DNA of 43,529 bases from Bacteroidota bacterium (GTDB lineage: Bacteria; Bacteroidota; Ignavibacteria; UBA10030; UBA8401). This document shows, one piece after another, positions 1-43,529 of this stretch. Numbering within the stretch: the first letter of the stretch is position 1; each line of letters starts with the position of its first letter. The translations under genes and the position numbers were made by a program. The notes beneath the pieces were generated by a model. The model did not search any database and had not been told where the DNA came from. It saw only the letters and a program-made list of their open reading frames with translations. The stretch is from the NCBI GenBank assembly GCA_013361065.1, contig JABWAK010000012.1, positions 1-43,529 of the forward strand, read 5' to 3'.

Positions 1-1
1 T

Positions 2-1411
2 AAAGATCGTATTAATGATTATGAGGTTTTACAGAATTACCCTAATCCTTTTACAGACAGAACTAAAATAGAGTATAGTATCAAGAAAAATGCACCAGTA
101 TCGGTTAATATATATGATATCATAGGCCGAATGATAAAATCAATTACATCAATTAACATCGGGTATCAAGGAACACATCATGTATTTTGGGATGGGACCG
201 ATAATAATAATCGTAAGGTCGCATACGGAGTATATTTTTACCGCATTACTGGTTTGAATGGTAGCCAAACCAAGAAAATGATTTTTCTATCAAATAGTGA
301 TTTTAGTGGTACAGTATATAATATGACCTATTCAAAGAATATTGAAAATAAAATGACACTCAGTTTTAATCAAGAAGATTCTCAATCTTACAACATTCAT
401 GTCGAGAACACCGATAGCACAATGCCACGAATTATTGGGGTCGATCAAAATAATGTCATCCTATCCTCCGATTCGACACTCAATTTTGAAGCTCATGAAA
501 CTCTCTCAAAATATACTTCGATCCATGATATTGAATTTAGTGATAGTCTTATAGGGTGGTTGGTTACGCGTGAGCCCGGCAGTATATACAAAACAATTGA
601 TGGGGGTAAAGTATGGATTGGGCTGAAGACAGGTAATTCTAAAAATTTATACTCAATATCAGTATTAAACAAGGATTCTATCATAGCAGTTGGAGATACA
701 ACCTTGTATTCTACGGATGGAGGGAAATCTTGGACAGGATTAACAAACCCCTCGCCGTTTCAATTATCAGAAGTGAAGTTTGTGAATCCTTCTAATATAT
801 GGGCTGTGGGTGGATCTATCCCAATCGTTGGACAGAAAAGCAATGTCATTCTTCATACAACAAATATGGGAGTAGATTGGAAAGTGGCTTATTCGAGTGA
901 TGAGGGCTCACTCTCTGGAGTATCGTTTAAAGGTCATCATGGCTGGGTTGTTGGCAATACAGGATATGATAACTTCGGGGTACCATTAATTCTCCATACG
1001 ACAAATAATGGAGAATCATGGATTAAACAAACCACTCCTTCTCAGGTTCAAGCCCCTGTTTCAAAAGTACAATGTATTGATTCTTTAATAGGATTTACTG
1101 TTGGATATGCAGGAGTGTTGAAAACTACAAATGGCGGGATAAATTGGGAATGGGTGTACCATAACTTTGGACCTCCCTTTTGGAATCTTTCGGTAATTAA
1201 TGATCAGGAAATATGGATCAATAGGGGGACGAATATACTAAGCTCTACGAACGGTGGTCAATCGTGGCAACAAATCTGGCAAAGGGATCCAACGAATACT
1301 TTTACAATTGAAACAGTCTATTTTGTTAACTCATCAATAGGATGGGCCGTAGGATCAAGAGGAACAATTCTTAAGTATGAATCAGGCAACTGGATAGATT
1401 GGCATCGATAG
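2..1411 (+). CDS. Secreted YCF48-type beta-propeller protein with internal T9SS-like sorting domain (5' truncated)
   Basis: The reading frame is open to the left edge, so only the last 469 residues are visible; the first ATG (131) lies inside a conserved domain and is not the start. Visible residues about 12-95 resemble a T9SS type A sorting or FlgD-Ig-like domain: QNYPNPF, a KIEYSI strand, VNIYDIIGRMI, then GVYFYRI and KKMIFL. After a linker, residues about 170-465 carry six Asp-box motifs (TIDGGKVW 198-205, STDGGKSW 237-244, TTNMGVDW 286-293, TTNNGESW 333-340, TTNGGINW 375-382, STNGGQSW 415-422) alternating with GWAVG-type strands, as in YCF48/BNR propellers. Such proteins are usually exported; substrate and partner are unknown. 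A sorting domain is normally C-terminal, so its internal position is odd. The DNA is much more AT-rich than the following genes, a possible sign of transfer. The domain calls are firm; the function is not known. Confidence 0.8.
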   Translation, partial: KDRINDYEVLQNYPNPFTDRTKIEYSIKKNAPVSVNIYDIIGRMIKSITSINIGYQGTHHVFWDGTDNNNRKVAYGVYFYRITGLNGSQTKKMIFLSNSDFSGTVYNMTYSKNIENKMTLSFNQEDSQSYNIHVENTDSTMPRIIGVDQNNVILSSDSTLNFEAHETLSKYTSIHDIEFSDSLIGWLVTREPGSIYKTIDGGKVWIGLKTGNSKNLYSISVLNKDSIIAVGDTTLYSTDGGKSWTGLTNPSPFQLSEVKFVNPSNIWAVGGSIPIVGQKSNVILHTTNMGVDWKVAYSSDEGSLSGVSFKGHHGWVVGNTGYDNFGVPLILHTTNNGESWIKQTTPSQVQAPVSKVQCIDSLIGFTVGYAGVLKTTNGGINWEWVYHNFGPPFWNLSVINDQEIWINRGTNILSSTNGGQSWQQIWQRDPTNTFTIETVYFVNSSIGWAVGSRGTILKYESGNWIDWHR

Positions 1412-1484
1412 GTTGATAGTTATACATATAACAATAATAGAATAGATTAAGGAATATTATAACAGACTAAATGTATTTGTCTAC

Positions 1485-1625
1485 ATGATTATATTCTCCG
1501 CAATCATTATAAATAATACACTTGCGCATAAACTCATCAAAGTTACTGCTGGTGCTGGTAATGACAAGGTCTTCGTGTGCGGTTATCCGACACTGCAATG
1601 TTATGAGGTCTATACACCGGAGTAA
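1485..1625 (+). CDS. 46-aa ORF, possible gene remnant
   Basis: An ATG at 1485 opens a 46-codon frame ending at TAA 1623-1625. The product begins with a short hydrophobic stretch (MIIFSAIII) and continues with KVTAGAGNDKVFVCGYPTL, ending in YEVYTPE. The protein-like composition and its position in the same AT-rich segment as the upstream secreted protein suggest a short exported peptide or the start of a truncated gene. No family is recognised and no clear ribosome-binding site is seen. It may be chance. Confidence 0.25.
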   Translation: MIIFSAIIINNTLAHKLIKVTAGAGNDKVFVCGYPTLQCYEVYTPE

Positions 1626-1633
1626 GTGGCGAT

Positions 1634-1664
1634 GGTGAGGGTCACCTCGTAGGTGACCCTCACC
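1634..1664. repeat. Perfect palindrome, GGTGA/TCACC family
   Basis: GGTGAGGGTCACCT and its exact reverse complement AGGTGACCCTCACC are separated by the 3-base loop CGT. This is a diverged, larger member of the GGTGACNGTCACC palindromes found near 8.9, 9.1, 41.3 and 41.4 kb. It marks the change from AT-rich to GC-rich DNA. Confidence 0.8.
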
Positions 1665-1670
1665 GACGGT

Positions 1671-1960
1671 GCTCTTTTGATTTTCCCGGGCGCATCGACA
1701 TTGTCCCTTTCATCATTCTGCGTTTCTCGTCTTCGTTGGATTCTTTTGACAATATTTTGTGCCTTAGTGACTTTGTGGTTGTCTCCCGCACGTATCCTCA
1801 CCGCATATTGTTTAGGCTCTTTTGATCTCGCCTTGCGCATCGACCTTGATCCATTCATCATTCCTCATTCATCATTCTGCATTTCTCTACTTAGATCAAT
1901 ATTCCCTCTTTTTTTGTGCTTTCGTGTCTTCGTGGTTGCATCCCGTTGGTGACTCTCACC
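1671..1960. repeat. Two degenerate tandem repeat units (~145 bp)
   Basis: Units starting at 1671 and 1816 share the order GCTCTTTTGAT, GCGCATCGAC, TCATCATTCTGC, a T-rich tract, then a GTGCCTTAGTGACTTTGTGG or GTGCTTTCGTGTCTTCGTGG segment. The last segment resembles the CCACGAAGACACGAAAGCAC-type interspersed sequence often seen between genes in FCB and other bacteria (from memory, not searched). Divergence is high, so these look like old copies. Confidence 0.5.
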
Positions 1961-2124
1961 GTCCGCTCCCGCCGTTCATAACCTGTGGATAACTTTTCCC
2001 GCCCTGTAGCGCCAATTTCCCCCTTTATTGTTGTATGCTGACAAAACGGCAACACTGTCATTTCTTAAAATCCGTTAATCTTCCCTTTATTCAATTAATT
2101 TTAGTTAATAGAGCCTTCCTTCCA

Positions 2125-2155
2125 TTGTCCAAATGTCAGGGTGTGGGTATATTTG
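2125..2155 (+). promoter_or_regulatory. miaB promoter, Bacteroidetes-type
   Basis: TTG at 2125-2127 and TATATTTG at 2148-2155 are separated by 20 bp, matching the Bacteroidetes -33/-7 consensus (TTG, then TAnnTTTG). Only six bases separate the -7 box from the miaB ATG, so the transcript would start at or near the initiation codon. No Shine-Dalgarno sequence is seen. Inferred, not measured. Confidence 0.55.
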
Positions 2156-2161
2156 TAACGC

Positions 2162-3487
<1,326 letters not shown>

Positions 3488-3494
3488 GGAACCG

Positions 3495-4235
3495 ATGAAC
3501 AATCGTCTCATCCATATCACCGCCGCTCTTCTGCTCGCCGTCTCCGCGCTTTCTGCGCAGCTGAGCGAACAGGAGGTCCGCCGCCGTCTGGACCTGATCC
3601 ACTCCGGCGGCATGGACCGCGTCCGCGCCGAAGTGAGCGGTTGGCTCCGGACCTCCCCGAACGATCCCGGCGTACTCTATCTGGATGCCTATACCACGCA
3701 GAACGGCGACCAGGCGGTGAAGAAGTACCAGTCGCTCGTGGACCGCTTTCCGGACGATGTCTGGGCGGACGATGCGCTCTATAAAGTGTATCAATACTAC
3801 TACGCCGTCGGTCTCTACAAGACCGCCGATGCAAAGATGAATCAGTTGAACCAGCAGTATCCCAATTCCATCTTCTCGCAGAACGAAGCGAAACCGTCCG
3901 AGATCGGCATCCAGAAAGCGCCGGCACTTCAGCCGGTGCAGATCGTCCCGGCTCCGGAAGAGAAGAACGAGTCGGCAGCCCCGGTCCAGGCCCCGGTTAC
4001 AGGCAATTTCGTCGTGCAGGTGGGTGTCTATTCGCAGGAATCGGCCGCTGCAGCGCAGGCGCAATCATTGACCGCTTCGGTCGGCCGTCCGGCCATGGTG
4101 TTCCAGAAACAGAGCGGCGGCAAAATAGTGTTCGCCGTGGCATTCGACGGATTCGCAGAGGAGCGGCTGGCGAAGGTGTTCGGCGCAGAATTGAAAGAGA
4201 AGTTCAACATCGACTGGTATGTGGTGAAACGGTGA
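3495..4235 (+). CDS. Exported SPOR-domain protein
   Basis: A 246-residue protein with an N-terminal signal peptide (hydrophobic HITAALLLAVSALSAQ, probable cleavage after ALSA). Residues about 25-130 look helical and TPR/YbgF-like (VLYLDAYTTQNGDQAVKKYQ, then a second unit). A Pro/Ala-rich linker (about 133-165) leads to a C-terminal SPOR domain (from GNFVVQVGVYSQ to WYVVKR), a fold that binds denuded septal peptidoglycan glycans. It is likely a periplasmic envelope or division protein. The ATG at 3495 is preferred over a longer upstream frame that overlaps miaB. It overlaps the next gene by 4 bp, implying translational coupling. Confidence 0.8.
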   Translation: MNNRLIHITAALLLAVSALSAQLSEQEVRRRLDLIHSGGMDRVRAEVSGWLRTSPNDPGVLYLDAYTTQNGDQAVKKYQSLVDRFPDDVWADDALYKVYQYYYAVGLYKTADAKMNQLNQQYPNSIFSQNEAKPSEIGIQKAPALQPVQIVPAPEEKNESAAPVQAPVTGNFVVQVGVYSQESAAAAQAQSLTASVGRPAMVFQKQSGGKIVFAVAFDGFAEERLAKVFGAELKEKFNIDWYVVKR

Positions 4236-5368
4236 GCGGAACGAACGTGGAACAACCGATGACCAGAAGTGAATTCCAGCGCCGATTCGGCATTGTGGGG
4301 GAATCGCTCGAGATGCAGGAGATCGTCCAGGTGCTGCAGCATGTGGCCCCGACGGACATCACCGTGCTGATCACCGGAGAGAGCGGCGTCGGCAAGGAAG
4401 TGGTCGCGCACGCCATTCACGGCGCCAGCAGCCGTTCCAAGAAGGCGATGGTCACCGTGAACTGCGGCGCCATCCCGGAAGGGATCATCGAATCCGAACT
4501 GTTCGGTCACGAGAAGGGCTCCTTCACCGGCGCGAGCAGCGAACGGAAAGGATACTTCGAACTGGCGGACGGCGGGACCATCTTCCTGGACGAGATCGGC
4601 GAACTTCCGCTCGCCACGCAGGTGAAGTTCCTCCGCATCCTGGAGAACGGCGAGTTCCTCCGCGTTGGTTCCTCCACCGCACGCAAAGTGGATGTGCGGG
4701 TGATCGCAGCGACGAACAAGGACCTGGAGAATGAAGTGCGCAGCGGTAATTTCCGGCAGGACCTCTTCTACCGGCTCCGTTCGGTGAACGTCCGCATCCC
4801 GGCGCTGCGCGAGCGGAAAGAGGACATCCCGCTGCTCTTCGCAAAGTTCGTCGAGGAGTTCTCGGCGAAGAACGGCATCCGCTTCGGCGGCATGACCGCG
4901 GCGGCCGAGGAGCTGCTGCAGCAGTATTACTGGCACGGCAACGTGCGCGAACTGCGCAACGTAGTGGAGAGCATGCTGGTGCTGGAGCGGGGAAGGAGTC
5001 TGGACGCCGAGGATATTCGTAAGTACCTGCGGATGCCGGCCGAGGAACGGAACCTGCCGATGCTCGTCACCAAACAGAACGACTTCGACGAACGGCAGCT
5101 GCTCTACCGCGCGCTGATCGAACTGAAGAACGATATGCTCGAAGTGAAGAACCTCCTGAAAGGGGTGCTCGGAGCGAACGGTGCGCCGGGGCTCGTCCCG
5201 GCAGGACAGTCCAGCGCCGTGCAGGAGACCCTCTCTCTGACGGAGATGGAGCGGCGGATGATCGAAAATGCACTGAAGAAGTACCACAACAACCGGCGTC
5301 TGGCAGCGGACGAATTGCAGATCTCGGAACGGACGCTCTACAGGAAGATCAAAGAGTACGGATTATGA
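4232..5368 (+). CDS. Sigma-54-dependent activator without receiver domain
   Basis: A 378-residue AAA+ enhancer-binding protein that would remodel sigma-54 RNA polymerase. The start is GTG 4232 inside GTGA (an ATG at 4259 is an alternative). The AAA+ domain begins near residue 18: Walker A GESGVGKE 49-56, sigma-54 contact loop GSFTGA 96-101 (consensus GAFTGA), Walker B TIFLDE 116-121, and an arginine-rich segment FRQDLFYRLR around 174-183. The C-terminal Fis-type helix-turn-helix is in LAADELQISERTLYRKIKEYGL (about 356-378). No receiver, GAF or PAS domain precedes the ATPase, so activity must be set by a partner or by level. It is coupled on both sides (4-bp overlaps) to the SPOR gene and lptE, suggesting a role in envelope control. 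Confidence 0.9.
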   Translation: MSGTNVEQPMTRSEFQRRFGIVGESLEMQEIVQVLQHVAPTDITVLITGESGVGKEVVAHAIHGASSRSKKAMVTVNCGAIPEGIIESELFGHEKGSFTGASSERKGYFELADGGTIFLDEIGELPLATQVKFLRILENGEFLRVGSSTARKVDVRVIAATNKDLENEVRSGNFRQDLFYRLRSVNVRIPALRERKEDIPLLFAKFVEEFSAKNGIRFGGMTAAAEELLQQYYWHGNVRELRNVVESMLVLERGRSLDAEDIRKYLRMPAEERNLPMLVTKQNDFDERQLLYRALIELKNDMLEVKNLLKGVLGANGAPGLVPAGQSSAVQETLSLTEMERRMIENALKKYHNNRRLAADELQISERTLYRKIKEYGL

Positions 5369-5856
5369 AGGCAACACTGATATTATTCTCACTGTTCTGT
5401 TTCACGCTCTTCGGCAGCTGCTACTCCTTTACCGGAGCATCGGTGCCGCCGCATCTCAAGACGATCGCCATCCCGCTGTTCGAGGATGTGAGCGGTTTCG
5501 GCGAGCCGGGGCTCCGTGAGAAGTTCACACAGAAGCTCATCGACCTCTTCCGGAGCGACAACAATCTGGAACTCGGCGAACGGCTCACCTCCGATTCGAT
5601 CCTGGAAGGCTCCATCGTTACCATCATCGATGCGCCGAACGTGATCAGCGGGAACAACATCGTCAAGACACGCAAAGTGACCATCACCGTCCGCGCCACG
5701 TACACCGACATGAAGCTCCGCAAGAAGGTCTGGGAGCGCGATTTCTCCTACTGGGGCGAGTATACGCAGGGTCAGCAGACGCGCGAGGTGGCGCTGACCG
5801 CTGCCATCGACAAGGTGGCCGAGGATATGCTGCTGGAGACGGTCGCGAACTGGTAG
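5365..5856 (+). CDS. lptE: LptE-like LPS-assembly lipoprotein
   Basis: A 163-residue lipoprotein. The signal peptide ends in the lipobox-like FGSC with C19 as the lipidation site. The body (HLKTIAIPLFEDVSGFGEPGLREKFTQKLIDLF, later SDSILEGSIVTI and a TREVALTAAIDKVAEDML helix) fits the LptE family that plugs the LptD barrel and helps deliver LPS to the outer surface. The length is normal. It overlaps the activator gene by 4 bp (ATGA). This activator-lptE adjacency is, as I recall, common in FCB genomes. LptD is not in the window. Confidence 0.8.
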   Translation: MKATLILFSLFCFTLFGSCYSFTGASVPPHLKTIAIPLFEDVSGFGEPGLREKFTQKLIDLFRSDNNLELGERLTSDSILEGSIVTIIDAPNVISGNNIVKTRKVTITVRATYTDMKLRKKVWERDFSYWGEYTQGQQTREVALTAAIDKVAEDMLLETVANW

Positions 5857-5875
5857 ATACAGGAAAAAATTACGA

Positions 5876-6030
5876 GGAATTGATTCATTGAATCAATGGA
5901 TCAATTAGTTACAAAAAACAAACAAAGTATCGTTATTGATTCATTGAATCAATGAGTCATTGACTCAATAAGTAGTAAAACATTTATATCACGTTGCACA
6001 GTATCGTTTTTGAGTCAATGAATCAATGAC
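5876..6030. repeat. Cluster of TTGATTCA-type palindromes
   Basis: Odd-centred palindromes built from the half site TTGA(T/G)TCA: ATTGATTCATTGAATCAAT at 5879-5897 and again at 5935-5953, TGAGTCATTGACTCA at 5954-5968, and TTGAGTCAATGAATCAA at 6010-6026. Centres are about 56, 17 and 57 bp apart. A wider direct repeat begins AGTATCGTT at 5926 and 6001. The cluster lies between the lptE stop and the glycosyltransferase start and could be a multi-site operator or a degenerate repeat. No transcription factor can be named. Confidence 0.75.
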
Positions 6031-6082
6031 CCGATTACAAAATATTTTATAGTTCTTTTCTCTCACTCAACCTAACCGAACC

Positions 6083-7582
6083 ATGGAACAATTCATTCTG
6101 ATCGCCTACATCATCTGTCTGAGCATCCTGTTCATCTTCGGAGCGCACGGATTCGTCATGATCTACCACTATTACCGCCACCGCAACGAGGTGGAAGGGG
6201 ACCTGCCGATGACGCAGACGCCGATGGTCACCATCCAGCTCCCGCTCTTCAACGAGATGTACGTGGTGCGCCGGCTGATCGATGCCTCCTGCGCCATCGA
6301 GTATCCGAAGGACAAGCTGGAGATCCAGGTGCTGGACGATTCGACCGATGAGACGGTCGACCTCGTGGCGAGCATCGTCCGCGAGAAGCAGGCCCAGGGC
6401 TTCAACATCGTGCACGGCCACCGGACGAACCGGAAAGGCTTCAAGGCGGGCGCGCTGAAGGAAGGGCTCAAGACGGCCAAAGGGGAGTTCGTGGCGATCT
6501 TCGATGCGGACTTCATCCCGAAACCGGAGTTCCTCCGCAAGACCATTCCGTACTTCTATCAGGATGCCAAGATCGGCATGGTGCAGACCCGCTGGGAGCA
6601 TCTGAACGGCGACTACTCGCTGATGACCCGCACACAGGCGATGGCATTGGACGGTCACTTCGTGATCGAACAGAACATCCGGAACAAGGCCGGCTATTTC
6701 ATCAACTTCAACGGCACCGGCGGCGTGTGGCGCAAGAGCACCATCATGGATGCCGGCAACTGGCAGAGCGACACCCTTACTGAGGACCTGGACCTGAGCT
6801 ACCGCGCCCAGCTCCGCGGCTGGAAGTTCAAGTTCCTCCGCGATGTTACCTCGCCGGCCGAGCTTCCGGCCGAGATCAACGCCCTCAAGTCGCAGCAGTT
6901 CCGCTGGACCAAGGGTGCGATCGAGACCGCCCGGAAACTGCTCCCCATGGTCTGGAAGTCGGACATCCCGTTCCGCATCAAGTTCCACAGCACGTTCCAT
7001 CTGACGAACAACATCGTCTTCCCGTTCATCATCCTGGCGAGCATCCTGAACGTGCCGCTCACGTTCATCAAGCACGGCGGTCAGTTCGACGCGTACTTCG
7101 ACTTCATGTCCGTCTTCGTCCTGGCGTTCATCGGGTCGTTCCTCTTCTACATGTACTCGCAGAAGGACATCTACGCCGACTGGCGCAAACGCATCATGCT
7201 CTTCCCGGTCTTCATGGCCGGCAGCATGGGCTTCGCGGTGAACAACAGCAAAGCGGTCCTGGAAGGCTTGTTCAAGCGGAAATCGGAATTCGTCCGCACC
7301 CCCAAATACGGCATCGAAGGGAAGAAGCAGTCCTGGAACGACAAGAAGTACGTGCCGGTGAAATTCAGCTGGACCGTTATCATCGAGATCGCGCTGGCGC
7401 TCTATTGCTTCTTCGGCGTGCTGTCGTCCCTCTATTATCTGGAGATCGCCGCTGTGCCGTTCCAGCTGCTCTTCACCGCCGGGTACGGGTTCGTGGCGCT
7501 GATGTCCGTGCAGCAGGCCCTGGAAGCACGCCGGATCAAGATGGCGCAGATGCAGCTGGCGGTGGAGCCGCTCGCCGTCTGA
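6083..7582 (+). CDS. Processive family-2 glycosyltransferase (cellulose/mannan synthase-like)
   Basis: A 499-residue inner-membrane polysaccharide synthase. An N-terminal membrane helix (5-30) is followed by a cytosolic GT-A domain with every processive GT2 motif: LPLFNE 53-58, DDSTDE 85-90, DAD 141-143, TED 233-235 and QQFRW 271-275. Further membrane helices lie at about 310-330, 345-370, 380-400, 425-445 and 455-480. The motif set and length resemble CslA/CslC-like and bacterial beta-glucan or mannan synthases; the sugar donor cannot be told. The start at 6083 has no evident Shine-Dalgarno sequence. The upstream palindrome cluster may regulate it. An intrinsic terminator follows. Confidence 0.9.
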   Translation: MEQFILIAYIICLSILFIFGAHGFVMIYHYYRHRNEVEGDLPMTQTPMVTIQLPLFNEMYVVRRLIDASCAIEYPKDKLEIQVLDDSTDETVDLVASIVREKQAQGFNIVHGHRTNRKGFKAGALKEGLKTAKGEFVAIFDADFIPKPEFLRKTIPYFYQDAKIGMVQTRWEHLNGDYSLMTRTQAMALDGHFVIEQNIRNKAGYFINFNGTGGVWRKSTIMDAGNWQSDTLTEDLDLSYRAQLRGWKFKFLRDVTSPAELPAEINALKSQQFRWTKGAIETARKLLPMVWKSDIPFRIKFHSTFHLTNNIVFPFIILASILNVPLTFIKHGGQFDAYFDFMSVFVLAFIGSFLFYMYSQKDIYADWRKRIMLFPVFMAGSMGFAVNNSKAVLEGLFKRKSEFVRTPKYGIEGKKQSWNDKKYVPVKFSWTVIIEIALALYCFFGVLSSLYYLEIAAVPFQLLFTAGYGFVALMSVQQALEARRIKMAQMQLAVEPLAV

Positions 7583-7628
7583 GCCGCAGTGCCGGTCCTT
7601 TGCAAATCACACGAGAGTTGACTATTTT

Positions 7629-7663
7629 ATGCCAGTGAGAATCCCTTTCACTGGCATTTTTTT
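7629..7663 (+). terminator. Intrinsic terminator abutting the next start codon
   Basis: ATGCCAGTGA and TCACTGGCAT form a perfect 10-bp stem around a loop of about 9 bases (7629-7657), followed by a run of seven T. It terminates the glycosyltransferase transcript. The T-tract runs directly into the ATG at 7664, leaving no room for a separate leader or ribosome-binding site for the next gene. Confidence 0.85.
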
Positions 7664-8881
7664 ATGGAATTAGAAGAGTTCGACATAGAGTTCCTTGCAC
7701 AGAAGATGGCCGAGAATCCCGGCTCCATGCTCTTCGCCCGTCTTGCGGACCTGTACCTTGGCAAGGAACAGAACGCCGAAGCGATGAAGCTGCTGGAGGA
7801 AGGGATCCCGAACTTCCCGACGTACTACGCCGGATACATCGTGCTCGGCAAGGCGCACCTGGCGTTCCAGGAGTATTCCCGCGCCTCCGCCGCGTTCAGC
7901 AAGGCGCTCGAGCTCTCGCCGTTCAATCAGACCGCCGCAGAGTTGCTGGCCGCCGTGCCGAACAAACCGGACGAATCGACCCGTACCACCGATACGAACT
8001 ATTTCACCCTTCCGGGCACCGCTCCGGCACCTGCACCGGCTCCAGTTGCGGCCTCCATACCGGAACCGGCATACGCTCCGGAAACACCGGCGGCAGAACC
8101 GTCCGCCGCTGCAGAAGAAGAGTTCGTCCTTCCGTCGTTCGAAGAGATGGGCTTCCCCGGACTGGAATCGGTCGAAGCGGAACTCTCCGCACCATCACAG
8201 CCGGCCGCTTCCTTTGTTGAGCCGCAGCAGGAGTTCTTCCGCCAGCCCGAAGAGAATTTCCCCACGTACGATGAGTACTTCGCACAGAACCAGCAGCGCA
8301 TCAATATCGACGCACCGATCCGTCTGGACGATTACCTGAGCGGAGATGCAGTCGTGACCGCACCCGTTGCCCCGCCGGTCATTCCCGTCCAGGATGTTGA
8401 GCCGCTGATGCAGCATGAGTTCGTGAACGATGCCTATGTGGAACCGGAACCTGCCGTCCCTGCCGCGTCAACCGCACCGGCGGAGGAACATTTCGAACCG
8501 GAGCCGGTCTTCTCCTCTCCGGAACAGGCGCAGTTGTTCGCGGAGATGACCGGGACCGCTGTACCGGAACCGGACCAGACGTACAACACCACCGATCTCG
8601 ATTCCCTCACCGAGAAACTGCAGAGCGCCGAGCGCATCGTGCCGCAGGAGAATTATGTTCCCTCCACGCCGGTCCCGCAGGAGACACCGGACGATCAGGC
8701 GTACGAATCGGACGCTGTGACGCCGACCCTGGCGGAGATCTATGCATCGCAGGGTGAATACCGCGCTGCCATCCAGGCCTACGAGATCCTGATGTTCTCA
8801 CAGCCGGCCAAGGGTGCCGAGTATCAGAAGCGAGTGCGGGAGTTGACGAAACTGCAGATGGAAAAGGACGGATTGCTGTAA
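7664..8881 (+). CDS. TPR protein with long Pro/Ala/Glu-rich linker
   Basis: A 405-residue protein without a signal peptide, probably cytoplasmic. Residues about 1-95 hold TPR-like helices (MLFARLADLYLGKEQNAEAMKLLEEG, then AGYIVLGKAHLAFQEYSRASAAFSKALEL). Residues about 110-340 are a low-complexity linker rich in Pro, Ala and Glu with repeated EPE/PVP. A final TPR-like pair is at about 350-400 (TLAEIYASQGEYRAAIQAYEIL). It is probably a scaffold; no catalytic motif is seen. The ATG follows immediately after a terminator T-tract with no Shine-Dalgarno sequence, so the mRNA may be leaderless or translation may start further in. Confidence 0.7.
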   Translation: MELEEFDIEFLAQKMAENPGSMLFARLADLYLGKEQNAEAMKLLEEGIPNFPTYYAGYIVLGKAHLAFQEYSRASAAFSKALELSPFNQTAAELLAAVPNKPDESTRTTDTNYFTLPGTAPAPAPAPVAASIPEPAYAPETPAAEPSAAAEEEFVLPSFEEMGFPGLESVEAELSAPSQPAASFVEPQQEFFRQPEENFPTYDEYFAQNQQRINIDAPIRLDDYLSGDAVVTAPVAPPVIPVQDVEPLMQHEFVNDAYVEPEPAVPAASTAPAEEHFEPEPVFSSPEQAQLFAEMTGTAVPEPDQTYNTTDLDSLTEKLQSAERIVPQENYVPSTPVPQETPDDQAYESDAVTPTLAEIYASQGEYRAAIQAYEILMFSQPAKGAEYQKRVRELTKLQMEKDGLL

Positions 8882-8886
8882 CGAAC

Positions 8887-9164
8887 ATTCACCGCAGAGC
8901 ACGCAATAGTCGGTGACTGTCACCTCTGGTACATGGATCCTTATCGGTGACAGTCACCATTACGCTGCAGGTCGAAGCGATGCTTCGACCTTGTTGTTTC
9001 CGGGCGGATGTATAAAAATATTTACACCACAGAGTGCTCAGAGGTCACGGAGAAGAGGGAGATCACACCGGCACGTGATTCCGTCATTCACCGCAGAGCA
9101 CGTATTAGTCGGTGACTGTCACCCTGGCACATGGATCCTTATCGGTGACAGTCACCATTACGCT
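8887..9164. repeat. Direct repeat of an ~80-bp unit with paired palindromes
   Basis: Copy 1 (8887-8966) and copy 2 (9086-9164) both start ATTCACCGCAGAGCACG and end CACCATTACGCT, with few differences. Each contains GGTGACTGTCACC (8912-8924; 9111-9123) and, after 21 or 20 bp including CATGGATCCTTATC, GGTGACAGTCACC (8946-8958; 9144-9156). Each 13-mer is itself palindromic, and the pair also forms an inverted repeat. Confidence 0.85.
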
Positions 9165-9211
9165 TAGAGTATCACCGCACACGTGACACGATCCGGCGTT
9201 GCTTTAAAACA

Positions 9212-9237
9212 ACAAAGCCCTCATGCGAGGGCCTTGT
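9212..9237 (-). terminator. rpsT terminator
   Basis: On the minus strand ACAAGGCCCTC-GCAT-GAGGGCTTTGT forms a GC-rich stem with one mismatch, followed by TGTTTTAAAG. It lies 20 bp after the rpsT stop. Confidence 0.8.
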
Positions 9238-9257
9238 TCGTACCGGTCAAACCGGGA

Positions 9258-9512
9258 TCACTTCAGTTTGTTCACGTATTTGGTCAGCTTCGACTTCAGG
9301 TTCGAAGCCTTGTTCGCATGGATGACCTTCTTGCCGGCCAGTTTATCCAGGAACGAAATGGTCTCTTTCAGCAGCGAAACGGCGGTGTCCTTGGTCTGGG
9401 TGGAGCGGACCTTCTTCAGGAGTGTCCGCATCGTCGATTTGTCCGCCACATTGCGCTTGGCGCGGCGCTCGTTGGCGCGGTTCCGTTTTTCTGCTGATTT
9501 GTGCTGTGCCAT
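9258..9512 (-). CDS. rpsT: 30S ribosomal protein S20
   Basis: An 84-residue basic, helical protein that binds 16S rRNA in the body of the small subunit. MAQHKSAEKRNRANERRAKRN and the lysine-rich C-terminus (ANKASNLKSKLTKYVNKL) are diagnostic. A clear Shine-Dalgarno (GAGGAG, about 7 bases before ATG 9512) supports the start. It lies 59 bp downstream of the surA-like gene on the same strand and has its own terminator. Confidence 0.95.
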   Translation of the reverse strand: MAQHKSAEKRNRANERRAKRNVADKSTMRTLLKKVRSTQTKDTAVSLLKETISFLDKLAGKKVIHANKASNLKSKLTKYVNKLK

Positions 9513-9571
9513 GGTGTTTCTCCTCGTTTTGCGTTGATAGTGTATGTGAGTATAATGAAATTCCTATCCAG

Positions 9572-10834
9572 TTACAATTTCTTTTCCCAATAGATGTTCT
9601 TCCGCAGCTCCTCCACCCATTGCTCGTACGTGGTGCTCAGTTTGAACTGGAGCGAGAGCTGTTCCAGCCTCTTGTAATCATCCTTCAGGTTGATCGTATG
9701 CTCCGGAGTGATGGAGCGGACGAAGATGATGTGGTACCCGTACTTGTTCTGCACGGTCAGCTTGCGCGGCTCGCTGATATCGCCGGCCTTGGCGGACTTC
9801 ACAAAATCGGCGAAGGCCGGGTCCAATTGTTCGGCCGAGACGCGTCCCAGGTCGCCCCCGATGTCCTTCGTATCCGGGTCCTCGGAATTCATGCGCGCCA
9901 GGAAGCCGAAACTCTCCCCCTTGAGCGCCTCGGCACGCAGACGGCCGAGCAGTGCCACGGCGCTGTCGTCGTTCGCCTGGGACATCTCGAGCGGGAAGAG
10001 GATGTGGCGGGTGCGCACGGCATCGCCGCGTCGTTCCACCAATTGGATGATGTGGTAGCCGAACTGTGTCTTGACCGGTTTGGAGACCTCGTTCACCGAC
10101 AGAGTGAACGCCACCTCCTCGAACTCCTTCACGAACGAACCGCGCCGTGCGAACCCAAGATCGCCTCCCTGGTCCGCCGAACCGTCCGACGAGTACCGCT
10201 TGGCGAAGAGCGCAAAATCCCCACCGGCCTTGATGCTGTCCGCGATCGCCTGGATGCGCGCCACGGTCGCTTTCAGCGTGAGGCTGTCCGGTTTCGGTTC
10301 CACATAGATATGGCTCAGCTCGTACTCCATCGGCACCGGCGGGATGCTATCCTTATAGGTGGTGAAGAATTCCTCCACCTCGCGGCGAGAGACGGTGAGC
10401 TGCATCTGGCGCTGCTGCTGGATCTTCTGCACGAGCATCTGTTTGCGGATGAGTTCGCGGAACTGGAAGTCGCGCTTCATCCGGTTCACGGTCATGCCGT
10501 ACGCCTCCTCCAGTTTCTCCTGACCGCCCACCTGGTAGACCATGCGGGAGATCTGCTGCTCCAGCCGTTCGGTCACTTCCTCGTCCGTCACGATCACGCT
10601 GTCCTCGATCGCCTGTGCCAGCACCAGCTTGTCGTTGATCATACCGTCCAGCACCCGCTCGCGCAGTTCCCTGGATTTCGGATCGAGCCGGTTTTGCATC
10701 GCCAGCTGCTGCACCGTGAAGTTCAGGTCCGACTCCGTGATCACCTCGCGGTCTACAACGGCGATGATACGGTCCAGCGACTGCTGGGCCGAAAGGAAGG
10801 TGATGCCGACCAATACTGCTGCAATGAGTCTCAT
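9572..10834 (-). CDS. surA: SurA-like periplasmic peptidyl-prolyl isomerase
   Basis: A 420-residue periplasmic foldase for outer-membrane proteins. A signal peptide (MRLIAAVLVGITFLSAQ) precedes a SurA N-domain (SLDRIIAVVDREVITESDLN, about 18-150). Two parvulin domains follow: about 175-275 (YELSHIYVEP to GYHIIQLVERR) and about 277-385 (RTRHILFPLE to GYHIIFVRSI), then a C-terminal helix. This is the classical SurA order. It is the third of three consecutive parvulin genes, with a 4-bp gap from the upstream gene. Confidence 0.88.
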   Translation of the reverse strand: MRLIAAVLVGITFLSAQQSLDRIIAVVDREVITESDLNFTVQQLAMQNRLDPKSRELRERVLDGMINDKLVLAQAIEDSVIVTDEEVTERLEQQISRMVYQVGGQEKLEEAYGMTVNRMKRDFQFRELIRKQMLVQKIQQQRQMQLTVSRREVEEFFTTYKDSIPPVPMEYELSHIYVEPKPDSLTLKATVARIQAIADSIKAGGDFALFAKRYSSDGSADQGGDLGFARRGSFVKEFEEVAFTLSVNEVSKPVKTQFGYHIIQLVERRGDAVRTRHILFPLEMSQANDDSAVALLGRLRAEALKGESFGFLARMNSEDPDTKDIGGDLGRVSAEQLDPAFADFVKSAKAGDISEPRKLTVQNKYGYHIIFVRSITPEHTINLKDDYKRLEQLSLQFKLSTTYEQWVEELRKNIYWEKKL

Positions 10835-10838
10835 AGGT

Positions 10839-11729
10839 TTATCGTTCTCCGCTAAGGGTGTCCTGCACGGCGACCATCATCTGCACGGAATGTTTCGCAC
10901 GGAGGCTTTGAATGTACTGCTGATAGCGTTCCTGACGCAGTTCCATCACCAGCCGGCCGCGGATCTGCGGCTCCACATAGGCGATGGGGGCGGCGGCACC
11001 GCTCCTGAACTGACCGAGCGACCGCATCACCACGTACCCGACGCTCGTCTTCACCGGGAACGAGACCTCCAGCATGCCGAGCGCTCCCGCTACCTTCCAC
11101 AATTCGGGAGGATAGAGGGAGGAAGAACTGTAGAATGTCGAATCGGTATAGGAGATCAGACCGTTCGCCTGGTCCCCGGCTGCTGCTGCCACTCCGGCAT
11201 CCCATCCCGTCCCGCCGAGCACGGACGCACGGAACCTGTTGGCGGGTTCCATCTCCGCGAAGACGGCAACGGAGAGCCGGACGATATCCTCCTGCAGCAC
11301 GAACTCTGCCGCATGGGCCTGATAGTATGTGGCGATCCGGCTCGGCTGGATGGCGTTCTCGGCGACGGAATAGACCTCGCGTTCCAGCAGTTCCGCGATG
11401 GTCAGTTGTTTCTTCGCCTCCCGTACCTTCGCCAGCAGCTGTTCGGATTCATCGTACCCGCGCGAGGCCGCTTCCTGGAAGAGCAGTTCGTTCACCACCC
11501 AGCGGTTGGCATACTGCCGTACCTCGTTCTGTGAAAGGGGGCGTGACGGGTCCGAATCTGCGCGGACCTGTTCCATGGTCAGTACGCTCTCGTTCACCCG
11601 GGCGACCACAGTGCCGGCCGGTTCGGTCTGAGTGCAGCCGGCCGCGAACAGCCACAGCATGGAAATAAAAAGAGGAAAGCGGCGTGCGCTTTCCTCCCGG
11701 AGCACTATGGTGCGTGCAATGGACATCAC
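10839..11729 (-). CDS. SurA/PpiC-like foldase lipoprotein with degenerate parvulin domain
   Basis: A 296-residue probable lipoprotein. A hydrophobic stretch (LFISMLWLFAAGC) ends in a lipobox with C32. The SurA-like N-domain (TVVARVNESVLTMEQVRAD, NRWVVNELLFQEAASRGYDESE) is clear, while the parvulin region (about 160-265) keeps only SFPVKTSVGYVVMRSLG. It may therefore be a chaperone rather than an active isomerase. The start is GTG 11729 or the adjacent ATG 11726; both overlap the stop of the upstream gene, so translation is coupled. It lies within the three-foldase operon. Confidence 0.75.
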   Translation of the reverse strand: MMSIARTIVLREESARRFPLFISMLWLFAAGCTQTEPAGTVVARVNESVLTMEQVRADSDPSRPLSQNEVRQYANRWVVNELLFQEAASRGYDESEQLLAKVREAKKQLTIAELLEREVYSVAENAIQPSRIATYYQAHAAEFVLQEDIVRLSVAVFAEMEPANRFRASVLGGTGWDAGVAAAAGDQANGLISYTDSTFYSSSSLYPPELWKVAGALGMLEVSFPVKTSVGYVVMRSLGQFRSGAAAPIAYVEPQIRGRLVMELRQERYQQYIQSLRAKHSVQMMVAVQDTLSGER

Positions 11730-13828
11730 TGCTGGTCCGCCGGAGCGGTCTGACCGGTGAAGGTCTTACCGACCGCTGCGGCATTCAGGACGACGGGGTA
11801 CTTCTTCTGCAGGGATGCGTACCACTCATCGCCGATGCGTTTCGTTTCATGTTCCTGGAAAGCACCGGAGACCTCGCTGACCGCCTCTTCGAACGTTTTC
11901 TCGCGGGACGCTTCCTTCTTTAACACTTTGACGATGGAATACCCGCCCTCATTGGCAAAGAAGCTTGTGGTGTCATCCATGGACTGGGTCCAGGCACGGC
12001 GTGTCAGGTCGTTCTTGGTGACCGGTTCCAGTCCATGTTCCCCGCGTGACTCCTTGGTCGCTTCCCGGTCGTTGAAGAGAACGGCGGCGGAATCGAAGGT
12101 GATCGGTGCGACAGCGATCTTGAGCGTATCGTACACAGGTTTCTTGTTCTTTGTTTTCGTCTTGCGTGCGACCAGCGAATCCATGGTGTACCCGGTCATC
12201 GAACGCTTGACCAATTTGGCGATACTGTCATTCTTCACATAGATCTCCTGTGCGTTCACCCGGTCCGGCCAGGTATATTTAGTCCGGTTCGCGGCATGGA
12301 AGAGGCGGAGCGACGAATCGGTCGGCTGCACCTTGTTCCAGACCTGTTCCTGCTCGGCTTTGAAGAGCAGGATCCCTTCCTCGTACTCCTTCATGGTGCG
12401 GGCGAAGCCGGGGAATTTGCTCTGCAGCTGCTGGGCATGGTACTCGGTGATGAGGTTGGTGCCGGTCTTCTTCACGATGGTGCTGATGGTGGCCGGCAGG
12501 TCGAACCGGAGGCTGTTCAGTTCCGGGTTCAGCCGCACCAGGGCGATCACGGAGTCGAGTGTGATGCTCTTGCCGGCATAGGTGAAGATCGCCGCGCGGC
12601 GGAGCGACGGCGTGAACGTGCTGTCCCAGTTCGCATCATCGGTGGAGGACTTCGGGTCGACCGCACCGGTGAACGCAGAGATGACATCGGCGTTCTCGGT
12701 GAAGGCATACTCCTTCTTAATCTTCTCGACCATCCGCTCCTGGTCGTACTGGAAGCGGTAATTCTGGTACTCCGATTTCAGCTGCTGCTCCATCTCATTG
12801 TACGGTGCGATCCCCTTGGACGTGTGGCGCTTGATCAGGTGGAGGCCGAACTGCGTCCGGACGATCTGCGAGATGCTGCTGTCCTTCATGGAGAAGATGA
12901 CGTCATCGAACTCACGCACGGTGCGGCCGCGGTCCACGAACCCGAGATCGCCGTCCCGTCCGCCGCTGAACGTATCATCCGAGATGTTGCGTGCCACCAG
13001 GCCGAAATCCTTCCCGGCAAGGATGGAATCGCGATAGGCGGAGAGTTCCTTGGCTGCTGCGGCAGAATCCTCCGGAGAGGCATTCGGCGCCAGGCGCTTC
13101 ATGATGTGACTGACATGGATCGGTCCCTGATTGGGGAGGATATCGGTGACGGTGATGATGTGGTAACCGAACTGCGTCCGGACCGGCACTGTGCTGACCT
13201 CGCCCTTCTTCAGGGAGTAGACCGCATCCTCGAACTCCGGCACCATCATGCCGGCGCTGAAATAATAGAGGTCCCCCTGGTTGTACTGTGCGGAGGGATC
13301 GGTGGAATGCCGGAGCGCCAGCTGGGCGAACGGAACGCCCTGGCGCAGCGAATCGATGATGGCCATCGCCGTGGTGAAGTACGCAAGCGTATCGGCCGGG
13401 TTCTGCGAGTTGTTGCCGATCAGGATGTGGCTGGCGCGGATCTCCTGCCGTTTCCGGTTGTAGAGCCGTTCCAAGGCAGGTTTGGTGATCTCCTTCTCCA
13501 GCATGTAGGAAACCGCCAGGTTCTTCCGGTAGTCGTTCAGTTCGCTTTGCAGTTCCTTGTCCTTATCATATCCCAGAGCGTATGCTTCCTTCACTTTCAG
13601 GCGGAATTTCACGTACAGATCGAGGAATTTCTGTCGGTCCTCCACCGATGTCTTCTTTGCTGCTTCCCATCCGCCGTTATTCTTGGCGTAGACCTGCTCG
13701 AACTCTTCCACCGAGATCTTCTCACCGGCAATATCCGCAACGTACGAACCGCCGCAGCCAATGAACCCCGTCACCATCAGGAACGCGATCGTGGTCATCA
13801 TCAACGTCTTAAAACGCATACGCAACAT
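11726..13828 (-). CDS. Large parvulin-type peptidyl-prolyl isomerase lipoprotein
   Basis: A 700-residue envelope foldase. The signal peptide ends in GFIGC with C25 as the likely lipidation site. An N-terminal domain (DIAGEKISVEEFEQVYAKN onwards) precedes two parvulin domains at about 130-235 (IRASHILIGNN to GYHIITVTDI) and about 240-350 (HVSHIMKRLAP to GLHLIKRHTS). A long C-terminal region (about 360-700) follows, typical of FCB family members. It is the first gene of the three-foldase operon. AGGAG is only one base before ATG 13828 but 10 bases before a second ATG at 13819 (MRFKTLMM), so the start may be 13819. Confidence 0.85.
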   Translation of the reverse strand: MLRMRFKTLMMTTIAFLMVTGFIGCGGSYVADIAGEKISVEEFEQVYAKNNGGWEAAKKTSVEDRQKFLDLYVKFRLKVKEAYALGYDKDKELQSELNDYRKNLAVSYMLEKEITKPALERLYNRKRQEIRASHILIGNNSQNPADTLAYFTTAMAIIDSLRQGVPFAQLALRHSTDPSAQYNQGDLYYFSAGMMVPEFEDAVYSLKKGEVSTVPVRTQFGYHIITVTDILPNQGPIHVSHIMKRLAPNASPEDSAAAAKELSAYRDSILAGKDFGLVARNISDDTFSGGRDGDLGFVDRGRTVREFDDVIFSMKDSSISQIVRTQFGLHLIKRHTSKGIAPYNEMEQQLKSEYQNYRFQYDQERMVEKIKKEYAFTENADVISAFTGAVDPKSSTDDANWDSTFTPSLRRAAIFTYAGKSITLDSVIALVRLNPELNSLRFDLPATISTIVKKTGTNLITEYHAQQLQSKFPGFARTMKEYEEGILLFKAEQEQVWNKVQPTDSSLRLFHAANRTKYTWPDRVNAQEIYVKNDSIAKLVKRSMTGYTMDSLVARKTKTKNKKPVYDTLKIAVAPITFDSAAVLFNDREATKESRGEHGLEPVTKNDLTRRAWTQSMDDTTSFFANEGGYSIVKVLKKEASREKTFEEAVSEVSGAFQEHETKRIGDEWYASLQKKYPVVLNAAAVGKTFTGQTAPADQQ

Positions 13829-14006
13829 ACTCCTATATTGTAGTACTGGATGTTAAGTGAGGCAGTGAAAAATCGTTGTAAGTATATAAAAATACTGAAA
13901 TTAGGGGAGACAAGCAATCCCGGCCGGGGACTCCCTGCACCCCCGTTCCATTGGACGATTCCGGTGTCGGCCGGGTTCCTGGGTGGTTTTTCCCCTTCAA
14001 CTTCTC

Positions 14007-14013
14007 TATTTTG
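14007..14013 (+). promoter_or_regulatory. Possible -7 box before the CPXCG gene
   Basis: TATTTTG lies four bases before the ATG at 14018 (TATTTTG-ACGC-ATG). The same arrangement, TATTTTG-GGGC-ATG, precedes the T9SS gene at 19883. It is one T short of the TAnnTTTG consensus and no TTG is found at the expected upstream distance, so the call is weak. Confidence 0.3.
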
Positions 14014-14017
14014 ACGC

Positions 14018-14200
14018 ATGGACATGTTCGGGACATTCCGCTGTGCCTATTGCGGCGAGCTCAACGAGGTGTTCGTCGAGCCGGAAGGGGGAGAGAACCA
14101 GATGCTGACGGAAGATTGTACCGTCTGCTGCCGCCCGAATGTGCTCCATATCCGCCTGAACGGCGATACGATCACCATTCACTCAGAATTCGAAGGATGA
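14018..14200 (+). CDS. CPXCG-type cysteine-rich protein
   Basis: A 60-residue protein with two paired-cysteine knuckles: CAYCGE near residue 9 and CTVCCRPN near residue 34, then a short beta-rich tail (VLHIRLNGDTITIHSEFEG). This matches the small CPXCG cysteine-rich family, whose cysteines probably bind zinc; its function is unknown. Its stop overlaps the start of the DinB-like gene (ATGA), so the two are co-translated. Confidence 0.8.
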   Translation: MDMFGTFRCAYCGELNEVFVEPEGGENQMLTEDCTVCCRPNVLHIRLNGDTITIHSEFEG

Positions 14201-14694
14201 CCATGACCCCCCTCCAGTTCCAGGACTACGCCAGGATGCAGCTTGCTCCGACCGAACCGCTCTTCCGGCTGGTGCCGCCGGAACAGAAGGATTGGAAGCC
14301 GACGGATGAATCGTTCACGGCCGGTCAACTGATGTATCATATGGCCTACGCGCTCCGGTTCAATGCGGACGGCATCCGGAGGAACGAATGGGCGCTGCCG
14401 ACCCTGCGGCATGTCTTCATCACCAACCGCCGGACGCCGACCGCAGCCGTGGAGGAATGCATAGCGCTCTACCGGGAGAACAGCGAGTACTTCCTGGAAA
14501 GTTTCACAGCGATGAGCGAACAGGAGTTCATGACGACGGAATTGGACACGTTGCAATTAGGGCGGGCGCCGAAATGGAAGATGGCCTTCTTCGCACTGGA
14601 GCACCATCTGAATCACAAAGCGGAGCTCTTCATGTATCTGAAGATGATGGGGGTGAAGGTGACGTCGAGAGAATTGTATGGGAATATGGGATGA
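14197..14694 (+). CDS. DinB-family metal-binding four-helix protein
   Basis: A 165-residue DinB/YfiT-fold protein. The likely metal triad is H48 (LMYHMAYALR), H136 and H140 (LEHHLNHKAELFMYLK), the usual spacing of the family. DinB-fold enzymes are metal-dependent transferases or hydrolases acting on thiols such as bacillithiol or mycothiol; the substrate here is unknown. ATG 14197 (ATGA overlap) is preferred to a longer frame upstream that overlaps the CPXCG gene out of phase; ATG 14203 is an alternative. Confidence 0.82.
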   Translation: MTMTPLQFQDYARMQLAPTEPLFRLVPPEQKDWKPTDESFTAGQLMYHMAYALRFNADGIRRNEWALPTLRHVFITNRRTPTAAVEECIALYRENSEYFLESFTAMSEQEFMTTELDTLQLGRAPKWKMAFFALEHHLNHKAELFMYLKMMGVKVTSRELYGNMG

Positions 14695-14710
14695 AAATTT
14701 AAACTAGCAG

Positions 14711-14757
14711 ATTATCAGATTATCAAAATTATCAAGATTATCAGGATTATCAAGATT
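14711..14757. repeat. GATTATCA-type short tandem repeat
   Basis: Five to six degenerate copies of (A/G)ATTATCA(A/G) fill the gap between the convergent dinB and ABC permease genes. Bases 14711-14739 are identical to 37938-37966, 23 kb away and in the same orientation. Confidence 0.8.
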
Positions 14758-14766
14758 GAGGGGGAG

Positions 14767-15528
14767 TCAGGCGGCTTTTTTGAGTGCCTGCTGTGCGAAC
14801 AAGAAGGAGATCACAAGGAAAAGAAGGAAGCCGGCTGATTCCAGGGCGATGACGGGAAGGGAACCGGCGCCGACCGTGAGATACCGCAGCACGTCGGTGT
14901 GCCAGGTGAGCGGATTGGCATAGGAGAGATACTTCAGCCAGAGCGGAACGGCGTCCAGCGGATAGAACATGCTGCTGATGAACATCAGCACGAAGTACGC
15001 CACATTGATGAGTGTGTTGAAGGTGTCGTTGCGGCGGACGCGGAAGGCGACGATGGACAGTGCGAAGAACCATCCGGCGATCCCGGCCATCACCGCCAGG
15101 ACCGTCAGCGGCAGCAGCGTCAGATTCACCGGAATGTCCAGCAGCAAGACTGCCGCCGTGAGCGTCAGCGCCGTCTGTGCGAGCGCCATGATGCACTGGA
15201 AGAGCATCTTGCCGAGCAGGAACTCGCCGCGCGTCATTGGATAGGTGAGGAACTCATAGAAGATGCCGTTGTCCCGGTCCACGAAGAAACCGTACGACTG
15301 ATTGATGGCGCTGCCGAAGCAGGACATGGAGAGGACGCCGGCCAGGAAGAAATCGTTGTACGACACCGCTGCGCCGCCCATCGTCACACCCATCCCGACC
15401 GCTTTGTTGAAACCGACGCCGAACATCAGCAGATAGAGGAGCGGCACCGCCATATCGAAAAAGAGCCAGGTGAGGCTCGTCAGCCGGATGAGCGCATCGC
15501 GGTACACCACGGCCAGTACGTTCCTCAT
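14767..15528 (-). CDS. ABC-2 type transporter permease
   Basis: A 253-residue integral inner-membrane subunit with six hydrophobic segments (about 20-40, 55-75, 105-130, 138-160, 170-190 and 228-248). The sequence between them (FFVDRDNGIFYEFLTYPMTRGEFLLGK) is typical of DrrB/NodJ-like ABC-2 permeases, which export drugs, lipids or polysaccharides. It overlaps the ATPase gene by 4 bp, so the two form one exporter. The substrate is unknown. Confidence 0.88.
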   Translation of the reverse strand: MRNVLAVVYRDALIRLTSLTWLFFDMAVPLLYLLMFGVGFNKAVGMGVTMGGAAVSYNDFFLAGVLSMSCFGSAINQSYGFFVDRDNGIFYEFLTYPMTRGEFLLGKMLFQCIMALAQTALTLTAAVLLLDIPVNLTLLPLTVLAVMAGIAGWFFALSIVAFRVRRNDTFNTLINVAYFVLMFISSMFYPLDAVPLWLKYLSYANPLTWHTDVLRYLTVGAGSLPVIALESAGFLLFLVISFLFAQQALKKAA

Positions 15529-16475
15529 CGGCCCTCCGCAGCACGCTTCCGGTCGATGAGCTCTACGAACACATCCTCCAGTGAGGCGGTGGTGATCTCG
15601 AAATGCTTCAAAGCGCCTGTGGAGCGGGCAAGGGAGAGGATGTCCAGCGCCGTGTGATGTTCGCGGACCGTCACATTCACCTCGTTGTCCACGATATCCA
15701 GCTTCACCGGGGCGAACTTCTGCACCAGCTCCTGCAGCTCTTTCCCGATTTCATTGAACTTCAATGTCAGATAGAACATCTGCAGACCCATCTTCTTCAC
15801 ATCGTCCATCGTCCCGCCCGCCACGATCCTGCCGTGATTGATGATGGCGATGGAATCGCACAGTTCCTCCGCTTCCTCCAGCATATGGGTGGTGAGGATG
15901 ATGGTGCGCCCGGACCGTGCCTCCTCGCGGATGGCATTCACGGTGGCCCGTTTGTTGAACGTGTCCATCCCGGTCGTCGCCTCGTCCAGGATGACCACCG
16001 GCTTGTCCACCAGGAACATCTTCGCCACCTGGACGCGTCGTTTCACACCGCCGCTCAGGTCGATCGGTTTCTGGTGCAGCACCTCGTGCAGACCGAAGAG
16101 TTCCACGGCGCGCCCCATCCTCCGTTCGATCGCTGCGGAGGAGAGTCCGTGGAACCGTCCGAACGTGAGGAAATTATGCCGTACGGTAAGGAACATCTCC
16201 ACCGCATTCTCCTGCAGCACCACGCAGAGACTGTTCCGCACCTGCAGCGGCTGGGCGACCGCATCGAATCCGTTGACGAGCACGGTGCCTGCTGTGGGCG
16301 GGAGGAGCGTGGTGAGGACCTTGATGGTGGTCGATTTTCCGGCGCCGTTCGGGCCGAGCAGACCGAAGATGCGTCCCTGCTCCACCGAGAAGGAGATATC
16401 ATCCACGGCACGGAGTGTGGTGCCGTCGGGACGGGGGTATTCTTTGACGAGGTTCTGGACGGAGACGGCGATCAT
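15525..16475 (-). CDS. ABC transporter ATP-binding protein (ABC-2/DrrA type)
   Basis: A 316-residue ATPase that energises the adjacent permease. Walker A GPNGAGKS 41-48, Q-loop Q88, signature LSGGV 140-144, Walker B VILDE 161-165 and a switch histidine in LTTHMLEEAEEL are all present. About 80 residues follow the ATPase core, as in DrrA-type proteins. The start at MIAVSVQNL (16475) overlaps the NUDIX stop by 4 bp and is preferred to a longer frame that would begin inside the NUDIX gene. Confidence 0.9.
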   Translation of the reverse strand: MIAVSVQNLVKEYPRPDGTTLRAVDDISFSVEQGRIFGLLGPNGAGKSTTIKVLTTLLPPTAGTVLVNGFDAVAQPLQVRNSLCVVLQENAVEMFLTVRHNFLTFGRFHGLSSAAIERRMGRAVELFGLHEVLHQKPIDLSGGVKRRVQVAKMFLVDKPVVILDEATTGMDTFNKRATVNAIREEARSGRTIILTTHMLEEAEELCDSIAIINHGRIVAGGTMDDVKKMGLQMFYLTLKFNEIGKELQELVQKFAPVKLDIVDNEVNVTVREHHTALDILSLARSTGALKHFEITTASLEDVFVELIDRKRAAEGR

Positions 16476-17050
16476 CGTTCGGTGCCGCTCCCTGCGGCGA
16501 TCAGATCGGTGAGCTGTTTGATGATGTGTGCCGTGGCGCCCCAGACCGGTTCCTTCCACACATCATAGAAATAGACCTGGCGGACGATCCCTTTGAGTTC
16601 GCGCGGCTCCATGCGCCGGAGTGACGGGTCGAGGAATCTTTCGATCGGGATGAGCAGCACCTCGGCAACCTCGGCCGCACTGGTGCGGAGTTCACAGAGC
16701 GAGGCGATGTACCCGACCACGGGTGTTACCACGAATCCGCTCGGGATGTGGATGTCGTTCAGCGTGCCGAGGATGGTGATGCGGTCGCGCGGGATGCCGG
16801 TCTCTTCATCCAGTTCCCGCAGCGCCGTTTCGGTATCCGATGCGTCGTTCTCATCCACCATGCCGCCGGGGAACGAGATCTGTCCTTTGTGATGCTCCAC
16901 GGAATCGGTCCGCTTGGTGAGCAGCACATGGAGCCCTGCGTCCTTCTGGACGAGCGTCACCATCACGCACGCCTTCCGGTCGCCGTTCACCGGCATCGGT
17001 ACAGGAGTATGGGCGCGGAGCGCAGCGGTGATATCGTTCAGGGTGATCAT
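16472..17050 (-). CDS. NUDIX hydrolase, CoA pyrophosphatase-like
   Basis: A 192-residue enzyme that probably cleaves CoA or its derivatives to phosphopantetheine and adenosine 3',5'-bisphosphate. The NudL/UPF0035 signature runs from LLTKRT (43-48) to HHKGQISFPGG (53-63), and the NUDIX box continues to LRELDEETG (77-85). The start at ATG 17050 lies 4 bp after the upstream NDH-2 stop; an in-frame ATG at 17071 would overlap that gene by 17 bp. Coupled downstream to the ABC ATPase. Confidence 0.85.
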   Translation of the reverse strand: MITLNDITAALRAHTPVPMPVNGDRKACVMVTLVQKDAGLHVLLTKRTDSVEHHKGQISFPGGMVDENDASDTETALRELDEETGIPRDRITILGTLNDIHIPSGFVVTPVVGYIASLCELRTSAAEVAEVLLIPIERFLDPSLRRMEPRELKGIVRQVYFYDVWKEPVWGATAHIIKQLTDLIAAGSGTER

Positions 17051-17054
17051 CGGT

Positions 17055-18290
17055 TCAGAATCTGCTCGCATCGCGTCCGAAGACGAACGCTTTCATCCAG
17101 TCGAAGACGACCAGCACTTTGTTCTTCCAGCTGACGAGTTTCGTCAGATAGGCGGAGCGCCAGAAGATCCACGTGGAGAATCCCCGTCCTTTCACCTGCG
17201 GCAGGTCCGCCAGGGCGCGGTTGCTGCCGATGTACGCCAGCATGCCGCGGTGATGGTAGATAAACGGTGCAGCGGTCCTTCCTTTCGCCACGGCGTTCAG
17301 GGAGCGGGCGAGATAATACCCTTCCTGCTGCGCCACCTGCGAGGTGGCCGGCAGCACCTTGCCTTCGATGGTGGCACAATCGCCGAGCGAGTAGAGGTCG
17401 CTCTGTCCTTTCACGCGGAAGTACTCGTCCGTGATGAGACGGGATCCGCGGTCCTTCTCGAACGGCAGCGAGCGGACGAACGAGGTCTGGGTGTTGCCGG
17501 TGGACCAGACCATCATGCCGTACGGCACGCGGGAACCGTCCTTCAGCAGGATCTCCTTCTCTTCCACGGCGGCGACCTGCGCATGCAGACGGACGGAGAT
17601 CTTCTGCCGCTGGAAGATGCGGACGGTGTACTCGCTCAGGGCCGCATCGAACGAGCTCAGCAGCGCGTCCCCCGCTTCGAACAGGGTGATGCTCACATCC
17701 GGCAGGACGGACGCGTAGGAGTCGACGAGGTCTTCGGTCATGAAATCGTGCAGTTCCGCGGCGAACTCCACGCCGGTCGGACCGCCGCCCACCACTACGA
17801 AGTGCAGCAGGCGTCTCCGTTCCTCGAACGGCAAGTTCGGCGTGCTGGCGCGCTCGAAGTTCTCGATGATGCGCTGACGGATGGCGCGAGCGTCGGAGAG
17901 TTCCTTCAGGAAGAGCCCGTACCGTTCCACACCGGGAATGCCGAAGGTGTTGCTCACAGCGCCGACACCGATCACCAGCGTGTCGTACGGCAGGGAGAAG
18001 ATGTTGCCGTCCAGCGCGCCGGTACAATCGATCCGCTTACCGGCCGTATCGATCCCGGTGCAGAAGGCCTGATAGTAGGTGATGTTCTCCTTCGCACTGC
18101 GGATCGGTTCGATGATGGAGCGGAATTCGATGGTGCCGACCGTGGTGCTGGGAAGGAGGGGGGTGAAGATGAAATGATTGCGGGGGCTCACCACGACCAC
18201 CTCATAGAGGTCCGTGTCGATCCCTTTCAATGTGCTGAAGGATGCGAAGCCGCTTCCGAGGATGATCAGTTTTCGTTTCGAATTTTTCAT
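17055..18290 (-). CDS. ndh: Type II NADH dehydrogenase (NDH-2)
   Basis: A 411-residue FAD enzyme that passes electrons from NADH to quinone at the inner membrane without pumping protons. The FAD-binding GSGFAS is at 12-17 and the NADH-binding GGGPTGVEFAAEL begins at 168. YSLGDCA is the second FAD contact. QVAQQEGYYLARSL and the C-terminal amphipathic region (GFSTWIFWRSAYLTKLVSWKNKV) fit NDH-2 and membrane attachment. First gene of a four-gene run with NUDIX and the ABC exporter. Confidence 0.88.
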   Translation of the reverse strand: MKNSKRKLIILGSGFASFSTLKGIDTDLYEVVVVSPRNHFIFTPLLPSTTVGTIEFRSIIEPIRSAKENITYYQAFCTGIDTAGKRIDCTGALDGNIFSLPYDTLVIGVGAVSNTFGIPGVERYGLFLKELSDARAIRQRIIENFERASTPNLPFEERRRLLHFVVVGGGPTGVEFAAELHDFMTEDLVDSYASVLPDVSITLFEAGDALLSSFDAALSEYTVRIFQRQKISVRLHAQVAAVEEKEILLKDGSRVPYGMMVWSTGNTQTSFVRSLPFEKDRGSRLITDEYFRVKGQSDLYSLGDCATIEGKVLPATSQVAQQEGYYLARSLNAVAKGRTAAPFIYHHRGMLAYIGSNRALADLPQVKGRGFSTWIFWRSAYLTKLVSWKNKVLVVFDWMKAFVFGRDASRF

Positions 18291-18459
18291 GGTATATTGT
18301 CGGTGAAACAGGATGTTTCCCTCTTAAAATAAGCAAAATTTGACTGAACGGACAGACCGGAGTGCCTCGGCGCACAGGAACTCTTAAACTTCGGTGTATA
18401 TTGCATGTCCAAGAGGCTGTAGTATGCACTTTTTCCTACCACATTCAGTAAGGTGAACA

Positions 18460-18837
18460 ATGAGACAGCGAACGACGTTCATGATCATGGTCCTGTTCCT
18501 TTTTTCGGCCGTCACGGCCGTCGCCCAGCCTCGCCAGGGTGAACGGGGGAACCGGGAGGATGTCCAGACCGAGCGGATGAAAGAGGAGCTCGGGCTGACC
18601 GCCGACCAGGCGGCAAAAGTGAAAGCGATCCTGAAGAGATCACGCGAGGAGACGCAGGCGGAGTTCGGGAACAGTGACGGGGACCGGGAAGCGCGGAGGG
18701 AAGCGATGATGAAACGGCAGGAGAAGAACGATGCCGAGATCATGAAACTCCTCACGCCGGAACAGAAGAAGAAATATGAAGAGATGAAAAAGGAGCGGAG
18801 GAAACAGATGGAGGAACGGCGAAGAGCGAGGGATTGA
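18460..18837 (+). CDS. Spy/CpxP-like periplasmic protein
   Basis: A 125-residue exported protein with a signal peptide (MIMVLFLFSAVTAVAQ) followed by a highly charged helical body. Two LTxxQ motifs, LGLTADQ near 46 and LLTPEQ near 97, are the mark of the Spy/CpxP superfamily, which includes ATP-independent periplasmic chaperones and stress sensors. AAGGTG about 6 bases before ATG 18460 is a plausible ribosome-binding site. The C-terminus is very rich in Lys, Glu and Arg. Confidence 0.78.
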   Translation: MRQRTTFMIMVLFLFSAVTAVAQPRQGERGNREDVQTERMKEELGLTADQAAKVKAILKRSREETQAEFGNSDGDREARREAMMKRQEKNDAEIMKLLTPEQKKKYEEMKKERRKQMEERRRARD

Positions 18838-18934
18838 ACGTCATCATTCCATAACATTCATTGACTATATTGACCGTGTCATACCGAATGAGAGAACGAC
18901 AATCACTCATTCATCTACAAACCAAGGAGTCATC

Positions 18935-19819
18935 ATGAAACAGATCTACACATTCCTGTCGCTCTTCATCGTTGCGGCGCTGATGTTCACCGGCTGCGAG
19001 AATGCGACCGATGCAACCGAGGATTCCAGCGTCGTCCTGGAGGATGCGGCCGAATCGATCGCGGCAGCGGTCGGCGATGAGAGCGGCGGCGCCGTGGAGA
19101 GCATGGCGGACGTGATGATCGCCGGCGGCGGCGGTTCGTTGGGCACTGCAGCACCGGTGATGGACGGCGCGGACCTCGTGACGGCTGGTCCCCCGGTCTA
19201 CGATTCCGTTTCCGGCTGGTGGACCGTCTCCGTGAACCGGACCAAGTCCAACAACCTTGTGCAGCGCTCGATCACACGCGAATACCGATACAAATTCCTC
19301 CGGAATGGTGTCGCCCAGAAGTTCTACAATACCAACGGCGATACCGCCACCACACTGAAGAGCTGGATCGTCAGCGGCAGCGGATATTTCAGCGGACCGC
19401 GCGTGTCGCATGAACTCACGCAGCTGAAAGGTGCGTGGACTGTTTCTGATATCAATAAGGAGATAGTGACGATCACTCTCGATAGTAATTACATCAGAAG
19501 CGGTGCGGATACGATCCTGACCCGTGAGATGAAACGTACACATACGAGTACGTTGACGCTTACCGCGGTGAATCTGAAGGCACCACGATTCAAACAAGCT
19601 CAGATGATGACGTGGAGGAACGGATTCGCAAAGGATATCAGCGGCACGATCAGCGGACGGTACGTTGCCTCCATCACCTTCCAGAACGGCGATCTCTATA
19701 GAGAGCGGAACGTGGACCGCGAGTTCACGGTGACGGTGGGCGACGGTAACGGCTCCCTGACCATCGGCGGGAACAATGCCCGGTTCACGGTGGATATGAT
19801 GAACGGACAGCGGAAATAA
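18935..19819 (+). CDS. Unrecognised lipoprotein
   Basis: A 294-residue protein with a lipoprotein signal (MKQIYTFLSLFIVAALMFTGC, C21). Residues 22-80 are acidic and Ala/Gly-rich (AVGDESGGAVESMADVMIAGGGG). The rest is beta-rich with alternating strands (GWWTVSVNRT, SLTIGGNNARFTVDM). I do not recognise a family. AAGGAG about 7 bases before the ATG supports the start. An intrinsic terminator follows, so it is probably monocistronic. Surface or periplasmic location is inferred from the lipobox only. Confidence 0.75.
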   Translation: MKQIYTFLSLFIVAALMFTGCENATDATEDSSVVLEDAAESIAAAVGDESGGAVESMADVMIAGGGGSLGTAAPVMDGADLVTAGPPVYDSVSGWWTVSVNRTKSNNLVQRSITREYRYKFLRNGVAQKFYNTNGDTATTLKSWIVSGSGYFSGPRVSHELTQLKGAWTVSDINKEIVTITLDSNYIRSGADTILTREMKRTHTSTLTLTAVNLKAPRFKQAQMMTWRNGFAKDISGTISGRYVASITFQNGDLYRERNVDREFTVTVGDGNGSLTIGGNNARFTVDMMNGQRK

Positions 19820-19844
19820 CAGGTTTCCTGTAATAATCCCGAAG

Positions 19845-19872
19845 GGGCAAGCATTTGTGCTTGCCCTTTTTT
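19845..19872 (+). terminator. Intrinsic terminator after the lipoprotein gene
   Basis: GGGCAAGCA-TTTG-TGCTTGCCC is a perfect 9-bp stem with a 4-base loop, followed by six T. It ends only 10 bp before the next start codon. Confidence 0.88.
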
Positions 19873-19878
19873 ATTTTG
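19872..19878 (+). promoter_or_regulatory. Possible -7 box before the T9SS cargo gene
   Basis: TATTTTG starts at the last T of the terminator and lies four bases before ATG 19883 (TATTTTG-GGGC-ATG), like the arrangement at 14007. If it is a promoter, the transcript would begin at or inside the start codon. Confidence 0.3.
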
Positions 19879-19882
19879 GGGC

Positions 19883-21013
19883 ATGAAAACCTTTATCCTT
19901 TTCCTGATCCTCGCCGCACATGCTGCCGCACAGACACTCCCGCTGCCTCCGCGTCCGTCCGCCGCACCGACCGGCAGCGCGCTCTATCCCATCCTCGCTC
20001 CGCTCTCCCGTGCCGCACGGGAGGATACCATCTACCGTCAGGTGATGCGCGGGAACATCCCGGATTTCCAGCGGTCGCTGGTGAAGGTTGCTACAGTGCG
20101 GACCATCAACGGGACATCGTACACGCTGGAGTACTACGTTACGCCGGAGTATCTCTCCCTGGGACATGACACGGACTATGTCCTGATGCCGATGACGCCG
20201 CTGCTGGCGCAGAAACTGGCAAATGCGCTCGGATGCACGCTGCCCACGCCGCGGATGGTCGACCAGATCTACAGCGCATCAACGCTCCGTCTGGCGCCGC
20301 AGCCGATCCCTCCCGATGCGAATATGACCATGATGCCGCGGTTCTATCAGCACAACGACTCGGTCCGCGCGCTGCGCGCTCCGCGCCTCGGCACGCACCC
20401 GTGCGGGACCCTGGTGGGCGGGACGAAGAAGGATGTGGTGATCGACAAGAAGGTCTATTCCTGGCTCAAGTCCTCCGTGCCGAAACCGGTGGTGATCTAC
20501 GGATGGCAGTACCTGACGGGCGTGCCGATCCAGCCGACCTACAACGGTCATGAGGAGACCTACGCCGACTACAGCCATGGGGTCCGGCTGGTGCAGCGCG
20601 CGGCCCGCATCAACGGCGCAGAGATCTCGCTGCTGGACATCGTGAAGGATCCGGTGATGTCCCCGCTCATCAGTGATACCGCCCTGGTGAAACCGTATTA
20701 CGGCAGCCTCACGGAGGCGAACCGGCTTCCGGCGCCGGTCCCGCAGCGGACCGAACTGCTGCAGAACTTCCCCAACCCGTTCAATCCCGCAACGGAGATC
20801 GGATTCCATCTGGGAGCGGACAGCCGCACCACGCTCAAAGTGTACGACAGCGTCGGCCGCGAGATCGCCACGCTGGTGGATGAAGAGCTGCAGGCCGGCG
20901 CATATGCCGTCCGGTTCGACCGTGAGGCCGCAGCGCTCTCCTCCGGCATCTATTTCTACAGACTCCATACCCCGACCTATTCCCACACACAACGCATGGT
21001 GCTGCTCCGATGA
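19883..21013 (+). CDS. Secreted protein with T9SS type A sorting domain
   Basis: A 376-residue exported protein. A signal peptide (MKTFILFLILAAHAAAQ) precedes a central domain of about 270 residues that I do not recognise; it contains the conserved-looking YADYSHGVRLVQRAA near 230-245. The C-terminal 83 residues (294-376) form a typical T9SS sorting domain: QNFPNPFNPATEIGF, LKVYDSVGREIATLVD, SGIYFYRL and a final basic QRMVLLR. The product should be moved across the outer membrane by T9SS and anchored or released. Its stop overlaps the next start by 4 bp (ATGA), linking it to the PQQ-type propeller protein. Confidence 0.85.
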   Translation: MKTFILFLILAAHAAAQTLPLPPRPSAAPTGSALYPILAPLSRAAREDTIYRQVMRGNIPDFQRSLVKVATVRTINGTSYTLEYYVTPEYLSLGHDTDYVLMPMTPLLAQKLANALGCTLPTPRMVDQIYSASTLRLAPQPIPPDANMTMMPRFYQHNDSVRALRAPRLGTHPCGTLVGGTKKDVVIDKKVYSWLKSSVPKPVVIYGWQYLTGVPIQPTYNGHEETYADYSHGVRLVQRAARINGAEISLLDIVKDPVMSPLISDTALVKPYYGSLTEANRLPAPVPQRTELLQNFPNPFNPATEIGFHLGADSRTTLKVYDSVGREIATLVDEELQAGAYAVRFDREAAALSSGIYFYRLHTPTYSHTQRMVLLR

Positions 21014-22260
21014 GAAGATCCCTGGTCAGTTCACTCCTCCTGATGCTCCTCTGTTCCTCCTGTTCCGCACAGACCGGTCCCGGCACCGTGGCAATGACGC
21101 CGGCGAAGGAACTGGGACTCACCGAACAACCGGTCCGCATCCCGGCGAAGTACCGCAGTGCGTTCCCGGAGGACAAGACACTCTCCGTCCCTGCCGGTTA
21201 TACCGTCAGCGTCTTCCATGCCGGCGGACTCAACAAACCTCGCTTCATGGCGTGGGGGCCGGACAGTGTGCTGCATGTGGCGGACAAGAATGCCGGGGCG
21301 GTCATCGCGCTGCCGGACCGGGACCGGGACGGCGTTGCCGACACTGCTTTCGTCGCCGCGTCCGGATTCAACCGTTCGCACGATGTGAAGTTCTACAATG
21401 GTGCGATGTATGTGGCCGAAGAGACCAAGGTAACGAAGTGCATCGATGCGGATAAGGACGGCATCTATGAATCGCGCTCTACGTTCGTCACGATGGTGAC
21501 CGGCGGACAGCAGGGAGGAGGAGGGCATGATACCCGGACGATCGTCTTCGATGCGGCGAAGAAGAAGATGTACCTCTCCATCGGTTCGCTCTGCAACGCC
21601 TGCCGGGAGGAGGACCGTGCGATCATCGAGGAATGGAACGACGACGGCACCGGTCGCCGCGTGTTCGCCAACGGCTGCCGCAATGCGGTCGGTATGACAC
21701 TGCATAACGGACGGCTCTGGGCGAACAATAACGGATTCGACTGGCAGGGGGATGACATCCCGCCGGAATGGGTCGATGTGGTGCGGGACGGAGGGTTCTA
21801 TGGTTATCCCTATGCCTACGGACACGGTGTGTGGGTGGACTTCAATGCGAACAGCGACTATCGGTCGCTGCTGCCGCTCACCGCGCTGGACAGTGCGCGC
21901 GTCCGCTCCATGAAACAGCCGGCGGCGCTCATCCAGGCGCACAGTGCCCCGATGGCACTGGAGTTCGCCAATCCTTCCTTCCCCGCGGCGTTCCGCAACG
22001 GTGCGTTCACGGCGCTGCGCGGCTCCTGGAACCGGAAGGTGGCGACCGGATTCAAGGTGGTCTATCTGGATTTCGATGCAGGGGATGATACAACGGCGAA
22101 CTCAGTTGCCGATTTCGTCACCGGATTCCTGACCGATGCAGAACGGAAGAAAGCGTGGGGGCGTCCTGTCGGATTGGAGACCGATGCACGCGGGAATCTC
22201 TACCTGGGAGTGGATGACATCACCGAATGCATTCTCATCATCTCACCGACGAAAAAGTAG
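21010..22260 (+). CDS. PQQ-dependent sugar/sorbosone dehydrogenase-like lipoprotein
   Basis: A 416-residue envelope protein. The signal peptide ends in a lipobox (LLCSSC, C18). The body is a six-bladed beta-propeller of the glucose/sorbosone dehydrogenase (GDH-like) family: AWGPDSVLHVADKNAGAV, then GFNRSHDVKFYNGAMYVAEE, GGGGHDTRTIVFD, MYLSIGSLCNAC, RNAVGMTLHNGRLWANNNG and HSAPMALEFANPS. These proteins oxidise sugars or aldehydes using PQQ and Ca2+; the cofactor site is not provable by eye. The Cys pair in CNAC might support a disulfide or heme contact. Co-translated with the T9SS cargo gene. Confidence 0.82.
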   Translation: MRRSLVSSLLLMLLCSSCSAQTGPGTVAMTPAKELGLTEQPVRIPAKYRSAFPEDKTLSVPAGYTVSVFHAGGLNKPRFMAWGPDSVLHVADKNAGAVIALPDRDRDGVADTAFVAASGFNRSHDVKFYNGAMYVAEETKVTKCIDADKDGIYESRSTFVTMVTGGQQGGGGHDTRTIVFDAAKKKMYLSIGSLCNACREEDRAIIEEWNDDGTGRRVFANGCRNAVGMTLHNGRLWANNNGFDWQGDDIPPEWVDVVRDGGFYGYPYAYGHGVWVDFNANSDYRSLLPLTALDSARVRSMKQPAALIQAHSAPMALEFANPSFPAAFRNGAFTALRGSWNRKVATGFKVVYLDFDAGDDTTANSVADFVTGFLTDAERKKAWGRPVGLETDARGNLYLGVDDITECILIISPTKK

Positions 22261-22287
22261 TTTGGAAAGCGATGTTGTTCTTCCGTC

Positions 22288-22420
22288 GTCATTCTGAGGG
22301 AGCCGTGATACAGCAACTGTTGTGACTGAAGAATCAGCCTGGATTGCAAATGTTGAATGCTGAAGTTTCAAGCAGATCCTTCACTCACCGCCGAGATAGC
22401 ACCGGCTCATTCAGAGTGAC
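22288..22420. repeat. Small inverted-repeat element (~133 bp)
   Basis: GTCATTCTGA (22288-22297) and TCAGAGTGAC (22411-22420) are inverted repeats with one mismatch, enclosing GACTGAAGAATCAG-type sequence. The ends resemble the GTCATTCTGAG...GAAGAATC dispersed repeat that I recall from FCB genomes. No ORF is present. Confidence 0.45.
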
Positions 22421-22428
22421 CATGGGAA

Positions 22429-22845
22429 TTATTCTTGTGAACGTATTTTCACTGTGAAAGAAGCTATGACGAAGCAGATGAATGCTGCAGTGATGCAGAC
22501 AAGAGGAGCCGCAAAGAAATACCGGAACGAGACACCGGTGCCGATCGCCAGAAAGAGAGCGATCACCCGGGCGATGGTCTGCAGTGCAGGAACGTTCTGT
22601 TCCAGCATCCGCCGAAGCAGGAGAGCAATGGTCCCGACGGAAAGAAAGAAAAGTCCATAGAACAGACTGAACCCCAGATAGAGGTCCATCATTGTGACAT
22701 CGATCGGCTGCAGGCGGTAGGTGACCATCAGCTCGTATAGTTGTCGTTCTTGACCCTGTGACGGGTTCCAGCCGCTGAAATGTCCCAGAAGATGGAACAG
22801 GCAGGTCAACAGCAATAGGATGGAACCGGCAGTGAACCAGCGCAT
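22429..22845 (-). CDS. Small four-helix membrane protein
   Basis: A 138-residue inner-membrane protein with four hydrophobic segments (about 5-22, 55-80, 90-108 and 110-130). GSILLLLTCLFHLLGHFSGW and DLYLGFSLFYGLFFLSVGTIALLL resemble the LIC_13387-like family of unknown function. ATG 22845 is chosen because GAGGA lies five bases upstream; a longer frame to 22989 begins in sequence that is less protein-like. It stands alone on the minus strand between two plus-strand genes. Confidence 0.65.
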   Translation of the reverse strand: MRWFTAGSILLLLTCLFHLLGHFSGWNPSQGQERQLYELMVTYRLQPIDVTMMDLYLGFSLFYGLFFLSVGTIALLLRRMLEQNVPALQTIARVIALFLAIGTGVSFRYFFAAPLVCITAAFICFVIASFTVKIRSQE

Positions 22846-23007
22846 AAGTATCCTCGCATTGTTCCGGTAATGATACAGGATATCCGTCAATGAAACCATT
22901 CCGAAGAGCAGAATATTGATGATTGTCGCGATTCTTCCCCTCCCGCTTCCGGCGTATCTGTTTTCAGAGTATATTCTTCCATGAACCAATAATAGACAGG
23001 AGTTCCA

Positions 23008-24438
23008 ATGCGGTCTCTCACCATCCTTCTGCTTCTGACAGCGGTGTCCCTGCCGGCGCAGCAGAATGTATCATTGAAATATCTGCAGTACGACACGGAC
23101 CTCATCACGCCGGCGGAGTACAAACAGCGCCGGGATTCGGTGATGGCGATGATCGGTCCGGATGCAGCGGCGGTGTTCTATGCCGCTCCGGAACGGATGC
23201 GGAACGGCGACGTGGATTATCTCTACCGTCAGGCGGATAATTTCTATTATCTGACCGGTTTCACGGAACCGAACGCCCTTCTCATCCTTGCACCCAAAGG
23301 GGTCCGGGTGAAGGTGAACGATTCCACCACGGTCACGACGAAGGAAGTGCTGTTCGTTCCGGCGAAGAACCCGGATGCGGAAGCGTGGACCGGACGCCGG
23401 TTCGGCACGGAAGGTGCCATGACACTGCTCGGTGTGCAGACGGCGGTCAACAACGACAAGTTCCGGCAGGTATTCAACACGGTGCTCTTCTCCGGCATCA
23501 CCGTCCTGTATGCACAGTCGGTCACGTCGGATGTATCCGGTCAGATCCGCGAACTGCTGGCGCCGCTCACCTCGTACATCGACGGACAGAAACGGCGAAA
23601 CTCGAAGGTTGAGCTGCGGGACCCGAATGCGATGGTGCATACGATGCGCATCATCAAGAGCAAGCAGGAGATCGACATGCTGCGGAAGGCGACCACGATC
23701 AGCGTTGTGGCGCATAACCAGGCGATGATGTCCCTGGAGCCCGGCATGTTCGAGTACGAGGTGCAGGCGCTGTACGAGTATTCCTTCCAGCGGCAGGGTG
23801 CCGAATACTATGGATATCCCTGCATCAACGGTGCAGCAGAGAACTCGGTGATCCTGCACTACAATACGAACCGGAAGAGGATCGGTCCCAACGACATCGT
23901 GCTGTCGGATTGTGCCGCCGAGTACCGCGGATATTCGAGCGATGTGACCCGTTCCTATCCTGCCGGCGGGAAGTTCACCAAGGAGCAGAAGGAGATCTAC
24001 ACCATCGTGCTCAACGCAGCGAACGCCGCCATCGCGAAGATCGGACCGGGCGTTCCGTGGAGCACCGTCACGGCAGCGGCGGATTCCGTCATTGCCCAGG
24101 GACTCTTCTCGCTCGGCATCATCCCGGAGAAGGAAGGGATGGGATTCAAAAAGTACTACAATCACAGTCTCGGACATCCGGTGGGACTGAACGTGCATGA
24201 TGTGGGACAATCCGTCCTGCAGCCTGGGATGCTCTACACGGTGGAACCGGGGATCTACATCCCGGAGAACAGTCCGGGGGTCGACCCGAAATACTCCAAC
24301 ATCGGCATCCGGATCGAGGATGTCATCCTGGTAACAGAGAGTGGACGGGAGAATCTGTCGGCCGGGTCACCCCGCGAGATCGCGGAGATCGAAACACTGA
24401 TGAAGAAAAAGGGGATAGGGAATCAGCCTCTAAAGTAA
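23008..24438 (+). CDS. Secreted Xaa-Pro aminopeptidase (peptidase family M24B)
   Basis: A 476-residue enzyme that removes N-terminal residues preceding proline. A signal peptide (MRSLTILLLLTAVSLPAQ) places it in the envelope, unlike cytoplasmic PepP. The N-terminal aminopeptidase-P domain covers about 30-200 and the pita-bread catalytic domain about 215-465. All five metal ligands are present: D301 (LSDCAAEYRGY), D312 (SDVTR), H390 (HSLGHPVG), E413 (VEPGIYIP) and E437 (GIRIEDV). AGGAG five bases before ATG 23008 fixes the start. Confidence 0.92.
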   Translation: MRSLTILLLLTAVSLPAQQNVSLKYLQYDTDLITPAEYKQRRDSVMAMIGPDAAAVFYAAPERMRNGDVDYLYRQADNFYYLTGFTEPNALLILAPKGVRVKVNDSTTVTTKEVLFVPAKNPDAEAWTGRRFGTEGAMTLLGVQTAVNNDKFRQVFNTVLFSGITVLYAQSVTSDVSGQIRELLAPLTSYIDGQKRRNSKVELRDPNAMVHTMRIIKSKQEIDMLRKATTISVVAHNQAMMSLEPGMFEYEVQALYEYSFQRQGAEYYGYPCINGAAENSVILHYNTNRKRIGPNDIVLSDCAAEYRGYSSDVTRSYPAGGKFTKEQKEIYTIVLNAANAAIAKIGPGVPWSTVTAAADSVIAQGLFSLGIIPEKEGMGFKKYYNHSLGHPVGLNVHDVGQSVLQPGMLYTVEPGIYIPENSPGVDPKYSNIGIRIEDVILVTESGRENLSAGSPREIAEIETLMKKKGIGNQPLK

Positions 24439-24477
24439 GAGGCGGAGAAAAGGCAAAAGTAAAAAGGTAAAATATAG

Positions 24478-24523
24478 CAAAGCCCGGGAGATCGGAATGG
24501 ATATGTTCGATCACCGGGCTTTG
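24478..24523. terminator. Hairpin between convergent pepP-like and ada genes
   Basis: CAAAGCCCGG (24478-24487) pairs exactly with CCGGGCTTTG (24514-24523), with a second inner pairing GATCG/CGATC. The position between two convergent genes fits a bidirectional terminator, although no strong T-tract follows on either side. Confidence 0.5.
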
Positions 24524-24540
24524 TGGTAATAGTCTGTTTT

Positions 24541-24732
24541 GTGATTCAGCGGTTTCTGCGGGAGGTGATTGTCTTGATTAATCGCCGTGTAATTATTGTA
24601 TGCGTTCGCTGGTGTAAACACCGGCTTGCCGATCACGGATTGATGTTTTGATGTCTTCTTGCGATTTCAATTTATTATAACTAATTGTTTTTCGATAATA
24701 CGTTCTGCGTGATTCAGCGTTTTCTGCGGGAG
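24541..24732. repeat. Duplicated fragment of the ada 3' end
   Basis: A 24-bp sequence beginning GTGATTCAGCG and ending TTTCTGCGGGAG occurs at 24709-24732, where it encodes the last codons and stop of ada, and again at 24541-24564 with one mismatch. The copies are 168 bp apart. The intervening AT-rich DNA holds a GGTGTAAACACC palindrome (24611-24622) and no gene. Confidence 0.75.
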
Positions 24733-25766
24733 ACGCTTTTTTCATGGTCGAGCAGCCATTGTTTGCGCCAGAGTCCGCCGCCGTAGCCGGTGAGTGTACC
24801 GTCCGACCCGATCACGCGGTGGCAAGGTACGATGATAGAGATGAAATTATTCCCGTTCGCATTCGCCACGGCGCGCACGGCCGTCGGCCGTTTCACCCGT
24901 TCCGCCTGGGTCTGATAGGAAACCGTGGTGCCGTACGGTATCCGCTCCAATTGTTTCCACACCGCCAACTGGAACTCCGTTCCGCGCCGGTCCAGCGGCA
25001 CTGAGAAGACCGTCCGTTTTCCTTCGAAATACTCCTGCATCTCGCGTTTTACGTGTTCCAGCACCGTGTTCGTCCCTGCCAGGATCGCTGCATTGTAGCG
25101 TTTCCGCACCATCTTCAGTTCCGTCTCCAGCATCCTCCGGTCGGTGAACTCCAGCAGACAGAGCCCCTTCTCCGTGGCAGCCGCGAACATCGGTCCCAGC
25201 GGTGTGGTAAAGCGCGTCATGGTGACCACCGCAGCGCCCGGTCCTGCAGAAGGAGCTGTGCCGACCAGCGATCTGAACGCTCCGCTGAATCCGCTGAGCG
25301 AACCGAAGCCGCTGTCGAATGCGGCGTCCGTGACGCTTCCGCCGTCCGTCAGCTTCCGGTATGCGGCGTTGATGCGGAGCATCCGCTGGTAGGACTGGAA
25401 GGTGATGCCGTGATGCTTCTTGAACCAGCGGCGGACGCGGGCCGGATCCAGCTGCAGGCGCCGCAGGTCCGCATCCCCGATCTTTGCGGAGGGATCATCG
25501 GTGATCCGCTGCAGCAGCGTGCGGATCTCTCCCGGTTCCTCCCCGGCAGCGGTCATCGGGGAACAGACCTTGCAGGGACGGTACCCATGGCGCAGTGCGT
25601 CCGCAGCATGGGGGAAGAACTCCACATTCTCGCGTTTCGGTTTCCGTGCGGTGCAGGTGGGTCGGCAGAAGATGCCGGTGGTCTTGACGGCGGCGTAGAA
25701 GGTCCCTTCGTAGGAAGCATCCTTCCGGACGAGGGCCCGGTACATGGCGGCTGGGGAGATGGTCAT
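24714..25766 (-). CDS. ada: Bifunctional Ada: transcriptional activator and O6-methylguanine-DNA methyltransferase
   Basis: A 350-residue adaptive-response protein. The N-terminal zinc domain has C34, C38, C65 and C68 (GIFCRPTC, YRPCKVC); C38 is the expected acceptor of methyl from phosphotriesters, which switches the protein to an activator. An AraC-type helix-turn-helix follows (about 95-170). The C-terminal MGMT domain (about 180-345) has the active-site cysteine C315 in VPCHRV. The order and length match E. coli Ada. The ATG at 25766 is preceded by a promoter-like TATATTGC box and then by a 0.5-kb tandem repeat region. Confidence 0.93.
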   Translation of the reverse strand: MTISPAAMYRALVRKDASYEGTFYAAVKTTGIFCRPTCTARKPKRENVEFFPHAADALRHGYRPCKVCSPMTAAGEEPGEIRTLLQRITDDPSAKIGDADLRRLQLDPARVRRWFKKHHGITFQSYQRMLRINAAYRKLTDGGSVTDAAFDSGFGSLSGFSGAFRSLVGTAPSAGPGAAVVTMTRFTTPLGPMFAAATEKGLCLLEFTDRRMLETELKMVRKRYNAAILAGTNTVLEHVKREMQEYFEGKRTVFSVPLDRRGTEFQLAVWKQLERIPYGTTVSYQTQAERVKRPTAVRAVANANGNNFISIIVPCHRVIGSDGTLTGYGGGLWRKQWLLDHEKSVSRRKR

Positions 25767-25777
25767 CGTTTTTTATT

Positions 25778-25809
25778 GCAATATAGCGATGCGGCAAGAA
25801 GCGGGGCAA
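25778..25809 (-). promoter_or_regulatory. Possible ada promoter
   Basis: On the minus strand TTG (25809-25807), 21 bp, then TATATTGC (25785-25778), 11 bases before the ada ATG. It resembles the Bacteroidetes -33/-7 pattern but deviates in the last two bases of the -7 box. No separate Ada-box is recognised. Confidence 0.35.
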
Positions 25810-25844
25810 CCGGAAAGTGGACAAGCAATTCGCAAAACAATGAA

Positions 25845-26368
25845 CAATTGACAATGAACAATGAACAATGGACAATGAAGAGTTGTTCGAGGAAGTGTTA
25901 CCCGACATGCCCAAAGTCGAAGCTGGATAGAAGATATCAAAGGGATGGACCGGCAGATCGGCATTTATACCGACAACAACTTATCATCATTGCCTCGACG
26001 AAAAGAGGGAAGAACAATTGATAATTAACAATGGACAATTAACAATGAACAATGAAAAGTTGTCCGAGGAAGGGTCGTCGTATTACCCGACACACCCAAG
26101 GTCGATGCGGGAAAAAAAATCAAAGGCAAGTACCGGCAGGTCGGCATTTATGCCGACAACAATTAATTATCATCGCCGCGAAGAAAAGAGGGAAGAACAA
26201 TTGACAATTAACAATGGACAATGAAAAGTTGTTCGAGGAAGGGTCGCGGTAATACCCGACATACTCAAGGTCGATGCGGGAAAAAAAATCAAAGGCAAGT
26301 ACCGGTAGGTCGGCATTTATGCCGACAACAATTTATTATCATCGCCGCGAAGAAAAGAGGGGTAACAA
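25845..26368. repeat. Three tandem ~170-bp repeat units upstream of ada
   Basis: Each unit contains AATGAACAATG/AATTGACAATT-type A-rich runs, then AGTTGTTCGAGGAAG (25881, 26058, 26227), a segment with CCCGACA and AAGGTCGATGCGG, AAAGGCAAGTACCGG, the hairpin GTCGGCATTTATGCCGAC and GAAAAGAGGG. Unit spacing is 177 and then 169 bp; the first copy is the most diverged. Unit lengths are not all multiples of three, and the short ORFs inside shift frame, so this is probably not coding. It fills most of the 653-bp gap between ada and the PLP-enzyme terminator. Confidence 0.85.
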
Positions 26369-26405
26369 TAAAAAAACCGCACCGCCGTTGTCGGGCGATG
26401 CGGTT
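26369..26405 (-). terminator. Terminator of the PLP-enzyme gene
   Basis: On the minus strand AACCGCATCGCC and GGCGGTGCGGTT pair with one mismatch around a short loop and are followed by a run of seven T. It lies 15 bp after the stop codon. Confidence 0.88.
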
Positions 26406-26419
26406 CGGAAAGAGGCATT

Positions 26420-27697
26420 TCAGGCCATAACGGGAGCAGCTGCCTGGATATGTTCCAGCGCCTGCGCAATGTCCTTGATGAGATCCTCGTAATGCTCCAC
26501 ACCGACGGAGAGGCGGACGAGCTTGCCGGTGATGTTGAGTTCCTTCTTTTCCGCCGGATCGAGGTCCACATGGGTCATGGTGGCGGGATGTTCGGCAAGA
26601 CTCTCGGTGCTTCCCAGACTCACAGCCAGTTTGATCAGCTTCAGGTTGTTCAGGAACGCGAACGCTTCCTTCTCCCCGCCGACCACATCGAACGAGAGCA
26701 TAGCGCCGCCCGAGGTGCACTGACGGCGGAAGATCTCATACTGTACACCGTCCTTCTCGCTGAGGAATCCGAGATAATTCACCCGTTCGATCTTCGGATG
26801 CGACCGGAGGTATTCCGCCACGTGCCGTGCATTCTCCGCCTGGAGCGCCATGCGTGCCTTCAGTGTCTCCAGACTCCGCAGCAGCAGCCAGCCGGTCCAT
26901 GGGCCCGCCATGTTCCCCAGGAACGTGCGGAGCGTCTTGATCCGTTTGATGACCTTGGCGGAGCCGAGGACCGCCCCGGCGATGACGTCCGAATGGCCGC
27001 CGATATACTTGGTGGCGGAGTAGACGACGATATCGGCGCCGTGCTTCAGCGGATGCTGCCAGAGCGGACCGAAGTAGGTGTTGTCCACCGTGAGATGGAC
27101 CGGCTTATCGTCCGTGGAGAAGAAATCGGCCACAGCGCGGCAGTCCGCGATATCGATCAGATCGTTGGTGGGATTGGCCGGCGTCTCGATGTAGACCATC
27201 TTCAGCGTGGCGGCATGGCCGCTCTGCCGGACGATATCGATCATCGCCGCACGGTCCTGACCGGTCTTGAACCGGATGATGTTCACGCCGAACTGCGTGA
27301 GGACATGCTGCAGGAAATGCTCGGTGCCTCCGTACAGCGGCGAGCTGTAGAGGATGGAGTCGCCCGGTTTCAGATACTCCAGCAGCACGGTGGAGATGGC
27401 GGACATGCCGCTCTCGAACACGGCGCAATCCTCCGCACCGTCCCAGAGTGTGAGACGGTTCTCGAGGATCTCCAGATCGGGATTGTTGATGCGGCTGTAG
27501 ATGAGCCCCATCTTCTCGTTGGGGCGCTGGTCGCGCAGTCCATACGCTACTTCGAAGAATGCTTTCCCTTCCTCGGCCGTCTTGAAGACGAAGGTGGAGG
27601 TCTGGAAGATGGGACATTTGATGGCGCCCTCGGACCACTCGGGATTGTAGCCGTAGGACATCATGAGACTTTCGGGGTGGAGGTTCCTGTCGTTCAC
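26420..27697 (-). CDS. Cys/Met-metabolism PLP enzyme (cystathionine gamma-synthase / methionine gamma-lyase family)
   Basis: A 425-residue fold-type I PLP enzyme of trans-sulfuration. The Schiff-base lysine is K230 in YSATKYIGGHSDV; D205 (LTVDNT) should hold the pyridine nitrogen; YSRINNPD (67-74) and SGMSA are phosphate and cofactor contacts; SLGSTESLAEHPATMTH is the C-terminal family signature. These features do not separate gamma-synthase, gamma-lyase and O-acetylhomoserine sulfhydrylase activities. The start is GTG 27697 with AAAGGA about 7 bases upstream. It is preceded by a long leader with a mini-ORF and followed by a terminator, so it is probably monocistronic and possibly controlled by its leader. 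Confidence 0.88.
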   Translation of the reverse strand: MNDRNLHPESLMMSYGYNPEWSEGAIKCPIFQTSTFVFKTAEEGKAFFEVAYGLRDQRPNEKMGLIYSRINNPDLEILENRLTLWDGAEDCAVFESGMSAISTVLLEYLKPGDSILYSSPLYGGTEHFLQHVLTQFGVNIIRFKTGQDRAAMIDIVRQSGHAATLKMVYIETPANPTNDLIDIADCRAVADFFSTDDKPVHLTVDNTYFGPLWQHPLKHGADIVVYSATKYIGGHSDVIAGAVLGSAKVIKRIKTLRTFLGNMAGPWTGWLLLRSLETLKARMALQAENARHVAEYLRSHPKIERVNYLGFLSEKDGVQYEIFRRQCTSGGAMLSFDVVGGEKEAFAFLNNLKLIKLAVSLGSTESLAEHPATMTHVDLDPAEKKELNITGKLVRLSVGVEHYEDLIKDIAQALEHIQAAAPVMA

Positions 27698-27779
27698 GGT
27701 CGATTCCTTTCAATGTCGTACATGGGTGAGAACGGACGGGTGCATCCCGCCCGGATCGTACGGAGCGAAAGGGAGCGCG

Positions 27780-27821
27780 TCAGAAGTGGACGCGTGCGTA
27801 GGTGGTCTTGGGCTGAGGCAT
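27780..27821 (-). CDS. Possible 13-aa leader peptide
   Basis: ATG 27821 to TGA 27780 encodes MPQPKTTYARVHF, 82 bases upstream of the PLP-enzyme start and about 40 bases downstream of the predicted -7 box. A GC-rich imperfect hairpin lies between the mini-ORF and the gene. The arrangement resembles an attenuation leader, but the peptide has no run of Met or Cys codons. Low confidence. Confidence 0.25.
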   Translation of the reverse strand: MPQPKTTYARVHF

Positions 27822-27862
27822 GATGACCCTGCTGGATCGGTGATGGAAGGAAGTTCGTTGGA

Positions 27863-27893
27863 CAAAAGTACGGCGGAAAGCGGTGGTTATCAA
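27863..27893 (-). promoter_or_regulatory. PLP-enzyme gene promoter, Bacteroidetes-type
   Basis: On the minus strand TTG (27893-27891), 20 bp, then TACTTTTG (27870-27863), a full match to TAnnTTTG with the same 20-bp spacing as the miaB promoter. It would give a 5' leader of about 160 bases. Confidence 0.5.
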
Positions 27894-28031
27894 GAAGAGA
27901 AGAAGAGAGAGTATTTGAAACAAGACAATAGAGTCTGATTACAAATGGATTGGTTCAATGTTTTGGGAGCACTATGGAGTCGCGGAGACGGGAAGTCTTG
28001 AAGTCAGATAGTCGGGGCGAAGAAAAAAACG

Positions 28032-28123
28032 GAAACACATAGGCACATAGGGAACATAGGGACTGAACGGTACACCAATATTCGATCTTTCAATTCTATG
28101 TGTTCTATGTGCCTATGTGTTTC
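28032..28123. repeat. Inverted repeat with 19-bp arms
   Basis: GAAACACATAGGCACATAG (28032-28050) is the exact reverse complement of 28105-28123, and the match continues imperfectly inward (GGAACATAG versus AACACATAG). The loop is about 54 bp. It could be a dispersed repeat element or a large hairpin. Confidence 0.8.
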
Positions 28124-28132
28124 GATCTATTG

Positions 28133-28148
28133 GATGCGTATACGCATC
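28133..28148. promoter_or_regulatory. 16-bp perfect palindrome, possible operator
   Basis: GATGCGTATACGCATC is fully self-complementary and lies in extended TCGAT...ATCGA context, 112 bp after the DUF885 stop. No regulator can be assigned. Confidence 0.35.
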
Positions 28149-28260
28149 GAAACAAGCAGCAAAATCGGATCCCAATCGTTGTGGGAAAGAGTGAATATGT
28201 AGACTCACCTCTGAACAATACCAAGGTACATTTCCACTCTCTGTATTCGATCCGATCCTT

Positions 28261-29565
28261 TTATTTCTCCTTCAATCCGCCGGGAAGACGCGGCGATGAG
28301 ATGAGTTCCTCAAAGACCGACCATCGTTTCTTCTCGGTGGGATTCTTTCCTGCCTTCTTCTCCACATATGCCTTCACCAGGTCCTGTCCGAGATTGTAGT
28401 TGATCACATAGCTGCGGTACTTGTCCACGAACCGGATGCGCTGGGCCGCCCGCGCACTGTCCGACAGCGCATACTTCGTCAGCCAGCGTTCGGCCTCCTC
28501 GCGCGTCAGGGTGCCGTTCAGGTATCCGCGGGCCGCCTCGTTGCCGGCATACGCCAGCTTCCCGGCGATGGCGAGCACGGCGTAATACTGCTCCGCTGCG
28601 GAAGGATCGAGACCGGCGAGCGGGAAGAGCACTTCTTTCTCGAATTTCATCCGTTCCGGTTCCGGCAGGACGACATTGATGCCGTAGTTCGCGCTCCCTT
28701 CGGCGATGAGGGACTGCGGACTGAAGAGCGGATAGATGCAGAACTCGATCCAGCCATTCTTTTTGAGCAGTTCGGATTCCAGCAACACGTTGTAGACATG
28801 GTGGCCGGGATATCCTTCATGCGCGGCGAGGTCCACCGCACGGTCGATGTAGATGGGAAGGTCCGTGTTCACCTGGATGAGACTGTGTGCATTCCCCTGA
28901 TACCAGTTGTATCCGCTCCATGCTTTGTTCGTCACATACTCCACCTTGAAGTTCTCGTTCTCCGGCATGGTGATGTACCGCTTGGTGCGCGCGCGGCATT
29001 CGAGGATGGCGGCGGTGAAGACGGTGTCTAGTTTCTCCTTCGGGATGATGAACCGGTCCTTGAACTGGTTGTACCGCTGCTGCAGCGTGCCGCTGCCGGG
29101 CGGGAGCGCACGGTCCAGCTGCTTCAGCACGGCGGTGAAATGGGCTTCGGTGTTCTTCGGCGGGACGGCATCGTAGAGACGCTTCGCTTCCTCATCGAAG
29201 GAGTACTTCGTTCCGTTGAGCATCTGCACCTTGGTCTGTGCCGCGGTGAGCTGCTTGAGCAGATAGGTCTTGCGGAGCGTGTGCTTCTCGTCCTTCTTCG
29301 GCACGCGGATCCGTTTCACGCGGGTGATGATCGCCTCCGTGCGGTCCAGCAGTGCGGTCAGACGGTAGTTCATTGTCTTCGCCGCGTCCTGCCATTCCTT
29401 CGGTCCGTAGTATGCGTCGACGAAATCGGGGTCGTGCTGCCCGATGTCCAGGATGAGCCGCACGTATTGCTCGGCGGTCTCGTTGAGCGCTTCCTTGTAA
29501 TCCTTCCGCTGCGGGGCAGCGGTGAGCGAGATGAGGGAGAGGGCGATCATGGCGAACAGTCGCAT
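28261..29565 (-). CDS. DUF885-family putative zinc peptidase, exported
   Basis: A 434-residue protein with a probable signal peptide (MRLFAMIALSLISLTAA). HEGYPGHH at 249-256 is the zinc motif of the DUF885 family, with a likely third ligand E289 in LIAEGSANYG. Family members are thought to be metallopeptidases; no substrate is known. KVEYVTNKAWSGYNWYQG and the C-terminal INYNLGQDLVKAYVE are further conserved-looking stretches. It is 12 bp downstream of the SDR gene on the same strand; TAAGGA before the ATG is a possible ribosome-binding site. Confidence 0.82.
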   Translation of the reverse strand: MRLFAMIALSLISLTAAPQRKDYKEALNETAEQYVRLILDIGQHDPDFVDAYYGPKEWQDAAKTMNYRLTALLDRTEAIITRVKRIRVPKKDEKHTLRKTYLLKQLTAAQTKVQMLNGTKYSFDEEAKRLYDAVPPKNTEAHFTAVLKQLDRALPPGSGTLQQRYNQFKDRFIIPKEKLDTVFTAAILECRARTKRYITMPENENFKVEYVTNKAWSGYNWYQGNAHSLIQVNTDLPIYIDRAVDLAAHEGYPGHHVYNVLLESELLKKNGWIEFCIYPLFSPQSLIAEGSANYGINVVLPEPERMKFEKEVLFPLAGLDPSAAEQYYAVLAIAGKLAYAGNEAARGYLNGTLTREEAERWLTKYALSDSARAAQRIRFVDKYRSYVINYNLGQDLVKAYVEKKAGKNPTEKKRWSVFEELISSPRLPGGLKEK

Positions 29566-29577
29566 CGTGAGGGTTCC

Positions 29578-30357
29578 TTATGGTGTGGTTCTGCGGTGGA
29601 CTTGCGTCGGTGATGCCTGGTCGGTCGGCATCATGACGATGGTGCTGATATTGACGTGGGGCGGACGGGAGCAGGACCAGACGATCGTCTCGGCGATATC
29701 ATCCGGCGTCAGCGGTGTCATCCCCTGATAGACGCTCTTGGCGCGCTGTTCATCGCCGTGGAAGCGAACGATGCTGAACTCCGTCTCGATGAGTCCCGGA
29801 TCGATGCTCGTCACCCGGACCGGTGTGCCGAGCAGGTCCATCTTCATCCCTTCGTTCAGTGCGGTGACGGCGAACTTGGAGGCGTTGTAGACATTCCCTT
29901 TGGGATAGACCCAGTGGCCGGCCACCGAACCGATGTTGACGATGTGGCCGCTGTTCCGTTCGACCATCCCCGGCAGGACGGTGCGGGTCACATAGAGCAG
30001 TCCTTTCACATTCGTATCGATCATCTCGTCCCAGTCGTCGATGTTCCCCTGCTGGATAGTGTCGAGTCCGCGGGAGAGCCCGGCATTGTTCACCAGGATG
30101 CCGATCCGTTTCCATTCATCGGGAAGCGCAGCGAAGGACCGTTCCACGGCTGCGCGGTCGCGCACATCGAGTGCGAAGGAATGCACCTTCACGCCGTGGG
30201 CCGAGCGGATCTCTGATGCGAGCGCGTCCAGCCGTTCCGTGCGGCGGGCGCAGATCAGCAAGTGTGCACCTTCCGCAGCGAAGCGAAGGGCGGTGGAGCG
30301 GCCGATGCCGGAGGAGGCGCCGGTGACGAGAACAATGGTATTCCGAAGTGAGGTCAT
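29578..30357 (-). CDS. Short-chain dehydrogenase/reductase (YdfG-like)
   Basis: A 259-residue NAD(P)-dependent classical SDR. The cofactor motif TGASSGIG is at 12-19, NNAG at 90-93, and the catalytic residues are S144 (NIGSVAG), Y157 and K161 (YNASK). DVRDRAAVERS and the PGLIETEF segment match the YdfG/serine-3-dehydrogenase group, which acts on hydroxy acids and small aldehydes. R38-R39 after the second strand favours NADP(H). First of a two-gene unit with the DUF885 peptidase. Confidence 0.88.
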   Translation of the reverse strand: MTSLRNTIVLVTGASSGIGRSTALRFAAEGAHLLICARRTERLDALASEIRSAHGVKVHSFALDVRDRAAVERSFAALPDEWKRIGILVNNAGLSRGLDTIQQGNIDDWDEMIDTNVKGLLYVTRTVLPGMVERNSGHIVNIGSVAGHWVYPKGNVYNASKFAVTALNEGMKMDLLGTPVRVTSIDPGLIETEFSIVRFHGDEQRAKSVYQGMTPLTPDDIAETIVWSCSRPPHVNISTIVMMPTDQASPTQVHRRTTP

Positions 30358-30397
30358 ATAGGTCCGTTGTCGAAGGGTCCGTAAGTACCTGAAATTA

Positions 30398-31477
30398 TCA
30401 CATTTTGTTCCGATATGCCAATCCCATCGGCGAGTACCGGAAGGAGAGTCCGGCGATGAACTGATCCCGGCTGCCGATGGAGACGAAGAGACCGGGTGAG
30501 AACCCGAACAGTCCGATGACGCCGGGGTAGAGATTGAACCGGAGCTTCTCGTTGATGCGGTTGGAGACCATCACCGAAGCGAGCAGGGAATTCTCCCGGT
30601 CATAGTAGATGCCGGCCATCCAGCCGAGTTCCACGGTGACGGAGCGTGCGCCGTTCACCACATTCACGGTGCGGAGCTGGCGCTGCGTGGCGCCCGCGGC
30701 GATGGTGAGATACTCACCGTCCCCGGATGGAATGGAAAGTCCTGCCAGACCATTGTCGCCGAAATGATAGAACAGACGGTAACCCGGCATGAACGGCATC
30801 GGGTACCGGATGACATAGTATTGTCCATGGTTCTCCAGGGTGTTGAAGGCGGGACTCCATGCCGCCTGACCGGGCCAGGCGGTCATGCTCAACGTGCTGC
30901 CGAAGAACTCCGCGACATCGTCGTTCAGGAAGAGGAGCGCGCCGCCAAGATTGAAGAGATAGATGTCGGCGATCGGGTCGACGTTCGGACCGATATAGCG
31001 GTCGTTCTCTACCGCTTCGTTCACCAGATGATAGGCGGCCACGGTGAGACCGGAGAGGAGTGCCGGTGCGCCGAAGCCGTGATGGGAGTACCATTCGTAC
31101 ATCATCCGTGCATCCATACCGCCGCCGATGAAGTGGAGCGTGTAGTTGGGGAACCACTGCGCCTCTTCGATCTTCAGACTCGTCGGGAAGACCTCCTGTC
31201 CGATGAACCGGCTCCAGCCGAACTTCTCGATCTGCGTGAACGGATCGGCGAGATTGTCCAGCACATTGCGTGCGCCGGTGCCGAGTTTGATGGTGGAGAG
31301 GTCGCGGGAGTGGGTGGCGGACTGGAGGATGTCGAAACCGGCATTGATGAAAAGGGAGCCGGGATTGATGAGCGATTCGGAACCGTACGGCCGGGCGTGA
31401 TAGAAATAGCGCTGTTCCTGTGCGGTGAGCACGGTGCAGCAGATGAAAAGCAGGAGAACAGCCGGCCGGTATCCCAT
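30398..31477 (-). CDS. Unrecognised exported protein, possibly outer-membrane
   Basis: A 359-residue protein with a signal peptide (MGYRPAVLLLFICCTVLTAQ). The N-terminal two thirds contain aromatic, partly helical segments (MYEWYSHHGFGAPALLSGLTVAAYHLVNEAVEN, then PIADIYLFNLGGALLFLNDDVAEFF). The last 130 residues alternate as beta-strands (YLTIAAGATQRQLRTVNVV, VTVELGWMAGIYYD, FVSIGSRDQFIAGLSFRYSPMG), consistent with part of an outer-membrane barrel. No family is named with confidence. It sits 53 bp after the response-regulator gene. Confidence 0.7.
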   Translation of the reverse strand: MGYRPAVLLLFICCTVLTAQEQRYFYHARPYGSESLINPGSLFINAGFDILQSATHSRDLSTIKLGTGARNVLDNLADPFTQIEKFGWSRFIGQEVFPTSLKIEEAQWFPNYTLHFIGGGMDARMMYEWYSHHGFGAPALLSGLTVAAYHLVNEAVENDRYIGPNVDPIADIYLFNLGGALLFLNDDVAEFFGSTLSMTAWPGQAAWSPAFNTLENHGQYYVIRYPMPFMPGYRLFYHFGDNGLAGLSIPSGDGEYLTIAAGATQRQLRTVNVVNGARSVTVELGWMAGIYYDRENSLLASVMVSNRINEKLRFNLYPGVIGLFGFSPGLFVSIGSRDQFIAGLSFRYSPMGLAYRNKM

Positions 31478-31529
31478 GAGGAGGAAGATACGACGGATTG
31501 GGGAGAGAAGGAAACGGGAAATTCCCCGG

Positions 31530-32204
31530 TTACGGTTTTCCCGTCAGGTCGAGCATGTGCGTGTCCGAGTTCTTCAGGTACGGTTTGAACTGCGGATCCT
31601 CCAGGGAGGAGAGTTTCTTGACGATGTCCGCCAGACGGTGTCCGTTCGCCATCATCGTTTCGATGTCCGCCGGCAGCTCCGCTTCACGCGGGGTGCCGAT
31701 CTTCTTCTTCATCACCTGGAGCGTCAGCATGATGATGCCGAGCGGATTGTTGATCTCGTGACCGACGGTGATGGCGAGCTCGGTGACCGCCTTCTGGTGC
31801 TGGAATTTGGAGAGTTCCTGCTGGAGCGCCGTGATGCGGAGTCCTACGTTGACGCGCGCGACCAGCTCCTTGTCATTGAACGGCTTCGTCATGAAATCGT
31901 CCGCCCCCTGTTCCATTCCTTCGATCTTGTCCTCCGCCGAGTCGCGGGCGGTAAGGAGGATGAAGTAGGCGTACTTCAGGTCCGGATGGTTCTTGATGTG
32001 CCGGCAGAATTCCGTGCCGTCCATCTTCGGCATCATCCAGTCCGAGATGATCAGATGCGGACGCTGTGCATCGGCCACCTGCAGACCGTGTTCACCGTTC
32101 TCGGCCAGATGGACCTCGTATCCGAGCGCCGTCAGGCGCTTCTGGAGGAAGGAGCGGATGTAGTTGTCATCGTCAACGACGAGGATCTTGATGGCCATGG
32201 TCAT
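31530..32204 (-). CDS. Response regulator with HisKA-like domain but no kinase ATPase
   Basis: A 224-residue two-component protein. Residues 1-122 are a receiver: acidic D11-D13, phospho-acceptor D55 in ISDWMMPKMDG, T85 in LLTARD and K107 in TKPF. Residues about 125-205 look like a histidine-kinase dimerisation helix pair with H149 in VGHEINNPLGII, the H-box. No N, G1 or G2 boxes follow; the protein stops at 224. It could be a phosphotransfer relay from the receiver to H149 or a truncated hybrid kinase. The ATG overlaps the rqcH stop by 4 bp (ATGA; an ATG two codons later is possible), so expression is coupled to the ribosome-rescue gene. Confidence 0.85.
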   Translation of the reverse strand: MTMAIKILVVDDDNYIRSFLQKRLTALGYEVHLAENGEHGLQVADAQRPHLIISDWMMPKMDGTEFCRHIKNHPDLKYAYFILLTARDSAEDKIEGMEQGADDFMTKPFNDKELVARVNVGLRITALQQELSKFQHQKAVTELAITVGHEINNPLGIIMLTLQVMKKKIGTPREAELPADIETMMANGHRLADIVKKLSSLEDPQFKPYLKNSDTHMLDLTGKP

Positions 32205-33883
32205 TCTTTCTGTTCAGGGAGAAGCGGCTGAACAAATATAACTTTTTCCTTATCAAGTGCAACCGTACCGGCCGGTGCGCCCTTGGGTTTATGGATGTAC
32301 TTCCGTTCCGTCATCGCTACCGGCACATGTTTGGCATTCTTCATCTTACTATAATAGGCGGCGATGGAGGCGGCCTGTTCCACGGCTTTTTTGGACGGTT
32401 CGCCCGGGGCCGTGCCGAGTTTCAGGACCACATGGGAACCGCTGGAACCGCGGGCATGGAACCACAGGTCGTTCGGCCGTGCATAGCGGAAGGTGAGCAG
32501 ATCGTTGTTGGCGCTGTTCTTGCCGGCATAGACGGTGAATCCCCCCTCCACCGTGAAGATCTTGAACGGGGGCAGTGCCTCGTGTTCCTGTTCCGTCATG
32601 TATCCGAGCTCCTTGAGCATGCTTCCATTGGAGTGTATGAAATTTTTGAGTGAAATACTGTCCGTGATCTGTTTAGAGTTCTCTATAACGGACTGCAGGG
32701 CTGCGGTGCGCCGTTCGAGCATTCGCAATCGCTCGCGAGATTCCTCCCGTCCGGAACGCGCTTTTTTGGCCTTTTCGAAGTACCGTTCGGCATTCTTCTG
32801 CGGGGTGAGGCTGGATTCCAGCGGAATCCGGATGATGATGTCCGGGTTCAGGGGATCGCGAAGTTCGGCCGCTGCTGCACCCTTGGTCAGCATGCCCAGG
32901 TTCGCCATGATGGCAGCGGCATACTGCTGATATTTCTCCGCCCGGGATGCATCGTTCATCTCCGTCTCTACCGCACGCATCGTCCGTTCCGCCTTCTCGA
33001 GTTCCTTCTGCAGCCACTGGACGTACGTTTTCTTCTGCTGCAGCACGGAGGACTCGGATCGTCCGAAGCTGATGAACCGGGTGATGCCGGTGAAGAGATC
33101 GTCGTACTGTTCGCGGCGATACGGCGCGAGATGCTGCAGCGGGATGAGCGTCAGTGCGACGGGGGACCGCTCATCGAAATAGATGGAGGGTGTGATGCGG
33201 TCCGGCAGCAGCAGTTCGCGGACAAGACCGGCCGCCGCATCGGCCATGCGGGCGGTGTCCGTTTCCGTGAAAGAGGAACCGGTGATGCCGCAGCGGAAGA
33301 CGATCTCATCGGCCAGGATGGTGCCGAGTTTCGGCGCGCACTTCTTGAGCGCGCGGCGCGGGTCCGACTGTTCGGCGGAGAGCGCCGTGAGCGTACGGAT
33401 GAACTCCTCGCGCGCCGGCAGGATGTCGTTCTCTGTGACAGGCTGCGGCACCAGAGGGTACGGACGGCGGAGACCGACGGTTTCCTTCTTCTTCAGGAAC
33501 GCATCGGTGACCGTCCCGTCCATATCGCACAGCACCACATTGGCAGCGGAGGCGTAGAGTTCGCAGCAGAGACGGAGTCCGCCGGAGAGGGAGATGATCA
33601 CGGCGCGGTCCGACGCGAGCATGTGGACCGATTCGATATGCCGGTCGATGAGCGACGGGAAGAGATCGACGGTGTTCTTGTGCGTTCTGCTCGTGCCGCT
33701 CCGGGCGATGAGGGCATTCTCCCGCGCGCCGCAGCGGACAGTGATGGTGTGCGGCTCCGGAGCATACAGCACTATGGAGAGGGTGTTCTTCTCCTGAGAG
33801 TACACCTCGGCGATCACCGTGCGGGCGTACCGTTCGTGCAGCAGCCGGGCGGCATGGAACAGCGTGAGATAATTGACGAGCAT
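32201..33883 (-). CDS. rqcH: RqcH/NFACT-family ribosome quality-control protein
   Basis: A 560-residue homologue of Rqc2/RqcH (formerly fibronectin-binding protein A family). These bind stalled 50S-peptidyl-tRNA and add C-terminal alanine tails that mark peptides for decay. The NFACT-N domain covers about 1-240, with D92-R93 at the position of the tailing-critical D-R pair. A helical region with coiled coil spans about 270-430 (QQKKTYVQWLQKELEKAERTM). The NFACT-R domain follows at about 450-555 (TVYAGKNSANNDLLTF, NDLWFHARGSSGSHVVL). A TATCTTTG box sits four bases before the ATG. It is overlapped at its 3' end by the response-regulator gene. Confidence 0.87.
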   Translation of the reverse strand: MLVNYLTLFHAARLLHERYARTVIAEVYSQEKNTLSIVLYAPEPHTITVRCGARENALIARSGTSRTHKNTVDLFPSLIDRHIESVHMLASDRAVIISLSGGLRLCCELYASAANVVLCDMDGTVTDAFLKKKETVGLRRPYPLVPQPVTENDILPAREEFIRTLTALSAEQSDPRRALKKCAPKLGTILADEIVFRCGITGSSFTETDTARMADAAAGLVRELLLPDRITPSIYFDERSPVALTLIPLQHLAPYRREQYDDLFTGITRFISFGRSESSVLQQKKTYVQWLQKELEKAERTMRAVETEMNDASRAEKYQQYAAAIMANLGMLTKGAAAAELRDPLNPDIIIRIPLESSLTPQKNAERYFEKAKKARSGREESRERLRMLERRTAALQSVIENSKQITDSISLKNFIHSNGSMLKELGYMTEQEHEALPPFKIFTVEGGFTVYAGKNSANNDLLTFRYARPNDLWFHARGSSGSHVVLKLGTAPGEPSKKAVEQAASIAAYYSKMKNAKHVPVAMTERKYIHKPKGAPAGTVALDKEKVIFVQPLLPEQKE

Positions 33884-33887
33884 GGAG

Positions 33888-33895
33888 CAAAGATA
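33888..33895 (-). promoter_or_regulatory. Possible -7 box before rqcH
   Basis: TATCTTTG (minus strand) matches TAnnTTTG exactly and is separated from ATG 33883 by four bases (CTCC). No TTG is found 19-22 bp upstream, which weakens the call. If used, the transcript would be leaderless. Confidence 0.35.
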
Positions 33896-33919
33896 CGAAA
33901 AGGGGAGCGGAGTTCCTTT

Positions 33920-33954
33920 AAAAAAGGACCGCTCCTGCGTGCGGGCAGGAGCGG
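33920..33954 (-). terminator. pyrG terminator
   Basis: On the minus strand CCGCTCCTGC-CCGCAC-GCAGGAGCGG is a perfect 10-bp stem followed by TCCTTTTTTAAAG. It lies 25 bp after the pyrG stop and separates it from rqcH. Confidence 0.92.
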
Positions 33955-33979
33955 CGGGCGGACAGATCGATGCTGCTGG

Positions 33980-35710
<1,731 letters not shown>

Positions 35711-35796
35711 TCAATTCCAGCAACGACTTCAATGCTTTCAGACATTCTTTCTCCGCTACTCCCCGACTCCTCTACTTCACGACTTCACGACTCCAT

Positions 35797-37143
35797 CTAA
35801 ACTTTTTTCTCCGCTTCCAACTCATCCCACAACTTCACCTCTTTGGTATCCTTGGTGAAAAGTGTTCCGACAATGAAGGTCATGAGTGCGATGGCGATGG
35901 GATAGAAGAGACCGGCGTAATTGTTCCCGGTCTGTGCCACCATTGCAACGCCGATGAGCGGGACGAGTCCGCCGAAGACACCGTTGCCGACATGGTACGG
36001 CAGGGACATGGAGGTGTAGCGGATCTTCGTCGGGAAGAGTTCCACCAGGTACGCAGCGATCGGTCCGTAGACCATCGTTACGAAGATCACCTGGATGAAG
36101 ACGAGGGCGCTCAGCATGACGGCGTTGGGATTGTTCGGGTCCTGCGCGAAGTATTCCATTCCCATATAGATGGGAAGATAGCTCACCGCGGCAACGAGGC
36201 AGCCGGTCATGATGATGCGTTTGCGTCCGTACGTGTCGGAAAGTGCGCCGAAGACGATGAAAAACGGCGTGGCAAGGAGCAGCGCCACGGCAACGATGAA
36301 GTTGGCGGTCATGAAATGGATCTTCAGTACCGTCTGCAGATAATAGAGAGCGTAGAACTGACCGGTGTACCACACCACACCCTGTCCTGCCGTAGCGCCG
36401 AAGAGCGCCAGCGCCATGATCTTCCAGTTCCCCTTATTCGCGAACGCGTCCTTCAGCGGATTGGTGGAGGTCTTGCCGGCCGCCTTCATGCGGGAGAAGA
36501 GCGGCGACTCCTGCAGCCGCATGCGGATGAAATAGGAGAAGACCACCAGGACGATGGAAAGGATGAACGGTATCCGCCATCCCCATTCGCGGAAGGCATC
36601 TTCGCCCAGCGTGGAGCGGACGGAGAGGATGACGCCGAGCGACACGAACAATCCAAGCGTGGCGGTGGTCTGGATGAAACTGGTGTAGAAGCCCCGTTTC
36701 TCGTCCGGACAATGCTCGGCGATGTAGGTGGCCGCGCCGCCGTACTCGCCGCCGAGCGCGAGGCCCTGCGTCAGCCGGAGCAGTACCAGTGCTGCCGGCG
36801 CCCATAATCCGATCGATTCGTACGTGGGGAGCAGACCGATGGCGGTCGTAGCGCCGCCCATCAGCAGCAGGGTGACAAGGAAGGCGTATTTGCGTCCCAC
36901 CACATCACCGATCCGTCCGAAGACGATGGCGCCGAAAGGACGGACAGCGAAACCGGTAGCGAAGATGGCAAGGGTGGAGAGGAGCCCGGCGGTGGGATTC
37001 TCCTTCGGGAAGAAGAGTCCGGACATGATCGGCGCGAGGCTGCCGAAGATATAGAAGTCGTACCACTCGATGAGTGTGCCGGCGGACGAAGCGCCGATGA
37101 CGTTCCAGATCTTGTATTCCTTCAGGAAATCGGTGTTGGCCAT
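35797..37143 (-). CDS. MFS metabolite:H+ symporter
   Basis: A 448-residue inner-membrane transporter with 12 predicted helices. N-terminal GTLIEWYDFYIFGSLAP, RPFGAIVFGRIGDVVGRK between helices 2 and 3, and LRLTQGLALGGEYGGAATYIAEH are hallmarks of the metabolite:H+ symporter group (ProP, ShiA, KgtP relatives), which import osmolytes or carboxylates. The substrate cannot be told. The C-terminal tail (KDTKEVKLWDELEAEKKV) is charged. It begins 16 bp after kdsB with GAAGGA as likely ribosome-binding site, so it may be co-transcribed. Confidence 0.88.
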   Translation of the reverse strand: MANTDFLKEYKIWNVIGASSAGTLIEWYDFYIFGSLAPIMSGLFFPKENPTAGLLSTLAIFATGFAVRPFGAIVFGRIGDVVGRKYAFLVTLLLMGGATTAIGLLPTYESIGLWAPAALVLLRLTQGLALGGEYGGAATYIAEHCPDEKRGFYTSFIQTTATLGLFVSLGVILSVRSTLGEDAFREWGWRIPFILSIVLVVFSYFIRMRLQESPLFSRMKAAGKTSTNPLKDAFANKGNWKIMALALFGATAGQGVVWYTGQFYALYYLQTVLKIHFMTANFIVAVALLLATPFFIVFGALSDTYGRKRIIMTGCLVAAVSYLPIYMGMEYFAQDPNNPNAVMLSALVFIQVIFVTMVYGPIAAYLVELFPTKIRYTSMSLPYHVGNGVFGGLVPLIGVAMVAQTGNNYAGLFYPIAIALMTFIVGTLFTKDTKEVKLWDELEAEKKV

Positions 37144-37159
37144 GGCGCGTCCTTCGGTG

Positions 37160-37906
37160 TTACCGTGATTGGAGGATGTGAATGACCTTCTGCAGGTCCT
37201 CCGGTGTATCGACCGGATGGGATTCGTATTCCGTCACCACACACTTGATGGAATGACCATGCTCCAGGATGCGGAGCTGCTCGAGTTTCTCGGCGGACTC
37301 CAGCGGCGTCTGCGGCAGCTGCGTGTACTGCTGCAGGAAGGCCGCCCGGTAGACGTAGATGCCGAAATGCTTGTAGAAGACCGTCCCTTTGAACCAATCG
37401 TCATCCTTCCGTACGTCGCGCACGTGCGGGATGGGGGAGCGGGAGAAATAGAGTGCGTATCCGTGCGCATCCATCGCCACCTTCACGACGTTCGGATTGA
37501 AGATGTCCTGATGCGCCGTGGTCCGTTTCACCGCCGTGCTGACCACCGCTTTCGGGTCGTCGATCAATGCGCGGATGGTCTGATCGATGAGCAAGGGATC
37601 GATGAGCGGTTCATCCCCCTGGATGTTGACGATGATGTCCGCCGGCCGCTCCTTCGCCACGAGGGCGATGCGGTCGCTGCCGCTCTGGATCTCCTCCGGC
37701 GTCATGACCGCCGTGCCGCCGAATGCGCGGACCGCCGCGGCGATCCGTTCATCATCGGTCGCAACGATCACATCGGTGATCAGTGCGGAGCGCTTCGCCT
37801 GTTCGACCACATGCTGCACCATCGGCTTGCCGCAGATATCCGCCAGCGGCTTCGCAGGGAGCCGGGTGGAGGCGTAACGGGAGGGGATGATGGCTATAAT
37901 TTTCAA
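37160..37906 (-). CDS. kdsB: 3-deoxy-manno-octulosonate cytidylyltransferase
   Basis: A 248-residue cytoplasmic enzyme that makes CMP-Kdo for LPS inner core. IIPSRYASTRLPAKPLADICGKPM (7-30) is the CTP-binding signature; QGDEPLI and SAEKLEQLRILEHG are further KdsB motifs. The start is TTG 37906: no ATG or GTG exists between an upstream in-frame stop and the conserved N-terminus. The 82-bp spacer to gatC is almost wholly repeat DNA, so expression probably depends on read-through and a weak start. Confidence 0.93.
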   Translation of the reverse strand: MKIIAIIPSRYASTRLPAKPLADICGKPMVQHVVEQAKRSALITDVIVATDDERIAAAVRAFGGTAVMTPEEIQSGSDRIALVAKERPADIIVNIQGDEPLIDPLLIDQTIRALIDDPKAVVSTAVKRTTAHQDIFNPNVVKVAMDAHGYALYFSRSPIPHVRDVRKDDDWFKGTVFYKHFGIYVYRAAFLQQYTQLPQTPLESAEKLEQLRILEHGHSIKCVVTEYESHPVDTPEDLQKVIHILQSR

Positions 37907-37909
37907 AGT

Positions 37910-37970
37910 ATCAGATTGTCAGATTGCAGATTATCAAATTATCAGATTATCAAAATTATCAAGATTCGAA
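37910..37970. repeat. ATTATCA-type short repeat between gatC and kdsB
   Basis: Degenerate copies of (A/G)ATTATCA and CAGATTGT fill the spacer just upstream of the kdsB TTG start. Bases 37938-37966 are identical to 14711-14739. Confidence 0.8.
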
Positions 37971-37988
37971 GGAGTGAGATGGAGCGGT

Positions 37989-38276
37989 CTAGCCGATGAC
38001 CTTCGGGACTTTGAAATGTTCCTCCGTGGCGGCGGGAGCATTCTTCAGCGCTTCGGCCGTCGGTGTGGAGGGCTGCACGGCATCCTCGCGGAAGACGTTC
38101 TGCAGGTCGATCACCTGCGAGAGCGGTTCCACATTCGCGGTATCCACCGTATTGAGCTGCTCCATGTACTTCAGGATATCGTTGAACTGATGCGTGAACT
38201 TCTCCTTCTCCGCATCGGAGAATTCCAGTTTCGCCAGCTTCGCGATATGTTCCACATCCTTGATGGTCACTGCCAT
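37989..38276 (-). CDS. gatC: Asp/Glu-tRNA amidotransferase subunit GatC
   Basis: A 95-residue small subunit of the GatCAB complex, which converts misacylated Glu-tRNA(Gln) or Asp-tRNA(Asn) to the cognate amide. VEHIAKLAKLEFSDAEKEKF at the N-terminus and the PLSQVIDLQNVFREDAV belt that wraps GatA are diagnostic. gatA and gatB are not in this window, which is common for scattered gat genes. It starts 2 bp after the plsC stop, so it is in the plsC operon. Confidence 0.93.
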   Translation of the reverse strand: MAVTIKDVEHIAKLAKLEFSDAEKEKFTHQFNDILKYMEQLNTVDTANVEPLSQVIDLQNVFREDAVQPSTPTAEALKNAPAATEEHFKVPKVIG

Positions 38277-38278
38277 GA

Positions 38279-38992
38279 TCAGACCTCTTCCCGATAGTTC
38301 GCTGCGATGATCTCCCGGACATCGTTCATCAGTTTCACTTCCTGTTCGCGCGTGGTGATCTCTTTCGTCGGGATCGGGTCGCTGATGACCACTTCGATCT
38401 GCGACGGACGGATATCGAACGATCCTTTCGGCAGGATACGGAAGCTGCCGTTGATCGTCACCGGTACGAGCGGCACGCCCGATTTCGCCGCCAGCGAGAA
38501 TGCTCCCCGTTTGAACGGGAGCAGCTTACCGTCCCGCGTCCGCGTCCCTTCCGCGAAGAGCAGCACCTGTCCGCCGGAGCGGACGTCGCTTGCGGCGCGG
38601 TCCAGGCTCTTCATCGCTTCGGTCCCTTTCCCCCGGTCCACCATGATGTGGAATCCCCAGCGCAGCGCCTGTCCCCAGATGGGGATGTAGGAGAGTTCCT
38701 TCTTGAACATGATGCGGATGTGCGGGAAGGTATTCATCATCACCGGGATGTCGAATCCGCTGGCGTGATTGCTTACGAGGATATAGTTGCCGTACGGATC
38801 GACCTTCTCCAGACCGGTGATCTTCAGGCGGATGCGGCAGACCCAGAGGGAGAATTTCGTCCAGTTACGGCCGCACCAGAAGTAGGTCCTGCCGGAGCGG
38901 TCCACCGCCACGGAGGCGAGCGCGACCAGCGAGAACGGAACGCAGGTGACGGCGATCAGCAGCAGCCGGATGACGGTGATGGCCCATCTCAT
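38279..38992 (-). CDS. plsC: 1-acyl-sn-glycerol-3-phosphate acyltransferase
   Basis: A 237-residue inner-membrane enzyme that acylates lysophosphatidic acid to phosphatidic acid. An N-terminal hydrophobic stretch (5-30) anchors it. Catalytic NHASGFD has H76 and D81; the substrate-binding FAEGTR is at 147-151 and PVTING follows. All PlsC blocks are present. It overlaps the M48 protease stop by 4 bp and is followed 2 bp later by gatC. Confidence 0.93.
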   Translation of the reverse strand: MRWAITVIRLLLIAVTCVPFSLVALASVAVDRSGRTYFWCGRNWTKFSLWVCRIRLKITGLEKVDPYGNYILVSNHASGFDIPVMMNTFPHIRIMFKKELSYIPIWGQALRWGFHIMVDRGKGTEAMKSLDRAASDVRSGGQVLLFAEGTRTRDGKLLPFKRGAFSLAAKSGVPLVPVTINGSFRILPKGSFDIRPSQIEVVISDPIPTKEITTREQEVKLMNDVREIIAANYREEV

Positions 38993-40092
38993 ACGGTACC
39001 TCCCGCGGCGGCGATCCGCTTTTCAATGGATGGATGGCTGTAGAAGAGGAACTCCACGAGCGGATGCGGCGTACGGTCCGCCAGGTTCATGGAGGCAAGT
39101 TTGTTCATTGTGGAAACGAAGGCCGGTCTGTTGCCGGTCCGCTCCACCGCATAGCGGTCCGCCTCGAATTCGTGCCGGCGGGAGAGGGTGTTCGAGAGCG
39201 GGGAGGTGACGAGCGAGTAGAGCCCCAGCCAGAGCGTGAGCAGCGGGAGCGCGGCCAGCTGTGTGACGGCGGTGAAGCCGAACCATGACAGCGATGCATC
39301 GTATGCCAGCGAGGTCAGGAAGAGTCCGATGAAGATGCTGAGCGTCCCGGTGACGATCCCTTTCCAGATATGGCCGTGGGTGTAATGACCGAGTTCATGC
39401 GCGAAGACCGTCTCGATCTCGTCCGGGGTGAAGTTCTCCATCAGCGTATCGCCGAGCAGGATCCGTTTGGAGCGTCCGATGCCGGTGAACGCCGCGTTCG
39501 CCTTCTTGGTGGTCTTGCTCAGATTGAAGGTGTAGATCCCCTCCACGGTCATACCGGTGGAGCGAACGAGCTGCAGGATGCGTTCCTTGAGCGGCGAATC
39601 CTCCAGCGGCGTCAGTGTATAGAAGAGCGGAAGGATGAGCACGGGTGCGATGCGCGACAATCCGATGGAGACGATGAAGACCATCACGGCGACCGGCAGC
39701 CACCAGAGAGCGTCAAATGTCACCAGGAAGAAATAGCCGAGCAATGCCAGCGGCAGCATGATGGGAAGGGAGATGAGCATCCCTTTGAATCCTTCCCAGC
39801 ACCATTGTGCGAAGGATTGGTTGGACATGCCGTACCGGTGCTCCAGGATGAACCCGGAGAAGAAACTGAAGGGGAGCGACGCAGCGCTGCTCACGGTACC
39901 GAAGAACAGGGAGAAGAGGAGCAGGGCAAGATAGATGTTCGGTGTGAGCGCGAATGCCGCCTGTTCGAACTGCCGGGTGATGCCGGAAGCGAGCAGGAAG
40001 AGGGTGAACGCGAAGGAGACGAACCCGCCGGCGAGGGAAACGATCAGTTTCGTCCTCTGATAGCGCTTAACGTCGTGTCCGGTTCCGGTCAT
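38989..40092 (-). CDS. M48-family (Ste24-like) integral membrane metalloprotease
   Basis: A 367-residue inner-membrane zinc protease. Hydrophobic helices are at about 17-37, 50-80, 105-128, 130-160, 245-265 and 275-298. The zinc motif is HELGH 232-236, with a downstream EFEAD at 308-312 supplying the third ligand. LSKTTKKANAAFTGIGRSKRILLGDTL is typical of Ste24/CAAX prenyl protease 1-like enzymes; in bacteria they act in membrane-protein quality control. ATG 40092 is chosen because the alternative 77-codon extension crosses the carbonic anhydrase terminator and is not protein-like. TATGTTTG lies three bases before this ATG. Confidence 0.9.
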   Translation of the reverse strand: MTGTGHDVKRYQRTKLIVSLAGGFVSFAFTLFLLASGITRQFEQAAFALTPNIYLALLLFSLFFGTVSSAASLPFSFFSGFILEHRYGMSNQSFAQWCWEGFKGMLISLPIMLPLALLGYFFLVTFDALWWLPVAVMVFIVSIGLSRIAPVLILPLFYTLTPLEDSPLKERILQLVRSTGMTVEGIYTFNLSKTTKKANAAFTGIGRSKRILLGDTLMENFTPDEIETVFAHELGHYTHGHIWKGIVTGTLSIFIGLFLTSLAYDASLSWFGFTAVTQLAALPLLTLWLGLYSLVTSPLSNTLSRRHEFEADRYAVERTGNRPAFVSTMNKLASMNLADRTPHPLVEFLFYSHPSIEKRIAAAGGTV

Positions 40093-40095
40093 ACA

Positions 40096-40103
40096 CAAAC
40101 ATA
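40096..40103 (-). promoter_or_regulatory. Possible -7 box before the M48 gene
   Basis: TATGTTTG on the minus strand matches TAnnTTTG and is three bases from ATG 40092. The -33 TTG is absent at 20 bp; one occurs at 28 bp. It is the closest of several such boxes to a start codon. Confidence 0.35.
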
Positions 40104-40205
40104 GAACGGCGTTCCGGCGGTGCCGGACGCACAATGGAGAGTTCCTGGAACTTGAGTAAACCGACAGTGAAGAATGCGGGATGGTGACCTGTGGTTTAAT
40201 GAAAA

Positions 40206-40252
40206 TACAAAAGGGGGAAGGAAAAAACAAATGATGATTTTCCCTTCCCCCC
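40206..40252 (-). terminator. Terminator of the carbonic anhydrase gene
   Basis: On the minus strand GGGGGAAGG and CCTTCCCCC pair around an A/T-rich loop of about 21 bases and are followed by TTTTGTATT. It lies 28 bp after the stop codon and before the M48 operon. Confidence 0.75.
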
Positions 40253-40279
40253 GGAACATGCGGAGGGATCGTGTGACGG

Positions 40280-41116
40280 TCAATTTCCGGTGAGGAAGCG
40301 GACCTTGCCGGATGCAAGGTCATAGATGCCGCCCAGGACGAGCAGTTCGCCTTTGACCATGGCGTCGAAAAGGATGGAGCTGTTCTTCATGGTCCGGCGG
40401 ATCTGTTCGTGGACGTTCTCCTTCACGCATTCGTTGATCAGAGCGGGACCGGTGATGCTGCGGGCTTTTGCTGCGGCCACCGCCGGTTCGATGCGGCGGG
40501 TGATGGCGGCGATGTTCGGAGGGAGGTGTCCTCCTTCCGCGGCGGCCTTCACGGCGCCGCAGGACTCATGGCCGAGCACCAGCAGCGTGTGCGCATGCAG
40601 ATGTTCGACCGCATATTCCACACTTCCCAGCGCCAGGGAATCGACGACATTCCCGGCAAGCCGGATGACGAAGAGCTGACCGACCGATTCATCGAAGATC
40701 ATCTCGGGCGGGACACGGGAATCGCTGCAGGTGATGACGATCGCGTAGGGATGCTGTCCGTTCACGGTCTCCCTGCGCTGTGCCGCCACTTCCTTCCGTT
40801 TCGGGGTGCCGGAGACGAACCGTTTGTTCCCTTCGGAGAGCCGGTTGAGATTGGAGACGATGCTCCGGTCATCCTCTTGTTCGGCGTGCGCGGCAGGGGC
40901 GACCGGCTTGTCGGTGACGAAAACAGTGATGTCCTTTGGCGTGGATTCATGTCCGGAGCGTTTCTTCTCCTGATTCATCGTCTCGACCGCTTTGGAGATC
41001 TGTGAGCCGAGACGCGTATGGATCTCGGACGGGGCGATCGGGTGAGGTTCCTGAGCGAACAGGGAAGAGAATGGAAGAAGGAAGAGGAGGAAGCAGTATG
41101 GAAATGTCGGTCTCAT
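40280..41116 (-). CDS. Exported beta-class carbonic anhydrase
   Basis: A 278-residue zinc enzyme interconverting CO2 and bicarbonate. The zinc ligands are C130, H183 and C186, with the D132-R134 dyad in CSDSR and GHESCGAV following. The N-terminus is a signal peptide (MRPTFPYCFLLFLLPFSSLFAQ), so the enzyme should be periplasmic. Residues 22-85 form an extra polar segment (NQEKKRSGHESTPKDITVF) absent from compact cytoplasmic forms. ATG 41116 is preferred over an extension to 41176 because the signal peptide begins here. Ends in a terminator. Confidence 0.9.
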   Translation of the reverse strand: MRPTFPYCFLLFLLPFSSLFAQEPHPIAPSEIHTRLGSQISKAVETMNQEKKRSGHESTPKDITVFVTDKPVAPAAHAEQEDDRSIVSNLNRLSEGNKRFVSGTPKRKEVAAQRRETVNGQHPYAIVITCSDSRVPPEMIFDESVGQLFVIRLAGNVVDSLALGSVEYAVEHLHAHTLLVLGHESCGAVKAAAEGGHLPPNIAAITRRIEPAVAAAKARSITGPALINECVKENVHEQIRRTMKNSSILFDAMVKGELLVLGGIYDLASGKVRFLTGN

Positions 41117-41307
41117 GGCAGTCTGATCGTGAATGGAAAGGTGTGGATGCCGTTCTGTACGCAACCGGTATGCCAATCCCTTAAAGGGAAGATTCCATGA
41201 GAATTCGTAACTGCAGGAATGTGAACGGGGGAGGAATGTGTCCAGTATTGGACAGGTGAGCGATGGTGACTGTCACCGACTGAATGAAGATGGTGAGGGG
41301 TGTCGCA

Positions 41308-41333
41308 TGAGCCCGGACTGAAGTCCGGGCTCA
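41308..41333. terminator. Strong hairpin, possible tex terminator or REP-like repeat
   Basis: TGAGCCCGGACT and AGTCCGGGCTCA form a perfect 12-bp stem with a GA loop. It is 147 bp after the tex stop; the following sequence has no clean T-tract on either strand (CGGATTTTAG on plus), so a dispersed REP-like element is equally likely. Confidence 0.45.
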
Positions 41334-41409
41334 CGGATTTTAGTTTGTAGACGGGATACCATTCCGTCCTACATTATCGTCTCTGCGGTCTTTGGGTGAG
41401 TGCTATTGA

Positions 41410-41462
41410 GACGGTGACTGTCACCTATATAATAGCATTCGCAAGTGGAGACAGTCACCGTC
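41410..41462. repeat. Paired GGTGACNGTCACC palindrome, 21-bp spacing
   Basis: GACGGTGACTGTCACC (41410-41425) and GGAGACAGTCACCGTC (41447-41462) are inverted copies with one mismatch, separated by 21 bp. The same pairing and spacing occur at 8912-8958 and 9111-9156. It ends 17 bp downstream of the tex stop. Confidence 0.8.
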
Positions 41463-41479
41463 GATCGTCGTTGTTGTGT

Positions 41480-43529
41480 CTATTTCTTTTTCGGCTCCGG
41501 CGCCGGTTTTGATTCTTCGGTCTTGCGGCCGAATTTGGCGCGGAGGTCCTCAAGGGAGTAACTCTTCTCCACGTACGGTTCTTTGCGGGGAGCCGCCCCG
41601 CCGAAGTTCCCCCGACCGCCGCCGCCGCTTCCTTTAGCTGCGATACTCTGCTGGGAGCGCATGCTGAGAGCGATGCGCTTCAGCTGCTCGTTCACCTCCA
41701 TCACACGCACCTTCACGATCTGTCCCACTTTCACGACGCTCTTCGCATCCTCCACGTAGCGGTCCGCCAATTGGGAGATATGCACGAGTCCGTCCTGATG
41801 CACGCCGATGTCGACGAACGCGCCGAAGTTCGCCACGTTGGTAACGATCCCTTCCAGTTCCATCCCCGGTTTCAGATCGGAGATCTCCTTGATGCCTTCC
41901 TTGAACGTGGCATACTTGAACTCCGCCCGCGGATCGCGTCCCGGTTTCTTCAGCTCGGCGATGATATCCCGCAGCGTCGGTTCGCCGACGGTCTTGGTGA
42001 CGTATTTCTTGATATCCAGTTTCTCCAGCGCGGCGGGATTCTTCATCACCTCGTCGAACGAGAGCTTCACATCGGTGAGGATCTTCTCCACGATCGGATA
42101 GCTTTCGGGATGCACGCCGGAACCGTCCAAAGGATTCTTGCCGTTGCGGATGCGGAGGAAGCCGGCCGCCTGTTCGAACGCTTTCGGACCGAACTTCGGC
42201 ACCTTGGTCAGCTCCTTGCGGCTCTTGAACGCGCCGTTCTCATTCCGGTACTCCACGATGCTTTTGGCCAGCGGCGCGTTGATGCCGGCCACGTAGCTGA
42301 GCAGTTCCTTGGAGGCCATGTTCAGGTCGACGCCGACGTAGTTCACGCAGCTGGTGACGGTCTCTTCCAGTTTCTTCTTGAGCAGCTTCTGGTCCACATC
42401 GTGCTGGTACTGTCCCACGCCGATCGACTTGGGATCGATCTTCACCAGCTCGGCAAGCGGGTCCTGCAGGCGGCGGCCGATGGAGATGGCGCCGCGGACG
42501 GTGATGTCCAGGTCCGGGAACTCGTCGATCGCCACCTGACTGGCGGAGTAGATGGAGGCGCCCGATTCGTTCACGATCACCTTCACCGGTTTCCGCTTGA
42601 TCCCTTTCAGCGCCTCGGCGATGAACTCGTCCGTCTCGCGGCTGGCGGTGCCGTTGCCGATGGCGATCAGTTCGATGTTGTACTTCTCGATCATCTTCTG
42701 GACGGTCTTCTTCGCATTCTCGCGCTGCGCCTCGCCGGAGGTGTGGGGGAACACCGCCACATACTCGCTGAACTTGCCGGTCTCATCCATCACGGCCAGC
42801 TTGCAGCCGGTGCGGAAACCGGGATCCACGCCGAGCGTCGGCTTCATGCCGGCGGGGGAGGCGAGGAGCATCTCGCGGATGTTCGCTTCGAAGGTCTTCA
42901 CGGACTCGAGGTCGGCGACCTCCTTCTTGGCGAGACGGACCTCGCTGATGATGGTGTTCTTCATCAGCCGGTCGAACGCATCCTTCAGCATGGCGGAGTA
43001 GAAGGCGCGGACCGCATCGATGGTTGACTTCGATTCCATCGACTCCAGGTACTGCTGCACGAACTCCTCGCTGAACTGGATGGAGAAGGAGACCACCTCT
43101 TCCGCCTCGCCGCGGCGCATGGCGAGCATGTTGTGCGGCTGGATGTCCTTCACCTTGAACTTGTAATCGCGGTACATCTCGTATTTGGTGGTGCCGACCG
43201 GGAATTTCTTCTCGTCGATGGTGGAGACGAAGGTCCCTTCGGTGAGCAGATGTTCGCGGATATGCTGGCGGTAGACCGCCTGTTCGGAGACCTCCTCGGC
43301 GAGGATGTCCGCCGCGCCGGCGAGCGCTTCCTGCACCGTCTTCACTTCCAGTTTCTTGGAAAGGTACTTCTCCGCTTCCTTCTCCAGGTTCACCCGTTTC
43401 GATTTGGGGTCGTTCTTGCTCTTGATCCATTCCGCAAGCGGTTCGAGTCCCTTCTCCTTCGCAATGGTCGCACGGGTCCGTTTCTTCGGCTTGTAGGGAA
43501 GATAGAGGTCCTCCAGTTCCGTCTTGGAG
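41480..43529 (-). CDS. tex: Tex-family transcription accessory protein (5' truncated)
   Basis: The frame is open to the right edge; codons before the GTG at 43393 continue Tex-like sequence (LEDLYLPYKPKKRTRATIAK, then EKGLEPLAEWI), so the start is outside the window. Visible parts in order: N-terminal helical region, YqgF/RuvC-like domain (GVDPGFRTGCKLAVMD, then VIVNESGASIYSASQVA), tandem helix-hairpin-helix (LNMASKELLSYVAGINAPLAKSIV, FLRIRNG), and a C-terminal S1 domain (GMELEGIVTNVANFGAFVDIGV). The tail after S1 is Gly-, Lys- and Pro-rich. Tex binds RNA polymerase and nucleic acid and helps release stalled complexes. Only about 683 codons are visible. Confidence 0.95.
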   Translation of the reverse strand, partial: SKTELEDLYLPYKPKKRTRATIAKEKGLEPLAEWIKSKNDPKSKRVNLEKEAEKYLSKKLEVKTVQEALAGAADILAEEVSEQAVYRQHIREHLLTEGTFVSTIDEKKFPVGTTKYEMYRDYKFKVKDIQPHNMLAMRRGEAEEVVSFSIQFSEEFVQQYLESMESKSTIDAVRAFYSAMLKDAFDRLMKNTIISEVRLAKKEVADLESVKTFEANIREMLLASPAGMKPTLGVDPGFRTGCKLAVMDETGKFSEYVAVFPHTSGEAQRENAKKTVQKMIEKYNIELIAIGNGTASRETDEFIAEALKGIKRKPVKVIVNESGASIYSASQVAIDEFPDLDITVRGAISIGRRLQDPLAELVKIDPKSIGVGQYQHDVDQKLLKKKLEETVTSCVNYVGVDLNMASKELLSYVAGINAPLAKSIVEYRNENGAFKSRKELTKVPKFGPKAFEQAAGFLRIRNGKNPLDGSGVHPESYPIVEKILTDVKLSFDEVMKNPAALEKLDIKKYVTKTVGEPTLRDIIAELKKPGRDPRAEFKYATFKEGIKEISDLKPGMELEGIVTNVANFGAFVDIGVHQDGLVHISQLADRYVEDAKSVVKVGQIVKVRVMEVNEQLKRIALSMRSQQSIAAKGSGGGGRGNFGGAAPRKEPYVEKSYSLEDLRAKFGRKTEESKPAPEPKKK

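Follow-up and report, generated by a model that had tools for sequence, protein, structure and literature searches.

The histidine kinase LvrB joins a receiver (REC), a DHp and a CA domain in one chain and is described as being activated via phosphorylation of its receiver, which forms a coiled coil in the helix joining receiver and DHp (PMC13269768). ChpT and Spo0B are reported as dimeric DHp-type phosphotransferases (PMC3433190, PMC9981736, PMC11210211). The DHp of EnvZ and of NtrB is stated to suffice alone for phosphatase activity, and the same source assigns the acidic residue beside the HisKA histidine to the kinase reaction only and the Asn or Thr at His+4 to the phosphatase reaction only (PMC3510030). 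As for ribosome quality control, a survey of rescue pathways counts rqcH across phyla (PMC11633108). Literature searches for RqcH/NFACT with a response regulator, an operon or a histidine kinase uncovered, among titles and abstract openings, no description of such a link, nor did those titles and openings describe a receiver-HisKA protein without ATPase linked to rqcH.

Architecture of the locus and of the receiver-DHp protein

Against this background we analyzed a gene for a receiver-DHp protein found directly beside rqcH in contig JABWAK010000012.1 of assembly GCA_013361065.1 (GTDB Bacteria; Bacteroidota; Ignavibacteria; UBA10030; UBA8401); the window is the whole stretch of 43,529 nt that was studied. 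The relevant genes are:

32201..33883, minus strand: rqcH, coding for an NFACT protein of 560 aa, directly upstream in the same orientation (Pfam domains, adjacency)
31530..32204, minus strand: receiver-DHp protein, 224 aa from the first ATG and 222 aa from M3 (open reading frame, Pfam, 20-row alignment)
32196..32198, minus strand: start codon at M3, retained in every row of the 20-row alignment; the rqcH stop is 2 nt before it
30398..31477, minus strand: 359-aa protein without Pfam family, the usual next gene downstream (present behind the receiver gene in 14 of the 19 readable genomes)
29578..30357, minus strand: short-chain dehydrogenase, frequently found farther along this run of genes (adh_short 2.4e-56)

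Based on its domain content the 560-aa protein is assigned as RqcH: both NFACT_N (5.4e-40) and NFACT-R_1 (1.6e-14) are recovered above the Pfam cut-offs, and its scores against the NCBIfam models of archaeal RqcH and of EfbA stay under the cut-off. The 4-bp overlap of the two genes in the original prediction is obtained only when the first ATG is taken as the start; the relatives all start at the equivalent of M3, past the rqcH stop. This start lies 0-15 nt beyond the stop in 19 of 21 loci (29 and 95 nt in the others), pointing to a tight head-to-tail packing, probably with no overlap. Elsewhere in the window, positions 28261-29565 code for a probable secreted metallopeptidase of 434 aa, which has the metal-binding-like motif HEGYPGHH and matches DUF885 only marginally, under the cut-off.

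Within the receiver-DHp protein the following elements were delineated:

31848..32186, minus strand: receiver domain, residues 7-119 (Response_reg PF00072, E 5.2e-29)
32040-32042, minus strand: D55 of the receiver domain
31884-31886, minus strand: K107 of the receiver domain
31599..31778, minus strand: HisKA/DHp domain, residues 143-202 (PF00512, 30.9 bits against a curated cut-off of 26.9)
31758-31760, minus strand: H149 of the H-box HEINNPLG in the HisKA domain, followed by E150 and N153
31545..31583, minus strand: conserved C-terminal tail PYLKNSDTHMLDL, residues 208-220, standing where a CA domain would be (alignment)

Thus, the receiver with an intact D55, the H-box histidine H149 and the lack of a kinase ATPase, all noted when the sequence was first inspected, were borne out by the open reading frame and the Pfam domains. 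The receiver retains its acidic pocket (D11-D13), phospho-accepting aspartate (D55), Thr (T85) and Lys (K107), all of them invariant, and the HisKA domain combines a profile match above the cut-off with a phospho-accepting histidine. The CA/HATPase domain that would make the chain a histidine kinase is absent from it, as no Pfam HATPase match was obtained up to E=1 in this protein or up to E=0.01 in two further receiver-DHp proteins of the family. The acidic residue after the histidine and the Asn at His+4, represented by the invariant E150 and N153, conform to the residue pattern of HisKA phosphatases. A full-length AlphaFold model (mean pLDDT 72.9) has a confident receiver, with pLDDT of 71-96 per ten-residue block, and a weak DHp; pLDDT falls below 50 at residues 135-156, including the H-box, and at 194-224, including the tail. 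When modelled alone, the C-terminal 100 residues yield a two-helix hairpin and tail at modest confidence (mean pLDDT 67).

Phyletic distribution and gene neighborhood

We searched 60 genomes at E 1e-45, comprising 22 from the window's family and 38 from five other families of the order. The receiver-DHp protein was detected in 20 of the 22 family genomes, the window's own included, and in none of the 38 others at this threshold, placing all 20 matches within the one family. The two exceptions, G014 and G020, are family members with genomes of 1.7 Mb that keep rqcH without the receiver-DHp gene. A scan of a species-level genome collection recovered these loci again, together with a contig titled Clostridia bacterium (JADGQQ010000039.1, L038), which carries the family's rqcH-receiver-DHp locus and whose match is 63% identical to the query; its label is probably a binning or labelling error. 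None of 16 translated, more distant matches was a receiver-HisKA protein without ATPase.

With neighbors counted from tblastn, rqcH adjoins the receiver-DHp gene on the same strand in all 20 carrier genomes, which span eight genera, although in G006, G015 and G019 rqcH itself is cut by the contig end. The pair is hence conserved, an outcome in favor of the initial reading, and a pairing that recurs in every carrier is not due to chance. The remaining neighborhood is variable: the 359-aa gene was not found downstream of the receiver gene in 5 of the 19 readable genomes, and only the window and G018 have pyrG within 0.7 kb upstream of rqcH, while in G005 it is about 5 kb off. As the adjacency to rqcH is constant while these neighbors vary, the link between rqcH and the receiver gene is the tightest in the neighborhood. 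Conversely, among 19 stretches taken downstream of rqcH, 17 in other families and 2 in the small genomes, none contained a relative of the receiver-DHp protein; one of these stretches measured only 207 bp.

Sequence conservation and selection

The alignment used for the conservation analysis has 20 rows, namely 19 genomes and L038; G001, whose contig stops short of the H-box, was not included. Invariant throughout are M3, D11, D12, D13, D55, T85, K107 and the whole H-box H149-I157 (HEINNPLGI), as well as P208, Y209, L210, S213, M217, D219 and L220 of the tail, so that the conservation of H149 among relatives, proposed as a check on the initial reading, is complete. The invariance of D55, H149, E150 and N153 would fit a working phospho-module.

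Pairwise dN/dS values were computed against the window by the Nei-Gojobori method for seven pairs. For the receiver-DHp gene they are 0.012 (G006), 0.025 (G007), 0.019 (G004) and 0.151 (G018), with three pairs saturated; for rqcH they are 0.133 (G006), 0.130 (G007) and 0.376 (G018), with four pairs saturated. The receiver-DHp gene is, therefore, far more strictly conserved than rqcH. The DHp with the tail, computable in 4 of the 7 pairs, gives 0.011, 0.041, 0.035 and 0.136, placing the DHp half under about the same constraint as the receiver half.

These data bear on the idea that the gene is a recently truncated or decaying version of a full REC-HisKA-HATPase kinase. Its architecture does correspond to the front part of such kinases: the spacing from K107 to H149 is 42 residues in all 20 rows, as is the corresponding distance in a complete REC-HisKA-HATPase kinase of the window's own genome, indicating that the register of a receiver-controlled kinase has been kept. 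Against this, judged by reading-frame length (219-230 aa), all 19 readable family genomes lack a CA domain, and no readable family genome carries the full-length kinase at this locus that would have undermined the original prediction. Likewise, the window holds neither an ATPase remnant nor a frameshifted HATPase downstream: the next open reading frame, which has no Pfam match, begins at 31477, leaving no space for an ATPase domain behind the receiver-DHp gene. The low dN/dS (0.01-0.04 in close pairs), the DHp half included, further argues that this is no decaying kinase. In view of the family-wide frame lengths and the strong purifying selection we rejected recent truncation as exceedingly improbable.

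Predicted mechanism and its alternatives

We propose that the protein is a receiver-gated DHp phosphotransferase or phosphatase, a reading drawn from its anatomy, with partner and target only predicted, to which we give about equal measures of belief and doubt. The protein would be a cytoplasmic, CA-less, receiver-gated dimer, with dimerization presumably occurring through the DHp, and its gene is probably co-transcribed with rqcH. D55 would receive its phosphate from one of the cell's many kinases, and this phosphorylation would reshape the helix joining the receiver to the DHp, as in receiver-controlled kinases; the fixed 42-residue register between K107 and H149 suggests an LvrB-like coupling of receiver phosphorylation to this helix. 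The reshaped helix might in turn gate what the DHp dimer does with a phosphoryl group carried by a second response regulator: H149 would transfer it, as in Spo0B or ChpT, or the HExxN motif would serve to remove it, as the EnvZ and NtrB DHp domains do on their own. By analogy with published HisKA work, in which the acidic residue is specific to the kinase reaction, the invariant E150 would fit a pure phosphatase less well. Co-transcription would additionally tie the level of the receiver-DHp protein to that of RqcH; the proposal does not extend to any sensing of stalled ribosomes or action on them.

Alternatively, the DHp might be only a dimerization device with H149 unused and the receiver as the working part. 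The receiver is indeed the best-modelled folded part of the protein and there is no effector domain; yet the catalytic H-box HEINNPLGI does not vary in any of the 20 rows, which is beyond the needs of dimerization, and we accordingly view this alternative as quite improbable.

A further alternative is that the protein forms one half of a split kinase, in which a receiver kinase that lost its own histidine would use its CA domain to phosphorylate H149 in trans, with the two halves forming a mixed dimer or a transient complex. The initial reading had called for an orphan ATPase-bearing kinase with a matching HisKA; such a protein was not found as such, and His-less receiver kinases with an intact HATPase emerged instead, in genus g2 and in the window's genome among others:

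L043:6744-7814, L342-L344; L345, L346, L347, L349; L395:8255-9412: His-less receiver kinases with intact HATPase

They occur in three settings, i.e. beside the rqcH pair (g2), with receiver-AAA activators (family f6), and in tandem with a complete paralogue (the window's genome). In all three g2 genomes a REC-DHp-HATPase protein whose H-box reads LLDLRTPL, the histidine being lost, is encoded downstream of the receiver-DHp gene, at a distance of 87 bp in G008 and about 2 kb in G016 and G021; its HATPase scores 5.7e-31 in the one protein scanned. The window's genome has a REC-HATPase protein without HisKA match, located away from the locus and in tandem with a complete REC-HisKA-HATPase paralogue. 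The invariance of E150 could also be cited in favor of a split kinase, the equivalent residue being needed for kinase and not for phosphatase activity according to the HisKA work (PMC3510030). The presence of a His-less, ATPase-bearing kinase within 2 kb in every g2 genome keeps such an arrangement in consideration. However, ChpT and Spo0B likewise keep an acidic residue beside the histidine, and E150 is therefore not decisive. Moreover, of the 17 other family genomes having the receiver-DHp gene, 12 show no match to the g2 kinase at E 1e-60 and five show only distant ones (36-39% identity), and His-less relatives are also present in f6, where the receiver-DHp gene is absent. On balance, we consider a split kinase unlikely, and retain the receiver-gated phosphotransferase or phosphatase as our working proposal.

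Other ATPase-less DHp proteins of the order

The window's genome yields 48 HisKA matches, three of which are in open frames under 300 aa: the rqcH-linked receiver-DHp protein, a 236-aa membrane-DHp protein on contig C44 and an 89-aa frame. The last, on C214, was rejected as a stand-alone HisKA protein, since its frame runs into the contig end, making the C44 protein the sole further short HisKA frame detected in this genome that is complete. This membrane protein (G000:C44:39865-40047; L306, L339) has a C-terminal DHp with the H-box HEINNPLA and no ATPase, and similar proteins were encountered at L295, L301 and L307.

Short DHp proteins were also recovered in other families of the order:

L243-L245 (f2): degenerate receiver and DHp, upstream of giant PAS hybrid kinases
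L251-L253, L255, L256, L259, L261, L263-L265 (f3): degenerate receiver and DHp, between an HTH_17-receiver regulator and a GTPase that we take, from its sequence, to be YchF-like
L246-L250, L254, L257, L258, L260 (f5): stand-alone DHp of ~90 aa, behind PAS hybrid kinases, with a TPR-like protein nearby

In 3 of the 9 f5 loci read, an HTH-receiver regulator is also present in front. Family f6 has tandem receiver-DHp proteins without ATPase, and further receiver-DHp and membrane-DHp proteins were also encountered. CA-less DHp proteins are thus a regular building block in this order, often placed beside kinases and regulators. Those of f2, f3 and f5 look like unstudied phosphorelay or phosphatase modules, and the location of the stand-alone f5 proteins behind PAS kinases and, in those 3 loci, an HTH-receiver regulator is the context that would be expected of relay or phosphatase partners.

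Orthology of the receiver-DHp protein with those of f2, f3 and f5 was suggested by a profile that contained the rows of the window's family. Without these rows the profile, at E 1e-5, detected the receiver-DHp protein weakly in 4 of the 14 family genomes searched, the best value being 5.2e-7 in G009, where it was the top match; in the remaining family genomes full kinases or other short DHp proteins scored better, or the protein was not among the matches listed. Given this weak and unselective result, the claim of orthology was dropped. The HTH-receiver regulator of f3 and f5 was rejected as a candidate target of the receiver-DHp protein, as a search at E 1e-35 detected it in none of the 22 family genomes.

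Possible relationship with ribosome quality control

The suggestion that the pair couples translation stalling to signalling did not gain support: the pairing ends at the border of the family, rqcH persists alone, and the rates of the two genes differ. We lean towards the view that the link with rqcH is an inherited operon layout only and that the receiver-DHp protein is a general signalling protein outside ribosome quality control. The restriction of the pairing to one family (0 of 38 genomes elsewhere and none of the 19 stretches downstream of rqcH), the retention of rqcH without its partner in both small-genome members, and the very different rates at which the two genes evolve are all in line with this view. 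On the other hand, the adjacency in 20 of 20 genomes and eight genera, while the 359-aa gene and pyrG vary, speaks against mere layout. From so fixed a gene order a common transcript is likely, but a common function does not follow. As this view concerns the link and not the mechanism, it can be combined with the receiver-gated DHp explanation.

A more far-reaching scenario would be a family-wide signalling branch of ribosome quality control, in which the receiver-DHp protein, translated from the rqcH transcript, would adjust the phosphorylation state of a regulator to the demand for quality control. In at least one genus the ATPase would come in trans from a His-less kinase, giving a natural split kinase; more broadly, the order would use a whole set of ATPase-less DHp proteins as free phosphorelay and phosphatase parts. 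We regard this as a speculative scenario of low probability. Were the pair to act together, ribosome quality control would have a two-component output, of which the literature searched gave no description. Even without a link to RqcH, a natural CA-less receiver-DHp protein under very strong selection offers a clean test object for ATPase-free DHp function.

Comparison with known systems

Under the receiver-gated proposal, a close architectural counterpart is the LvrB-type kinase (REC-DHp-CA), which has the same order of receiver and DHp joined by one long helix; the NCBIfam model of the LvrA hybrid kinase covers residues 6-195 of the receiver-DHp protein with 78 bits, far below its cut-off of 1200. 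Unlike LvrB, the protein is without a CA/ATPase domain in any family member read and has a short conserved tail instead. The pair of Spo0F and Spo0B in the Bacillus sporulation phosphorelay likewise combines a receiver with a DHp-type phosphotransferase that is dimeric and has no kinase activity, whereas here, in a likeness of architecture, the two are fused in one chain. The pseudo-kinase phosphotransferases of the ChpT/PhyT type also use a DHp dimer for phosphotransfer without ATP, an activity that by analogy may be predicted for the present protein; ChpT, however, is described as keeping a Bergerat-like C-terminal domain (PMC3433190), whereas the receiver-DHp protein has none and bears a receiver in front. 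The other ATPase-less DHp proteins of the order share the HEINNPL-type H-box and the lack of HATPase, but have a degenerate or absent receiver or two membrane helices, and other neighbors. Finally, the DHp of EnvZ or NtrB, when isolated in laboratory constructs, shows phosphatase activity and is likewise a HisKA domain with an HExxN or HExxT-type motif and no CA, whereas the receiver-DHp protein, known here from sequence, is a natural and conserved protein with a receiver attached.
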